DNA of 64,000 nucleotides from Acetobacter malorum (GTDB taxonomy: Bacteria > Pseudomonadota > Alphaproteobacteria > Acetobacterales > Acetobacteraceae). The position numbers were made by a program, and so were the translations under genes. How positions within the stretch are numbered: position 1 is the stretch's first letter; every line of letters begins with the position of its first letter. The stretch lies in assembly GCF_002153605.1 (NCBI RefSeq), contig NZ_JOPG01000005.1, positions 186,001 through 250,000 of the forward strand, given 5' to 3'. Below, piece by piece: positions 1 through 64,000 of the stretch. A model generated the notes under the pieces. That model made no database searches. It was not told the DNA's origin and saw nothing but the letters and a program-made list of their open reading frames with translations.

Positions 1-405
<405 letters not shown>

Positions 406-446
406 AGGTGACCCTTAGCAGCACGATCCGTTTTTATTTTGAGGGG

Positions 447-474
447 GAGGCCGGAATGACGATTCCGGCTCCTC
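447..474 (+). other. Hairpin in the rpoB-rpoC spacer
   Basis: The arms GCCGGAAT (450-457) and ATTCCGGC (462-469) pair perfectly around the four-base loop GACG, and GAG/CTC can extend the stem at 447-449 and 472-474. No T run follows, so it is not a typical intrinsic terminator. An RNase processing site or a stability element between two cotranscribed genes is more likely. The fold is seen in the sequence; the role is inferred. Confidence 0.5.
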
Positions 475-498
475 ATTTCCCTTTGGGGGCTTCGGCAC

Positions 499-4674
<4,176 letters not shown>

Positions 4675-4706
4675 CGTAGTAGTCGTCATCAGGACGTCAG
4701 AAGAAG

Positions 4707-4741
4707 AGGGATCAGGGCTATGCTCTGGTCCCTTTCTTTTT
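4707..4741 (+). terminator. Rho-independent terminator of rpoBC
   Basis: GGGATCAG (4708-4715) pairs with CTGGTCCC (4725-4732), including one G-T pair and an extra A-T at the base. The loop is nine bases, and the run TTTCTTTTT follows. It lies about 30 bases after the rpoC stop, so it should end the rpoBC transcript. Confidence 0.8.
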
Positions 4742-4790
4742 ATGTGAGGGCTTCTTTCTTCTTTTCGCGGTCAAGAATCGCGTACGCCGC

Positions 4791-4819
4791 TTGACTTAAG
4801 GGGGGGGGAGAGGTAGTTA
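4791..4819 (+). promoter_or_regulatory. Possible promoter of the rpsL unit, with a nine-G run
   Basis: A TTGACT hexamer at 4791-4796 could be a -35 element. At 17 bases the only -10 candidate is the weak TAGTTA (4814-4819). An uninterrupted run of nine G (4800-4808) fills much of the spacer. The arrangement places transcription start about 200 bases ahead of rpsL, giving a long leader. A second, also weak, option lies closer to the gene around 4958-4983 (TTCAAA, then GATAAA). Which is used cannot be settled from sequence alone. Confidence 0.3.
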
Positions 4820-4927
4820 GCAGCCCTCAGCTTCTGCTCCCGTGCCGGAGCGGAGGTAAATTCGTAATTCTTGTGTAAGCATGCGGTTGGCTTTCTCTGG
4901 GAAGTTAGAGCCGGATGCCTAGATAGC

Positions 4928-4959
4928 CCCACACGGGTGTTGTTGCCTGGTGGGTTTTT
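4928..4959 (+). terminator. Terminator-like hairpin in the rpsL leader (possible attenuator)
   Basis: CCCAC (4928-4932) pairs with GTGGG (4950-4954). After a bulged A the stem continues with CGGGT (4934-4938) against GCCTG (4945-4949), using two wobble pairs. TTTTTC follows at 4955-4960. It sits about 66 bases before the rpsL start and over 200 bases beyond the rpoC terminator, so it could attenuate str-operon transcription. A further imperfect hairpin (4967-4974 with 4996-5004) lies between it and the ribosome-binding site GGAAAGG. The rest of the 4742-5025 spacer shows no gene. Confidence 0.5.
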
Positions 4960-5025
4960 CAAATGACAGTCGGCAGCCGATAAAAAGGTTAGCCGGCCGA
5001 ACTGTGTAAGGATCGGGAAAGGCGC

Positions 5026-5397
5026 ATGCCGACCATCAACCAGCTCATTGCCAAGGGGCGCAAGCCTGCAGTCAAGCGCAACAAAGTGCCCGCGCTGCAG
5101 AGTTGCCCCCAGAAACGTGGTGTTTGCACCCGTGTTTATACGACGACGCCTAAAAAGCCGAACTCCGCACTGCGTAAAGTTGCAAAGGTGCGTCTGACGA
5201 ACGGCTATGAGGTGGTGAGTTATATTCCGGGTGAAGGTCATAACCTTCAGGAACATAGCGTCGTGCTTATCCGTGGGGGTCGTGTAAAGGATCTTCCGGG
5301 TGTGCGTTATCACATCCTTCGCGGTGTCCTGGATACCCAGGGTATTGCTAAGCGTCGTCAGCGGCGTTCGCTCTACGGCGCGAAGCGTCCGAAGTAA
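5026..5397 (+). CDS. rpsL: 30S ribosomal protein S12
   Basis: A 123-residue S12, which lines the decoding centre of the small subunit and helps monitor codon-anticodon pairing. The signature [13 protein letters not shown] is present. Lys43, Lys88 and Pro91, the positions where streptomycin-resistance changes usually occur, carry the wild-type residues, so the sequence predicts a drug-sensitive S12. A GGAAAGG ribosome-binding site precedes the ATG. It is the first gene of the str-type unit, with rpsG 14 bases downstream. Confidence 0.99.
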
Positions 5398-5408
5398 GAG
5401 GAAGTTAA

Positions 5409-5888
<480 letters not shown>

Positions 5889-5906
5889 TCTTTTAGGTGT
5901 GGCATT

Positions 5907-5964
5907 CACTCCTTGTGGAGTGGGGGCGGACTTATTAAAAACTGCATCCCGATAAGTTTTCGGG
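5907..5964 (+). other. Structured leader between rpsG and tuf
   Basis: Two hairpins lie in the 91-base spacer. CACTCC (5907-5912) pairs with GGAGTG (5917-5922) around TTGT. CCCGA (5948-5952) pairs with TCGGG (5960-5964). A competing pairing of AAAACT (5938-5943) with AGTTTT (5955-5960) would exclude the second hairpin. It could be a tuf control or RNA-processing element at the site where fusA is absent. The pairing is seen; the function is a guess. Confidence 0.4.
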
Positions 5965-5979
5965 GTATGGAGTAGAGAA

Positions 5980-7170
5980 ATGGCTAAGGCTAAATTTGAG
6001 CGGAATAAACCGCACTGCAACATCGGCACCATCGGCCACGTTGACCATGGCAAGACGTCTCTGACGGCTGCTATCACGAAGACGCTGGCAAAAGCTGGTG
6101 GTGCTGACTTTAAAGCATACGACCAGATCGATGCGGCTCCGGAAGAGCGCGCTCGTGGGATCACCATTTCCACGGCTCACGTGGAATATGAAACCGACAA
6201 GCGTCACTACGCACACGTCGATTGCCCCGGACATGCTGACTACGTGAAGAACATGATCACGGGTGCGGCGCAGATGGACGGCGCTATTCTCGTGGTTTCC
6301 GCAGCTGATGGCCCGATGCCGCAGACTCGTGAGCACATCCTGCTCGCTCGTCAGGTCGGTGTGCCGGCTCTGGTTGTCTTCCTGAACAAAGTTGACCAGG
6401 TTGATGATCCGGAACTGCTTGAGCTGGTTGAAATGGAAGTTCGTGAACTTCTGTCTTCTTATCAGTTCCCTGGCGACGATATCCCCATCATCAAGGGTTC
6501 CGCTCTGGTAACGCTGGAAGATGGTGATCCGGAAGTTGGTGAAAACCGCGTTAAGGATCTGATGGATGCGGTTGACTCCTACATCCCGCAGCCGGAACGC
6601 CCGGTTGACCGTCCGTTCCTGATGCCGATCGAAGACGTGTTCTCCATCTCCGGTCGTGGTACCGTGGTGACGGGCCGTGTTGAGCGTGGCGTTGTGAACG
6701 TGGGTGACGAAGTCGAAATCGTCGGCCTGAAGGACACCGTTAAGACGACCGTTACGGGCGTTGAAATGTTCCGCAAGCTGCTCGATCGTGGTGAAGCTGG
6801 TGATAACATCGGTGCGCTGGTGCGTGGCACGAAGCGTGAAGACGTTGAGCGTGGTCAGGTTCTGGCTAAGCCGGGTTCCATCACCCCGCATAAGAAGTTC
6901 AAAGCTGAAGCTTACATCCTGACGAAGGATGAAGGTGGCCGTCACACGCCGTTCTTCACCAACTATCGTCCGCAGTTCTATTTCCGCACGACCGACGTCA
7001 CCGGCGTTGTTCACCTGCCGGAAGGCACGGAAATGGTTATGCCTGGCGATAACTGCGCCATGGATGTTGAGCTGATCGCTCCGATCGCCATGGATGAAGG
7101 CCTGCGTTTCGCTATTCGCGAAGGTGGCCGCACCGTTGGTGCCGGCGTGGTTGCTTCTATCACCGAGTAA
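5980..7170 (+). CDS. tuf: Elongation factor Tu
   Basis: A 396-residue EF-Tu, the GTPase that brings aminoacyl-tRNA to the ribosome. The P-loop GHVDHGKT is at 19-26, DCPGH at 81-85 and the guanine-specificity motif NKVD at 136-139; the last is a conservative variant of the more common NKCD. Domains 2 and 3 follow at full length, with the [12 protein letters not shown] strand and the C-terminal [10 protein letters not shown] stretch. It is encoded directly after rpsG, with a hairpin terminator candidate before rpsJ. Whether a second tuf copy exists cannot be seen here. Confidence 0.99.
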
Positions 7171-7195
7171 TCGGTTAGAAGCCTAGGACTGGATG

Positions 7196-7228
7196 GCCCC
7201 GGCTGAGTCTTCGGCCGGGGTCTTACTT
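7196..7228 (+). terminator. Hairpin after tuf, probable weak terminator
   Basis: CCCCGGC (7197-7203) pairs with GCCGGGG (7214-7220), followed by TCTTACTT. The stem is GC-rich but the T run is broken, so termination may be partial. It lies 26 bases after the tuf stop and marks a likely boundary between the str and S10 units. Confidence 0.55.
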
Positions 7229-7274
7229 GGCGGCCGGGTTACCCCGGACCAGTAAAGTGTTGGACTAAGAAACA

Positions 7275-7583
7275 ATGGACAACCAGAACATCCGCATTCG
7301 CCTGAAGGCGTACGATCATCGTGTTCTCGATAACAGCACGAAAGAGATCGTCAATACGGCGAAGCGTACGGGTGCGCGGGTTCGGGGTCCTATCCCGCTG
7401 CCGACGCATATCGAGCGGTTTACAGTGAACCGTTCCCCCCACGTGGATAAGAAGAGCCGCGAACAGTTCGAAATTCGGACTCATCGCCGCCTGCTCGATA
7501 TTGTCGAGCCGACTCCGCAGACCGTGGACGCTCTCATGAAACTCGACCTCGCCGCTGGCGTGGATGTCGAGATCAAACTTTAA
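7275..7583 (+). CDS. rpsJ: 30S ribosomal protein S10
   Basis: A 102-residue S10, a small-subunit head protein that in many bacteria also works in antitermination as Nus[14 protein letters not shown] and the tRNA-side loop [24 protein letters not shown] are typical. It opens the S10 operon; the rest of that operon follows with gaps of a few bases or small overlaps. Confidence 0.99.
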
Positions 7584-7593
7584 GGTCCAGACG

Positions 7594-8277
7594 ATGCGCA
7601 CCGGATTGATCGCAAAAAAGTTGGGCATGTCCCGACTGTTCAAGGAAGATGGCACACATGTGCCCGTTACCGTCCTGCATGTGGATTCCGTGCAGGTGGT
7701 TGATGTCCGCACTCAGGAGCGGGATGGCTACACAGCTGTTCAGCTTGGTATGGGCAAAGCCAAGGTAAAAAATGTCTCTAAGCCGAACCGCGGCCATTTT
7801 GCCCGCACAAAGGTAGAGCCGAAGAAGAAGCTGGCTGAATTCCGTGTAGCTGACGACGCTACGCTGGATATCGGTGCTTCTCTGTCCGCTGCTCACTTTG
7901 TTGTGGGGCAGAAAGTCGACGTGACGGGCACCAGCAAGGGTAAAGGGTTCGCAGGCGCCATGAAGCGCTGGAACTTTGCCGGTCTGGAAGCTTCCCACGG
8001 CGTGTCCATCTCTCACCGTTCACACGGTTCTACCGGTAACCGTCAGGATCCCGGCAAGACCTTCAAGAACAAGAAGATGGCTGGTCACCTTGGCGATGAG
8101 CGTATTACCACGCTGAATCTTGAAATTGCTGCGATCGATCCGGAAAAGAACCTGATCATGATCCGTGGTTCCGTTCCCGGAGCTAAAAACGGTGTCGTTC
8201 TGGTCCGTGATGCGATTAAAAAAGCCCGCCATGTCGATGCGCCTTACCCGGCCGCTCTCGTGACGGCGGAGGGCTGA
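7594..8277 (+). CDS. rplC: 50S ribosomal protein L3
   Basis: A 227-residue L3, an early assembly protein near the peptidyl-transferase centre. The ATG at 7594 ([16 protein letters not shown]) is chosen over the in-frame ATG at 7564 because L3 proteins normally begin at this point and the earlier codon lies inside rpsJ; AAGGT lies just upstream. The conserved [16 protein letters not shown] region, which carries the family's glutamine methylation site, is intact. Confidence 0.97.
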
Positions 8278-8281
8278 GGTC

Positions 8282-8896
8282 ATGGAAATCGAAATCAAAA
8301 CGCTTGATAACGGCACCGCAGGTTCTGCAACGCTCCCCGAGGCGCTGTTCTCCGTAGCACCGCGCAATGACATCATGGCGCGTGTTGTGCACTGGCAGCT
8401 GGCTAAGCGCCGTGCTGGTACGCATAAGGTCAAGGGCATGGGCGAAGTGTCCGGCACGACCAAAAAGCCGTACCGCCAGAAAGGCACCGGTAGCGCCCGT
8501 CAGGGTTCTCTTCGTGCACCGCAGTATCGTACCGGTGGCGCTGTCCATGGTCCGGTTGTGCGTGATCATGGCTACGACCTTCCCAAGAAGGTGCGTCGTC
8601 TGGGTCTGATTTCTGCGCTGTCCCAGAAAGCAAAAGAAGGCAAGCTGGTTGTCCTTCAGTCTGCTTCTGGCGTGGCTCGCACGAGCGAGCTGGCTGCAAA
8701 GCTGAAAACGCTTGGCTGGACGTCTGCCCTGATTGTTGACGCCGCTGTTGATGAAGGCTTCCTGCGCGCTGCAAGCAACCTGCCGCGCATTGATGTCCTG
8801 CCGACAATCGGTGCCAACGTTTATGACATTCTTAATCACGAGGTCCTGGCTATTACGCAGGCTGGCCTCGAGGGTCTGAAGGAGCGCCTGGCATGA
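8282..8896 (+). CDS. rplD: 50S ribosomal protein L4
   Basis: A 204-residue L4, which binds 23S rRNA and reaches into the exit tunnel through its extended loop; here the loop is [16 protein letters not shown] and its surroundings. In some bacteria L4 also represses the S10 operon, which cannot be judged here. It starts four bases after rplC and overlaps rplW by four bases (ATGA), implying translational coupling. Confidence 0.98.
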
Positions 8897-9228
8897 CGAA
8901 CGTTCTTGCGCTGCGCAAGAAAGCCGAGCGTCTTTCTCGGGAAGCGATGTACGACATTGTTCGTTCTCCGCTGATCACCGAGAAAGCGACTGCGCTTTCA
9001 GAAAAAAATCAGGTTGCATTCAAGGTTGCGATCTCTGCAACCAAGCCTGAAATCAAAGTGGCTGTGGAAACACTGTTTGGCGTCAAAGTTGTTGGCGTTA
9101 ACACACTTGTCCAGAAGGGCAAGACCAAGCGCTTCAAAGGGCGTCTGGGGCAGCGTTCTGATATCAAGAAGGCGTTCGTCCAGCTTGCGGAAGGTCAGTC
9201 CATTGACCTTACCGCCAAACTGGCGTGA
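8893..9228 (+). CDS. rplW: 50S ribosomal protein L23
   Basis: A 111-residue L23, a tunnel-exit protein that docks trigger factor and SRP. The core [19 protein letters not shown] and the tunnel loop [20 protein letters not shown] are clear. About 18 residues precede the usual L23 start (Met19, [13 protein letters not shown]), a modest N-terminal extension. The ATGA overlap with rplD supports the longer start at 8893. Confidence 0.96.
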
Positions 9229-9244
9229 CGTGGGGTAGGAACAA

Positions 9245-10075
9245 ATGGCACTGAAGCACTTTAATCCCGTCACGCCGAGCCTTCGTGGTACGGTTCTGAT
9301 CGATCGTTCCGACCTCTGGAAGGGCAAGCCGGTCAAGCAGCTGACGGAAGGCAAAAACAAGACGGGCGGTCGTAACAATAACGGTCGCACCACGTCTCGT
9401 TTCCGTGGCGGCGGGCACAAGCAGTCTTACCGTTATGTCGACTTCAAGCGTCGCAAATTTGACGTGCTGGGCACGGTTGAGCGTCTGGAATATGACCCCA
9501 ACCGTACCGCCTTCATCGCGCTGGTGAAGTACGAAGACGGTGAGCTGGCTTACATCCTGGCACCGCAGCGTCTGAAAGTTGGTGACAATGTCATCGCTGG
9601 CACGCGCGTCGACATCAAGCCGGGTAACGCGATGCCGCTGGCATCCATCCCGGTTGGCACGATCGTGCATAACATCGAGCTGAAGCAGGGCGCCGGTGGC
9701 AAGCTGGCCCGCTCCGCCGGGACGTATGCACAGCTGGTCGGTAAAGATGCCGGCTATGCGCAGATCAAGCTGCAGTCTGGTGAACTGCGTGTTGTGCGTG
9801 GGGAATGCATGGCCACGGTTGGAGCTGTCTCCAACCCGGACAACATGAACCAGCACATGGGTAAGGCTGGCCGTGCGCGCTGGCTGGGTCGTCGTCCGCA
9901 TAACCGCGGCGTTGTGATGAACCCGGTCGACCATCCGCATGGTGGTGGTGAAGGCCGCACCTCTGGTGGCCGTCATCCGGTTACGCCGTGGGGCAAGCCT
10001 ACCAAAGGTTACAAAACTCGGGTCAACAAGCGTACGGACAGTCTGATTATCCGTCGTCGGAAGACCGGCAAGTAA
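9245..10075 (+). CDS. rplB: 50S ribosomal protein L2
   Basis: A 276-residue L2, needed for subunit association and peptidyl-transferase activity. [17 protein letters not shown] begins the protein, and the conserved C-terminal stretch [16 protein letters not shown], which contains the functionally important histidine, is intact. An AGGAAC ribosome-binding site precedes the ATG. Confidence 0.99.
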
Positions 10076-10088
10076 GGGGCAATAGAAG

Positions 10089-10367
10089 ATGGCACGTTCC
10101 GTCTGGAAAGGCCCGTTCGTCGACGGGTATCTGCTGAGCAAAGCTGAAACGTCCCGCGCGTCGGGTCGTAATGAAGTGATCAAGATCTGGTCACGTCGTT
10201 CTACGATCCTTCCGCAGTTCGTTGGTTTGACGTTCGGTGTTTATAATGGTCAGAAGTTCCTGCCCGTGCAGGTGACGGAGAACATGGTCGGACATAAGTT
10301 CGGCGAATTTTCTCCCACCCGTACATTCCACGGGCATGGTGCCGACAAGAAGTCGAAGCGGGGCTAA
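10089..10367 (+). CDS. rpsS: 30S ribosomal protein S19
   Basis: A 92-residue S19, which pairs with S13 in the small-subunit head. [16 protein letters not shown] and the [14 protein letters not shown] motif identify it. It is 13 bases after rplB, and its TAA is separated from the rplV ATG by a single base. Confidence 0.99.
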
Positions 10368-10368
10368 G

Positions 10369-10779
10369 ATGAGCAAGCCGAAGCATCCGCGCACGCTCGC
10401 GGAAACAGAAGCGCAGGCAATTACGCGCAACATCCGGGTTAGTCCCCGCAAGTTGAACCTTGTTGCGGGTCTGATCCGCAACAAGCCTGCGTCTCAGGCT
10501 GTCGCAACCTTGACGTTCTCCAAGCGTCGCATTGCCCAGGAAGTCAAAAAGACCCTGGAAAGCGCGATTGCTAATGCCGAGAACAATCATCAGTTGGACG
10601 TTGACCAGCTGGTTGTGAAGACGGCTGAGGTCGGAAAGTCTATTGTCATGCGTCGTTTCCACGCGCGTGGCCGTGGTCGTTCCGCCCGTGTGGAAAAATT
10701 CTTCAGCCATCTGAAGATTGTTGTTGCCGAACGGGCTCCGGAGCCCGAAGCAGCTTCTCCTGAGCAGAAGGCGGCCTGA
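10369..10779 (+). CDS. rplV: 50S ribosomal protein L22
   Basis: A 136-residue L22, whose beta-hairpin lines the exit tunnel and where macrolide-resistance changes can arise. The ATG at 10369 ([12 protein letters not shown]) directly follows the rpsS stop and is preferred to the in-frame ATG at 10336 inside rps[18 protein letters not shown] and the hairpin [15 protein letters not shown] are typical. The C-terminal tail is rich in alanine and glutamate ([13 protein letters not shown]). Confidence 0.97.
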
Positions 10780-10782
10780 CGT

Positions 10783-11460
10783 ATGGGACATAAAGTCAAT
10801 CCAATCGGGCTGCGGCTCGGAATCAATCGCACCTGGGATAGCCGTTGGTACGCTGACTCCGACTATTCTCGCCTGCTGCACGAAGACCTGAAGCTGCGCG
10901 CATTCCTTCGTCGCAAGCTGTCTGGTGCTGGTGTATCCCGCGTTGTGATCGAACGCCCGGCTAAAAAGCCGCGCGTGACGATTTATGCGGCTCGTCCGGG
11001 CGTTGTGATCGGTAAAAAAGGTCAGGACATCGATGCTCTGCGCAAAGAACTGACAAAAATGGCCGGCACGGAAGTGGCTCTCAACATTGTTGAGATCCGC
11101 AAGCCGGAAATCGACGCAACTCTGGTGGCTGACAACATTGCTCAGCAGCTTGAACGTCGTGTGGCTTTCCGTCGCGCCATGAAGCGCGCTGTGCAGTCCG
11201 CTATGCGTCTGGGCGCACAGGGGATCCGGATCAACTGTTCCGGTCGTCTGGGTGGCGCAGAAATCGCTCGTATCGAATGGTATCGTGAAGGTCGTGTGCC
11301 GCTGCACACGCTCCGTGCTGATATTGATTATGGGACGGCTACTGCACAGACCACGTATGGCGCTTGCGGTGTGAAGGTGTGGATCTTCAAAGGTGAGATC
11401 CTGGCCCATGACCCACTGGCTCAGGACCGCCGGGCGGCCGAGCAGGCCCCTCAGCGCTGA
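10783..11460 (+). CDS. rpsC: 30S ribosomal protein S3
   Basis: A 225-residue S3, part of the mRNA entry tunnel with helicase-like activity. [16 protein letters not shown] starts the protein; the KH domain has [10 protein letters not shown], and the C-terminal part contains [20 protein letters not shown]. The end is slightly shorter than in many relatives but complete. Confidence 0.99.
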
Positions 11461-11478
11461 GGCGAAGGATAGAAGACA

Positions 11479-11895
11479 ATGCTCTCTCCGAAGCGAACTA
11501 AATTCCGTAAGGCTCACAAAGGTCGTATTCACGGCCTGGCCAAAAGCGGTACGACGCTCAACTTCGGTACGTTCGGTCTGAAGGCTCTTCAGCCCGAACG
11601 TATCACCGCACGGCAGATTGAAGCCTCTCGTCGGGCTATCACCAGGGCGATGAAACGTGCAGGTCGCGTGTGGATTCGTATTTTCCCTGACCTTCCGGTC
11701 TCGACAAAGCCTGCAGAAGTGCGTATGGGGTCGGGCAAGGGATCTCCCGAATACTGGGTGGCCCGTGTGAAACCCGGTCGCATTTTGTTTGAAATCGAAG
11801 GCGTGCCGCCCGAGATCGCGCGTGAAGCGCTGGCTCTCGGTGCAGCAAAGCTGCCGATTAAGACGAAATTTGTGACCCGAATTGGAGATGCGTAA
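11479..11895 (+). CDS. rplP: 50S ribosomal protein L16
   Basis: A 138-residue L16, which contacts A-site t[19 protein letters not shown] at the start and the conserved segment [17 protein letters not shown] are diagnostic. It ends one base before the chosen rpmC start. Confidence 0.99.
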
Positions 11896-11896
11896 G

Positions 11897-12136
11897 ATGG
11901 CGAAGGCAACAAAGCCCGCTGACCTGCGTGCCAAAACGGCCGATGAACTGAACGCGCTTCTGCTCGAACTGAAGCGCGAACAGCTCAATCTCCGGTTCCA
12001 GCAGGCAACCGGGCAGAACGAAGGCCAGAGCCGCATTCGTGTGGTCCGTCGTGAAATTGCGCGCATCAAAACGATCGTCGCGCAGAATACTGAGAAGTCT
12101 GCGGCAGGTGCGAAAACATCTGCTGCCATTTCCTGA
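11897..12136 (+). CDS. rpmC: 50S ribosomal protein L29
   Basis: A 79-residue L29, a small helical protein at the tunnel exit near L23. The ATG at 11897 ([18 protein letters not shown]) is preferred to an in-frame ATG at 11882 within rplP. The core [19 protein letters not shown] is typical. The C-terminal tail ([14 protein letters not shown]) is a low-complexity extension of about a dozen residues. Confidence 0.95.
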
Positions 12137-12149
12137 AGGGAGTTGGACG

Positions 12150-12422
12150 ATGCCAAGGCGCGTCCTTACCGGACGTGTGACTAGCGACAAGATGGACAAG
12201 ACCGTTACGGTTCTTGTCGATCGTCGCGTCATGCATCCGCTGTATAAGAAGTTCATCCGTCGCTCTAAGAAATATGCAGCGCATGATGAAGAGAATGTCT
12301 GCAAAGTGGGCGATACCGTGCGCATCATCGAATGCACACCGATTTCCCGGCGCAAGACGTGGGCCGTGGTGGCACGCAACGGTGAGGTTGTTGATGCGTC
12401 CTCCGCTGGCGTGTCGGCGTAA
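12150..12422 (+). CDS. rpsQ: 30S ribosomal protein S17
   Basis: A 90-residue S17, a primary 16S rRNA binder. The ATG at 12150 ([20 protein letters not shown]) follows the GAAGGGAG ribosome-binding site; a much longer in-frame extension running back through rpmC is spurious. The [10 protein letters not shown] and [17 protein letters not shown] motifs are typical. Confidence 0.97.
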
Positions 12423-12440
12423 GGTAAGGATATCTAGATC

Positions 12441-12809
12441 ATGATCCATCCCGAGACCAACCTCGACGTGGCCGACAATTCTGGTGCGCGTCAGGTGCAG
12501 TGCATCAAGGTGCTGGGCGGTTCCAAACGGAAATCCGCCTCGGTCGGCGACGTGATCGTCGTGTCTGTCAAGGAAGCCATCCCCCGCGGGAAGGTGAAAA
12601 AAGGCGACGTACACCAAGCTGTTATCGTGCGTACCTCTTATCCGGTTCGTCGCCCCGACGGGAGCGCCATCCGCTTTGATAAGAATGCTGCTGTGCTGAT
12701 TAACAAGCAGCAGGAGCCGATCGGCACCCGTATCTTCGGCCCGGTTGTTCGTGAACTGCGTGCGCGCAAGTTCATGAAAATTATCTCTCTGGCGCCGGAG
12801 GTTCTATAA
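12441..12809 (+). CDS. rplN: 50S ribosomal protein L14
   Basis: A 122-residue L14, which takes part in a subunit bridge. [17 protein letters not shown] at the start and the [18 protein letters not shown] strand identify it. Its stop directly abuts the rplX ATG at 12810. Confidence 0.99.
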
Positions 12810-13130
12810 ATGGCTGCTCGCATTAAAAAAGGCGATACGGTTGTTGTCATCAGCGGTTCCTCCAAGGGAACCCAGGGTGAAGTTCTTTCCGTCCGTCCGG
12901 CTGAAAATCGTGCGATTGTGCGTGGCGTTGCAATGATCAAGCGCCACCAGAAAGCAACGCGCATGGGTGAGGAAGGCGGCATCATCACGCGTGAAGCCCC
13001 GATTCACCTGTCAAATCTGAAACTGATCGATCCGGCCTCCAAGAAGCCGACCCGCGTTGGGTTCCGTGTTCTTGAAGACGGACGGAAAGTTCGTGTTGCG
13101 AAAGCAACCGGCGAAGTGATTGAAGGCTGA
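12810..13130 (+). CDS. rplX: 50S ribosomal protein L24
   Basis: A 106-residue L24, an assembly initiator of the large subunit with a KOW motif ([20 protein letters not shown]). It begins at the base after the rplN stop, so the two are probably translationally coupled. Confidence 0.98.
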
Positions 13131-13140
13131 GGGGGCGAGA

Positions 13141-13710
13141 ATGAGTGAGTCTAAGGGCGTTCGTTCCGTTCCTCGTATGCAGGAACGTTATGAAGCCGAA
13201 CTGCGTGCCAAGCTGCGCGAGCAGTTCGGTTACAAAAACATCATGCAGGTTCCTCGGCTGGAAAAAATTGTCCTGAACATGGGCGTTGGTGAAGCTGCGG
13301 GCGACCAGAAGAAACTGGACGCTGCATTTGCTGAAATGACGCTGATTGCAGGTCAGAAGCCGGTCAAGACTGTTGCTAAAAAAGCAATCGCGGGCTTTAA
13401 GATCCGTGAAGGTCTGCCGATTGGTTGTAAAGTTACGCTGCGCCGTGCGCAGATGTACGAATTCCTTGATCGTCTGGTCACGATCGCAATGCCCCGCATT
13501 CGCGATTTCCGTGGTCTGCCGGCCAATAAGGGATTTGACGGACGCGGTAACTTTGCTCTCGGTCTGAAAGAGCAGCTCGTGTTCCCGGAAATCGACTACG
13601 ATAAAGTAGACGAAGTTCGTGGGATGGACGTGGTGTTCGTGACCAGTGCAAAGACGGATGCTGAAGCTAAGGCGCTTCTCAAAGCATTCGATCTGCCCTT
13701 TGCTGCCTGA
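13141..13710 (+). CDS. rplE: 50S ribosomal protein L5
   Basis: A 189-residue L5, which binds 5S rRNA and contacts P-site tRNA. The ATG at 13141 ([17 protein letters not shown]) is placed after a GAGGGGGCGAGA purine run; an in-frame ATG at 13120 lies inside rplX and is less likely. The motifs [16 protein letters not shown] and [13 protein letters not shown] are clear. Confidence 0.97.
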
Positions 13711-13748
13711 GTGAAATAGGTTACCTGTCACCAGGTGTTGTTGTCTTG

Positions 13749-13768
13749 GAAAACCGTCGAAGGTTTTC
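13749..13768 (+). other. Hairpin before rpsN
   Basis: GAAAACC (13749-13755) pairs perfectly with GGTTTTC (13762-13768) around GTCGAA, in the 83-base spacer between rplE and rpsN. ACCTG and CAGGT form a smaller hairpin just upstream. In enterobacteria the spc-operon regulatory site for S8 lies near here (in rplE), so a comparable role is conceivable but not shown. The ribosome-binding site GGAGGA of rpsN follows. Confidence 0.4.
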
Positions 13769-13793
13769 GAAGGGTTCCGGAGGATAAAAATAT

Positions 13794-14099
13794 ATGGCTA
13801 AGACTTCTGCCATCACGCGTAATGCCAAGCGGACACGCATGGCTGCGCGCGACAAGGAAAAGCGTGCGGCGCTGAAAAACATCGTCATGGACCGCTCGCT
13901 TCCTGTAGAAGATCGGTTTGATGCGTCTTTAAAGCTGGCTGAACTGCCGCGGAATGGTTCACGCGTTCGCGTGCGTCTCCGTTGCAAACTTACGGGGCGC
14001 TCTCGCGGTAACTACCGCAAGTTTGAGCTGTGCCGTATCGCACTGCGTGATCTGGCTTCAAACGGGCAGATCCCGGGCCTGGTCAAAGCTAGCTGGTAA
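13794..14099 (+). CDS. rpsN: 30S ribosomal protein S14 (zinc-free type)
   Basis: A 101-residue S14 of the longer class. The paired CxxC zinc knuckles of the short form are absent, so this is the zinc-independent version. [20 protein letters not shown] and the C-terminal [21 protein letters not shown] are typical. It is preceded by a strong GGAGGA ribosome-binding site. Confidence 0.98.
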
Positions 14100-14108
14100 G
14101 GGCGCACA

Positions 14109-14507
14109 ATGTCACTTTCTGATCCGCTGGGTGATATGCTCACCCGTATTCGTAACGCACAGCGTGCACGTCACGTGTCCTGTGTGTCGCCTGCTTCCAA
14201 GCTGCGTTCGAATGTTCTCGATGCCCTGCAGCGTGAAGGCTATATCCGTGGCTATTCACACGAAGAAATTCGCAAGGGCATTACTCAGCTCCATATCGAG
14301 CTGAAATATTCCGAAGGCGAGCCGGTTATTAAGGAAATTCATCGCGTGTCCCGTCCGGGTCGCCGTGTGTATTCCAAGATTAAAGAACTGCCGCGGGTGC
14401 GTGCTGGTCTCGGGGTTTCGATCCTGTCCACGCCGCGTGGCGTTCTGTCTGATGTCGAGGCTCGCGCTGCCAATGTTGGCGGCGAAGTCCTCTGTCGCGT
14501 GTTCTGA
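14109..14507 (+). CDS. rpsH: 30S ribosomal protein S8
   Basis: A 132-residue S8, a central-domain 16S rRNA binder and, in some bacteria, the repressor of the spc operon. [20 protein letters not shown] and the C-terminal region [18 protein letters not shown] are characteristic. It starts nine bases after rpsN. Confidence 0.99.
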
Positions 14508-14517
14508 GGAGGGATAA

Positions 14518-15051
14518 ATGTCACGTGTAGGCAAATATCCCGTTGATGTTCCCGCCGGGGTGACTGTCTCGATTGCAGACGGTGTGTTCAAGGCGAAAGG
14601 GAAGCTGGGCGAACTCGCGTTGCCGCTTTCCTCTCACATTGAGGCGGAAATTTCAGACGGGAAAGTCGCGGTGCGTCCGGTTGGGACAGCAGCGCAGGCT
14701 CGTATGATGTGGGGTACAACTCGCGCACTGATTGCAACAGCAATCAAAGGCGTGTCTGAAGGGTTCTCAAAGGCTCTTGAGATTAACGGTACTGGTTACC
14801 GTGCTGCAGTGCAGGGTTCTAATCTTGTGATGAACCTGGGCTATTCTCACGACGTGGTTTATCCGATCCCGCAGGGTATCAAGATCTCCACGCCGCGTCC
14901 GACAGCTATTCTTGTCGAAGGTATCGATAAGCAGCGCGTTGGTCAGGTTGCTCTTGATATTCGCAGTTTTCGTAAGCCTGAGCCCTATAAAGGCAAAGGT
15001 GTGCGTTATGAGACGGAAACCATTCGTCGCAAGGAAGGCAAGAAGAAATAA
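14518..15051 (+). CDS. rplF: 50S ribosomal protein L6
   Basis: A 177-residue L6, located near the factor-binding site of the large subunit. [15 protein letters not shown] at the start and [20 protein letters not shown] at the end identify it. The last base of its TAA is the A of the rplR ATG. Confidence 0.99.
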
Positions 15052-15413
15052 TGAGCACTCAGCAGGAACTGCGGAACCGTCGGCGTGCTCGCCTGCGTTT
15101 TCAGCTCCGTCGCAAGGCTGGTGGTCGTCCGCGTCTGTCGGTCTTCCGGTCTGGCAAGAACATCTATGCACAGGTCATTGACGATGTGCGTGGCTGCACC
15201 CTTGCTGCCGCTTCCAGCCTGGATAAAGAACTTCGTCCGTCTCTGAAGAGCGGTGCCAACAAGGACAGCGCTGGCGCTGTTGGTAAACTTGTTGCGCAGC
15301 GTGCTGTGGCTGCAGGCGTCTCCCAGGTTGTTTTCGACAGGGGGTCGTATCTTTATCATGGGCGCGTGAAAGCCCTGGCGGAGGCTGCCCGTGAGGGCGG
15401 TCTCTCCTTCTGA
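15051..15413 (+). CDS. rplR: 50S ribosomal protein L18
   Basis: A 120-residue L18, a 5S rRNA binder. [20 protein letters not shown] and the end [14 protein letters not shown] are typical. It overlaps the rplF stop codon by one base (TAATG), a coupling arrangement. Confidence 0.99.
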
Positions 15414-15428
15414 GGAAAGGATCACGTA

Positions 15429-16007
15429 ATGGCTCGTGAACCAAGAGAAGGCGGTCGAGGCGGCCGTGATCGTGAACGCGAAGGCGATGAACTGGTTGAT
15501 AAGCTGGTAACCATCAACCGCGTTGCTAAGGTTGTTAAGGGTGGTCGGCGCTTTGCCTTCGCTGCTCTGGTTGTCGTTGGTGACCAGAAAGGCCGCGTTG
15601 GGTATGGTGCTGGTAAGGCCCGTGAAGTACCGGAAGCCATCCGTAAGGCAACGGAACGTGCCAAACGTGGCATGATCCGCGTACCGATGAAGGAAGGTCG
15701 TACGCTGCATCACGATGTGGCTGGTCACTTCGGTGCTGGTAAAGTGATCCTGCGCTCTGCTGAAGCAGGGACGGGGATCATCGCTGGCGGCCCGATGCGC
15801 GCTGTCTTCGAAAGCCTGGGCATCAATGATGTGGTTGCTAAGTCCCTCGGGACCCGTAACCCGCATAACATGGTGAAGGCGACGTTCTCTGCGCTGGAAC
15901 GGTGTGCAAGCCCGCGTTCTGTCGCCAACCGTCGCGGTAAGAAGGTTGCTGAAATCTTCGGTAAGCGCGACCAGGCCACTTCGGCTGTGGAGGCTGCAGA
16001 TGTCTGA
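15429..16007 (+). CDS. rpsE: 30S ribosomal protein S5
   Basis: A 192-residue S5, which takes part in translational accuracy and lines the mRNA entry. The N-terminus is charged and glycine/arginine-rich ([20 protein letters not shown]), followed by the classic [20 protein letters not shown] and [20 protein letters not shown]. It overlaps rpmD by eight bases. Confidence 0.99.
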
Positions 16008-16185
16008 GGCGAAAACCTTTAAAGTCACCCAGATTGCGTCCGGTAACGGTCGCAAGCCTGGTCAGAAAGAGACCCTTGTGGGTCTCGGCCTGAACAAGAT
16101 CGGTCGTGAGCGGGTGTTGGAAGACACCCCCTCAACCCGCGGTATGGTCCGTAAGGTGGCCCACCTTGTGAAGGTGGAGGATTGA
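16000..16185 (+). CDS. rpmD: 50S ribosomal protein L30
   Basis: A 61-residue L30. The ATG at 16000 ([19 protein letters not shown]) overlaps the end of rpsE by eight bases; an upstream in-frame start would run deep into rpsE. The core [20 protein letters not shown] and the end [14 protein letters not shown] are typical. Confidence 0.97.
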
Positions 16186-16186
16186 T

Positions 16187-16678
16187 ATGAATCTGAACGA
16201 ACTGCGTGATAACGAAGGCTCTCGTTATCGCAAAAAGCGTCTCGGTCGTGGTATCGGTTCTGGCAAAGGCAAGACGTCCGGTAAAGGTGTGAAGGGGCAG
16301 AAAGCACGTGAAGGCGTGTCCCTGAACGGCTTTGAAGGTGGTCAGCTGCCGATCTACCGTCGTCTGCCGAAACGCGGCTTTAAGAACATTTTCCGCAAGG
16401 TCTATGCTCCGATTAACCTCGGTGCCATTGAAAAAGCCTTTGCTGAAGGCAAGCTTGAAGCTGGCGCGGCTGTGACGGAAGAAACGCTGAAAAACGCTGG
16501 CCTGATCGGCACTGGCAAATATGCCGGTGTGCGTATTCTGGCTGAAGGCGAACTGACCCGCGCTGTCACGTTCGAAGTGTCTGGTGCTTCTGCTTCTGCA
16601 GTGGCGGCTATTGAGAAAGCTGGCGGGTCCATCAAGGTCCTGGTTGCTCCCAAGGCTGCTGAAGCCAGCGCATCCTGA
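16187..16678 (+). CDS. rplO: 50S ribosomal protein L15
   Basis: A 163-residue L15, a late assembly protein contacting 23S rRNA. The glycine-rich N-terminus ([20 protein letters not shown]) and [18 protein letters not shown] are diagnostic. It starts one base after the rpmD stop and is the last ribosomal gene before secY. Confidence 0.99.
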
Positions 16679-16684
16679 TGCTTT

Positions 16685-16719
16685 GGCCAGAAGGGCAGTC
16701 TCGTACTGTTCTTCTGGCC
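16685..16719 (+). other. Long hairpin between rplO and secY
   Basis: GGCCAGAA (16685-16692) pairs perfectly with TTCTGGCC (16712-16719), with an inner CAGT/ACTG stem (16696-16699 and 16705-16708). No T run follows. It lies in the 136-base gap between rplO and secY and could be an mRNA processing or expression-balancing element. Downstream sequence to the secY start shows a GAAAGGACGG ribosome-binding region and no gene. Confidence 0.5.
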
Positions 16720-16814
16720 GGTGCGTCTCCAGATGTGGTCTGGGTTAACTCTTAGACTATCATGACAGCGTCCCGCGTTATGTGGTGGCGCTGTTTGTGT
16801 GAAAGGACGGATGC

Positions 16815-18173
16815 ATGGCTTCCGCGGCCGAACAGCTGGCTGCCAACTTCAATGTGGGCTCCTTTGCCAAGGCAACCGAACTCAAAAAGCGGATTTGGTT
16901 CACTCTTGGTGCGCTGATCATCTACCGTCTTGGTACTTACATCCCGGTTCCGGGTGTGGATGCCACGGTTATGGGACAGCTGCTGGCCCAGCATCAGGGT
17001 GGCATTCTGGGCATGTTCAACATGTTCACCGGTGGTGCGCTTGGGCGTATGACTGTTTTTGCCCTGAATATCATGCCTTACATCTCTGCCTCAATTATCG
17101 TGCAGTTGATGTCTACGGCTGTTCCCTCTCTGGAAGCCTTGAAGAAAGAAGGTGAACAGGGACGGAAAAAGCTTAATCAGTACACCCGCTATCTTACTGT
17201 GTTTATTGCTTTGTTTCAGGCTTACGGCATTGCCGTCGGTCTTGAGAATATGCATAGCGCGGCAGGATCTGCGGTTGTTAATCCCGGCGTATTCTTTCTG
17301 GTTTCCTGCGTGATCACCTTGGTGGGTGGCACCATGTTCCTGATGTGGCTGGGTGAACAGATTACCTCCCGCGGTGTTGGGAACGGGATCTCACTGATTA
17401 TCTTTGCCGGTATTGTGGCGAACCTGCCGCATGCGATGGCGAGCTTGTTCCAGCTTGGTTATACGGGTGCGCTTTCACCCTTTTTCGTGTTGGTGTTCTT
17501 GGTTCTGGCCGCGGTGACTATCACGTTCATCGTGTTTATGGAGCAGGCACAGCGACGCGTTGTGATCCAGTACCCCAAGCGTCAGATGGGGCAGAGGATG
17601 TTTGGGGGGGATACCACCCATATGCCTCTCAAAGTGAATACCGCGGGCGTAATCCCGCCGATTTTTGCATCATCTGTGCTGCTGATTCCCGTAACGATTT
17701 CTGGCTTCATGAACGGCAAATCTATGCCGGGATGGCTTTCGTTTCTGGGTGAGGAACTGGGGCAGGGGCAGCCGCTCTATATGCTGTTCTATGCTGCGAT
17801 GATCGTGTTCTTCTCGTATTTCTATGCGGCGGTCACGTTTAACCCGGCGGAGACGGCAGATAACCTGCGCAAGCAGGGGGGCTTTATTCCCGGGATTCGT
17901 CCCGGTGCTGCAACGGCAACCTACTTCGATAAGATTCTGACGCGCCTGACGACGATTGGCGCTGCCTACATGGTTCTTGTGTGTCTGCTGCCGCAGATTT
18001 TGATCAGCCGTTACAACGTGCCGTTCTACTTTGGGGGCACCAGTCTGATCATTATCGTGTCAGTCACGATTGATACCGTGACGCAGGTGCAGTCGCATCT
18101 TGTCGCGCACCAGTATCAGGGGCTTATGCGGCGCTCCCGTGGAGGCAAGAAGCAGAGGATTATCAGACGATGA
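16815..18173 (+). CDS. secY: Preprotein translocase channel subunit SecY
   Basis: A 452-residue inner-membrane SecY, the channel of the Sec translocon. The first membrane segment begins near residue 20 (IWFTLGALIIYRLGTYIPVPG), and ten hydrophobic segments can be followed to the cytoplasmic tail RSRGGKKQRIIRR. The conserved plug-side stretch FNMFTGGALGRMTVFALNIMPYIS is intact. The ATG at 16815 fits the family; an ATG four bases earlier is out of frame. It overlaps adk by four bases. Confidence 0.98.
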   Translation: MASAAEQLAANFNVGSFAKATELKKRIWFTLGALIIYRLGTYIPVPGVDATVMGQLLAQHQGGILGMFNMFTGGALGRMTVFALNIMPYISASIIVQLMSTAVPSLEALKKEGEQGRKKLNQYTRYLTVFIALFQAYGIAVGLENMHSAAGSAVVNPGVFFLVSCVITLVGGTMFLMWLGEQITSRGVGNGISLIIFAGIVANLPHAMASLFQLGYTGALSPFFVLVFLVLAAVTITFIVFMEQAQRRVVIQYPKRQMGQRMFGGDTTHMPLKVNTAGVIPPIFASSVLLIPVTISGFMNGKSMPGWLSFLGEELGQGQPLYMLFYAAMIVFFSYFYAAVTFNPAETADNLRKQGGFIPGIRPGAATATYFDKILTRLTTIGAAYMVLVCLLPQILISRYNVPFYFGGTSLIIIVSVTIDTVTQVQSHLVAHQYQGLMRRSRGGKKQRIIRR

Positions 18174-18820
18174 ACGTTATTTTTCTGGGACCTCCCGGTG
18201 CCGGGAAGGGGACGCAGTCCAAGCGGCTCGAAGAGCAATACGGTCTGGTGCAGATCTCAACCGGTGACATGCTGCGTGCAGAAGTTGCCCGGGGGTCTGA
18301 TATCGGGAAGCAGGCGAAGTCACTCATGGATGCCGGGCGACTGGTACCTGATGAGCTGATTATTGCCATGCTGCACTCCCGCATTGCGCAGCCTGATTGT
18401 GCAAAAGGATTCATCCTGGATGGATTCCCGCGCACGCTCGGGCAGGCAGATGCTCTGGATAAGATGCTCTCAGCCGAAAATAAAAAAATAGATGTGGTTC
18501 TGTTTCTGGATGTTGATGAAGACATTCTGGCAGACCGAATCTCCGGACGCTTTACGTGCAACAAATGTGGCGCGACGTACAACGAAGTCTCCAAGCCTCC
18601 CCAGAAGGAAGGTGAGTGTGATGTGTGCGGAAGCCATGAATTCAAGCGTCGGGCGGACGACAAGCGCGAAACGGTTGTGGAGCGCCTGAAGGAGTATCGG
18701 AATCTGACGGCTCCGATTCTTCCTTTTTATGAAAAAACCGGACGGCTTTATAAAATTAATGGAATGCTTCCGACCGCTCAGGTCACGGCAGACATTGAAG
18801 CTGTCATGGCTGGGAAGTGA
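18170..18820 (+). CDS. adk: Adenylate kinase with zinc-binding lid
   Basis: A 216-residue long-form adenylate kinase (ATP + AMP to 2 ADP). The P-loop GPPGAGKGT is at 7-15 and the AMP-binding region at about 31-90 (DGFPRTLGQADAL). Cys130, Cys133, Cys150 and Cys153 form a four-cysteine zinc knuckle in the lid; enterobacterial Adk lacks these. It overlaps secY by ATGA, the usual secY-adk coupling. Confidence 0.98.
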   Translation: MNVIFLGPPGAGKGTQSKRLEEQYGLVQISTGDMLRAEVARGSDIGKQAKSLMDAGRLVPDELIIAMLHSRIAQPDCAKGFILDGFPRTLGQADALDKMLSAENKKIDVVLFLDVDEDILADRISGRFTCNKCGATYNEVSKPPQKEGECDVCGSHEFKRRADDKRETVVERLKEYRNLTAPILPFYEKTGRLYKINGMLPTAQVTADIEAVMAGK

Positions 18821-18848
18821 CAGCTCACGAAAAAGTGATCTGTTTTCG

Positions 18849-18875
18849 TTGACTTGTGCGGGTGGCCGGTATATT
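18849..18875 (+). promoter_or_regulatory. Candidate promoter of rpsM-rpsK-rpoA-rplQ
   Basis: TTGACT (18849-18854) and TATATT (18870-18875) are separated by 15 bases; a TATTTC alternative two bases later gives 17. It lies in the 138-base spacer after adk, about 85 bases ahead of rpsM. The same TTGACTT core occurs ahead of rpsL. The element is seen; its use is inferred. Confidence 0.4.
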
Positions 18876-18958
18876 TCGCGGCCACTGATTGAAATCATGC
18901 ATCCATGTGGATGCCAGTAGTGTTCGACCAGCGAGTTGGACCGACAGGAGTGTAAAGC

Positions 18959-19336
18959 GTGGCACGTATTGCCGGCGTGAATGTCCCGACGAACAAACGG
19001 GTTGTTATCGGGCTTCAGTATATTTACGGAATTGGCGCAACCAAAGCGGCTCAGATCTGCGAGAAAGTCGGCATTGCCGACGCAAAGCGGGTGAACGAGC
19101 TGAGCGATGACGAAATCGCAAAGCTGCGTGAAGTGATCGACACCGACTATCGCGTTGAAGGTGATCTGCGTCGTGAAGTCGCAATGAACATCAAGCGTCT
19201 GATGGATCTGGGTTGCTATCGCGGTCTTCGTCACCGTCGCGGTCTGCCGGTGCATGGTCAGAGAACCCACACCAACGCCCGTACGCGTAAGGGTAAGGCT
19301 GTGGCTATCGCTGGTAAAAAGAAAGCCACGCGTTAA
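18959..19336 (+). CDS. rpsM: 30S ribosomal protein S13 (GTG start)
   Basis: A 125-residue S13, which contacts P-site tRNA and S19. The start is GTG at 18959 (then [21 protein letters not shown]), supported by a CAGGAG ribosome-binding site at 18945-18950 and by exact alignment with the family N-terminus. [20 protein letters not shown] near the end is diagnostic. Confidence 0.97.
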
Positions 19337-19403
19337 TCTGATTTGTTGAGGATCTCCGGACGGCTTTTGCGGGCTTCTGGGCAGGGACTGAGGTAGGAAA
19401 ACA

Positions 19404-19796
19404 ATGGCGAAAGCCGCTACACCGCGTATTCGTAAAAAAGAGCGCAAGAACATTATTTCTGGCGTGGCACATGTTCTGTCCACGTTTAACAACACCATGA
19501 TCACCATCTCTGATGCCCAGGGGAATGCAATTTCCTGGTCTTCCGCTGGTGCTCAGGGCTTCAAAGGCTCCCGTAAGTCTACGCCGTATGCGGCGCAGGT
19601 TGCTGCTGAAGACGCAGGCCGCAAGGCTCGCGAACACGGCATGGAAACGCTGGAAATCGAAGTCTCCGGTCCTGGGTCAGGGCGTGAGAGCGCACTGCGT
19701 GCTCTGCAGGCTGTCGGTTTTTCCATCACCTCTATCCGTGACATGACCCCGGTGCCGCACAACGGTTGCCGCCCGCGTAAGCGTCGTCGCGTCTAA
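19404..19796 (+). CDS. rpsK: 30S ribosomal protein S11
   Basis: A 130-residue S11 of the small-subunit platform. The RKKERKNI start, [11 protein letters not shown]-type stretch and the basic end [14 protein letters not shown] are typical. It lies 67 bases after rpsM, with the ribosome-binding site GAGGTAGGAAA just upstream. Confidence 0.99.
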
Positions 19797-19908
19797 GCAT
19801 TGAGGCTGTGCGGCTACCTAACAGTAGCCGCCGTCTTTTCGCTGTTCTGTTAATTTTCTGAGAAATCGCTGCATCAGCAGTGTTTTTTCATATTGAAAGG
19901 CCGGTACC

Positions 19909-20928
19909 TTGGTCCTTCAGAAAAACTGGCAATCTCTGATCAAGCCCGAAAAGCTTGAAGTCGAATCCGGTGTGGAACCGACACGTATTGCGACGGTTGT
20001 GGCAGAACCGCTCGAACGCGGTTTTGGTATGACTCTGGGTAACGCCCTGCGTCGTGTGCTGTTGTCTTCCCTGCAGGGGGCTGCTGTTACGGCCGTGCAG
20101 ATTGACGGCGTCCTGCATGAGTTCTCTTCCGTTGCTGGCGTGCGCGAAGATGTGACGGACATTGTCCTGAACATCAAACAGCTTGCGCTGCGTATGCATG
20201 GTGAAGGGCCGAAGCGCATGGTGCTGACGGCGACTGGCCCCGGTGAAGTGCGTGCCGGCCAGATCCAGACCGGGCATGACATTGAAGTCATGAACCCTGA
20301 TCTGGTGCTCTGCACGCTGGATGACGGCGTGAAGCTGGGCATGGAATTCGTGGTGAACATGGGCAAGGGCTATGTCCCTGCCGCTGCAAACCGTCCGGAA
20401 GATGCGCCGATCGGTCTTATTCCGATTGATGCCATCTATTCTCCGGTCAAGCGCGTGTCTTACAAAGTGGAGCCGACCCGTGTTGGTCAGGTCACCGACT
20501 TTGATAAGCTGCTGCTGACGGTGGAAACTAACGGCGCCATCACGCCGGAAGATGCAGTTGCTCTTGCTGCCCGAATCCTTCAGGATCAGCTGCAGCTGTT
20601 CATCAACTTTGACGAGCCGCGTCCGGTTCAGGCTGAAGAGCCGCAGGATGACCTGCCCTTCAACCGTAACCTGCTGCGTAAGGTGGATGAGCTTGAACTG
20701 TCTGTTCGTAGCGCAAACTGCCTGAAGAACGACAACATCATCTATATCGGGGACCTGGTCCAGAAGAGCGAGCAGGAAATGCTGCGCACTCCGAACTTCG
20801 GGCGTAAGTCTCTGAACGAGATCAAGGAAGTCCTGACCTCCATGGGGCTTTCTCTGGGTATGAATGTGCCGGCCTGGCCGCCGGAAAATATTGAAGATCT
20901 GGCAAAGCGGCTTGATGAGCCGTTCTAA
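19909..20928 (+). CDS. rpoA: RNA polymerase alpha subunit (TTG start)
   Basis: A 339-residue alpha subunit. The N-terminal dimerisation domain has [21 protein letters not shown], and the C-terminal domain, from about residue 255, has [21 protein letters not shown] and the promoter/UP-element-contacting [14 protein letters not shown]. The start is TTG at 19909 ([18 protein letters not shown]), placed by family N-terminus and by GAAAGG eight to ten bases upstream; no ATG is available there. A rare start codon may tune its level relative to ribosomal neighbours. Confidence 0.96.
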
Positions 20929-20958
20929 GTCCATATCTTACTGACTAGGAACTGAACT

Positions 20959-21384
20959 ATGCGTCACCGGATGGCCGGCAGAAAGCTCGGCGTAACCTCT
21001 TCTCACCGCGCGGCAATGTTTCGCAACATGGCCGTTGCTCTCATCAAACACGAGCAGATCACGACCACTCTGCCCAAGGCGAAGGAACTGCGTCCCGTCG
21101 TCGAAAAGCTGATCACGCTGGGCAAACGTGGTGATCTGCATGCACGTCGTCAGGCTTATGCCATGCTGCGTGACGAAGTGATCGTGAAGAAACTGTTCTC
21201 TGCGATTGCTGAACGCTACAAAGGCCGCACCGGTGGGTATTCCCGCGTGATGCGCGCTGGCATGCGTTATGGCGATGCCGCCGACATGGCTGTGATCGAA
21301 CTGGTCGACCGCGATGTCAGCGCGAAGGGCCAGGATAGCGGGCCCCGTCCGGAAGTGACGGAATCGCACGATCTGGCAGCCTAA
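20959..21384 (+). CDS. rplQ: 50S ribosomal protein L17
   Basis: A 141-residue L17. [24 protein letters not shown] and the [17 protein letters not shown] region are typical. It is the last gene of the alpha operon and is followed by a series of hairpins ending in a strong terminator. Confidence 0.99.
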
Positions 21385-21405
21385 GGCTTTCAGAGTTTGA
21401 TTTGG

Positions 21406-21476
21406 GAGGCCGGCTTCTTCATGCCGGTCTCTTCTGCCACTCTGGCAGAGGCGCCCGCTTATGGTGGGCGTTTTTA
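21406..21476 (+). terminator. Three-hairpin terminator after rplQ
   Basis: Three stems follow each other: AGGCCGGC with GCCGGTCT (21407-21414, 21423-21430), CTGCC with GGCAG (21434-21438, 21444-21448), and CGCCCGC with GTGGGCG (21452-21458, 21464-21470). The last is followed by TTTTT and is a good intrinsic terminator. It closes the ribosomal/rpoA block. Confidence 0.8.
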
Positions 21477-21701
21477 TCAGCCCGGATGTTGAGTTTTGCT
21501 CCGTCCAAGCGGCTGTATGGGTGAGATCTCAGGATCTGTCTGTTTCGTCTGAAGTCTGACGAATACCCAACCAAAAATCGTTTTTTTCGGTCCTTTGCGA
21601 GCACTCCCGCAAGGTTCCGTAAGGTGATGTGCCCAAAGCCCCCGCAATGAGGCGAGGTGTCTTTATTTCGTGCCGTCACCGCATGTCAGGAGAGCATGTA
21701 G
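21477..21701 (+). promoter_or_regulatory. Spacer ahead of the polyol transporter, with an inverted repeat
   Basis: No credible gene was seen. TTCGTC (21544-21549) and GACGAA (21558-21563) form an inverted repeat with eight bases between them, which could be a regulator site. TTGCG/CGCAA pair at about 21596-21613. AGGAG at 21688-21692 serves the gene at 21702. No convincing -35/-10 pair was found. Confidence 0.3.
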
Positions 21702-23030
21702 ATGCAGACAGCAACTCAGCAGGAAAAACCACACTTAATAGACAGGATGGGCATCCCACGTCCCTTACTTTGGGGCTTTGTCGGGCTTTTGCTTTTCATG
21801 ATCGGGGACGGGGTTGAAGCCGGGTATCTGGCACCGTACCTGGAAGGGCAGGGGCAGTCCTCCACACGCGTTGCACTGCTGTTTACCATTTACGGTGTTG
21901 CTGTTTCCATCTCCTCCTGGCTCTCCGGCCCGCTGTCTGACCTGTGGGGCCCTAAGAAAGTTATGTGGGCCGGCCTCTGGATCTGGGGCGTTTTTGAAGT
22001 CCTGTTTCTGCTGCTGGGCCTCCAGCCCAACAACTATCAGATGATGATGGTGGCCTATACGGCTCGTGGTCTGGGCTACCCGCTGTTTGCTTATGGCTTT
22101 CTGGTGTGGATTGCTGCGGCAACGCCGGCACGTCAGCTTGGCTCTGCTGCTGGCTGGTTCTGGTTTGCCTTCTCTGGTGGTCTGCCCACGCTGGGCTCTC
22201 TCTTTGCCAGCTTTGCCATTCCGCGCATTGGGGAAATGGGCACGTTCTGGTCATCTCTGATTCTGGTGATGGCAGGTGGCCTTGTGGCTCTGCTGTTCAC
22301 GCGGGAGCCGCGCGGTATGCAGCGCCTCAGCCCGCCGGACGTGACGCTGAAGCAGGCCATGTTTGGCTCCATCAGCATCATCTGGAGAGAGCCGAAGACG
22401 CTGGTGGCTGGTATTGTCCGCACCATCAACACGTCTTCTGAATATGCCTTTCTGGTGATTATGCCGGGTGTGTTTACCAAGCTGGTCGGGTTCTCTCTTG
22501 AGCAGTGGCTCCAGCTTCTGTCCATCGTGTTCCTGAGCAACATCATCTTCAACCTGCTTTCCGGCATGATGGCGGATAAGCTCGGCCCGCGGACGGTTGT
22601 GGCGATTGGTGGCGGTCTTGGTGCAGCGATCTCTGTTCCGCTGTTCTATTATGTCCCGCTGTCTTTCACGCATAACTTCCCCATCGCGGCGGCTATGGGT
22701 GTGCTGTATGGCGCGTCTCTGGCGTCCTTCGTGCCGCTGTCCGGCCTGATGCCGCAGGTTTGCCCGCGTGAGAAAGCCGCAGCCCTGTCCATTCTGGGTC
22801 TGGGTGCTGGTGCCAGCACATGGGTCGGTCCGGCGATTGTGACCTGGTTTGAAGGCTGGCGCGGTGTTGAAGGCGTGATCTGGATCTTCAGCGGTCTGTA
22901 TGTCGTTTCCGCACTGCTGACGCTGATGATCACAGTGTCTCCGGAAGCCCGCGCGCAGATCCGCAAGGATGAGCTGAGCGAAGCACAGGCTGACCGTGAA
23001 GCCGCGATGCATGCAGTCGGTAACCAGTAA
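21702..23030 (+). CDS. MFS transporter of the polyol permease (RbtT/DalT/CsbX) type
   Basis: A 442-residue inner-membrane protein with about 12 hydrophobic segments. The start (IPRPLLWGFVGLLLFMIGDG), the motif IPRIGEMGTFW at about residue 170, and GLGYPLFAYGFLVWI resemble bacterial ribitol and arabitol permeases (RbtT, DalT) and CsbX. The substrate is therefore probably a sugar alcohol or related compound taken up by proton symport, but no dehydrogenase, kinase or regulator lies beside it, so this is unconfirmed. It stands alone between terminators. Confidence 0.75.
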   Translation: MQTATQQEKPHLIDRMGIPRPLLWGFVGLLLFMIGDGVEAGYLAPYLEGQGQSSTRVALLFTIYGVAVSISSWLSGPLSDLWGPKKVMWAGLWIWGVFEVLFLLLGLQPNNYQMMMVAYTARGLGYPLFAYGFLVWIAAATPARQLGSAAGWFWFAFSGGLPTLGSLFASFAIPRIGEMGTFWSSLILVMAGGLVALLFTREPRGMQRLSPPDVTLKQAMFGSISIIWREPKTLVAGIVRTINTSSEYAFLVIMPGVFTKLVGFSLEQWLQLLSIVFLSNIIFNLLSGMMADKLGPRTVVAIGGGLGAAISVPLFYYVPLSFTHNFPIAAAMGVLYGASLASFVPLSGLMPQVCPREKAAALSILGLGAGASTWVGPAIVTWFEGWRGVEGVIWIFSGLYVVSALLTLMITVSPEARAQIRKDELSEAQADREAAMHAVGNQ

Positions 23031-23090
23031 AAACCGGAAGGCAAACGCCGCTCTGGTTTAAAGACGTCTGGTGTGTGAAGGGCCGTGCTT

Positions 23091-23213
23091 CTCCCGTCTT
23101 CAGGGTGACCTGAAAGGGAGGGGCGCGGTCTTTTGCTCTTCAACGGTGCGAGCCGCATGGGAAGGAGCGTGCTGTGATGGGAACAACCCCCCATCGCGGG
23201 CGCTCCTTTTTTT
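23091..23213 (+). terminator. Two hairpins ending the polyol transporter transcript
   Basis: The first hairpin joins CTCCC and TTCAGG (23091-23104) to CCTGAA and GGGAG (23109-23120). The second is long: GGAGCG (23164-23169) with CGCTCC (23201-23206), and inside it GATGGG (23176-23181) with CCCATC (23190-23195). A run of seven T follows at 23207-23213, making it a strong terminator. The rest of the 318-base gap holds only the promoter candidate below. Confidence 0.85.
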
Positions 23214-23278
23214 GTCAGAGTTCGAGATTGCCCGGCAGCTATGGCAAAAGGGAATAATCTCCATTTCCGATTGTGGCA

Positions 23279-23307
23279 TTGACAGGTCATCGGATTTTCT
23301 CACTATT
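23279..23307 (+). promoter_or_regulatory. Candidate promoter of the ABC importer operon
   Basis: A perfect TTGACA at 23279-23284 is followed after 17 bases by ACTATT (23302-23307), a weak -10. It lies about 40 bases ahead of the first gene of the importer and just beyond the preceding terminator. Confidence 0.4.
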
Positions 23308-23348
23308 GCGTGTAGGTATTAAACGCTTTTGCTCAGCGTGGTGATGAA

Positions 23349-24389
23349 ATGAAACGGCTGTTTTCCCGATTAATGGTTTTAGGCGCGTTGACGCTTTCCG
23401 CGCTGACTGGCGCGGCGCAGGCCGGCACGCCGGTGCGGATTGGCTATATCCCGGTTCTGGGGTCGTCCGCATTGTTTGTGCTGGATGGTGAGGGCTGGGC
23501 GAAGGACGCCGGGCTGGACCTGAATCTGGTGCGCTTTACCTCTGGCCCGCAGGCCATTCAGGCTCTGGTGTCTGGCCGGATTGACGCCTATGTGGCGGGT
23601 GTTCTGCCGCTGTTGCAGGCCCGGGCGCATGGGGCGGACGTTAAGGTGGTGACGGCGGCCTCTGTCGAAGAACTGGAAGTTGTGTCACGCGGCGCGCTGA
23701 GCGCTTTGCTGCCTGTGGGAACAGAAGGCGGTCTTTCTCCGGACGCTCTGAAAGGCATCCTTGAGAAGTTCAGGCAGGAACAGTCTCGCCTGCCGCGTAT
23801 TGCTGCCCAGCCGTCTGGCTCTGTGCCGGACAGCCTGCTGCGGTTCTGGCTGCAGAAGCGTGAGGGAATTAACCCCATTGCATCTTCCGTGAATATTATC
23901 GGGGTGGATATTGATGCCGCTCAGCAGGCCTTTCTGGCCGGAGCGGTGGATGCTGCTGTGCTGAGAGAGCCAGCTCTGACCGTTGTACGCAGCCGCCTGA
24001 AAGACGTGAGAACGTTGGCCAGCGGGCATGACCTGCTGCCGGACCAGCCCGGTTCTGTGCTGGCCATTGTCAAGCCGGATGCGCCCGACCGTCAGGCATG
24101 GGCCAAAGTGCTGGGCGGCCTGTTTGTGCGGGCGACAACGCTGCTGTCTACCCACCCGGATGAAGCCGCTCCGTTTGTCACCAAGGCGCTGGGTGGCGGT
24201 ATTCTGAGCGAAGATGTTTTGAAGAAAGCTCTGGAAGGCTCAGCCTCCCGTTTTGTGAGTGACCCGACCCGCATTATCGAAGGCGTGCGACAGGTGCAGG
24301 ACTTTGAGGTCGAGCAGGGGCTTCTGCGTAAGGCGCAGCCGGTTGAAGAGCTGTTTGATCTGGACCTGTGGCGGCAGCTGAAACCGTGA
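23349..24389 (+). CDS. ABC importer substrate-binding protein (nitrate/sulfonate/taurine class)
   Basis: A 346-residue periplasmic binding protein. A Sec signal peptide ends at about residue 25 (ALTGAAQA, then GTPVRIGYIPVLG). The opening VRIGYIPVLGSSALFVLDGEGWAKDAGLDL, followed by SGPQAIQALVSGRIDAYVAG, matches SsuA/TauA/NMT1-like proteins. The ligand is not evident: sulfonate, taurine, nitrate and pyrimidine-precursor binders all share this fold, and no sulfonatase or monooxygenase gene lies nearby. The permease and ATPase genes follow with overlaps, so it is the first gene of a complete importer operon. Confidence 0.8.
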   Translation: MKRLFSRLMVLGALTLSALTGAAQAGTPVRIGYIPVLGSSALFVLDGEGWAKDAGLDLNLVRFTSGPQAIQALVSGRIDAYVAGVLPLLQARAHGADVKVVTAASVEELEVVSRGALSALLPVGTEGGLSPDALKGILEKFRQEQSRLPRIAAQPSGSVPDSLLRFWLQKREGINPIASSVNIIGVDIDAAQQAFLAGAVDAAVLREPALTVVRSRLKDVRTLASGHDLLPDQPGSVLAIVKPDAPDRQAWAKVLGGLFVRATTLLSTHPDEAAPFVTKALGGGILSEDVLKKALEGSASRFVSDPTRIIEGVRQVQDFEVEQGLLRKAQPVEELFDLDLWRQLKP

Positions 24390-25150
24390 AGGCGGCTCTT
24401 TCTCGACGGCAGCGCGTTGCGTTGTCGGGTTTTGGTCTGCTTGTGTTTTTTGGAGGCTGGGAAGCGGCGGTCCGCACCGGCCTCCTGCCGTCCGGCATGG
24501 TGCCTGCGCCAAGTTCCCTGTGGCAGGCCTGGCTGGATGAAGTGCATGGCGGGTTCTGGCAACAGGCCATTCTGGACAGCCTGAGTCATTATGCGCTGGG
24601 GCTGCTGTTCGGCTCGGTGCTGGGCGCGCTGATCGGGCTGCTGTGCGGCATGGTGCCAGTGCTGGATGCGTTTCTGGCCGGGATTGTGCATCTGCTGCGG
24701 CCCGTGCCGGGGCTGGCATGGGTGCCGTTTGCCATCTTGTGGTTTGGGCTGAACACATCCGGGGCGACCTTTGTGATCGCCATTTCCGTATTCTGGATCA
24801 ATTTCTACGCGGCTTACGCGGCGGTGCGGAGTGTGGACCCGGAACTGTATGAACTGGCCTCGGCCTTCGGGCATGGCAGCTTTTTCGGACGTCTGTTCAA
24901 GGTTGTGTTGCCAGCCTCCGCGCCGGGTGTGATGGCCGGGCTCAGAACCGGGCTGGGGCAGGGCTGGATGTCTGTTGTGGCGGCGGAGCTGTTTGGTGTG
25001 CCGGGTATTGGCGCGCGGATGATGCAGGCGTCCAGCCTTCTGGCGACTGATGTTGTTGTAGTTTATATGCTGACTATGGCTCTTCTGTATGCAGTGACGG
25101 ATTTTCTCTTCGGCTTTGTGCGCCTGCGTGTGCTGCGGTGGCAGGCATGA
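24386..25150 (+). CDS. ABC importer permease (SsuC/TauC type)
   Basis: A 254-residue membrane subunit with about six hydrophobic segments. The coupling (EAA) loop is YELASAFGHGSFFGRLFKVVLPASAPGVMAGLRTGLGQGW in substance, running from about residue 153. The GTG at 24386 overlaps the stop of the binding-protein gene as GTGA and is favoured; another GTG at 24368 would add six residues. It partners the preceding binding protein and the following ATPase. Confidence 0.8.
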   Translation: MKAALSRRQRVALSGFGLLVFFGGWEAAVRTGLLPSGMVPAPSSLWQAWLDEVHGGFWQQAILDSLSHYALGLLFGSVLGALIGLLCGMVPVLDAFLAGIVHLLRPVPGLAWVPFAILWFGLNTSGATFVIAISVFWINFYAAYAAVRSVDPELYELASAFGHGSFFGRLFKVVLPASAPGVMAGLRTGLGQGWMSVVAAELFGVPGIGARMMQASSLLATDVVVVYMLTMALLYAVTDFLFGFVRLRVLRWQA

Positions 25151-25959
25151 GTGAGGCGATGCCGCTGGCGCGGCTGGATGATGTCGGCCTCTCTCATGAT
25201 GGCGGTGAGACGTTCATTTTGCGGCACGTCAGCCTGAATTTGCACAAAGGGGAGTTTGTCGCCCTGCTGGGGCCGTCTGGCGTGGGGAAGTCCACGCTGC
25301 TGCGGGTGCTGATGGGGCTGAGCAAGCCGTCCGAAGGCTCTGTAACTGGTCCGCAGGATGATGTGGGGGCAGCCGAAGGCCGCTCTGCTGGCAAGCGCCG
25401 GGCGCAGGCGCTTGTCTTTCAGGATGCGCGGCTGATGCCCTGGCGCTCGGTGTTGCGGAATGTTGCCTTTGGTCTGGAAGGGCTGGGGCTGAACCGGCAG
25501 GAAAAGCGGGAGCGCGCTCTGGACGCTTTGCGGCTGGTCGGGCTGGAAGAGGCGGCCGATCGCTGGCCCAAGCGGCTCTCCGGTGGCCAGCGGCAGCGTG
25601 TGGGGGTGGCACGGGCGCTGACCGTGGACCCCGACCTCTTGCTGATGGATGAACCGTTTGGCGCGCTGGACCCGATTACACGCAATAGCCTGCAGGATGA
25701 GCTGCTGCGGATCTGGCAGCAGACCCATAAGACAGTGCTGTTTGTCACCCATGATATTGAGGAAGCCCTGAAGCTGGCGACCCGTATTGTCGTGCTGTCT
25801 GGCTCTCCTGCCGGGATTACCGGAGAGCTGACGATTGGGGCTGAGCAAAAGACGCCGGACTCGCCAGCTTTCAGAATGTATGCGGCCAGGCTGCGGGCGA
25901 TGATTGCAGGCGAACCGGACCCCGGTGGCGCTCCTTACTGGCGTTCTGCGGAAATTTAA
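25147..25959 (+). CDS. ABC importer ATPase (SsuB/TauB type)
   Basis: A 270-residue ATP-binding subunit. Walker A GPSGVGKST is at 42-50, the signature LSGGQ at 144-148, and Walker B ends in Asp168-Glu169 (LLMDEPFGALD). The Q-loop VFQDARLMPW and switch histidine (FVTHDIEEAL) are intact. The ATG at 25147 overlaps the permease stop as ATGA; a GTG three codons upstream is an alternative. It completes the importer. Confidence 0.85.
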   Translation: MSEAMPLARLDDVGLSHDGGETFILRHVSLNLHKGEFVALLGPSGVGKSTLLRVLMGLSKPSEGSVTGPQDDVGAAEGRSAGKRRAQALVFQDARLMPWRSVLRNVAFGLEGLGLNRQEKRERALDALRLVGLEEAADRWPKRLSGGQRQRVGVARALTVDPDLLLMDEPFGALDPITRNSLQDELLRIWQQTHKTVLFVTHDIEEALKLATRIVVLSGSPAGITGELTIGAEQKTPDSPAFRMYAARLRAMIAGEPDPGGAPYWRSAEI

Positions 25960-25981
25960 TTTTTTTCCAAGAAAGTGCCGT

Positions 25982-26015
25982 CATGACGCATCTCTCTGCG
26001 CAAGAGTGCGTTATG
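25982..26015 (+). other. Long imperfect hairpin ahead of the DUF883-like gene
   Basis: CATGACGCA (25982-25990) pairs with TGCGTTATG (26007-26015) with one wobble, and inside it CTCT pairs with AGAG around GCGCA. No T run follows. It may be the 3' end of the importer transcript or a leader element of the next gene. Confidence 0.35.
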
Positions 26016-26044
26016 AGGAGTCATGAGTAAGGGGAGGGTTTCCT

Positions 26045-26284
26045 ATGAGCGACGAAAAAACGGTTGAGCACAAACTCGAAGAAGGCATTGGCCGCGTGCA
26101 GGACGGTGCTGAAAGTCTTTTAAACAAGGCGAAAGATCAGGCGGAAGATGTCACGTCCTGCAACAAGGGCTGTGCCGCACTAGATGCGGTGCGGGACTGC
26201 GTTGCGGATCAGCCTGTGATTGCTGCCTCAGCCGCTGGCCTGCTTGGCTTTATTTTGGGCGCCGTGATTGCCCGCAAATCCTGA
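26045..26284 (+). CDS. Small DUF883-like (ElaB/YqjD type) membrane-anchored protein
   Basis: A 79-residue protein: a charged helical region (KLEEGIGRVQDGAESLLNKAKDQAED), then a C-terminal anchor DQPVIAASAAGLLGFILGAVIARK of the ElaB/YqjD/DUF883 kind. In enterobacteria such proteins are induced in stationary phase and bind ribosomes at the membrane; that role is known for the family and not shown here. Three cysteines lie in the linker (SCNKGC, then DC), which is unusual for such a short anchor protein. The ribosome-binding site GGGGAGGG precedes the ATG. Confidence 0.7.
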   Translation: MSDEKTVEHKLEEGIGRVQDGAESLLNKAKDQAEDVTSCNKGCAALDAVRDCVADQPVIAASAAGLLGFILGAVIARKS

Positions 26285-26336
26285 TTTAAAGAAGCCAACG
26301 GGCTCGTTGGTTCAAAACATATAAGGACGTACGTAC

Positions 26337-26513
26337 ATGCTGAAAATGGCGCTTTTCTTTCTGGTTATCTCTATCATCGCGGGTCTGTTCGGCTTTGGCG
26401 GTATTTCTTCCGCTGCTGCCGGCATGGCAAAAATTCTGTTCTTTATCGCGATTGTTCTGTTCGTGGTGTTCCTGGTCATTGCTCTGCTGGCAGGCCGGTC
26501 ACTCACCCGATAA
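26337..26513 (+). CDS. DUF1328 (YtjA/UPF0391) small membrane protein
   Basis: A 58-residue protein starting [20 protein letters not shown], with [19 protein letters not shown] and a second hydrophobic segment ending in LLAGRSLTR. Length, two membrane helices and the FGFGGIS...AGMAKILF pattern match the DUF1328 family, whose role is unknown but often linked to stress conditions. The ribosome-binding site AAGGACG is just upstream. A hairpin CCAACG/CGTTGG (26295-26310) separates it from the previous gene, suggesting cotranscription with differential stability. Confidence 0.8.
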
Positions 26514-26532
26514 GCGGTTCAGTCCGCTGTAA

Positions 26533-26570
26533 TAAAAAAGCCCCTGTCCGAAAGGAGAGGGGCTTTTTTT
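26533..26570. terminator. Bidirectional terminator between convergent units
   Basis: GCCCCT (26540-26545) pairs with AGGGGC (26558-26563), flanked by a run of five A on the left and seven T on the right, so it can act on both strands. It ends the DUF1328 gene on the plus strand and the RND efflux operon on the minus strand. Confidence 0.85.
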
Positions 26571-26576
26571 GTAACC

Positions 26577-28133
26577 TCAGTTTTTATCTTTCTGAATGAA
26601 AGACGGCAGGAACGGATTATCCGTCTGCATGGAATTCTTGCTGGGGAGTTCGGACGCATCCCAGCCGCCGCCAAGATTTTCAATCAGCGTCACGGAATCC
26701 AGCATCCGGTTCTGCTGGATCTGGAGCGCGGTTTCCGCATTGGAAAGCGCTGTGACTTCCGAGGTGATGACGGTCGTATAAATCTCTGTGCCCGCCATAT
26801 ACTGGTTGAATGCCACAGTAACGGCGCGGTTGGAGGCTTTGACGGCCACATCCTGCTGGTCAGCCTGCTGGGCCAGCACGCGCAGGTTAGCCAGCTGATC
26901 TTCCACGCCTTGCAGTGCCGTCAGCACGGCCTGACGATAGGTGGCGACGTAATAGTCGTAATTGGCGTTGGCTTCATGCACGGCAGCGGTGCGGCTGCCA
27001 CCGGAGAACAAGGTTTCCGTGGCCGAGGCCCCCAAAGACCAGATTCGGTTAGCCACCTGCACCAGCGTGCCCACCGGGTCCCCGCTATAAGAATAGGAGG
27101 CGGTGAGCTTCACGTCCGGGTAGAAGGCGGCAATGGCGGCGCCAATCTGGGCGTTATATTCTTCCATCCGGCGCTCAGCCGCAGCCACATCCGGGCGGCG
27201 TTGTAGCAGGTCCGCAGGGACCGTCACCGGAATGGCGGGCACGCTTCGGGGCAGGGCGCCGGGGGCGATGGAAACTTCCGCCGGGGGCTTGCCAATCAGA
27301 ATGGCAATGGCGTGTTCATACTGCGCACGGGCCGCCTGTGTGGCGGTGGACTGGGCGCGGGTCTGTTCCAGCTGGGTCTGTGCCTGTAGCAGTGTGGTCG
27401 GCGTGGCTGTCCCGGCATCATACTGGTTTTTGGTGATCTGGTAGGAGCGTTCATAGAACTTCACGTTCCGTTCCAGCAGATCATGCAGGCTGTCCTGATA
27501 GCGCATGTTGAAATACGCCGTGGCCAGCTGCGCCTGATAGGACAGGCGCGCATTAGCGAGATCCGCCGCACTGGCCTGCGCTTCCGTCACCTGAGCCTGA
27601 ATCTGGCGGCGGATTTTGCCCCACAGATCCAGATCCCACGAGGCCGTGGGCCCCATGCCGTAGGTGTTTTCCGTCGTGTTCGACGGGGTGTAGCCCGAGG
27701 AGGATGAGCCATCCCCGCCATAATTGATGATGGTGCCCGAAGAGCGTGAGCCACGGCCCGAACTCTGCCGGTTGAAGGAGAGTGAGCCACTGAGCGTCGG
27801 ATAAAGCTGAGCGCGCACCGAGTTGATGGTCGCACGGGCGTTCCGGTAGCGGGCGTCATACTCCAGCACGTTCTGGTTGTTCAGCGCGACCTGCGCTTCC
27901 AGCTCGTTCAGCGTGGGGTCGTTATAAATGGTCCACCATGTGCCCTTGGGCAGCTCCGCCAGCGCGGGTTTGGCATAGTTCCAGCCCGGTGCCGGGCGCA
28001 GTTCCTTGAACTGCGGTGAGACAATGGCGGACGGGCGCTTGTAGGTGGGGCCGACCATGCAGCCTGTCAGAACAAGCGGTGCCAGCAGGATACTCAGGCG
28101 GCGAGAAGACGGACGGAGAGGGAAATGCTTCAT
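26577..28133 (-). CDS. RND efflux outer-membrane lipoprotein (NodT/OprM family)
   Basis: A 518-residue outer-membrane channel protein. The N-terminus is a lipoprotein signal with lipobox LTGC (MVGPTYKRPS after the cysteine), and two outer-membrane efflux repeats follow, including DLWGKIRRQIQAQVTEAQAS and ALQGVEDQLANLRVLAQQAD. It forms the exit duct of the tripartite pump encoded directly upstream; the gap to the second RND gene is eight bases. Low-complexity Ser/Gly-rich residues (RGSRSSGTIINYGGDGSSSS) sit at about 125-145. Confidence 0.88.
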   Translation of the reverse strand: MKHFPLRPSSRRLSILLAPLVLTGCMVGPTYKRPSAIVSPQFKELRPAPGWNYAKPALAELPKGTWWTIYNDPTLNELEAQVALNNQNVLEYDARYRNARATINSVRAQLYPTLSGSLSFNRQSSGRGSRSSGTIINYGGDGSSSSGYTPSNTTENTYGMGPTASWDLDLWGKIRRQIQAQVTEAQASAADLANARLSYQAQLATAYFNMRYQDSLHDLLERNVKFYERSYQITKNQYDAGTATPTTLLQAQTQLEQTRAQSTATQAARAQYEHAIAILIGKPPAEVSIAPGALPRSVPAIPVTVPADLLQRRPDVAAAERRMEEYNAQIGAAIAAFYPDVKLTASYSYSGDPVGTLVQVANRIWSLGASATETLFSGGSRTAAVHEANANYDYYVATYRQAVLTALQGVEDQLANLRVLAQQADQQDVAVKASNRAVTVAFNQYMAGTEIYTTVITSEVTALSNAETALQIQQNRMLDSVTLIENLGGGWDASELPSKNSMQTDNPFLPSFIQKDKN

Positions 28134-28141
28134 CGGGCGTA

Positions 28142-31100
28142 TCAGGTATCTTGCATGTTGTGAGAGAGGCGGAGAGAGCGTGTGTGCCGTCGGGCAAAGC
28201 GCAGGCGCAACCCGTCCAGCATGAGGTAGATAACGGGCGTTGTATAAAGCGTGAGCGCCTGACTGACGATAAGGCCGCCCACAATCGCAATTCCCAGCGG
28301 GCGGCGCAACTCAGCGCCGTAGCCGTTGGCGATAATCAGGGGCGCAGCTCCCAGAGCGGCAGCGACAGACGTCATCATAATAGGGCGAAAACGCAGCAGG
28401 CAGGCCGTGCGGATGGAGTCCAGCGAGGAGAGGTTCTGCTCGCGTTCGGCCTCAATGGCGAAATCCACCAGCATGATGGCGTTTTTCTTGACGATGCCGA
28501 TCAGCAGGATCACGCCAATCATGGCGATCAGCGAAAATTCCTCGCCGGCGAGCTGGAGTGCCAGCAGAGCGCCAACCCCTGCGGAGGGCAGGGTGGAAAG
28601 GATGGTCAGCGGATGCACATAGCTCTCATACAGCACGCCCAGCGTAATATAGACGGCGGCGAGTGCTGCCAGAATCAGGATGGGCTCGTCATTCACCGTT
28701 TGCTGGAACTGCGCGGCATTGCCCGCAAAGGTGCCGTGGACGGTGGGCGGCATATGCAGAGAGACCTGAGCGGCCTGCAAAACCTGCGTCGCCGTGCCCA
28801 GAGAGACCCCCTTGGCCAGATTGAACGAGATAGTGGTAGCGACGGACTGGCCCTGATGATTGATGGACAGTGCTGTTTTGGCGGGCACCAGTTTGGACAC
28901 CAGCGTAAGCGGCACCATGGTTTCCGATGAGGTGCTGACGGCCGACCCATTGGACGCACTCGCGCCACCCGCCAGAGCGTTGGCAATCTGGTTCTTGAAA
29001 GACTGGCTGCTCAGGCTGGAGGAGCTGCTGTTGCCTGCGGAATCCATCCCGGAGGAATCCCGCCGGACGCGCACGGTATTGGACTTTGTGCCGCCCCCGG
29101 CAGACCCGCCGGAGACACTGACCCAGACCTGATTGAGTGAATTGGGACTGGACCAGTGCTGAGGGTCCGCTTCCATCACTACATGGTACTGATTGAGCGC
29201 GTTATAAATGACGGACGCTGAACGCTGGCCGAAGGCGTCATACAGCGTATTGGCCAGAAGCTGGGGGGTAATTTCCACACGCGCAGAGGTGTTGCGGTCA
29301 ATCTGCACATCAATGGCGGAGCCGCCCTGCTGAACGTCGGAGGAGAGATCCGTAAATTCCGAATGATGTTGCAGGGCAGCCAGCAGCTTGCTGGTCCATG
29401 TATAGAGTTCGGAGGCGGACTCCCCTTGCAGCGTATACTGGTAGGACGCATTGCTCTGCCGCGCCCCGGCTCGCACGGCACCGGGCTGCATGAGGAAGAA
29501 CTGCGCGCCCACCAGATGGCTGAGCTTGCGCGTGACGCGGGCAATCAGATCTGTCGGGGTGTCTGAGCGGTCAGCCTTGTCCTTGAGTTGCAGGAACAGG
29601 TTGGCCTGATTGGAGCCGCGGCCGCCGATAAAGCTGGAGACGCTCTGCACGTCCTTGTCCTTCAGAATGGTCTTCTGAACATCCACCAGCTTTTGGGACA
29701 GTGCTGTGAAGGAAATGGACTGGTCACCCTGGAGGTGGCCCATCAGCATACCGGTATCTTCCGTGGGGAAGAAGCCTTTGGGCATGCGGACAAACAGCGC
29801 CACAATCAGTGCAAGCGTGAGCGGCAGGCTGAGCAGCACCAGTTTACGGTGCGTCAGCGCCACGTCCAGCGAGCGCGCATAACCTGACTGCAAGGCGTTA
29901 AGCACGGTGGTAATGGCCGCGGCAATGCGACGCAGGAAAGCTGGTGTGCTGCCCGGCTTGCGCGGGGTGAGCAGTTGCGCGGCCATCATGGGCGTGAGGG
30001 TGAGGGACAGCACCATGGACACCAGAATGGTGATGGAGACCGTCATCGCAAATTCATGGAATAGCCGTCCGGCCAGACCGCCCAGCAGCAGGATGGGCAG
30101 GAAGACCGCAATGAGCGAAATGGAGATGGACAGCACCGTAAAGGCGACTTCTCCCGTGCCGCGAATGGCGGCATCCCGCGCGGAATAGCCCTGCTCGATG
30201 TAGCGGGCGATATTTTCCATCACCACAATGGCATCATCCACCACAAAGCCGGTGGAAACGGTCAGAGCCATGAGGGACATGTTGTCCAGTGAATAGCCGA
30301 GGGTGGCCATCACGCCGAAGGTCGCCACAATGGAGGTTGGCACGACAACGGCCGGGATGAGCGTCATGCGGCCGGAGTGCAGGAACGCCAGCACTACCAG
30401 CACGACCAGAATGACCGAGACGATGAGGGTATATTGCGTATCCGCCAGCGAGGCACGGATGGTCAGGGACCGGTCCAGCCCCACATGCAGGTCCACACCG
30501 CCGGGCAAGGCCGCTTGCAGGAGCGGCATTTTGGCGTTGATCTGATCGACCGTCTTGATGGTGTTCGCCCCGGCCTGCGGGAAGACAACGGCAATGACGG
30601 ACCGGGAGCCGTTATAATAGCCAGCGTTGCGGAGGTCTTCCACGCTGTCCTGCACATAGGCCACGTCTGACAACCGCACGGGGCGATTGTTACGCCAGGC
30701 AATAATCAGGTCCCGGTAATCCTGCGCGCTGCGGGCCTGATCGTTCGTATCCAGCGTAAAGCGCAGGCCGTTCTGGTCTACAATGCCTTTGGGCGTGTTG
30801 GCATTGGCGGAGGCCAGTGCGGCGCGGACGTCTTCAAAACTGATGCCGTATTTGTAGAGCGGGTGCGGGTTGATTTCCACACGCACAGCCGGCAGCGCAC
30901 TCCCGCTGATTTCCACTTCCCCCACACCCTCAATCTGAGAAAGCTGCTGTTCCAGAACGTTGGTGGCGTAATCATAGAGCTGCGGCTGGGTGTGTGTGTC
31001 TGACGTGAGCGCCAGAATCAGGATAGGCGCGCCGTTGGGGTTGGCCTTGGAGTAAGACGGGTTCTGCCGCAGGGAAGAGGGCAGATCCGCATGCGAGGCC

Positions 31101-31438
31101 TGAAGGGCGGCTTCCACATCGCGCGCAGCACCGTTGATATCGCGCGAGAGCGCGAATTGCAGGGTGATGCGTGTGGTGTTCTGGGAGGACTGGGACGTCA
31201 TTTCCGTGAGGTCCGCAATCTGGCCCAGATGCCGCTCCAGCGGGGCGGCGACGGCACTGGCGATTTCTTCCGGTGAGCCGCCAGCCTGACGGGCCTGCAC
31301 CTGAATGACCGGGAAATCGACGTTCGGCAGGTCCGCAACCGGGAGGCTTCTGTACCCCAGCGCTCCGGCAAGCAGAAGCGCTACGGTCAGCAGAATGGTG
31401 GCAACAGGCCGGTCAATGAAGATCCGGCTGAAGTTCAC
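28142..31438 (-). CDS. mdtC: RND efflux transporter, MdtC/MuxC type
   Basis: A 1098-residue inner-membrane RND pump. The N-terminus ([24 protein letters not shown]), the proton-relay pair in [14 protein letters not shown] and the lysine of [13 protein letters not shown] are intact, with 12 membrane segments and two large periplasmic loops. It exceeds the usual length of about 1030-1040. The excess lies largely in a Ser/Gly/Asn-rich insertion at about 770-835 ([14 protein letters not shown], then [19 protein letters not shown]) within the second periplasmic domain. It overlaps mdtB by four bases, as expected for a heteromeric MdtBC pump. Confidence 0.9.
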
Positions 31439-34400
31439 GAGTTAACCTGTCCGGTTTGAGGGGACTGGGTGGGAGGCAGGTCATTGCGGTGACGCCACGT
31501 GTTCCAGCGATGCGCCCACGTATCCAGCGTCAGATAGATCACCGGGGTAGTGAACAGCGTGAGCAGCTGGGAGAGCGCCAGACCGCCGATAATGGTCAGC
31601 CCCAGCGGGTAACGCAGTTCAGACCCCGTGCCATTGGAGATGACCATCGGCACAGCGCCGAGCATGGCGGCCAGCGTCGTCATCAGAATGGGACGGAAAC
31701 GCAGGGTAGCGGCCTGACGGATGGACTGGAGAGAGTCCATGCCATGCTCGCGTTCAGCATCCAGCGCGAAGTCGATCATCATGATGGCGTTTTTCTTCAC
31801 GATGCCAATCAGCAGCACGATGCCGATAATGCCCATCACATCCAGATCAACCCCGGCCACAATCAGCGTCAGCAGCGCGCCAATGGCGGCGGAGGGCAGG
31901 GTGGAGAGAATGGTGATGGGGTGAATGAAGCTCTCGTAGAGAATACCCAGCACGATATAGACCGCGATCAGCGCTGCCGCGACGAGGAACAGCTCGTTGC
32001 TCAGGGAGCCTTCAAACGCGGCTGCCGTGCCCTGAAAGGACGTCTGGAAGGACGAGGGCAGTTTGATCTCTTCTTCCACCTTGCGGATGGCCGCCGTGGC
32101 ATCCCCCAGCGCATAGCCGGGCGCGAGGTTGAAGGAGACGGTCGTGGCCGGGAACTGCCCGAAATGCGTAATCAGCAGCGGGGCCTTGCCTTTTGTCACG
32201 GTGGTGACAGCGGCCAGCGGCACCAGCCCGGAGGTTGGGGAACGGGTGGGTCCAGAGGCGCTTTCCCCCGAGTTCCCGCCAATGCCCGGCAGATAAATCT
32301 GGTTGAGGGAGGCGAGATTAGTCTGGAAGGCCGGGTCGGCTTCCAGAATCACGCGATACTGGTTGGACTGCGTATAGATGGTGGAAATCTGCCGCTGGCC
32401 AAAGGAGTCATACAGCACGTTATCAATGGTCTGCGGCGTGATGGAGTAGCGCGCCCCGGTGGTGCGATCCAGCGTGACATGCGCCACCAGCCCTTCGGCC
32501 TGAAGGTCGGAGGTCACATCGGCCAGAGCCGGCTCCTGCCGCAGGCGGTCCAGCAGTTTGGGGATCCACGTATTGAAGGTTGCGGAATCCGGGTTTTCTA
32601 GCAGGAACTGATACTGCGTGGCGGTGACAGTCGTATCCAGCGAGAGATCCTGAATAGGCTGCATATACAGCTTGATCCCGGCAACCTGAGACGTTTCCTG
32701 TTCCAGACGGCGCGCAATGGTGGAGGCGCTGTCTGAGCGGTCATCATGCGGGCGCAGGTTGATGAGGAAGCGGCCCTGATTGAGCGTGGCGTTCTGCCCG
32801 TCTACCCCCACAAAGGAGGAGAGGGAGACCACATCCGGGTCTTTCAGCAGCACACGCGCCAGCGCCTGCTGGTGTTCCTTCATGCTCTCAAACGAGATGG
32901 CCTGAGACGCGACGGAAATCCCCTGAATGACGCCGGTATCCTGCGCGGGGAAGAACCCCTTGGGGATGATGAACGCCAGAACGCCGGTTAGCACCAGTGT
33001 GCCGACAGCCACGCACAGGGTCAGCACCCGGTGGGCCAGAACCACATCCAGAGCGCGGTCATACCCGGCAATCAGCTTTTCCGTGGCCACTTCCATGCGG
33101 GCGGACCAACGCTGGAAAGCGGTGGTGGCGTGGGCTTCATCATGCGGGCGTTCGCTGAGGATACGGGCGCACATCATGGGCACCAGCGTCAGCGAGACCA
33201 CGGCGGACAGCACAATGGTGATGGACAGCGTGAGCGCAAATTCATGGAATAGGCGGCCTACCACATCACCCATGAACAGCAGCGGAATGAGCACCGCAAT
33301 CAGCGAGATGGTCAGTGAGATAATGGTAAAGCCGATTTCCCCCGCACCCTTGATGGCGGCGGTCATCCGGTCTTCACCCGCTTCCACGTACCGCGAGATG
33401 TTCTCGATCATCACGATGGCATCATCGACCACAAAGCCGGTGGCGATGGTGAGAGCCATGAGTGAAAGGTTATCGAGCGAGAAGCCGAGCAGATACATAA
33501 TCGCCAGCGTGCCGATAATGGAAAGCGGCACGGACAGGCTGGGGATGATGGTGGCCGGAATGTTGCGCAGGAAAACGAAGATCACGCCAACAACCAGCAC
33601 CAGCGCCAGAAACAGCTCGAACTCCACGTCCGAGACAGAGGCGCGAATGGTGGTGGTGCGGTCTGTCAGCGGCACAATATCAATGCCCGGCGGGAGCGCC
33701 TTGCGCAGGACGGGCAGGGCGGACTGAATATTGTCCACCACGGAAATGACGTTCGCACCCGGCTGGCGCTGGACATTCATGATCAGTGCCGGCGTCAGGT
33801 TGGACCACGCGGCAAGCTGCGTGTTTTCCGCACCGATGACGACGGTCGCCACATCCCGGATACGGACAGGCCCGCTGTTCTGGTAGGCAATGACCTGATT
33901 GAGCAGCATATCGACATTGGTAATCTGGCCATCAACCCGCAGCGTCGCCGCCCGGGTTGCGCCATCAAACGTGCCGGTCGGGGAGTTGACGTTCACGTTG
34001 CCGATGGTGGTGCGCAGTGTATCCAGATCAATCCCGTAAGACGTCAGCTTGGGGATGTTGACGCGGACGCGAATGGCCTTGCGATTACCGCCAGAGAGCG
34101 TGACCAGCCCGACGCCGGAAATCTGGCTGATTTTCTGGGCCAGACGGGTATCAACATAGTCTTCCACTTCCGGCAGAGGGATGGTGGAGGACGTAATGCC
34201 CAGCGTCAGCACGGGCGTGTCTGCCGGGTTCACCTTGGCGTAGACCGGCGGTGCGGGAAGGTCAGTCGGCAGGAGGGAGTTGGCCTGATTGATGGCCGCC
34301 TGCACTTCCTGCTCGGCCACATCCATGGACATGGTGAGGTTAAAGCGCAGGGTAATGACGGATGCGCCCCCGGAGGAGCGCGAGGTCATTTGGTCCAGCC

Positions 34401-34626
34401 CCGGCATCTCGCCAAACTGGGTTTCCAGCGGAGCGGTGACAGAGGTCGCCATCACATCCGGCCCGGCACCTGGATAGAACGTCTCAACCGTAATGGTGGG
34501 GTAATCCACCTGCGGCAGAGCCGAAACCGGCAGGAAGTGATAGCCCAGAAGCCCGCTCATCAGAATGGCGAGCATCAGGAGCGTCGTGGCGACGGGCCTG
34601 CGGATAAAGAGGCTGGAGGGGTTCAC
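31435..34626 (-). CDS. mdtB: RND efflux transporter, MdtB/MuxB type
   Basis: A 1063-residue RND pump subunit. It begins [29 protein letters not shown]; the proton-relay aspartates lie in [14 protein letters not shown] and the lysine in [16 protein letters not shown]. It overlaps mdtA and mdtC by four bases each, the classic order mdtA-mdtB-mdtC. The expected product works with MdtC as a heterotrimer exporting hydrophobic compounds, detergents or bile-salt-like molecules; the natural substrate here is unknown. Confidence 0.9.
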
Positions 34627-35882
34627 TGGGCAGGCGTACCGGCAGGTGTGGTGGTGGGAGAGGTGTCGGCTGCCGTTTTGGGGTCAGGAATAGTGACCTT
34701 GCTGCCAGCGCGCAGGTGGTCCACCCCGTCTGTCACCACGCGGTCCCCGGCCTGCAGGCCGGTTTTCACCACTGTGTTCGTGCCGTCGGAAATCCCGATG
34801 CTTACCTGACGGACTTCCACCGTGCTGTCCGCCTTGACCACATACACAAACTGGCCGGAGGGGCCGGTCTGCAGAGACGTGGAGGGCACCAGAATGACGT
34901 TTTCCAGATCTTTCACCAGCAGGCGTGCGTTGACGAACTGGTTGGGGAACAGGTGTTCATCGGTATTGGGATAGATGGCGCGCAGACGGACCGTGCCGGT
35001 GGCCGTATCAATCTGGCTATCCAACGTGCTGACTGTGCCATCAGCAATCTTGGTGCTGTTTGAGCTGTCCCATGCTTCAACCTTCAGGGAGCCTTTGGCG
35101 CGGAGCTGTTCCGCAACCTGCGGGAGCTGGTCCTGCGGCAGCGTGAAGATGACGGAGATAGGCTGCATCTGCGTCAGGATTGCCAGACCGCCGGACTGAC
35201 CGGCGCTAACATAGTTGCCCTTATCCACCGCACGGATACCAATGCGGCCATCGACGGGGGCGGTGATGTGACAGTAAACGAGCTGGAGTTTCTGGTTGTC
35301 CACCAGAGCCTGGTCCGATTTGACGGTGCCTTCATACTGCTGGACCAGAAATTCCTGATCACGCGCGGTTTTGGCGTCGATACTGTCCTGCTTGATCAGG
35401 CGCTGATAGCGGGCATTATCCACGCGGGCCTGCGCAAGCTGGGCTTTGTCCCGCTCAAGCTGGCCTTCATACTGGGCAAGCTGCACCTGATACGGGCGCG
35501 GGTCGATCACGGCCAGCAGATCGCCGGCATGCACGTGCTGCCCTTCCGTAAAGAGCACCTGCATCAGGTAGCCTTCCACGCGGGTCTGCACCGTCACGTT
35601 GGTGACGGGTACAACCGTCCCAAGTTCCGTCAGCACCACCGGCATGGTGCCGGTCTTGACGACCTGCACGGCAACGGGCTGGGCGGTGCTGCTATCGGCT
35701 GCAGCATGGCGGCTGGAATGCTTGCCTGTGGTGGCCGTGTGATGCGGGCGCAGGAAGGCAAACGCCAGTACGCAGACGCCAACAACGGCGACGCCGCCCC
35801 AGAGGAGACGCTTTTTCCGGCTTGATGTGCGGGGAGGAGGCGTGGGTGAATCGGATCGTGTGTCCGTGGTATGATCATCCAT
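34623..35882 (-). CDS. mdtA: RND efflux periplasmic adaptor, MdtA/MuxA type
   Basis: A 419-residue membrane-fusion protein linking the RND pump to the outer-membrane channel. A hydrophobic segment at about 26-42 anchors it. The biotinyl-lipoyl region ([30 protein letters not shown]), the alpha-helical hairpin (about 130-200) and the beta-barrel follow. The ATG at 35882 ([12 protein letters not shown]) is chosen; the reading frame runs 53 codons further upstream, but that extension does not look like protein of this family. It is the first gene of the four-gene operon. Confidence 0.88.
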
Positions 35883-36149
35883 AGGGCGCGCGGCTCGTTT
35901 CACCTGACAGCTAGAGTGGACAGCAGGGGCTGCAATGCAGCCCTGCGGGAAACCAAAGGGCACAGTAGCAGCTTTTCCCAACCGTTCAATTTCAATCCTG
36001 ACAAGAAACTGACCGTGGGAAGAGGGCTTCTGTTGTAACAAAAACTGGATTCGAGTTTACACGGACTGAAAATGCCATCCAAGATTTATTACGGAAAGAG
36101 AACACTATCAAAGCACGTTTAAAATAAGGTTTAAGATTGAAGGGCAGGC
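35883..36149 (-). promoter_or_regulatory. Upstream region of the mdtABC-type operon
   Basis: The 267-base gap is AT-richer than its surroundings. On the minus strand TTGATA followed after about 14-16 bases by TAATAAAT lies at roughly 36087-36113 and is a fair promoter candidate for the efflux operon. No two-component or TetR/LysR regulator gene lies next to it. No small gene was recognised. Confidence 0.35.
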
Positions 36150-37544
36150 TCAGGACTTGTTGCCGCTCATGCAGGCACCTGCCTGAGGCGAGAGGCAGGC
36201 CGCAGCGGGCACGGCCAGCATGGAGATGGTCCCGGTCACCAGAAAGGCGGTTGAGAAATCATGCAGGGTTGGGGTCGCGTGCTGGCGCAGAATGTGCGTG
36301 AGCGTGAGGGTGCCCGCAGCCGTGCAGATGCCCACCGAGAGCATGAGCTGTTGCAGGGTGGAATAAAGGCTGGTGGCCGCACTCATGCGCTGCTTGGAAA
36401 TATCCGCATAGGCAATCGTATTATAAGCTGAAAACTGCGTGGCCTGCGCCATGCCAGCCACAAACAGGATGAGAGAGAGCGTCCACAGCGGCTGGCCCTT
36501 CTGGAACCCGGCAATCAGGGCGAACAGAATGGCGGCGGAAAACCCGTTGGCCATCAGTACCCGTCTAAAGCCCCAGCGAGCCAGTGTGGCAGGCACAAAG
36601 GGGCGCATGGCAATGGCGCCGAGTGGTGCAATAAAGGTAATAGCTCCGCTCTGAGCGGCGTTGAGCCCCGCGCCAATTTGCAGAAACGTGGGGAACAGGA
36701 ACGGGAGCGAACCGACCGCGACGCGGGAGGCGGCACCTCCCACCACGGAAATGGCGAAAGTAGGAACCCGGAACAGACTGAAATCCAGCAACGGGGCATC
36801 TGTGCGGCCGGCATGCAGGCCGTAAAGCCCCATCAGGCTGCTGCCCCCCACCAGCATACCCAGAACAAGCATCCCGCCACCTTCACCGTGGCTGAAGAGT
36901 TCCGCTGCGATGGAGAGAATGGCGAGCCCGCCGCCCGCCAGAATCATGCCGCGCAGGTCAAACGGCGGCGGGTTGGGGGTGCGGACATTCGGAATGAAAC
37001 GGCGGGTCAGCAGTAACCCCACAAGGCCAACCGGAATATTGAGATAGAAATTCCAGCGCCATGACAGGTAGGTGGTGATGAACCCGCCGACCACAGGCCC
37101 CATCAGCGGACCGAGCGTTGCCGGGAGCATCATCCACGTCATGGTGCGGACCAGATCCTCCCGCGCCGTGCCGCGCAGCACCACCAGACGGCCCACCGGC
37201 ACCATCAGCGCGCCCCCGATGCCCTGCAAAGTACGCATACAAGCCAGAAAAATCAGACTGGTAGCTGACGCACACAGCACCGAGCACGTCACGAACATGA
37301 TGATGGCCCCGGTCAGCACCGTGCGACTGCCCAGCCTGTCCGCCAGCGCGCCGGAAGCGGGGATAAATATGGCCAGACCTATGATGTAGGAGGTCAGCGC
37401 TACGGATGTGGAGACCGTATCCACGTTCAGACTATGGGCAATGGAAGGGAGCGCCGTGGCCAGAATGGTGCCGTCCAGTTGCTCCATGAAGAACATGGAG
37501 GCGACGATAAGGGCGATCAGATGGGGGCGGGTGATAGACGGCAT
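36150..37544 (-). CDS. DHA2-family MFS drug exporter
   Basis: A 464-residue, roughly 14-segment transporter. Motif A is GALADRLGSR, and the antiporter motif C is in LGPLMGPVVGGFITTYLSWRW, the pattern of proton-driven exporters of the EmrB/QacA group. The start MPSITRPHLIALIVASMFFMEQLDGTILATALP gives the usual D1 motif. It is transcribed in the same direction as the RND operon, 267 bases upstream of it, and probably forms its own unit. Substrate unknown. Confidence 0.85.
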   Translation of the reverse strand: MPSITRPHLIALIVASMFFMEQLDGTILATALPSIAHSLNVDTVSTSVALTSYIIGLAIFIPASGALADRLGSRTVLTGAIIMFVTCSVLCASATSLIFLACMRTLQGIGGALMVPVGRLVVLRGTAREDLVRTMTWMMLPATLGPLMGPVVGGFITTYLSWRWNFYLNIPVGLVGLLLTRRFIPNVRTPNPPPFDLRGMILAGGGLAILSIAAELFSHGEGGGMLVLGMLVGGSSLMGLYGLHAGRTDAPLLDFSLFRVPTFAISVVGGAASRVAVGSLPFLFPTFLQIGAGLNAAQSGAITFIAPLGAIAMRPFVPATLARWGFRRVLMANGFSAAILFALIAGFQKGQPLWTLSLILFVAGMAQATQFSAYNTIAYADISKQRMSAATSLYSTLQQLMLSVGICTAAGTLTLTHILRQHATPTLHDFSTAFLVTGTISMLAVPAAACLSPQAGACMSGNKS

Positions 37545-37656
37545 GCTAGCCAGAGACGTGTTTTTGCGGTCTGATGCAACAGAAGACCGTGCTCAAACGC
37601 TATTTTATGGCGACCGGCATTATGAATACGGAACGGTCTAAAAAAGGAGAAAGTTT

Positions 37657-37962
37657 ATGGCTGACGATAAGCTCAAAAACATCGGCACGAAACTCGAAGG
37701 CGCAGCTGATGAAGTCAAAGGCCGCGTGAAAGACGCAGCCGGTGGTCTGACGGGTGATCTGGGTCTGCAGGCCGAAGGTAAGGTTGATCAGTTCTCCGGC
37801 ATGGCGCAGCAGGAATTTGCTGATCTGTATGAAGAAGGCGAGGGTGTGGTGGAAAAAGCCGTGACCTTTGTGCGGGATAAGCCCTTGCTTTCACTGGGTA
37901 TTGTGTCCTTCGTGGGGGTCCTGCTCGGCTGGCTGGTGTTCCCGCGTTCCAAGCGCTCCTGA
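37657..37962 (+). CDS. CsbD-like protein with a C-terminal membrane anchor
   Basis: A 101-residue protein. Residues 1-45 (DKLKNIGTKLEGAADEVKGRVKDAAGGLTGD...AEGKVDQ) follow the CsbD pattern of general stress proteins. From about residue 60 a DUF883-like tail with a single membrane helix (DKPLLSLGIVSFVGVLLGWLVFPR) is joined on. This CsbD plus anchor layout puts the stress domain at the inner membrane. The ribosome-binding site AAGGAGAAAG precedes the ATG. It is divergent from the DHA2 exporter; an inverted repeat CGGTCT/AGACCG (about 37568-37590) lies between them. Confidence 0.7.
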   Translation: MADDKLKNIGTKLEGAADEVKGRVKDAAGGLTGDLGLQAEGKVDQFSGMAQQEFADLYEEGEGVVEKAVTFVRDKPLLSLGIVSFVGVLLGWLVFPRSKRS

Positions 37963-37968
37963 TAAAAC

Positions 37969-38003
37969 ATTTTCACCGGGACTCTTGCGCGTTCCGGTGA
38001 AAA
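37969..38003 (+). terminator. Hairpin after the CsbD-like gene
   Basis: TTTCACCGG (37971-37979) pairs perfectly with CCGGTGAAA (37994-38002). An A/T stretch brackets the stem, so it may act as the terminator of the CsbD-like gene. It also overlaps the first of the five GANTC sites. Confidence 0.55.
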
Positions 38004-38062
38004 GTGATTCTCCTCTTTCTACGGAGTCGCAATTGGTGCGACTCGGTTATTTTAACCGAGTC
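37980..38062. promoter_or_regulatory. Cluster of five GANTC sites ahead of rnhB-ccrM
   Basis: GANTC, the sequence methylated by CcrM, occurs five times in 83 bases: 37980 (GACTC), 38006 (GATTC), 38024 (GAGTC), 38040 (GACTC) and 38058 (GAGTC). Chance would give about one per 256 bases. In Caulobacter crescentus the ccrM promoter carries GANTC sites whose methylation lowers its activity, so the same feedback is plausible here. A clear -35/-10 pair was not identified. Confidence 0.7.
38024..38062 (+). other. Two overlapping, mutually exclusive hairpins in the rnhB leader
   Basis: GAGTCGCA (38024-38031) pairs with TGCGACTC (38037-38044); GACTCGGTTA (38040-38049) pairs with TAACCGAGTC (38053-38062) around TTT. 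The two share 38040-38044, so only one can form in RNA. No T run follows. As DNA, the same arms place three GANTC sites in a dyad array; as RNA they could act as a switch 27 bases ahead of the rnhB start. Confidence 0.6.
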
Positions 38063-38088
38063 CTGCCAAATGAGTAGAAAGAGGGGCC

Positions 38089-38718
38089 ATGCCGGATTTT
38101 ACACGGGAGCAGCAACACGGCGGACGCGTCGCCGGTGTTGATGAAGTCGGGCGTGGCCCGCTGGCTGGTCCCGTGGTGGCTGCCGCTGTGGTGTTTGGCG
38201 CTGGTGTGCCGGACGACCTCGCAGCCGTTATTGATGATTCCAAAAAACTGAAGCCTGCTGTGCGTGAGGCCATTGCGGCCCGCCTGCCTGATGTGCCCGG
38301 CATTGAAATTGGCCTGGGCGCTGCCTCTGCAACCGAAATTGATACGCTGAATATCCATCACGCTGCCCATCTGGCCATGCAGCGCGCCGTCGCGCGTCTG
38401 CCGCATGTGCCGGACCATGTGCTGGTGGATGGAAACAAGCTGCCGTCTTTCGGGTGCAGTGCAGAAGCCATTGTGGGTGGTGACAGGCTCAGTCTTTCCA
38501 TCGCCGCAGCATCCATCATGGCCAAAGTGGTGCGGGACCGCATCATGGCCCGTCTGGACGTGCGCTGGCCTGCTTATGGGTGGGAGCGCAATGCCGGATA
38601 CGGCACCGTGGTCCACCGTGAGGCTCTGAGCAGCGTGGGGGTTACCCCGCATCATCGTAAAACATTCGGCACTGTGCGCCGGCAAATTGAACATCTTGCT
38701 ATGGAGGGCCGGGCATGA
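38089..38718 (+). CDS. rnhB: Ribonuclease HII
   Basis: A 209-residue RNase HII, which cuts RNA or single ribonucleotides embedded in DNA. The catalytic Asp18-Glu19 ([14 protein letters not shown]) and Asp114 (VDGNKLP) are present. [12 protein letters not shown] and the end region are typical. A GAGGGG ribosome-binding site precedes the ATG. It overlaps ccrM by ATGA, the pairing found in many alphaproteobacteria. Confidence 0.96.
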
Positions 38719-39839
38719 GCGGCGCAAAATCAGTCACTATGGAACTTCCTCTTGATCAGATTCTGCGTGGCGAATGCGTGGAAACCATGCGCAGCCTGCC
38801 GTCTGGTTCAGTCGACTGCGTGTTTGCTGACCCGCCGTATAACCTCCAGCTGCGCGGTGAACTGCGTCGCCCGGATGATTCCCTCGTGGACGGCGTGGAT
38901 GATGACTGGGACAAGTTTTCTGATCTGGCTGAGTATGACCGTTTTACCCGTGCATGGCTGACGGAAGCGCGCCGCGTTCTGCACAAGGACGGCACCATCT
39001 GGGTGATTGGCTCCTACCACAACATCTTCCGCATTGGCGCGATCCTGCAGGATCTGGGGTTCTGGATTCTGAATGACATCGTATGGCGCAAGTCCAACCC
39101 GATGCCCAACTTCCGTGGCCGTCGCTTTACCAATGCGCACGAGACGATGATCTGGGCCGCCCGTAGCGAAGACAGCCGCTATCGCTTCAACTATCAGGCC
39201 ATGAAGGCCCTGAATGATGATGTGCAGATGCGCTCCGACTGGTATCTGCCGCTGTGCACGGGCAATGAGCGCCTGCGCAACGAGCATGGCCTGAAACTGC
39301 ACCCGACGCAGAAGCCGGAAAGCCTGCTGCATCGCGTTCTGCTGGCCTCTACCTCTGTTGATGATGTTGTGCTGGACCCCTTTACCGGCACGGGCACCAC
39401 GCCGGCTATGGCGAAGCGTCTGCGTCGTCGGTTTATCGGGATTGAGCGTCACCCGGATTATGTGGAAGCCGCTCTGGGCCGTGTGGCGCGGGAAGAACCG
39501 CTGTCCGATGATGCCGTGATGACGACGCAGGACAAGCGTGAAGCTCCGCGTGTGCCGTTTGGGAGTCTGGTAGAGCAGGGGCTTCTGTCTGCCGGTGTGG
39601 TTCTGGCCGATAAAAAACAGCGCGTGCAGGCCACGGTTTCTCCGGACGGTACGCTGGTGAGTGGCGATAAGCGCGGCTCCATTCACAAAATGGGCGCGAT
39701 GCTGACCAATGCGCCGTCCTGCAATGGCTGGACCTTCTGGCACTTTGAGCGTGACGGCGTCTGGTTGCCGCTGGATGTACTGCGGCAGGAAAGTCTGGTG
39801 CAGTCTGGCCGTGGGGCCAGCAACGTAATTTCTGTCTGA
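38715..39839 (+). CDS. ccrM: Cell-cycle-regulated GANTC adenine methyltransferase CcrM
   Basis: A 374-residue beta-class N6-adenine methyltransferase. The catalytic DPPY is at 39-42 and the SAM-binding DPFTGTGTT at about 221-229, with the target-recognition region between them. The stretch [20 protein letters not shown], then [16 protein letters not shown], is nearly identical in character to Caulobacter CcrM, and the CcrM-specific C-terminal domain ([24 protein letters not shown] in substance) is complete. No restriction endonuclease is nearby, as expected for this solitary enzyme. An internal ATG at 38739 is a shorter alternative start. Confidence 0.95.
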
Positions 39840-39844
39840 ACCGG

Positions 39845-39930
39845 AAACGGGGCAGGGGCCGGTCAGGCTTCGCCCCGTTTGCGTCTGGACGATGTTATAA
39901 AAAAAGCCGCCTCTTATGGGCGGCTTTTTT
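39845..39930. terminator. Paired terminators between ccrM and the ankyrin gene
   Basis: AAACGGGGC (39845-39853) pairs with GCCCCGTTT (39872-39880). Next, AGCCGCC (39905-39911) pairs with GGCGGCT (39919-39925), flanked by a run of A before and a run of T after, so it works on both strands. They end ccrM on the plus strand and the ankyrin gene on the minus strand. Confidence 0.85.
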
Positions 39931-39950
39931 CGTGGCTTGAACTGTTCGGT

Positions 39951-40559
39951 TCAGCTTCCGCCAAACCCGAGGAAGCCAATATCGGGGCGGGCAGAGCCGC
40001 CGGTTCTGTCATAACGGCTGCTGGTGGCGGCTTCGGCATTATGTCGGCCAGCCGTGCCACCGATGGTCAGATGGCCTGCGCCGTCTTTGGTGTCCATGCC
40101 ACGGGTTTCCGTGGCGACATCGGTGCGGGGGCGGTCATCATTGCCGCGCATGGAGAGCAGCAGGAAGATGATGGGGTTGCGGTTCAGGTCAATCGCCATA
40201 TCCAGCGGCGTCTGACCCAGCATGTTGCGATGGTTCAGATCCGCACCACGGTTTACGGATTCCTTGGCTGAAAGCAGGCTGCCGCGGTTGATGGCGTCAA
40301 ACAAAGCGGCAGTGGGTTCCATATCCGCGTTGGTACGGTCACCCTCTTCGTCATCATTGCCTTCGGCACCCGGGATGGAGGCCGGAGGGGCGGCGCGCTT
40401 CATGGCCTTGGCGGCTTCCGCTTTCTGGGCAGCTTCTTCAGCCGCCGCCTGCGCCTCAGCCTCGCGGGCGGATTGGGCCCAGACGGGCGTCGCACAGGCA
40501 AAAAGAAGACTGCCACCAACCATGAGAGCAGCCGGAGTAAAGCGGAAGAAACGGGTCAT
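39951..40559 (-). CDS. Exported ankyrin-repeat protein
   Basis: A 202-residue protein from the start at 40559 (MTRFFRFTPAALMVGGSLLF), which puts a Sec signal peptide at the very N-terminus with cleavage near ATPVWAQS; an in-frame ATG at 40589 would add ten residues. An alanine/glutamate-rich coil (about 30-60) is followed by about two ankyrin units (TAALFDAINRGSLLSAKESVNRGADLNHR, then GQTPLDMAIDLNRNPIIFLLLS in substance). The C-terminus is glycine-rich and low complexity. It lies 71 bases after the vWA gene and may belong to that operon. Partner unknown. Confidence 0.7.
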   Translation of the reverse strand: MTRFFRFTPAALMVGGSLLFACATPVWAQSAREAEAQAAAEEAAQKAEAAKAMKRAAPPASIPGAEGNDDEEGDRTNADMEPTAALFDAINRGSLLSAKESVNRGADLNHRNMLGQTPLDMAIDLNRNPIIFLLLSMRGNDDRPRTDVATETRGMDTKDGAGHLTIGGTAGRHNAEAATSSRYDRTGGSARPDIGFLGFGGS

Positions 40560-40630
40560 GATCTGTCCATAGGTGGAACCTGACTTCATTATTTATCACA
40601 CCCGCGTGCGGGCGGAAAGGAAAACGGTAT

Positions 40631-42802
40631 TCAGCGTCGTCCTTCCCGCCACCAGCCTGCAAACAGCAGGCAGAGCGACAGACCCAGCATAAGCCATGCC
40701 GGCAGCAGGGGCGTGGCACTTTTACCTGTGACAACATGCGCGTTGCGGTGCGGGAATCCCATCCAGTCCGCTCCGTGCTGGGTGCTGCCGTCTGCCAGCC
40801 GCAGGGACGGAACGCGGGGGGAGGCACTGTTATCCCCGGACCAGAACACGCCGCCACCAGAGGCTGAAACGACAGAGCTTATCCGGGTGGCCGTCGCCCG
40901 GAGGTCTGCAAATTCCTGCGGGTCCGGCTGCACCGGCGCGGCAAAGGCTTTGTGCGTACCGTCATCCACTTGCCAGATGCCCGGCTTGTCGGCCTGCATG
41001 CGGCCCACGCTGAGGCCGGCTGCGTCTTCCTTATTCCCGGCGTCTTCCGCTGGCGGCTTTAACGCCAGACTGATGGCTGGGCTGCCGGGCGGGGTGACGG
41101 TCACACTTTTTTGCGCGGCATCTGCTGTGCTGCGACGGGTTACAGTCAGTTCTCCGCCAGCAATCGCGGCCGTCAACTGCTCTTCTTCCAGCTCCGGCTC
41201 TTTCATCAGCCAGTGCGAGATCCGGCGCAGCAGCTCGGCCTGCGGGCCGCCGCCGCCTTCACCACGAGACCACAGCCAGATCTGGTCAGACAGCAAGAGG
41301 GCGACACGCCCCTGATCCACATGGTCCAGCACCAGAAGCGGGGCGTTATCCGGCCCGCTCATCAGGGTCTGACCATGCGTGGAATCGGGCTTAAGGGCGC
41401 GATACCACGGGCCCCACTGGCCGGGTATGGTCTGGGCTGTGTCCGCAGAACTGTTCTGTGGTGGCGCACCGGGCAGGGCCGCCGTGACTGGATGGCGGCG
41501 GCCTTCAGCTGTCAGCTTTGGGCGGAAACGCTGTTCGACCATGCCGCCCTCAGAAGGCACATGGGCGGGCAGAATGTCTCCTACAGGCGTGTCCTGCAAC
41601 GTGCCGGGGCCGACAAATTCCGGACCGCCCGTCAGCAACAGTCCGCCACCTTTGCGTACAAAGCTGGCGATGTTGTTCAGATAGGCGTGCGGCAAAATGT
41701 TTCTGTTCTCAAACCCGTCCAGAATAATCAGATCAAACTGGTCGATCTTGTCCTGAAACAACTCCCGCACAGGGAAAGCGATCAGAGCCAGATCGGACAG
41801 CGGGGTGCCATCATCTTTGTCCGGTGGACGCAAAATGGTGAAGTGAATCAGATCAACCGACGGATCAGCCTTCAGCAAACGCCGCCAGACGCGTTCACCC
41901 TGATTGGGTGTGCCGGAAATCAGCAGAACGCGCAGACGGTCCCGGATGCCGGTAATGTGGGTGACGGACTGGTTGTTAAGTTGTGAGACCTCGCCTTCCA
42001 GCGGGGCTACGGAAAGGCTGACCAGCATCTGGCCCGGATGCGGCACCGGCAGGGAAATATCCTGCGGGGAGCCTGTGCGGACGGGAATGACAACCGGATC
42101 TTCCCCATTCACCCGCAGGGTGACGTCTGCCTGTGCGCCGGGTGTGGTGCCCGGCCCGGCATCATCCACCTGCACGCGCAGTTTGGCGGGCTGGCCGACA
42201 ATGGCGTAGGGCGGAGCCTGCAAAATGCGCAGTTGACGGTCGGTCTCCTCGCCTTTGGCGGGCAGCAGAACATGCAGAGGGAGGGTGAGGTGCTTGCCGT
42301 CTGGCGTGGTGGGGCGCAGGCGGTCCGGCACGCTGGCCGGGATATCGGCGACCTGACCATCCGTAATCATGACCACTCCGGCCAGCTGGTCCGGCGGAAC
42401 ATCGGCGGCGGCCTGCTCCAGCGCATCAAACAGACGGGTGCCGTTATGGCCGGAATTCCGAACGGTGACGGTCCGCAGGTTCAGCCCATCTGTGTGGGCC
42501 TGTGCCAGTGTGCTGGCTGCTTGCCGCGCAATAGCGGCGCGTTGCCCGACGGACATGGAGGGCGACTGATCCACCAGCAGCAACGCCGTTTCCGGCAGCA
42601 CATGCCAGCTTTCATGCAGGCGCTGCGGCCCGGCCAGCCACACCAGAACGGAGAGTAGCGCCGCCAGCCGCAAGAACGCGCCCTTCGTGCGGCGGAAAAG
42701 GGCATAGGCGCACAGGACAACTGCCAGAATACCGAGTGTTACCAGCACCCAGAGCGGCACCAGCGGCGCAAAACCAAGAGAACGGGCGAGAGACTGAGGC
42801 AT
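40631..42802 (-). CDS. Membrane vWA / glutamine-amidotransferase-like protein
   Basis: A 723-residue protein with two N-terminal membrane helices (about 14-36 and 42-58), then a von Willebrand A region with the metal-site motif DQSPSMS (Asp78, Ser80, Ser82). A glutamine-amidotransferase-like domain follows at about 295-460 (RLRVLLISGTPNQGERVWRRLL, later GGGLLLTGGPEF); it has no evident catalytic cysteine there. A C-terminal helix lies at about 700-718. Such proteins are the last member of MoxR-DUF58-DUF4159 operons and are of unknown function; they are thought to form membrane complexes worked on by the MoxR chaperone. Confidence 0.75.
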   Translation of the reverse strand: MPQSLARSLGFAPLVPLWVLVTLGILAVVLCAYALFRRTKGAFLRLAALLSVLVWLAGPQRLHESWHVLPETALLLVDQSPSMSVGQRAAIARQAASTLAQAHTDGLNLRTVTVRNSGHNGTRLFDALEQAAADVPPDQLAGVVMITDGQVADIPASVPDRLRPTTPDGKHLTLPLHVLLPAKGEETDRQLRILQAPPYAIVGQPAKLRVQVDDAGPGTTPGAQADVTLRVNGEDPVVIPVRTGSPQDISLPVPHPGQMLVSLSVAPLEGEVSQLNNQSVTHITGIRDRLRVLLISGTPNQGERVWRRLLKADPSVDLIHFTILRPPDKDDGTPLSDLALIAFPVRELFQDKIDQFDLIILDGFENRNILPHAYLNNIASFVRKGGGLLLTGGPEFVGPGTLQDTPVGDILPAHVPSEGGMVEQRFRPKLTAEGRRHPVTAALPGAPPQNSSADTAQTIPGQWGPWYRALKPDSTHGQTLMSGPDNAPLLVLDHVDQGRVALLLSDQIWLWSRGEGGGGPQAELLRRISHWLMKEPELEEEQLTAAIAGGELTVTRRSTADAAQKSVTVTPPGSPAISLALKPPAEDAGNKEDAAGLSVGRMQADKPGIWQVDDGTHKAFAAPVQPDPQEFADLRATATRISSVVSASGGGVFWSGDNSASPRVPSLRLADGSTQHGADWMGFPHRNAHVVTGKSATPLLPAWLMLGLSLCLLFAGWWREGRR

Positions 42803-42807
42803 GGTGC

Positions 42808-45747
42808 TTATTCTCCCAGCCGCTTGAGCAACATGGGCACATGCACCTGATCGGCCTTGTAGTTACCAGTCAGCGCATAAATGATGGTGTTGACGCCAAA
42901 GCGGTAGGCCAGTTGCCGCTGGTCTGCGCCATCCGGCAGGACGGCAAACGGGGTATTGCCGCTTTCATCCACCGCCCAGGCGTGTGCCCAGTCTGCGGAG
43001 CCGATAATCACCGGGCTGACATCATCATTCTCGGCTTCTCCTTCTCGCGCCACCCAGACGGGCTGTTCCGCATATCGGCCGGGAAATTCGTGCAGCATGT
43101 AGAAAGTGTGCGCCAGCAGGTGATGGTCCGTCATGGTCATGAGGGGCGGAATGGGCAGGCCGGCTGTCACGCGGCGCAGCGCTGAGCGCGTGCCGGGGGC
43201 GTCGCCCGCATAGGGGCCGGAAGCGTCAGTCTGGCTCCCGGAATCCTGCCCTTGCGTGTCAATCAGCACAATCCCGCCGTGGGCCATAAAGGCGGTGAGG
43301 GCAGCAGTCATGGCTGGTGTCGGCGCGGCGTCCGGCGTGATGGGCCAGTAGAGCAGGGGGTAATAGCTCAGATCATCCTGCCCGGGCCTAACCCCATCCG
43401 GGTGACCGAGCATGGCGGAGGTGCGGGCATTGGTATAGTCCGACAAGCCCTGAAGCCCCTGCCGGGAAACGGTATCAATATCGTCATGGCCGGTGATGAC
43501 ATAGGCCAGTCGTGTTTCCAGAGCCGCTCCGGGAACCGGCGTGGGGCCGGAGGGAGCCGTTGCTGAAGAGGATGTGGTCGAAGCCGGTGTGCCTGCGGCC
43601 GTATTCGTTCCAACGGTTCCGCCAGCGGCTGCTGCATTATGCTCAGACGATGCCCCTTGTGCGTAAGCGAGAACCGGGAGTGTCAGCGCGCCAGCCAGTA
43701 GCAGTGACAGGCTCTGTTTGCCGGGATGGTGGCCGATCACTCTGCGCAGGGAGAGCCCCGCGCGCATGGCCAGAACCAGCAGGCCATCCATAAGCAGCAG
43801 AAGGGCGGCGGCACAGAGGAAGAACGGAGCCAGCGCCGTATCCGGCCTGCGTCCGCCGGGGCTGGTGACGGTGCCGACCGGCGTTGCCGGGGCAAGTGCT
43901 GTGATCTGGCTGCTAGCGTTCAGCGCGCGACGGGCTGCGCGCGGGCCATACAGGCCGGGCGGATGGGCGGGAGAGACGGCTGTGCGGGCAAAATCGCTCG
44001 CTTTCAGGCCGCGCGCTGCGGGCGGAGGCGGGCCGAGCACGCCATCTCCATCCAGTGTCAGCACTGGTGCCAGAAGCGTGTCATCTGCAGGAATGGTTAC
44101 GCCATTGGCGTGGTCTATCAGCCTTTGCAACATGGAGACAAACAGGCCGGAGAGCGGCAGGTTAGACCAGTCTGCTGTGCTGCTGACATGGAAAAGGATG
44201 ATGTCGCCCTTGCCGAGTGCCGCATGGGTCACCAGTGGCGTTCCATCGGCCAGACGCGCCCAGCTATGGGCAGCAAGGTCTGCCACGGGGCTGGCCAGAA
44301 CCTGCCGGGAAATGGTGACATCTGCCGGAATATCCAGCCCGTGGAATGGAGAGGTGGCATCAAACGGGGCCAGCTTTTGCGGCGCGCCCCACGTCATGGT
44401 GCCGCCGAGTTGACGGGAGCCGTCCAGCAAGGCGACGGGGAGCAGATCAGCCGTTGGGTCTGCTGAGGGGCCGCCCGCTGCGGGGCGGGTTTCTGCTGTG
44501 TCTGTGTCGTCTCCCGCAGGGGCCTCGGGGGCAGATTCAGAACTGTCTGCGCTAGCGCCATGTTGCGCGCCAGCCAGAGCGGGGCCTGCAAAGCGGATCA
44601 GGGTGCCACCCTTTTTCACCCAGTCCTTTACCTTCTGGCGGATAGCCGGATTTGCCAGCGTGCCATCTGGCGCGATGATGACTGAGAGCGGCTGAGCCAG
44701 CAGGGTAGCAGGCGTGCCCTCATGCAGGTCTGCCGTGGGGGCGAGGGCACGGCGCAGATAGAATAGCGGGCCGATAAGCGGGGTATCCGCTGCGCCGGAG
44801 GTCATCAGTCCCACAGGGCGCAGGCGGTCGCCTTCATCAAATAGGAGCGTGGTTACAGCACTGGCCTGACCAGCCAGAGAAAGCTGGTCAATCCGGTTGC
44901 GCACGGCGGTCGGCAGCGTGACGGGCACATCCATCTGCGCGGCTCCGGCAGGTAGAACCAGCGGCAAAACAGCGAGCGTCCCGCCATCCTGCGCATGAAC
45001 GCGTACGGACAGGGAGCGTGGGGCGGGCTGGGGGAGCGCCAGAAGGCGGGCCATCTGAGTGCTGTTACGCTCAGCAGCCGGAGCAAGGGCCAGAACAGAG
45101 GCGTCCGGGAAGTGGATTTCCTGCACGGGGCCAAAAGCGCGCAGGGCGCGGGCAAAGGCCTCATCACCCGGGGAGGTAACGCCATCTGCCAGATACAGTA
45201 CGGTGCCATTGGTGTGGGGCAGTTTATTTAACGCCTGAGCCACGGCAGCGCGATCCGTGCGCCAGGGGGCCGGGCGCATGCTGTCCAGTTCCTGCCGTAC
45301 AGCCACAGCGGCGCGCGGAGTAGGGGGCTGGACCTCGTGGCCGTCAGCAGCGGGAGTCGTGCGGACAAACAGAATGCTGCGACCGGCGTGGTCGGCATCC
45401 TCTACCAGCCCCTGGGCCGTGGCGATGCGACGGCCCCAGTCTGAGGCGGAGAACAGGCCATCATCCATCACCAGCAGTAGCGGGCCGTGGCCGGTGCTGG
45501 GCAGGCGGTCTCCCTGCATGACAGGTTGAGCCAGCCCGAGAACCAGACAAGCCACAGCAGCAAGCCGGACCAGCAGGAGCCATAAAGGAGAACGGACGGC
45601 ATCATTCTGATGTGGGCGCAAAGTGCGCAGCAGGGCGACTGCCGGAAAAATCTGGGCACGCGGAGCAGGGGGCGTGGCGCGGAGCAGCCACCAGACAACC
45701 GGGAGTGTCAGCAGGCCAAACAGAGCCAGCGGGGCAAGAAAAATCAT
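42808..45747 (-). CDS. BatA-like / DUF4159 membrane protein
   Basis: A 979-residue membrane protein. Residues 1-80 form the BatA N-terminal pattern (FLAPLALFGLLTLPVVWWLLRATPP, a second helix ending at LGLAQPVMQG). A vWA-like region follows, but its usual metal-site serines are not clear (LLVMDDGLFSAS). An amidotransferase-like segment and helices at about 640-690 come next. The C-terminal 230 or so residues match DUF4159 (TRLAYVITGHDDIDTVSRQGLQGLSDYTN, GGIVLIDTQGQD). It overlaps the DUF58 gene by four bases. Confidence 0.75.
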   Translation of the reverse strand: MIFLAPLALFGLLTLPVVWWLLRATPPAPRAQIFPAVALLRTLRPHQNDAVRSPLWLLLVRLAAVACLVLGLAQPVMQGDRLPSTGHGPLLLVMDDGLFSASDWGRRIATAQGLVEDADHAGRSILFVRTTPAADGHEVQPPTPRAAVAVRQELDSMRPAPWRTDRAAVAQALNKLPHTNGTVLYLADGVTSPGDEAFARALRAFGPVQEIHFPDASVLALAPAAERNSTQMARLLALPQPAPRSLSVRVHAQDGGTLAVLPLVLPAGAAQMDVPVTLPTAVRNRIDQLSLAGQASAVTTLLFDEGDRLRPVGLMTSGAADTPLIGPLFYLRRALAPTADLHEGTPATLLAQPLSVIIAPDGTLANPAIRQKVKDWVKKGGTLIRFAGPALAGAQHGASADSSESAPEAPAGDDTDTAETRPAAGGPSADPTADLLPVALLDGSRQLGGTMTWGAPQKLAPFDATSPFHGLDIPADVTISRQVLASPVADLAAHSWARLADGTPLVTHAALGKGDIILFHVSSTADWSNLPLSGLFVSMLQRLIDHANGVTIPADDTLLAPVLTLDGDGVLGPPPPAARGLKASDFARTAVSPAHPPGLYGPRAARRALNASSQITALAPATPVGTVTSPGGRRPDTALAPFFLCAAALLLLMDGLLVLAMRAGLSLRRVIGHHPGKQSLSLLLAGALTLPVLAYAQGASSEHNAAAAGGTVGTNTAAGTPASTTSSSATAPSGPTPVPGAALETRLAYVITGHDDIDTVSRQGLQGLSDYTNARTSAMLGHPDGVRPGQDDLSYYPLLYWPITPDAAPTPAMTAALTAFMAHGGIVLIDTQGQDSGSQTDASGPYAGDAPGTRSALRRVTAGLPIPPLMTMTDHHLLAHTFYMLHEFPGRYAEQPVWVAREGEAENDDVSPVIIGSADWAHAWAVDESGNTPFAVLPDGADQRQLAYRFGVNTIIYALTGNYKADQVHVPMLLKRLGE

Positions 45748-46823
45748 GAGCGCACCCCGGAGTGGCCGGACAGAAGAGCATGGAGCGCCAGCAGTGTGGG
45801 CATGGGCGGAGCTTCCGTGCTGTGCAGAACAAGGTCATGCCCGTAACGGGTGGCGAGGGTGGTCAGCTGTGCGTTTCGTGCTTCGACCAGATGCACGTAG
45901 TCCTGTTGCAGGCTTTGCACGTTGGGGAGGTCGATTTCCGCTTCACCTTCCAGCCCCTCAAACCGCACGCGGCCCTGATACGGCAGAGTGCGTTCCGCCG
46001 GGTCCGTGACCTGCACCAGATGAGTGCGGACGGGGCGACCGGCGAGATGATGCAGGCAGGTCTGAAAGGCTTCTTCTGCACACAGAAAATCACTGACGAC
46101 CAGCAACTGGGCATAACGCGGCAGCACGGCGGAGGGAGGCAGGGCCGGACGTTTGGTATCAGGTGTGCTCGCAAGCTGGGCCAGCCCCAGGGCCAGTCGT
46201 TCCAGCGGGCTGCCTCCGGGGGGCAGAATGGCGGGGCCGGAGGGGGTGAGGAGCTGAACACGTTCCCCCTTCCGCAGCAGAAGGGCTGCGGTTGCGAGGG
46301 CGATCAGAATGGCGCTGTCCTGCTTTTCCGGCAGGGACGGGCTGGAACGCCACGCCATGGAGGGGGACAGGTCACACCAGATGAAAACGGTCTGGGCGGA
46401 TTCGGCTTCCGTTTCACGCACATAGGCGTGTGTGCTGCGGGCAGACTGCCGCCAGTCGATATGGTTGGCCGGCTCTCCCGGCAAAGCCTGGCGGTATTGC
46501 CAGAAGGTTTCTCCGCCGCCGGAGCGCCGCTGACCGTGCTGCCCGGCAAACAGGGTTGCGGCAATATGGTCGGCCTGAAGCACCAGCCCCGGCAGGCGTG
46601 CCGCCAGAGCGGCGGCCGTGTTGGTGGTGTTTGCGGTCAGAGCCGGAGACGAATCAGGCCGTCGGGCGCGGGTGTGGAATGCTCCGAACAGGCCGCCAGA
46701 GGATTCAGCCGTGCTGGCGTTGGCCCTGCCTTCACGCTCTGCGGAGGAGCGTGCAGCAGACGGCGCTCCCTGAGTGAACAGGCGACGGAACAGACCGGAT
46801 GGAGAAAAAACAGGCCGTGCCAA
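45744..46823 (-). CDS. DUF58 domain protein
   Basis: A 359-residue protein with the DUF58 core: GETFWQYRQALPGEPANHIDWRQSARS, then a vWA-type motif DLSPSMAW. The first 75 residues are low-complexity and lack the membrane helices that some DUF58 proteins have. In characterised MoxR systems such proteins are the likely clients or adaptors of the ATPase encoded just upstream, four bases away. Function in this organism is unknown. Confidence 0.8.
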   Translation of the reverse strand: MARPVFSPSGLFRRLFTQGAPSAARSSAEREGRANASTAESSGGLFGAFHTRARRPDSSPALTANTTNTAAALAARLPGLVLQADHIAATLFAGQHGQRRSGGGETFWQYRQALPGEPANHIDWRQSARSTHAYVRETEAESAQTVFIWCDLSPSMAWRSSPSLPEKQDSAILIALATAALLLRKGERVQLLTPSGPAILPPGGSPLERLALGLAQLASTPDTKRPALPPSAVLPRYAQLLVVSDFLCAEEAFQTCLHHLAGRPVRTHLVQVTDPAERTLPYQGRVRFEGLEGEAEIDLPNVQSLQQDYVHLVEARNAQLTTLATRYGHDLVLHSTEAPPMPTLLALHALLSGHSGVRS

Positions 46824-46827
46824 AGGG

Positions 46828-47847
46828 TTAGCCCAGCCGGTTGACGAGCCGTGTCAGCACATCGTCCAGCTGCACGCCGTCTGCCCGGGCGGCAAAGGTC
46901 AGCGCCATACGGTGCGCCAGCACAGGGCGGGCAAGGGCAATTACGTCATCCAGACTGGGGGAGAGGCGTCCGTCCAGCAGGGCGCGGGCGCGGGTAGCGA
47001 GCATCAGCGCCTGTGCGGCACGCGGGCCGGGACCCCACGCAATCTGGCTGCGGAGGGTTTCATCCGGTGAGGTCTCCGGCCGCGCTGAGCGGACCAGAGC
47101 CAGAATGGCATCCACAATTTTTTCACCAACCGGCAGGCGGCGGACCAGAGCCTGTGCGTCCATCAGCCCAGTGGTGTCCATAATCGGCTGGGCCTGTGCG
47201 TCCTGCGTGCCGGTGGTAGCCAGCAGCATGGTGCGTTCGGCCTGCTCATCCGGGAAGGTCAGCGGGATTTGCAGCATGAAGCGGTCAAGCTGGGCTTCCG
47301 GCAGCGGGTAGGTGCCTTCCTGCTCCAGCGGATTCTGGGTGGCGAGCACATGGAAGGGGCGCGGGAGCGGATGTTCTGCCCCGGCAATGGCAACGCGACG
47401 TTCCTGCATGGCCTGAAGCAGGGCGGACTGCGTGCGCGGGCTGGCGCGGTTGATTTCATCCGCCATCAGCAACTGGCAGAACACAGGGCCGGGCACAAAG
47501 CGGAAGCTGCGGCGGCCTGAGGCGTCCTCATCCAGAATTTCACTGCCGGTAATGTCAGAGGGCATCAGGTCCGGCGTAAACTGGACGCGGCGGGCATCCA
47601 GCCCCAGCACGGTGCCAAGCGTTGTCACCAGCAATGTCTTGCCCAGACCCGGCGCACCCACCAGCAGCGCATGGCCGCCGGCCAGAATGGCGGTCAGCGT
47701 CTGGCTGATCACTTTGTCCTGACCAAAGATGATACGGGACGTTTCCTGCCGGGCGCGCTGGAGGCGTTCACAGATCATATCCGCTTCACGCACGTCGGGC
47801 ATGGTGGCAGGCTGGCTGGCGAGGGGCGATGTGTCTGATGAGGTCAT
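46828..47847 (-). CDS. MoxR-family AAA+ ATPase
   Basis: A 339-residue AAA+ ATPase. Walker A GAPGLGKT is at 64-71, and Walker B is in MADEINRASPRTQSALLQAM. MoxR proteins act as chaperones for folding or metal loading of partner proteins that carry vWA domains. It is the first gene of a leftward operon with DUF58, BatA/DUF4159 and vWA genes, all overlapping or within five bases, so the four products very probably form one system. The start at 47847 leaves 98 bases to the divergent DUF1285 gene. Confidence 0.9.
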   Translation of the reverse strand: MTSSDTSPLASQPATMPDVREADMICERLQRARQETSRIIFGQDKVISQTLTAILAGGHALLVGAPGLGKTLLVTTLGTVLGLDARRVQFTPDLMPSDITGSEILDEDASGRRSFRFVPGPVFCQLLMADEINRASPRTQSALLQAMQERRVAIAGAEHPLPRPFHVLATQNPLEQEGTYPLPEAQLDRFMLQIPLTFPDEQAERTMLLATTGTQDAQAQPIMDTTGLMDAQALVRRLPVGEKIVDAILALVRSARPETSPDETLRSQIAWGPGPRAAQALMLATRARALLDGRLSPSLDDVIALARPVLAHRMALTFAARADGVQLDDVLTRLVNRLG

Positions 47848-47945
47848 GGGTCCAGTCTGACAGATACAGGGCTTACATCAAGCGGGGTATCATCCCTATA
47901 TCATGCTCAAAGCAGTGAAACAGTCACGAACAGGATGCTCCACCG
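47848..47945. promoter_or_regulatory. Divergent promoter region between the moxR and DUF1285 genes
   Basis: A 98-base gap between divergent genes. On the plus strand TTACAT followed after 17 bases by CTATAT (about 47872-47900) is a plausible promoter for the DUF1285 gene. A matching minus-strand promoter was not convincingly seen. Confidence 0.35.
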
Positions 47946-48548
47946 GTGAATGCTGAAGGCCAAACCCAGAAGAATGCGGTGTCTCACCACACCGCCTGCA
48001 CGGAAAAAGCCGCAACGGGCGAGGCGCCGGGGAAGTTGCCGTTTCTTATTCGTCGTGATGGTGTCTGGCTTTATCGCGGGTCACCCATCAAGCGGAAGGA
48101 AATGGTCTGTCTGTTCGGCTCCTTGCTAACGCGGGATGAGGCCGGCGGCTATCTGCTGCGCTCCCCGTTTGAGACGGGATATATTGACGTAGAGGACGTG
48201 CCCTTTCTGGCTGTTGAGCTGGACTGGAAAGGCTGTGGCCGCATGCAGAAGCTGTGTTTCCGCACCAATGTGGATGAACCCGTGGTCGCCAGCCGTGAGC
48301 ATCCGATTCGGGCTGTCTGGAATGTGCCGAGCGAGGCCTGTGGCGACGGTGGGTGTCCGCCCTATCTGCTTGTACGCACAGGAGAAGGGCAGTTTCCGAT
48401 AGAAGCGCGGCTGTCTCGCCCGGTCTGGTATGAACTGGCGGCGCTGGCAGAACCCGGCATGTGTCATGGCGTGCCTTGCATGGGCGTGTGGAGTTGTGAT
48501 TGCTTCTTCCCGCTGGCCCGGATGCCTGTCGAAAACTCCGATATATGA
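47946..48548 (+). CDS. DUF1285 family protein
   Basis: A 200-residue soluble protein from a GTG start. FLIRRDGVWLYRGSPIKRKEMVCLFGSLL and SPFETGYIDVEDVPFLAVEL in substance match the DUF1285 family, which is common in proteobacteria and of unknown function. There is no ATG nearby in this frame; GTG at 47946 is the first plausible start but the ribosome-binding site is weak, so the start could be slightly later. Several cysteines cluster near the C-terminus (CHGVPCMGVWSCDCFF). It overlaps the nucleotidyltransferase gene by ATGA. Confidence 0.75.
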   Translation: MNAEGQTQKNAVSHHTACTEKAATGEAPGKLPFLIRRDGVWLYRGSPIKRKEMVCLFGSLLTRDEAGGYLLRSPFETGYIDVEDVPFLAVELDWKGCGRMQKLCFRTNVDEPVVASREHPIRAVWNVPSEACGDGGCPPYLLVRTGEGQFPIEARLSRPVWYELAALAEPGMCHGVPCMGVWSCDCFFPLARMPVENSDI

Positions 48549-49759
48549 CGACGCAACAGCAGGCCGCGGAAACACACCTTTCTCCGCAGCAAAACCAAGC
48601 GCTTGCGCTGATCTGGCAGGTCCTGCCGGAGGCGCGTCTGGTAGGCGGTGTTGTGCGGGATCTGCTGGTGGGGCGGGCCGTTGCCGATATTGATATGGCG
48701 ACCCCGGAGCCGCCGGAGCAGGTGCTGGCGACGTTGAAAAAGGCCGGGATCAAGGTCGTGCCCACAGGTCTGGCGCATGGGACGGTGACGGCGGTGATTG
48801 ACGCCGCCCCGTATGAAATCACCACCCTCCGGCGGGATGTGGAAACGGATGGGCGGCATGCCGTCGTGGCGTGGACTGCCGACTGGCGGGAAGACGCCGC
48901 CCGGCGTGATTTTACCATCAACGCCATGTCACGCGGGCGGGATGGCGTTCTGCATGATTATTTTGGCGGGCGGGATGATCTGGCGCAGGGCCGGGTGCGC
49001 TTTGTGGGAGAAGCCGCGACCCGCATTGAGGAAGACGCGCTGCGGATTCTCCGCTTTTTCCGTTTTCAGGCGCGGTATGGCAGCAATCAGCCTGACCCCG
49101 AGGCCATGCAGGCCATTACGCAGCAGGCGGATTTGTTGTGCGGGCTTTCTGTTGAGCGAATCTGGTCCGAACTCAAACGGATTCTGATCGGGCCGAATGT
49201 GCCGGATGTGCTGACGCTGATGGATCGGACAGGCGTGCTGACAGTGCTGTTCCCCGGGGGTGTGACATGTGCGCGTCTGGTGCGCATGCTGGATGCTGGT
49301 GGGCCTGCGGATGCGGTCCTGCGTCTGGCGGCTCTGGTGCCTGAAGAGAAAGCCGGGCTGGCTCGTCGCCTGAAACTTTCAAAGGCAGAGGGCGCGTTTC
49401 TGATTGGCGTGTCCGATGGGCCTGTACCGGAGCCCGGCATGACAGACGCTGATCTGCGCCGCCTGCTGGTGAAGGACCCGCCCGAAGTGCTGCTCGGGCG
49501 CACATGGCTGCGGCAGGCAGAAAAGCCGGACAGTGCAACACCGAACGACTGGCTTGCGCTGAGAAGCGCGCTCTCCGCGATGTCACCGCCGGCTTTCCCT
49601 CTGGCCGGGCGTGATGTTCTGGCCGCAGGGCACCCGCCGGGGCCGCAGGTTGGGGCCGTGCTGGAACAGGTGCGTGCATGGTGGCTGGCGGAGGGCTGCA
49701 CGCCGCCGCGGGACGCGTGTCTGGCGTTCCTGAAAAAGGTTTTAAAACCACAAAGCTAG
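48545..49759 (+). CDS. cca: CCA tRNA nucleotidyltransferase
   Basis: A 404-residue class II nucleotidyltransferase, expected to add or repair the 3' CCA end of tRNAs. The head domain has LVGGVVRD (Gly34, Gly35, Asp39) and the catalytic pair Asp48/Asp50 (DIDMAT). RRDFTINAMS and EDALRILRFFRFQARYG are family motifs. The ATG at 48545 overlaps the DUF1285 stop as ATGA, which decides the start. A poly(A) polymerase is a remote alternative of the same fold. Confidence 0.9.
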   Translation: MTTQQQAAETHLSPQQNQALALIWQVLPEARLVGGVVRDLLVGRAVADIDMATPEPPEQVLATLKKAGIKVVPTGLAHGTVTAVIDAAPYEITTLRRDVETDGRHAVVAWTADWREDAARRDFTINAMSRGRDGVLHDYFGGRDDLAQGRVRFVGEAATRIEEDALRILRFFRFQARYGSNQPDPEAMQAITQQADLLCGLSVERIWSELKRILIGPNVPDVLTLMDRTGVLTVLFPGGVTCARLVRMLDAGGPADAVLRLAALVPEEKAGLARRLKLSKAEGAFLIGVSDGPVPEPGMTDADLRRLLVKDPPEVLLGRTWLRQAEKPDSATPNDWLALRSALSAMSPPAFPLAGRDVLAAGHPPGPQVGAVLEQVRAWWLAEGCTPPRDACLAFLKKVLKPQS

Positions 49760-49804
49760 GGTGCCCCTTTGCATAGCGAGGCATGAGGCTGGTAGAGGTC
49801 TCGC

Positions 49805-51592
49805 ATGACTTCTGCAAAGCCTGATGGTGCGGCTGCTGCCAGCCGCCGTTCCCTGCTGCCCGATGACTCGCGCGTTTTGCTGCAACGCCTCTGGCGGGAG
49901 CAGGTGCGTCAGCACCCTGCGCGGATTGCCGCGGTAATTGTGCTGACGGTGCTGACTGCCGCTCTGACGGCTCTGTATCCGCTGGTCATTCAGCGGGCGC
50001 TGGACATGTTTGCCACGCATGATTCCCGCATTCTGTATCAGGTGCCGCTGCTGGTGGTGCTCATCACCATTTCCAAGGCGGCCTCCCAATATGCGCAGAC
50101 TCTGGCAGCGCAGGGGCTGGTGCTGGTGGTGATTCGCGGCTTGCAGGGCGAGATGTTTGACCATCTGGTACAAACTGATGTCACCCGCATTGAGCGTGAA
50201 CCACCCGCCAAACTTGCTGCCCGCTTTACGACGGATGCAGTCTCCATCCGCGAGGCAATGATTCGCGCGGTTAACTCGCTGGGCGACGTGGTGACAGTGG
50301 TCGGGCTGATTGCCTCCATGTTCTATATGGACTGGGAACTGAGCCTGATTGCCGGTCTGCTTTACCCAATCGCCGCCGTGCCGATTCAGAAGCTCGGCAA
50401 ACGTGTGCGCCGGGCCTCTGGTGGCATGCAGGAGAGAATCGGTGAGACAGCAGCCTTCCTGACCGAAAGCTTCTCCCAGGCCCGCACGGTGCGCGTGTAC
50501 GGCATGGAGCAGAAAGAAAGTGCGCGGGCTGCTCTGTCCTTTGACCATCTTTATAGCGCGATGCTGCGTATTACCCGTGGTCGCGCCCGTGTGGACCCTC
50601 TGCTGGAAGCGCTGGGCGGGTCTGCCGTGGCGGCTGTGCTGGGGTTTGCAGGCTGGCGTGCCGCGATGGGCGGGGCAACGCTGGGGGATTTCTCCGGCTT
50701 TGTGGCGGCTCTGCTGCTGGCAGCAAGGCCGCTGCGGGCACTGGGCGCGCTGAATGCCGCCTTGCAGGAAGGTCTGGCGGGCCTTGTGCGTGTCTTTGAT
50801 GTGATTGATGAAAAACCGGCTGTTCTGGAACGGGCCGGGGCCATAACGCTGCCGTCGGGGCAGGGGCATCTGGCGTTTGAAGATGTTGGCTTTATCTACC
50901 CGGATGGGCGCGTGGGGCTGGAAGGGTTGAGTCTGGAAGCGGCCCCCGGCTTTACCGTTGCACTGGTCGGGCCGTCTGGCGCGGGTAAGTCCACGGCGCT
51001 TTCTCTGGTGCCCCGTCTGCATGACGTAACGTCTGGCCGGATCATGCTGGACGGGGTGGACCTGCGGGATCTCACGCTCTCCAGCCTGCGGCATGCCATT
51101 GCCTATGTCAGTCAGGACCCGCTGCTGTTCGATCTTTCCATCCGCGATAATATTCTGATCGGGCAGGAAGATGCGTCCGATGAGGCCGTGCGGGAAGCAG
51201 CCCGTGCGGCGGCAGCGGAGCCGTTCATTCTGGCGCTGCCGGATGGGTATGACACGGTGGTTGGTCCCGGTGGCCAGCGTCTGTCTGGCGGCCAGCGGCA
51301 GCGCGTGGCGCTGGCGCGCGCTCTGCTGCGGAATCCGCGCCTGCTGCTGCTGGATGAAGCAACCAGCGCGCTGGATAGCGAGAACGAGGCCGCCGTGCAG
51401 GAAGCGCTGGGCACATTGCGCCATTCCCGTACCACCATTGTGGTCGCGCACCGGCTTTCCACCATCCGCTCTGCCGATCTTGTGGTGGTTATGCGGGAAG
51501 GGCGTGCGGTGGAATATGGCACGCATGACGAGCTGATTGCTCAGGATGGCCTGTATGCCCGGCTGGTTCGCACGCAGGGGCTGGACCGCTAA
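49805..51592 (+). CDS. ABC exporter, fused membrane and ATPase domains (MsbA-like)
   Basis: A 595-residue half-transporter. About six membrane segments lie in residues 35-330 (IAAVIVLTVLTAALTALYPLVI is the first). The ATPase domain has Walker A GPSGAGKST at 389-397 and the signature LSGGQ at 493-497, followed by LLLLDEATSALDSE. It should work as a homodimer exporting lipids or drugs; the cargo is unknown. It starts 45 bases after the tRNA enzyme gene and may be cotranscribed with it. Confidence 0.85.
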   Translation: MTSAKPDGAAAASRRSLLPDDSRVLLQRLWREQVRQHPARIAAVIVLTVLTAALTALYPLVIQRALDMFATHDSRILYQVPLLVVLITISKAASQYAQTLAAQGLVLVVIRGLQGEMFDHLVQTDVTRIEREPPAKLAARFTTDAVSIREAMIRAVNSLGDVVTVVGLIASMFYMDWELSLIAGLLYPIAAVPIQKLGKRVRRASGGMQERIGETAAFLTESFSQARTVRVYGMEQKESARAALSFDHLYSAMLRITRGRARVDPLLEALGGSAVAAVLGFAGWRAAMGGATLGDFSGFVAALLLAARPLRALGALNAALQEGLAGLVRVFDVIDEKPAVLERAGAITLPSGQGHLAFEDVGFIYPDGRVGLEGLSLEAAPGFTVALVGPSGAGKSTALSLVPRLHDVTSGRIMLDGVDLRDLTLSSLRHAIAYVSQDPLLFDLSIRDNILIGQEDASDEAVREAARAAAAEPFILALPDGYDTVVGPGGQRLSGGQRQRVALARALLRNPRLLLLDEATSALDSENEAAVQEALGTLRHSRTTIVVAHRLSTIRSADLVVVMREGRAVEYGTHDELIAQDGLYARLVRTQGLDR

Positions 51593-51643
51593 GGCGGGTC
51601 TTTTTCCCCACATCTGAAACGCTTTTTAGCCGGAACTGGCGCG

Positions 51644-51674
51644 GCGGGTCGTATGCCCGCTTGAAGCCTTTTTC
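51644..51674 (+). terminator. Weak hairpin after the ABC exporter
   Basis: GCGGG (51644-51648) pairs with CCCGC (51656-51660) and is followed by CCTTTTT after a few bases. It is a possible but weak terminator in the 150-base spacer before the EmrA-like gene. Confidence 0.35.
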
Positions 51675-51689
51675 CGATCATGCCACATA

Positions 51690-51710
51690 CTGACCGAACC
51701 GATCGGTCAG
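51690..51710. promoter_or_regulatory. Perfect inverted repeat of TetR-operator type ahead of emrAB
   Basis: CTGACCGA (51690-51697) and TCGGTCAG (51703-51710) form a perfect inverted repeat around ACCGA. The ACCGA...TCGGT layout is typical of operators bound by TetR-family repressors of efflux genes. TTGAAG at 51661-51666 could be a -35, with the repeat covering the -10/start region. It lies 68 bases ahead of the chosen emrA start. No regulator gene lies within this window nearby. Confidence 0.55.
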
Positions 51711-51778
51711 CGAAGCGGGAGCGAGCGCTTCCGTGACTGGCTTTGTGTATGAAGTGTGTTTCAGGGACGGGAAACAGA

Positions 51779-52978
51779 ATGGCCGACGACCATAACGAGC
51801 AGTCTGATGCAACGTCTGATAACGGGAGCGCCCCGCCAGAGAAGAAGAAAAGCGGGCGTGGCAAGATTATTCTGACATGCGTTGTCATTGTGCTGGCGGT
51901 GGCGGCCGGGGTTTACTGGTTCCTGACGCGCAATGAAGTAGAAACGGACGATGCCTTTACCGCAGGCCGCGCCGTCTCTATCGCCCCGCATGTGGGTGGT
52001 TATGTGACGGAACTGCTGGTGAACGATAACCAGTTTGTCCGCAAAGGGCAGGTTCTGGCCCGCATTGACCCCAGAGACTGGCAGGCCGCGCGCGATAAAG
52101 CTGCGGGTCTGCTGGAAAAATCTCAGGCCGGGATGCAGGCGAGTGACATGATGCACCTGGTTGCTCTGCAGAGCTATCCGGGCCAGCTGGTCCGGGCACA
52201 GGGGAACCTGGCTTCCGCCAAGGCGCAGCTTTTTAAAGCGGAAACCGATTATAAACGGCAGCATTCTGTAGAACGCGCCGCAACCTCGCAGCAGGATATT
52301 GATTACGCCCGCGCTGCGCTGGAAGCCGCAAAAGCGCAGGTGCAGGAAGCGCAGGGTGCCGTACAGATTGCCACCCCGGTGCAGCCGAACATCAAGAACG
52401 CCCAGATTTCGGTTAGCCAGCAGGAAGGTCAGGCAAAAGCTGATCAGGCCGAACTGGATAACGCAAACCTCAATCTGGAATGGACGGTGATCCGCGCTCC
52501 GTGTGATGGCTGGATCTCCCAGCGTAATCTGGAGCAGGGCAACTATGTCCGCGCCGGGCAGGTTGTGCTGTCCATTGTAGAGCCGGAAGTCTGGGTTATG
52601 GCGAACTACAAGGAAACGCAGATCACCCGCATCCGCCCCGGTCAGACGGTGGATATCAAGGTGGATGCCTATCCGTCTCTCAAACTGCACGGGCATGTCG
52701 ATTCTCTGCAGAAGGGCACAGGGGCAACTTTCAGCGCCTTCCCGCCTGAAAACGCGACCGGCAACTACGTGAAGATCGTGCAGCGTGTGCCGGTAAAAAT
52801 CCTGATTGATGACGGTCTGGACCCCAACCAGCAGCTTGCTCTGGGCATGTCCGTGATCCCCGTTGTGCATGTAGATACGCAGGGCCATTCCGACGCCGCG
52901 CCGCAGGATGTGCAGCAGGCCGTGGCGCAGCGCCAGAAAGCAGCCTCCACAGCTGGCCATGAGACCGCCGCGCAATGA
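51779..52978 (+). CDS. emrA: EmrA-like membrane-fusion protein (HlyD family)
   Basis: A 399-residue adaptor with one N-terminal membrane helix (GKIILTCVVIVLAVAAGVYWF, about 28-48) and the barrel-sandwich region VSIAPHVGGYVTELLVNDNQ and GQVLARIDPRDW. A coiled-coil hairpin spans about 100-220. The ATG at 51779 (MADDHNEQSDATSD) is preferred because it has a purine-rich site upstream and fits the family; in-frame TTG/ATG codons at 51743/51749 would add up to 12 residues. It overlaps emrB by four bases, forming an EmrAB drug-export pair. Confidence 0.85.
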   Translation: MADDHNEQSDATSDNGSAPPEKKKSGRGKIILTCVVIVLAVAAGVYWFLTRNEVETDDAFTAGRAVSIAPHVGGYVTELLVNDNQFVRKGQVLARIDPRDWQAARDKAAGLLEKSQAGMQASDMMHLVALQSYPGQLVRAQGNLASAKAQLFKAETDYKRQHSVERAATSQQDIDYARAALEAAKAQVQEAQGAVQIATPVQPNIKNAQISVSQQEGQAKADQAELDNANLNLEWTVIRAPCDGWISQRNLEQGNYVRAGQVVLSIVEPEVWVMANYKETQITRIRPGQTVDIKVDAYPSLKLHGHVDSLQKGTGATFSAFPPENATGNYVKIVQRVPVKILIDDGLDPNQQLALGMSVIPVVHVDTQGHSDAAPQDVQQAVAQRQKAASTAGHETAAQ

Positions 52979-54552
52979 GTGCTCAGGACGAGGTCGTCGC
53001 CGGAGGGTGGAAGCCCAAGCATAATCCATGGTCCGTCGCCTTCATTGTGACGATGGCGGCGTTCATGGAAATTCTTGATACGACAATCGTCAACGTGTCC
53101 CTGCCGCACATCGCCGGGAGCTTATCCAGCACCTACGATGATGCGACATGGACGCTGACGGCGTACCTCGTCGCAAATGGTATTGTGCTCACCATCTCCG
53201 GGTGGCTGGGCAAGGTTTTTGGCCGAAAACGATACTTTCTGATCTGTATTGTGATGTTTACGGTTTCCTCCTTCCTGTGTGGCATGGCCACCAGTCTGGG
53301 GGAGCTGATTGTGTTCCGCATGATGCAGGGCTTCTTTGGGGGCGGCCTGCAACCCAACCAGCAGTCCATTATTCTGGATAGTTTTCCGCCGGAAAAACGC
53401 GCGGCAGCCTTTGGGCTGACGGCGATTGCGGCAGTCGTCGGGCCGGTGATTGGCCCGACGCTGGGCGGCTGGATTACCGATAACTTCTCATGGCGCTGGA
53501 TCTTCTTCATCAACGTGCCGTTCGGTATTCTCACAACGCTGGGTGTGGCTGCGCTGGTGGAAGATCCGCCGTGGGCCAGAAAGCGAAAAGCCCCGGTTGA
53601 TTTGATCGGTATCAGCCTCATCACCATCGGGTTTAGCTGTCTGGAAGTGATGGTGGACCGTGGTGAGGATGCCGACTGGTTTGGCTCCACCTTTATCCGC
53701 GTGATGTGTGTGCTTGCCGTGCTGGGGCTGGGTGGCGCTGTGATGTGGCTGCTGCATACGGATAAACCTGCGGTGGATCTGCGGGTGTTCAAGGATCGCA
53801 ACTTTGCTGTGGGCACGGCGATGATGGGGGCGATGGGCGCACTGCTTTATTCCTCCGCAATTATCGTCCCGCAGTTTGCCCAGCAGGTGATGGGCTATAC
53901 GGCTACGCTGGCCGGGCTGGTTCTTTCTCCGGGTGGGATTGCAGTCATTATCCTCATCCCGATTGTGGGAAAGCTGATGAGCATTTTCAGCGTCCGCAGC
54001 GTCATCGCGTTAGGTTTTACGCTGATGGGGCTCTCGCTGTTCTTCTCAGCACAACTGACGCCGCTGCTGGATTTTAAGCATCTGGTCTTCTTCCGTATGA
54101 GCCAGACGGCATGTCTTGCGTTCCTGTTTGTGCCACTTTCCACCATTGCGTATTCCACTATTCCGGGACACCTGAATGCGGATGCGTCGGCGCTGTTCAG
54201 CATGGCGCGTAACGTGCTGGGGTCTCTGGCTATTTCCGGGGCCACAGCGCTGCTGATGGAGCGGAAGCAGGCGCATCAGGCGCATATGGTCCACTGGATG
54301 ACGCCTTATAACCAGCCGTATAATGAGTATCTGACGCAGGCCCAGAATGCCGGCATCAACCGGGGGCTGACGCCGGAGAACGCGCAGGCTGTGGCCCAGC
54401 ATGTGCAGTATCTGGAGTTCTCCCGTCAGGTCGCCATGCTGACCTATAATGAGGTCTTCATGATCCTCGGGATTGGCGCGTTCCTGTGCGTGCCGTTCTG
54501 CTTCCTGCTGTCCAGCATCAAAAGTGGCGGCAAGCCCACGGGCGCGCACTAA
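52975..54552 (+). CDS. emrB: EmrB-like DHA2 drug exporter
   Basis: A 525-residue, 14-segment MFS transporter. FMEILDTTIVNVSLPHIAG is the D1 motif, and GPVIGPTLGGWITDNFSWRW is the antiporter motif. With the preceding adaptor it should form an envelope-spanning proton-driven pump for hydrophobic toxic compounds. The TetR-type operator in front of the pair suggests induction by its substrate. Start fixed by the ATGA overlap. Confidence 0.88.
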   Translation: MSAQDEVVAGGWKPKHNPWSVAFIVTMAAFMEILDTTIVNVSLPHIAGSLSSTYDDATWTLTAYLVANGIVLTISGWLGKVFGRKRYFLICIVMFTVSSFLCGMATSLGELIVFRMMQGFFGGGLQPNQQSIILDSFPPEKRAAAFGLTAIAAVVGPVIGPTLGGWITDNFSWRWIFFINVPFGILTTLGVAALVEDPPWARKRKAPVDLIGISLITIGFSCLEVMVDRGEDADWFGSTFIRVMCVLAVLGLGGAVMWLLHTDKPAVDLRVFKDRNFAVGTAMMGAMGALLYSSAIIVPQFAQQVMGYTATLAGLVLSPGGIAVIILIPIVGKLMSIFSVRSVIALGFTLMGLSLFFSAQLTPLLDFKHLVFFRMSQTACLAFLFVPLSTIAYSTIPGHLNADASALFSMARNVLGSLAISGATALLMERKQAHQAHMVHWMTPYNQPYNEYLTQAQNAGINRGLTPENAQAVAQHVQYLEFSRQVAMLTYNEVFMILGIGAFLCVPFCFLLSSIKSGGKPTGAH

Positions 54553-54563
54553 AGCACGCTCGT

Positions 54564-54651
54564 CGGCCTCAGTGGCCGCAAGGGCGATGCCACTTGCTGG
54601 CCATGTAAGCCATCAGGGCAGCAGGGAAACGTACCGGCTCTAAAAGCCGGT
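54564..54651. terminator. Hairpins between emrB and the TonB receptor gene
   Basis: CGGCC (54564-54568) pairs with GGCCG (54574-54578) shortly after emrB. ACCGGCT (54633-54639) pairs with AGCCGGT (54645-54651); this second stem straddles the stop codon of the receptor gene on the minus strand. Neither has a strong T run, so termination from both sides is likely but not certain. Confidence 0.45.
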
Positions 54652-57045
54652 TGAGACGGAAACAACCCCGGCAAAGCCCCCACCCACAAAATAGGTGGGA
54701 GCTTTTCCCGCAATGTTGGTGCCGTAAACCCCCTGTGTAGTGCGAGCGTTTGCGGAAACACTGTTAACCCCGGACAGATAACCCGACTGACAAAGATTGA
54801 TCAGGTTGAGCTGGATCTGTGGAGAGCGCGCAAAGCCCACCTGCCGCAGCCGGTAGCCCATGCTGAGATTGGCCGTCATAAAGCCGGGAATACGCTCATC
54901 ATTCATGAAGGTGGAATAGGTTGGCCCCACGTAATTGAGCGTGAACTGACCAAACAGATGCGTGTCATCATAGGACAGGCCAAGACTGCCGGAAAAATCG
55001 GGGGTGCGAATGGCCTTTTTGCCCCGTGTGGGCAGGTAGTCCATGCCTGATTTCAGATTATTGTCGATGGTGGCGTGAATATACTGGGCCGAGAGGTAAG
55101 GGCTGAAATGGTGCCAAGGCTTGAGGCCGACCTCAAGCTGTGCGCCGCGGGCTGTCTGCCCCCCTCCATTGAGAGATTCCGTCACCAGCGCACCATTCAG
55201 GTTGCTTGTTGTGCTGATCTGGCGATTTGTAAAATTGTAATTGAAGAGAGCGGCCGAGACGTTGATTTGCCCGGTATGGCGGTAGCCTAGTTCTTCGCCA
55301 ATGGAATATTCGGGGCGTGTGTCACTGGTGGCGCTGCGGGTCTGTGCCCCGGTAGCAACGCTGAAACGGTCATTATAGCTGGAAATGCCGGAGGGGGCGC
55401 GGAACCCTGTTGTCCCGTTCAGGAAGATCTGGTCCCTCGGCGTCAGGTCATAACTGGCGGAAAGCTGAGGCTGGGGCGAGAAATAGCTGGCTCCGTTGCG
55501 GTAGCGTGCGCCCGCAAGCTGGTTGCTGATGGTGCGCGTGACCATAATAGCGCGAAACGTGGCGGAAAGCGTCAGCCGGTTGGACAGAGCATGAAAGCGG
55601 TCCTGCACAAACAGGGCATTCACCTGCTGCACAAGATGCGAGTTGTAGGAGGTCAGCGGGTCTCCTGATGCCGTCAGAATAGGGTAATACCCCCGCATGT
55701 TTGAAACCCCGCCAGTTGCATCCACGGCGGCATAACGAGAGGGGTTTGAATAATCATAATAGGAATACCACGCGCCTCCTGTCAGGCTGTTGCGATCTGC
55801 ATCCCAGCGCAGGGATGCCGTGATACCGGAATGGGCCTGTTTGAAGGTATCCGTTGCAACAGCGGTAATCAGACCTGTCTGGGAGTCAGCACTGGCCTGG
55901 AGTAGCCCGGCGGGCTGGTTGCCCTGATAGCTGTGCTGCGGGTCAAGCGTAGTGCCAAACCCGTCATACCCCGAGACATAAATGAAATAGGGTGTGAGCG
56001 AGAGATGGAAATGCCGGTTTAGTCTGAATTCCAAGGGGGCTGTCAGCAAGGTCTGGGCGCGGGCGTTTTCCTGCAACAGGTAATAGGCACTGTCACCCTC
56101 GGTATAATGGGATGAATAATTGAAATGGGTACCACTGGCATGCCATTGCGTACGCGTGGGCGCGCGCAGGTAATATTGCCGCTGCCGGTTGAAGGAGAAA
56201 ATGAGTGAGGCCGAACTGCCCTTGCCCCATTCCCGCAGCAGGCGGCTGTCCACATGGTAGCGTGGGCTGTCTCCGGCCCCGCGCCACTGGTTGGCGTTGC
56301 GGTAGGAAAAAGAGGCAAAACCAGTTACCCCTGTATGGCCGATTTCTCCACTGTCCAGCCGCAGAAATTCACGGTTGAGCGCATAGGACCCGTAAGAAAG
56401 ATCCATAAAACCGCCTGCTGTTTTGCGCGGTTTGATCATATGCACACTCAGCTGGCCGCCTACCGCGTTGTAAAGTGGTGCCGTCGCATCTGCTGCGCCC
56501 TGCGTGAGGGTAACGGAACTGATGTTTTCCGTATCTGCCGTGGCGGAGGTGTAAGGCATCAGGAAAAGTGGCGGGGCAGCGGGTACGCCTTCAAACAGAT
56601 ACCCGATTTCCGTCTGGTCCAGCCCGCGGATGGACAGCCCCTGCTGGTCATCATTCGTGCCGAGCGGGTCATTGGCGGAATAAATCACACCGGGCAGGGC
56701 CGCAATCATGGCAGTAGGGCTCTCGGTGGGGCTCTGGCGGGCAATGTAGTCTCGCGTCAGGCCGCTCTGCGCGTGGGGCGTACGCTGCTGCGGCATCAGG
56801 CCACCGCCGGCAGTGCGGCCCGTGGTGCCATCTGCGGTGGTATGGCTTTTGACGGTAATGTATTCCGGGTGTGCCGGCGCTGAGCTTTTCTTTTTCTGCT
56901 CGCGTGTTGTTTCTTCCGTTGTTGTGCTGGCTGTTTCCGTCGCGGCATCTGCTTCAGGCGTGCCGCACAAGCTGGATAATGCCGTGGCCAGCATCAGCAT
57001 GGAGACAAGAGTGCTGTCGGGAAAAGAAGAGGAGGCGCGCGGCAT
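54640..57045 (-). CDS. TonB-dependent outer-membrane receptor
   Basis: An 801-residue receptor. A Sec signal ends near residue 34 (PEADAA), a TonB-box-like EYITVKS lies at about 60-66, and the plug domain runs to about 220 (LPGVIYSANDP, LSIRGLDQTEIGYLFEGVP). The rest is a 22-strand-type barrel ending in a terminal phenylalanine (VVSVSTGF). The substrate cannot be read from the protein. A Zur-box-like palindrome 67 bases ahead of the start points to zinc-responsive control and thus possibly zinc or zincophore uptake, as for ZnuD. Confidence 0.85.
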   Translation of the reverse strand: MPRASSSFPDSTLVSMLMLATALSSLCGTPEADAATETASTTTEETTREQKKKSSAPAHPEYITVKSHTTADGTTGRTAGGGLMPQQRTPHAQSGLTRDYIARQSPTESPTAMIAALPGVIYSANDPLGTNDDQQGLSIRGLDQTEIGYLFEGVPAAPPLFLMPYTSATADTENISSVTLTQGAADATAPLYNAVGGQLSVHMIKPRKTAGGFMDLSYGSYALNREFLRLDSGEIGHTGVTGFASFSYRNANQWRGAGDSPRYHVDSRLLREWGKGSSASLIFSFNRQRQYYLRAPTRTQWHASGTHFNYSSHYTEGDSAYYLLQENARAQTLLTAPLEFRLNRHFHLSLTPYFIYVSGYDGFGTTLDPQHSYQGNQPAGLLQASADSQTGLITAVATDTFKQAHSGITASLRWDADRNSLTGGAWYSYYDYSNPSRYAAVDATGGVSNMRGYYPILTASGDPLTSYNSHLVQQVNALFVQDRFHALSNRLTLSATFRAIMVTRTISNQLAGARYRNGASYFSPQPQLSASYDLTPRDQIFLNGTTGFRAPSGISSYNDRFSVATGAQTRSATSDTRPEYSIGEELGYRHTGQINVSAALFNYNFTNRQISTTSNLNGALVTESLNGGGQTARGAQLEVGLKPWHHFSPYLSAQYIHATIDNNLKSGMDYLPTRGKKAIRTPDFSGSLGLSYDDTHLFGQFTLNYVGPTYSTFMNDERIPGFMTANLSMGYRLRQVGFARSPQIQLNLINLCQSGYLSGVNSVSANARTTQGVYGTNIAGKAPTYFVGGGFAGVVSVSTGF

Positions 57046-57111
57046 GCTGGTCAGACTTTTTATCGGATTTTATTGATTTTTTCATAGCCTATCGGTCTTC
57101 TCAGAAGACTC

Positions 57112-57132
57112 AAATGTTATATCATAACATTT
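57112..57132. promoter_or_regulatory. Zur-box-like palindrome ahead of the TonB receptor gene
   Basis: AAATGTTAT (57112-57120) and ATAACATTT (57124-57132) form a perfect inverted repeat around ATC. The core GTTAT...ATAAC and its flanks closely resemble the zinc-uptake regulator (Zur) box of proteobacteria and differ from the GATAAT-based Fur box. It lies 67 bases before the receptor start on the minus strand, a fitting place for an operator. Confidence 0.6.
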
Positions 57133-57210
57133 CTGTTAGAAGGGCTATGAAGCCTCATCCAGCCCGCTTGGGGGCGTGTATTAAAGCTGCTTCAGGCAGG
57201 AGATATGGAA

Positions 57211-57243
57211 AGGGGGGAAAGAGATGCACTCTTTCCCCCTTTT
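57211..57243. terminator. Strong hairpin after the dehydrogenase gene
   Basis: An 11-base perfect stem: GGGGGAAAGAG (57213-57223) with CTCTTTCCCCC (57229-57239) around ATGCA. TTTT follows on the plus strand and TTTCC on the minus strand. It lies about 80 bases beyond the stop of the dehydrogenase gene (minus strand) and separates that unit from the receptor. Confidence 0.65.
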
Positions 57244-57321
57244 CTGTGGTCACATGATGCGGCGTGGATATCTCTAAAACTTTTGAGATAGAAACCGGTT
57301 TTGTAGACCGGCATTAGTCAG

Positions 57322-58164
57322 TCAGACCGGTGTGCCGGGTTTAATGTCATAGGCCTTCTGGACAATCTCGGGGCGTGTGCCCAGACCATCTGTGACTTTC
57401 TGGGTCCAGGCGGCATCCATCTGTTCACGCTGCTGCGGGATGATCTCTTTCGGCTCCACGTTCCGATAGGTCTTGATGCTCCCGTTGATGACCCCGACTG
57501 TGGTTTTGAAAACCGGCTCCGGATCATACTGCTCGTGCGGGAAAGCAATTTTGCTGTAATCGAACAGGCGTTTTGAGGGATCATCTTCCCAGCTTTTCCA
57601 TGTTTCAAACATGCGATCATTAAAGCCGGTGAGGAACGGGCCGGGGTTAACGGTGGCCACCTCAATACCGAACTCGCGCACTTCCTGACTTAGCGCTGCG
57701 GCAATAGCCTCAACGCCATGCTTGGAAGAGGAATAAGCCCCGGTAAAGGGATCTGCCGTGAGACCTGCCACGGAGGACATGAAGACGACCTTACCCTTTT
57801 TCTTCGCCACCATTTTTCGCAGGACAATCTGCGTCAGCAGGACCGGTCCGATAATATTAACTTCATACTGGCGGCGCAGGTTTTCAGCCGGGATATCGGC
57901 CACAGCCCCGCCTTCGGAAATGCCAGCGTTATTCAACAGAATATCGACATCCCAGCCTTCGGCTTTCCGGCGGTCGCCATCATGCGTGACATCAAGTTTT
58001 TCAACCTGAAGTGTGACATTGCGGTTGCGGGCTTCTTCAGACACCTCATAAACCTGCGCGGCAATTTCCACACCAGCGATGACGTCAAAGCCTTCGGCAG
58101 CAAGACGGAATGCAACTTCACGGCCAAAACCCGTGCCTGCGCCTGTAATCAGGACTGTCGTCAT
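57322..58164 (-). CDS. Short-chain dehydrogenase/reductase
   Basis: A 280-residue classical SDR. The nucleotide-binding motif TGAGTGFG is at about 8-15, NNAG at about 82, and the catalytic YxxxK at YSSSK, with the partner serine in MSSVAGL. The ATG at 58164 (MTTVLITGAG) is decided by the AAAGGA ribosome-binding site; an upstream in-frame extension of 37 codons is not supported. The substrate is unknown; acetic acid bacteria have many such enzymes acting on alcohols and sugars. Confidence 0.88.
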   Translation of the reverse strand: MTTVLITGAGTGFGREVAFRLAAEGFDVIAGVEIAAQVYEVSEEARNRNVTLQVEKLDVTHDGDRRKAEGWDVDILLNNAGISEGGAVADIPAENLRRQYEVNIIGPVLLTQIVLRKMVAKKKGKVVFMSSVAGLTADPFTGAYSSSKHGVEAIAAALSQEVREFGIEVATVNPGPFLTGFNDRMFETWKSWEDDPSKRLFDYSKIAFPHEQYDPEPVFKTTVGVINGSIKTYRNVEPKEIIPQQREQMDAAWTQKVTDGLGTRPEIVQKAYDIKPGTPV

Positions 58165-58270
58165 GGTGTTTTCCTTTAAGCTTAAGAGTGAGGCTCGGCT
58201 GTTTTTGCCTGCGTCCGCATTCAGGATAATCGTCTGAAGCGGCACAGCCCCGTTGCTTAAAGGGACGCAC

Positions 58271-58309
58271 AGCACCGCCGGGAGTTCCGAAAAACTCTCG
58301 GGCGGTGCT
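58271..58309 (-). terminator. Terminator hairpin after rppH
   Basis: AGCACCGCC (58271-58279) pairs perfectly with GGCGGTGCT (58301-58309), and GGGAGTT/AACTCTC forms an inner stem. It lies just past the rppH stop on the minus strand and should end the gpmI-to-rppH transcript; the T run after it is weak. Confidence 0.6.
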
Positions 58310-58344
58310 GGCAGGGGAGATATGTGTTTAGCGGGAAATGAGGC

Positions 58345-58863
58345 TCAGGCAGGCGTTGCGAGCGGTCCAAAATCCTGCACCAGACGCTCATAAATCGGCT
58401 TTTTGAAGCCGACATTGCCAGAGGGCAGGTCGGCCAGTTCAATCCACTGAAAAGCGTCAAATTCCGGAGGTGTCTGAGCGTCCAGACGGATATCGGCGTC
58501 CGTGCCGGTAAAGGCCAAGGCAAACCACTTTTGTGTCTGCCCGCGGAAGCGGCCACCCAGCGCCTTGCCAATCAGATAGTCGGGCAGATCATACGTAATC
58601 CAGTCTGGGTGTTCCTGCAGGATACGCAGCGTGCTGGCATCCAGCCCCAGTTCTTCCTGCACTTCCCGAAAGACGGCTGTTGTCGGGTCTTCCCCCTCGT
58701 CAATCCCGCCTTGCGGGCATTGCCAGACGCCCTCGGAAAGCGGGCCACCTGCGCCAGGCTGGTCCGTGCGGCGTGCGATAAGGATCCGGCCATCGCCCCG
58801 AAAAATCATGGCGGCGACATTCGGGCGGTAGGGCAGGCTTTCTGCTTTAGGGCTGGTGCTCAT
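58345..58863 (-). CDS. rppH: RNA pyrophosphohydrolase (Nudix)
   Basis: A 172-residue Nudix hydrolase that removes pyrophosphate from mRNA 5' ends and so starts decay. The Nudix box runs from Gly53 (GGIDEGEDP) to REVQEELGL with Glu70 and Glu71. YRPNVAAMIFRGDGRILIARR and WQCPQGGIDEGE are typical of RppH. The start at 58863 overlaps the upstream gene as ATGA; a longer in-frame extension upstream is spurious. Confidence 0.92.
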   Translation of the reverse strand: MSTSPKAESLPYRPNVAAMIFRGDGRILIARRTDQPGAGGPLSEGVWQCPQGGIDEGEDPTTAVFREVQEELGLDASTLRILQEHPDWITYDLPDYLIGKALGGRFRGQTQKWFALAFTGTDADIRLDAQTPPEFDAFQWIELADLPSGNVGFKKPIYERLVQDFGPLATPA

Positions 58864-60047
58864 TGTGGAAGTCCGAGGGATGTGGGGGTGTTCTGGGCGT
58901 GGGGTGTGGCGTTGTGAACATTCACATGCATGGCACCCGCTGAGGCTGTGGGCACCGGTGGTGCAGGCGGTTGTGCGGGGGCAGGAGCCGGTGGCGGCGC
59001 AGGCACGGGAGCTGCCAGCATACTGACAGGCACCAGCGTAATGCCGACATTGGCCAGATGCGGAATCCATGCCTTGAGGCAGGAGAGGGCCACAGGGCGC
59101 AACGGGCCGATAACGCCAATGGCGTGTCCGTTTTTACGGGCAAGCTGCTGGAGCTTGAGAAGCTGGATGTCGATCGTGACGATATCCGCATCCGTATTAA
59201 TGGCGACATCAGCCGTCCCAATTGCCCCCGGTCCGTCGGAGGCCGTGGCGGGGGTGGCATTCAGATAGAACAGGCCACGCTGATGCAGGGCCGAGAGAAT
59301 GGGTTTGAATGCCGCAGAATGCGGATATTCACCGCCATTCTCGCCGGAAAACGCATTTGTCACCCCGGCATAACCGGCCAGATGGGAAAGCGTCTCGTTC
59401 AGGTTCTCAATGTTTTTTCGCTCAGAGAGAGAGGCTTGCAGAGCATTTGGCAAAGCCTCTTCACCCGTTGCCTTGCCATCGGCAGGGCGGTCCTGCATCG
59501 GCAGAGAGAGCAGTGTTTCATGGTTATGCGCTCTGGCGCGGTCCATCAGGCTGCTCGGGTCTGATGCATAAGGCGAAATGGCCAGAGAAACCGGGCCGGG
59601 CAGAGCATCGATAGCCTGATTGCTCAGTTCATCATCCGACTGCCCGATACCATCAATCAGCAGGGCAACCTGTGCATTGCCTGCGGGAACAGGCACGACC
59701 GGTGCGGCATAAACCTGCCGGGGCAGGAGGCCATGTGGGCCCACCTTGGGCAGAGCAAAACCACCGGGGCCAAGGTCGCTTGTCAGCAGATCCCCCATAG
59801 GGGCAGGAATTTCTGTCTTGCCGGCCAGCGCCGCAATGGCGGCAGGGGAGGTGGTGCCAACATCAATATCTTCCCCGCTCACCTCAGCATAGGGCGGCCC
59901 CATGATTTGCAGGGTGAGGACGACAACCCCCGCCAGCGCCGTGCATCCGCCCCAGAAGTAGAAAAAGGCGCGGCCAGATGCAGGCATCTTCTGCCACAGA
60001 GAAGCCCCGGAGGGCTTCCCGGGCGTGCCAGGAGATGGGCTGGACAT
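58860..60047 (-). CDS. Divergent polysaccharide deacetylase family protein (YibQ-like)
   Basis: A 395-residue protein with one membrane helix at about 26-50 and a C-terminal divergent polysaccharide deacetylase domain (about 120-340; ALLIDGIGQSDDELSNQAIDALP, ETLLSLPMQ). The metal-binding residues of true deacetylases are not all recognisable, as usual for this family, so an active enzyme is uncertain. The last 50 residues are proline/alanine-rich. Its neighbours envC and ctpA are the usual ones and point to cell-wall maintenance. Confidence 0.82.
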   Translation of the reverse strand: MSSPSPGTPGKPSGASLWQKMPASGRAFFYFWGGCTALAGVVVLTLQIMGPPYAEVSGEDIDVGTTSPAAIAALAGKTEIPAPMGDLLTSDLGPGGFALPKVGPHGLLPRQVYAAPVVPVPAGNAQVALLIDGIGQSDDELSNQAIDALPGPVSLAISPYASDPSSLMDRARAHNHETLLSLPMQDRPADGKATGEEALPNALQASLSERKNIENLNETLSHLAGYAGVTNAFSGENGGEYPHSAAFKPILSALHQRGLFYLNATPATASDGPGAIGTADVAINTDADIVTIDIQLLKLQQLARKNGHAIGVIGPLRPVALSCLKAWIPHLANVGITLVPVSMLAAPVPAPPPAPAPAQPPAPPVPTASAGAMHVNVHNATPHAQNTPTSLGLPQ

Positions 60048-60070
60048 AAGGGCGTTGGCTCCGGTTTGGG

Positions 60071-61522
60071 TTAGTGGTGCGCGTGGTCATCCTTCGCCGC
60101 CGGTGCCGGAGGCTTGGCGGCGGGCAGGGAGGCTGACGGATCCGGCGCAGGCAGTCCGGCCATGGAGCGCACAACCCGCAGACCCTGCTGGAGCTGGAAG
60201 TCCGTGGCAGGCTTGGTGTAGTCAAACTCCGGCCAGTTTGCCGGCGGTTCACCCGGAATATCCTTGGCAATGGCCGGCAGGTCCGTCCGGGGAGAGGACT
60301 TGGTCTGGTTCCCGCCCTGATTTTTCAGGATATGTTCAAGGTCTGCTTCATGCAGGCTGAAGCCGGGGTCTTCCCGCGTTTCTTTCACGGCGATATCGGG
60401 CGTGATGCCCAGCCCCTGAATGGAACGGCCGGAGGGGGTGTAATACCGCGCTGTCGTCAGGCGGATCGCCCCGTTGCCCGGAATAGGCATGATGGACTGC
60501 ACAGACCCCTTACCAAAGGATTTTGTGCCCAGCAGCACAGCGCGGTGGTGGTCCTGCAATGCGCCAGAAACAATTTCAGATGCGGAGGCAGAGCCACCGT
60601 TGATTAGCACCACAACCGGCAGACCATCGGTAATGTCTGTGCCGTGGGCATCCCAGCGCTGGCTGTCCTTGGGGTGACGGGCTCGGGTGGAGACAATCTC
60701 GCCCGAGCGGATAAAGCTGGAGGAGACATCAATGGCCTGATTGAGCAGCCCGCCGGGGTCATTGCGCAGGTCCAGCACCAGCCCGGCCAGCTTGCCGCCA
60801 GCCTGCTGCTTGAGCTGGTTATAGGCCTTGAGCAGACCTTTTTCCGTTTCCTCATTGAACTGTGCAATGCGGATATAGCCAATCCGGTCATACAGCGCGG
60901 ATTTGATCACCTCGATATGGATGTTCTCACGCGTCAGCGTCAGGATAATCGGCTTTGGCGTTTTCTCGCGCACCAGCGTGAGGGTGATTTTGGTGTTGGG
61001 CTTGCCGCGCATTTTCTTCACGGCTTCATCCAGCGGGGTGCCATCCACGGGGTGGCCATCCACGGCAATAATGTAATCACCCGGCTTGATGCCAGCGCGG
61101 AAGCCCGGCGTGCCATCCACCGGGGAGACCACGCGGATGTGCCCGTCCTGCTGTTGCAGTTCCAGACCAAGGCCGCCGAACTCACCCTTCATCTGCACCA
61201 TCATGTCCGCATACTGTTTTTCGGTCATGTAGGAGCTGTGGGGGTCAAGGCCTGTCAGCATGCCGTTGAGGGCATTGGTGATGAGGTCTTTGTCCGAAAC
61301 CGGCTCGACATAATCTGCGCGCACAAGGTCCAGCACGGTGCCGAACAGCGTGAGCAGGCGATAGGTTTCGGCATGGTTGCTGGTGGGAGAGGCGTCTGGA
61401 GCCTTTTCCGCCATGGCGGGGGAGGCGAGCATGCCTGCGCCGGGCAGCACTCCGGGGTGGGAGGCCAGGGCAAGGCCTGCCAGGAAAGTGGCGCCAAGCA
61501 TCAGACCTGTGCGGAACTTCAT
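60071..61522 (-). CDS. ctpA: Carboxy-terminal processing protease (S41)
   Basis: A 483-residue periplasmic protease with a Sec signal (cleavage near PAMAEK), a PDZ domain at about 108-180 (GGLGLELQQQDGHIRVVSPVDG) and the S41 catalytic region. The nucleophile serine lies in GGSASASEIVSGALQDH and the lysine in KSFGKGSVQ, 25 residues apart as in the family. It likely trims envelope proteins or controls cell-wall hydrolases. The C-terminal tail is rich in Pro, Ala, Asp and His (KDDHAHH). Confidence 0.92.
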   Translation of the reverse strand: MKFRTGLMLGATFLAGLALASHPGVLPGAGMLASPAMAEKAPDASPTSNHAETYRLLTLFGTVLDLVRADYVEPVSDKDLITNALNGMLTGLDPHSSYMTEKQYADMMVQMKGEFGGLGLELQQQDGHIRVVSPVDGTPGFRAGIKPGDYIIAVDGHPVDGTPLDEAVKKMRGKPNTKITLTLVREKTPKPIILTLTRENIHIEVIKSALYDRIGYIRIAQFNEETEKGLLKAYNQLKQQAGGKLAGLVLDLRNDPGGLLNQAIDVSSSFIRSGEIVSTRARHPKDSQRWDAHGTDITDGLPVVVLINGGSASASEIVSGALQDHHRAVLLGTKSFGKGSVQSIMPIPGNGAIRLTTARYYTPSGRSIQGLGITPDIAVKETREDPGFSLHEADLEHILKNQGGNQTKSSPRTDLPAIAKDIPGEPPANWPEFDYTKPATDFQLQQGLRVVRSMAGLPAPDPSASLPAAKPPAPAAKDDHAHH

Positions 61523-61693
61523 GCGATCTCGTCTCCTGTCGCCGGGTGTAAAACCCGTGCGGTCGTGTCCTGTCGAATGTTACAGCGTATGGCTAACTTT
61601 GCCTTGTAGCGCAAAGCTCTGCCTGTGTCCGCCATGCAGTAGGGCGAGATTAGCCGCTTCCGCCGGGCAGGCAAACTGTCTGTCCGCTTTTCC

Positions 61694-63232
61694 TTACAGG
61701 AAAGGCGCCGGGTTGACGGGTTTTTGCCCGTGGCGGAGCTGAATGAACAGTGTGCCGGAGCTGCCGGAGGAACCCATGTGCCCGATGGGCGCGCCTTTGG
61801 ATAAGCCTTGCCCCGTCGCCACATCCAGCCCGGAAAATCCTGCCATCACAAAACGATAATGCTGCCCGCAATTCAGAATGACCATCTGCCCGTAGGTGCG
61901 GAACGGCCCTGCAAAATCAACGCGGCCAGAACAGGGGGTACGCACACTGGCGCCGGGCGCGGTGCGGTAGGTGATGCCGGTGGCGGGGCCAGATTCGGTC
62001 GCGGAGCCCCATGTGCTGACAAGCGTGCCCACCACGGGGCGCGTCCCGCCGCCTGCTGGCGGGTGGTCGGACAGGCCCGGACCTGCGGCAGACGCCATGG
62101 CCGCCATTTTGCGCCGGGCGGCGTCGGCCCGTTCCTGCGCGCGGCGTCTGGCAGCTTCATCCCGTGCGGCCTGATGAGCTTTTTCGGCGGCGGCAATTTC
62201 TTTTTGCAGTGCGGATTCTGCATCAGCTTGCAGCGCATCCAGCCGGGAGACGGCATCCTGGAGACTGGATGCGCGTTGCGTGGCATTTTGCAGGCGCACG
62301 GCGGCGGCCCGGGCGGCGGCATTGGCCTGCTGCTGGGCTGCACGCGCTTTTAAGGCCTGCTGCCGGACCTGATCACGCTGGCGGCTCTGGGTTTCCTGCA
62401 ACTGGCCGAGTGTGGCGAGTTTAGCGGTGAGGTCTGCATCCAGCGCCGTCAGCTTTTCCTGCCGGGCGCGCATGTCCTCCGCCTGATGTTCCAGCCCGCG
62501 AGACAGCCCCCGCAGCACCAGAAAGCCGGTAACAGCCTCCCCCTGCGGCACAGGGGCAGCCAGCAATGTGTCGGAAGGATAAAGGGACAAGCGTTCGGCC
62601 AGCGGCAGAACCGGGGCAAGGGCTTTGGCATCCGCCGTCAGCGCGTCACGCAGGCTGGCCTGTTCCTTACGGAGATCGGCAATGCGGGAATCGAGGTCCG
62701 AGACCTGCTGTTCCGTGGTCTGAAGCTGCGCTGTGGCCGAGACGGTGGCGGCAGACAGCGCCGATGCCTTGGCGGCACTCTGCACAGCGACGGCCTGAGC
62801 AGCCTCATTTTTAGCGCGCGAGGCGGTGACGGCGGCGGCCTGTGCAGCTTTCTGCTTATCCATGGCGGCCCGTTGCGCCTGCGTGGCGGCAAGGGCTGCC
62901 TGCGCCTGCCGGACGGAGCGCTCTGCTTCGGCCTCTGCGCGGGTAGAGGCCGAGCCGGCTGAGGATGACGCGGACCGTTTGGCTGAAGTGGACGTGTGTG
63001 CACCGCTTGTGTGCGTGGACGAGCGACGGCTCGTGCTTTTTGACGCACTATGCGTCGTGTGTGTTGTGTTTTTCTTAGCGGTGGCGGCCTGTGCTGGCGG
63101 GATACAGGTGAGACAGGCGAAGATCCCGATAGGCAGGATGCTCAAACCCCGCCTCCCATAGCCTCGACCTCCCTGCCCATAATGAGCGGGCAGAGAAGGG
63201 GGAAACGGTGCGGGAGGCGGGGCGAAAAGCAT
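61694..63232 (-). CDS. envC: EnvC-like murein hydrolase activator (M23/LytM fold)
   Basis: A 512-residue exported protein with long coiled coils (about 95-390) and a C-terminal LytM domain (about 405-512: RVDFAGPFRTYGQMVILNCG). Several zinc-ligand positions of active M23 peptidases look replaced, fitting EnvC-type activators of amidases. The N-terminal 50-95 region is Ser/Thr/Ala-rich. The start is doubtful: the ATG at 63232 abuts the gpmI stop but puts about 28 residues before the signal sequence; a TTG nearer SILPIGIFACLTCIPPAQA would give a standard signal peptide. Confidence 0.85.
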   Translation of the reverse strand: MLFAPPPAPFPPSLPAHYGQGGRGYGRRGLSILPIGIFACLTCIPPAQAATAKKNTTHTTHSASKSTSRRSSTHTSGAHTSTSAKRSASSSAGSASTRAEAEAERSVRQAQAALAATQAQRAAMDKQKAAQAAAVTASRAKNEAAQAVAVQSAAKASALSAATVSATAQLQTTEQQVSDLDSRIADLRKEQASLRDALTADAKALAPVLPLAERLSLYPSDTLLAAPVPQGEAVTGFLVLRGLSRGLEHQAEDMRARQEKLTALDADLTAKLATLGQLQETQSRQRDQVRQQALKARAAQQQANAAARAAAVRLQNATQRASSLQDAVSRLDALQADAESALQKEIAAAEKAHQAARDEAARRRAQERADAARRKMAAMASAAGPGLSDHPPAGGGTRPVVGTLVSTWGSATESGPATGITYRTAPGASVRTPCSGRVDFAGPFRTYGQMVILNCGQHYRFVMAGFSGLDVATGQGLSKGAPIGHMGSSGSSGTLFIQLRHGQKPVNPAPFL

Positions 63233-64000
63233 TCAGTCCGTTAGCAGGGAAGTCCCTGTCATGTCATCAGGTTTGGGTAAACCCATCATGTCCAGCAGGG
63301 TGGGGGCAAGGTCGGCCAGACGACCGTCCTTCAGCTTTTTGTTGCCAACCCCAAAGGCCACCAGCGGGACCACGTTCAGGGTGTGGGCTGTGTGTGGCAC
63401 GCCCGTTTCCGGGTCCTTCATGGTCTCACAGTTGCCGTGGTCGGCGGTGACCAACAGGGCGCCATTCTGTTTTTCAAGGGCGTCGATAATGCGGCCCGTG
63501 CCTGCGTCTACCGTTTCAACCGCCTTGATGGCTGCTTTCAGCACGCCTGTATGGCCGACCATATCCGGATTGGCGAAGTTCAGGACGATCAGGTCGTACT
63601 GCCCGCTCTCAATCGCGGCGACGGCTTTGTCCGTCAGTTCCGGCGCGGACATTTCCGGCTGAAGATCATAGGTAGCGACCTTGGGGGACGACACCATGAT
63701 GCGGTCCTCCCCTTCAAACAGTTTTTCGCGTCCGCCATTCAGGAAGTACGTAACGTGCGGATATTTTTCCGTCTCGGCCATGCGCAGCTGGGTGCGCCCG
63801 GCGCGGGAGACGACTTCCCCCAGAATGTTTTCCAGCGAGTCCGGCGGGAACAGCACTGTCAGGCGCTCGGCCAGCGTGTCGCTATAGTGCGTCATGCCCA
63901 GAACGGAGGCGAAGTGCACCACCTTATGGCGGGCAAAGCCGTCAAAACCCGGTTCCAGCATGGCGTCCAGAAGCTGGCGGATGCGATCTGCCCGGAAGTT
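63233..64000 (-). CDS. gpmI: 2,3-bisphosphoglycerate-independent phosphoglycerate mutase, C-terminal half (partial)
   Basis: The gene runs off the right edge; about 255 C-terminal residues of an expected 510 or so are visible. It interconverts 3- and 2-phosphoglycerate in glycolysis with manganese. NFRADRIRQLLDAM, YDLIVLNFANPDMVGHTG and LLVTADHGNCETMKDPETG are the motifs holding the phosphate and metal ligands. Its stop directly abuts the envC start on the same strand. Confidence 0.95.
   Translation of the reverse strand, partial: NFRADRIRQLLDAMLEPGFDGFARHKVVHFASVLGMTHYSDTLAERLTVLFPPDSLENILGEVVSRAGRTQLRMAETEKYPHVTYFLNGGREKLFEGEDRIMVSSPKVATYDLQPEMSAPELTDKAVAAIESGQYDLIVLNFANPDMVGHTGVLKAAIKAVETVDAGTGRIIDALEKQNGALLVTADHGNCETMKDPETGVPHTAHTLNVVPLVAFGVGNKKLKDGRLADLAPTLLDMMGLPKPDDMTGTSLLTD

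Follow-up and report, generated by a model that had tools for sequence, protein, structure and literature searches.

Why does the short stretch ahead of rnhB and ccrM in Acetobacter malorum carry five copies of GANTC, the sequence methylated by the product of ccrM? The sequence-only reading had placed these sites directly in front of the two genes and had proposed a dense switch by which methylation regulates the methyltransferase itself. In this study, the window, meaning the whole 64,000-nucleotide stretch of DNA that was analysed, was compared with related loci in the genus, the family and the class. From these comparisons the segment is likely to control the rnhB-ccrM operon: sites methylated by CcrM would set operon transcription, and their most likely reader would be GcrA.

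The rnhB-ccrM locus and its GANTC cluster

Domain matches confirmed the gene names rnhB and ccrM (Table 1). The start of ccrM overlaps the stop of rnhB (ATGA, 38715-38718), and ccrM is therefore very probably translated from the rnhB message. By sequence, the protein is a close homologue of Caulobacter CcrM, as it matched structure 6pbd over residues 13-359 (E 4.6e-148); the best NCBIfam model was that of CcrM (NF050803, 634.5 bits, below its cut-off of 830). The first GANTC site lies 17 bases behind the end of the CsbD-like gene. All five sites were found where they had been reported, and their position directly ahead of rnhB-ccrM was confirmed. The reported clustering also holds, but the count expected in 83 bases is 0.13 at the window's own rate and not 0.3 (Poisson P 2.4e-7 for one given place). 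GANTC is strongly avoided in the window (positions 1-64000), which contains 97 sites where dinucleotide shuffles have 232 on average. From start to start the five sites span 78 bases, the tightest five-site span in the window, and the next one that has no sites in common with it takes 307 bases. When the 97 sites were placed at random, a five-site span as tight arose anywhere in 8 of 10,000 trials.

Table 1. Features of the rnhB-ccrM locus, in window coordinates.
Feature	Position	Strand	Remarks
CsbD-like gene, directly upstream	37657..37962	+	PF05532, E 2.1e-15
Inverted repeat TTTTCACCGG...CCGGTGAAAA around GACTCTTGCGC	37970..38003	+	Overlaps the putative promoter
TTCACC, candidate -35 box	37972..37977	+	TTGACC in loci L008-L014; TTTACC in L015, L016, L019, L020
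GANTC site 1 (GACTC), within block GANTCTTGC	37980..37984	+	
GANTC site 2 (GATTC), only in part of the genus	38006..38010	+	
CCTCTTTCTAC, can pair with the rnhB ribosome-binding region	38012..38022	+	Weak support across relatives
GANTC site 3 (GAGTC), opens the conserved three-site leader array	38024..38028	+	
Hairpin pairing sites 4 and 5	38033..38069	+	Some non-core pairs change on both sides among relatives
GANTC site 4 (GACTC), left hairpin arm	38040..38044	+	CGACTCG, which is YGAKTCG on the other strand
GANTC site 5 (GAGTC), right hairpin arm	38058..38062	+	
GTAGAAAGAGG, likely rnhB ribosome-binding region, partner of 38012-38022	38074..38084	+	Role inferred from position
rnhB, ribonuclease HII, first operon gene	38089..38718	+	PF01351, NF000595
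ccrM, GANTC adenine methyltransferase	38715..39839	+	PF01555 and PF18755 (RAMA)

Conservation in the genus and the family

A search of 61 genomes gave CcrM-like matches in 55 and yielded 30 loci, all from the same genus and one of them the window. In the family search, 277 of 299 genomes had a ccrM match at E 1e-130, and 80 further stretches were added (the 60 best new ones, 14 hand-picked from the family search and six genus members). Of the 110 loci thus obtained, the counts use the 104 in which an rnhB could be recognised ahead of ccrM and leave out the other six. The genus, taken as Acetobacter in the wide sense, is represented by 40 genomes and the family outside it by 64 loci; because the loci are related, the counts are not independent events.

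Sites 3 to 5 form an array, GANTC-N10/11-GANTC-N13-GANTC, which is present in 36 of the 40 genus genomes, and the block GANTCTTGC with site 37980 occurs at 37 of the 40 loci, 35 of them with C and 2 with G at the N position. Site 38006, searched as TGATTCTCC, was found at 9 of 40. Four of the five sites are conserved and 38006 is local. Comparison with close relatives, which the sequence-only reading had put forward as a check, thus did not refute it; as for a conserved number and spacing, this applies to four sites within the genus and neither to site 38006 nor to the array spacing beyond the genus, where it was seen at 0 of 64 loci, though GANTC sites remain. The four genus genomes without the array (L024, L025, L148 and L176) count against methylation control of the operon. 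L148 (G012) and L176 (G016) are small genomes of 1.7 and 1.5 Mb, in which ccrM and gcrA are kept and the gaps between rnhB and ccrM are wide (85 and 123, respectively); L176 has two GANTC before ccrM instead of a leader array.

In the 160 bases before rnhB, the 104 Acetobacteraceae loci hold 405 GANTC against 86.2 expected from first-order shuffles, while a control stretch inside rnhB holds 137 against 163.4. At least three sites are present in 83 of 104 leaders, and outside the genus in 47 of 64. GANTC ranks first among 24 like pentamers in the 103 distinct leaders, with 400 occurrences, the next two reaching 83. Outside the genus, successive sites are separated by 10 or 11 bp in 43 of 96 cases and by 9-12 in 57 of 96, N is mostly T (T 75, C 37, A 32, G 14), and leaders read, for example, GAGTC-N5-GATTC-N6-GATTC or GATTC-N4-GATTC-N6-GATTC. 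As letters and spacings vary around sites that are kept, a role of GANTC itself is suggested. The GANTC array is real and conserved, and on these comparisons it is probably functional.

Two of the genomes searched deviate in ccrM itself. G267 has two equal-scoring, divergent copies on one contig (G267:C262:11822-12892 and 14979-16049), possibly an assembly artefact, and at G030:C167:60810-61900 ccrM appears as two overlapping pieces, apparently in different frames, through a frameshift or a sequence error.

GANTC sites before ccrM across the class

The class search matched 109 of 153 genomes at E 1e-110, and one genome per family was taken from 80 of the 87 other alphaproteobacterial families with a match (L192-L271), leaving aside the six families with the weakest matches and one locus too near a contig end. 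The 200 bases before ccrM hold 248 GANTC in these 80 families against 65.6 expected, with at least one in 73 of 80, and GANTC is again first of 24 pentamers (248 against 81). In 48 of the 80 families a TTGAC box is followed by GANTC at a distance of 0 to 6 bases (TTGAC-N0-6-GANTC; 0.42 expected), with the majority consensus TTGACGnnGnnnCnCGGnTGACTCAnnnTnC, and two GANTC lie 10-11 bp apart in 25 of 80 (0.6 expected). Counted over the usable named loci, the element is found at 51 of 78, including those of Novosphingobium, Paracoccus, Ruegeria and Magnetovibrio; the window contains it twice, both strands considered.

The placement relative to rnhB differs between the Acetobacteraceae and the other families. 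Among the 79 usable loci of the latter, 64 are headed by rnhB, and these carry 27 GANTC before rnhB against 36.9 expected; where rnhB and ccrM are separated by 61-599 bases (52 loci), 144 GANTC lie within the gap against 31.2. In the Acetobacteraceae, 388 GANTC fall within 160 bases upstream of rnhB and 5 upstream of ccrM at the 90 loci with a gap of at most 60 bases, and the 14 loci with a wider gap have 17 and 9, respectively. A closed gap alone does not move the sites: in other families, 17 loci whose genes lie at most 60 bases apart keep them before ccrM (at least one within 200 bases in 16 of 17; 7 GANTC before rnhB). As the sites stay before ccrM in spite of the short gap, the promoter of those 17 loci may lie within rnhB.

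The candidate promoter and GcrA as a possible reader

Judged by position, a promoter may occupy about 37972-38005; it would contain site 37980, and the array of three sites would follow directly behind it. Site 37980 begins two bases past the candidate box TTCACC; its counterpart in L008-L014 of the genus is TTGACCGGGACTC, a short form carried ahead of rnhB where the window reads TTCACCGGGACTC. The leader thus shares with the class element a GANTC close behind a -35-like box, in L008-L014 as that very short form, but the box of the window is TTCACC and its additional leader array lies outside the class element. The -35 and -10 boxes are putative, as their assignment by eye was ambiguous between TTNACC and TTGCGC. 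A simple sigma-70 scan found no promoter at the leader, which counts against control of transcription by these sites; for Gluconobacter oxydans, start-site work gave only a lax promoter consensus, according to the part of the source consulted (PMC5756330). The inverted repeat at 37970-38003 does not resemble a usual terminator, since a T run precedes and an A run follows it, the opposite of a terminator; its arms around GACTCTTGCGC vary, as judged by eye, yet still match in several relatives. L026, L027, L030 and L172-L174 carry an extra pair, GACTC-N5-GAGTC, upstream of the array behind TTTAC, about 150-165 bases ahead of rnhB.

The regulator GcrA is encoded in the genome of the window (PF07750, E 3.4e-29). 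The domain was found in all 37 genus genomes searched and in 49 of 61 overall, matches that are not fully specific, since the control also matched in one archaeon. Activation by GcrA was linked to YGAKTCK or YGAKTCG in the excerpt used of one study (PMC7987155), and CGACTC, the other-strand form, is described in sections of another as the methylation-activated motif of ftsZ and mipZ (PMC3708114). Among sites 12-90 bases before rnhB, with identical leaders counted once, 78 of 133 match YGAKTCG in the genus and 96 of 141 in the other members of the family; for comparison, the motif fits 4 of the 92 window sites outside the leader and 22 of 137 sites within rnhB (Fisher P, ignoring relatedness, 7e-19 for genus leaders versus window and 3e-19 for the other family leaders versus rnhB). 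In the window itself only one of the five sites (38040) matches YGAKTCG and two match YGAKTCK (38006 in addition), which counts against GcrA reading these sites.

Leader RNA structure and other explanations

A different view is that the sites owe their presence mainly to the structure of the leader RNA, which would control translation or mRNA stability through the hairpin at 38033-38069 and an outer stem covering the rnhB ribosome-binding region; GANTC would then be a by-product of the palindromic stem sequence. The leader of the window (38005-38095) does fold strongly, at -40.7 kcal/mol with a z of -5.46, and 0 of 200 shuffles were as good. The hairpin was followed in an alignment of 33 distinct arrays, whose rows were picked by the GANTC array pattern, so that the GA and TC letters are constant by that choice; constancy is also seen, here not by construction, at the N position of sites 4 and 5 and at three flanking letters, C32, G38 and C50. 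The hairpin is paired in 90.1% of cells, compared with 28-41% when slid. Two-sided changes were seen in 40 cells, where shuffles gave 16.7 (sd 3.9), and the covariation score was 0.239, where they gave 0.136; each of these two values was reached by 0 of 500 shuffles. Two further measures out of the five are unremarkable, namely the pairs with change on both sides (6 against 4.4; 61 of 500) and the pair types (16 against 14.8; 150 of 500), and related sequences can beat shuffles without any structure. Six core pairs never vary while the outer ones do, GA and TC being required in the choice of rows, and RNAalifold predicted the core with a small covariation term (-0.74). Covariation thus gives partial support to a hairpin on two sites in the genus, which offers another possible reason to keep these two and in this respect counts against the methylation reading. 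The hairpin can be an RNA structure or a palindrome that arose from copying errors, which can also make perfect palindromes. The outer stem is perfect in the window but was rejected as hardly better than its slid controls across relatives (73.1% paired against 50-64%; 31 changes on both sides, with 33 in one slid version). Beyond the genus, the sites persist with altered spacing and N letters, and this hairpin was not seen there by eye; moreover, site 37980 lies outside it. Between positions 37000 and 39000, the Rfam models gave three matches, all below the gathering score, and no known RNA family. We consider it improbable that the sites are mainly explained in this way.

A further alternative, an attenuation switch in which site 4 pairs with either site 3 or site 5 and thereby decides whether transcription reads on, appears very improbable. 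Both pairings are present in the window, the hairpin of sites 3 and 4 was flagged as terminator-like, and six of its cells changed on both sides, a number reached by 11 of 500 shuffles; its tail, however, is GGTTATTTTA and not a U run, and four terminator-like sites in 2.5 kb compare with 2.4 expected. The other measures of this pairing do not stand out from the 500 shuffles, which equalled them in 38 cases for paired cells, 53 for the score, 481 for pairs and 500 for types, and its middle pair is broken in 5 of 33 rows. With no U run and little support for the pairing, an intrinsic terminator or attenuator is a weak candidate. A last group of explanations comprises chance, base composition and a dispersed repeat; in its favour, passages of PMC3973325 report a general, more than 1.5-fold enrichment of GANTC in the intergenic DNA of the class. 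Chance and composition are nevertheless rejected on the basis of random placement within the window and of the shuffle and pentamer controls, and are contradicted by conservation, and a dispersed repeat by the single copy of the leader in its genome, where the other matches are its own palindrome and two 14-base matches; an origin of this kind is the least credible of all.

Discussion

The proposal of a self-regulatory methylation element agrees with the conservation of the sites, the pentamer control and the class-wide placement of GANTC before ccrM, and CcrM probably helps to control its own production, as far as can be judged from sequence. We propose that methylation by CcrM is the reason why the GANTC sites have been kept. 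The enzyme would thus mark the DNA from which its own gene is expressed, and transcription of the operon would depend on whether this mark is full, half or absent, which changes with the passage of the replication fork. The most likely reader would be GcrA, a sigma-70 cofactor that prefers methylated GANTC. Position suggests two parts, the promoter with its site 37980 and the array behind it. Activation by GcrA is as possible as repression, with a slight leaning towards an activating role of 37980 and a damping one of the array behind it. The hairpin on two sites in the genus might add a second layer that acts on the mRNA.

Several GANTC sites lie close to the inferred start of the ccrM transcription unit, a feature of the Caulobacter type. 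The work of Stephens and colleagues from 1995 reportedly located the two Caulobacter sites 3' to the promoter, a placement resembling that of the array of three sites in the present leader. In both cases GANTC occurs at the promoter of the methyltransferase's own gene and is read as self-regulation (PMC10073500 and PMC3973325, in the parts consulted). The sequence-only reading had regarded repression of Caulobacter ccrM by methylation as established; this is too strong, as the passages of PMC3973325 used here have "most probably" for ccrM itself. It was right that there are more sites than in Caulobacter, five against the two given in the consulted text of PMC10073500, and that they lie in a leader common to rnhB, here the head of an overlapping operon. 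The hairpin on two of the sites, which the sequence-only reading had overlooked, is a further difference. So is the lack of a full CtrA site in the four leaders checked, with neither TTAA-N6-8-TTAA nor TTAACCAT in the 200 bases before rnhB (L001, L008, L015 and L033). In Sinorhizobium, CtrA drives ccrM, as stated in the part of PMC4433202 consulted, and this was counted against the present interpretation.

The locus also resembles the Caulobacter promoters regulated by GcrA and CcrM (ctrA P1, mipZ, ftsZ and podJ), in which a methylatable GANTC lies near the promoter with motifs of the CGACTC and YGAKTCK type (portions of PMC3708114 and PMC7987155), and gcrA is present here; it differs from them in that the target is the operon of ccrM itself and in that the array runs on towards rnhB. 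In Caulobacter, a GANTC between -35 and -10 goes with timed activation, and only 11 of 96 cell-cycle start sites with a GANTC at most 50 bp upstream have more than one (PMC4287350, from an excerpt). A 2010 survey of GANTC before cell-cycle genes states, in its consulted part, that methylation control could not be derived, and no array, spacing or link to a -35 box is described there (PMC2877005). In the literature searched, which included few subscription journals and no supplements, such arrays are not described. The idea that ccrM controls itself is known, whereas the architecture and its class-wide distribution appear to be new.

It is tempting, albeit rather doubtful, to go further and to assume a class-wide ccrM promoter with its own methylation sites. 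In the Acetobacteraceae, with rnhB and ccrM overlapping or almost adjoining, these sites would have moved to the head of rnhB-ccrM, and in the genus some of their letters would do double duty. If this were true, the same GANTC would be a DNA methylation mark and the core of an mRNA hairpin, and one element would feed CcrM activity back on both transcription and translation. The probability of this reading is lowered slightly by the 17 short-gap loci of other families, whose sites remain ahead of ccrM, and by the two hairpin measures that are unremarkable.

In the parts of the literature consulted, self-control of CcrM by methylation is discussed for Caulobacter. The leader described here and the class-wide pattern suggest that methylation feedback on ccrM is general in the Alphaproteobacteria, the gene order changing while the sites remain near the likely promoter. 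In Acetobacter, the array is compact and testable, and its letters may serve a DNA mark and an RNA structure alike.
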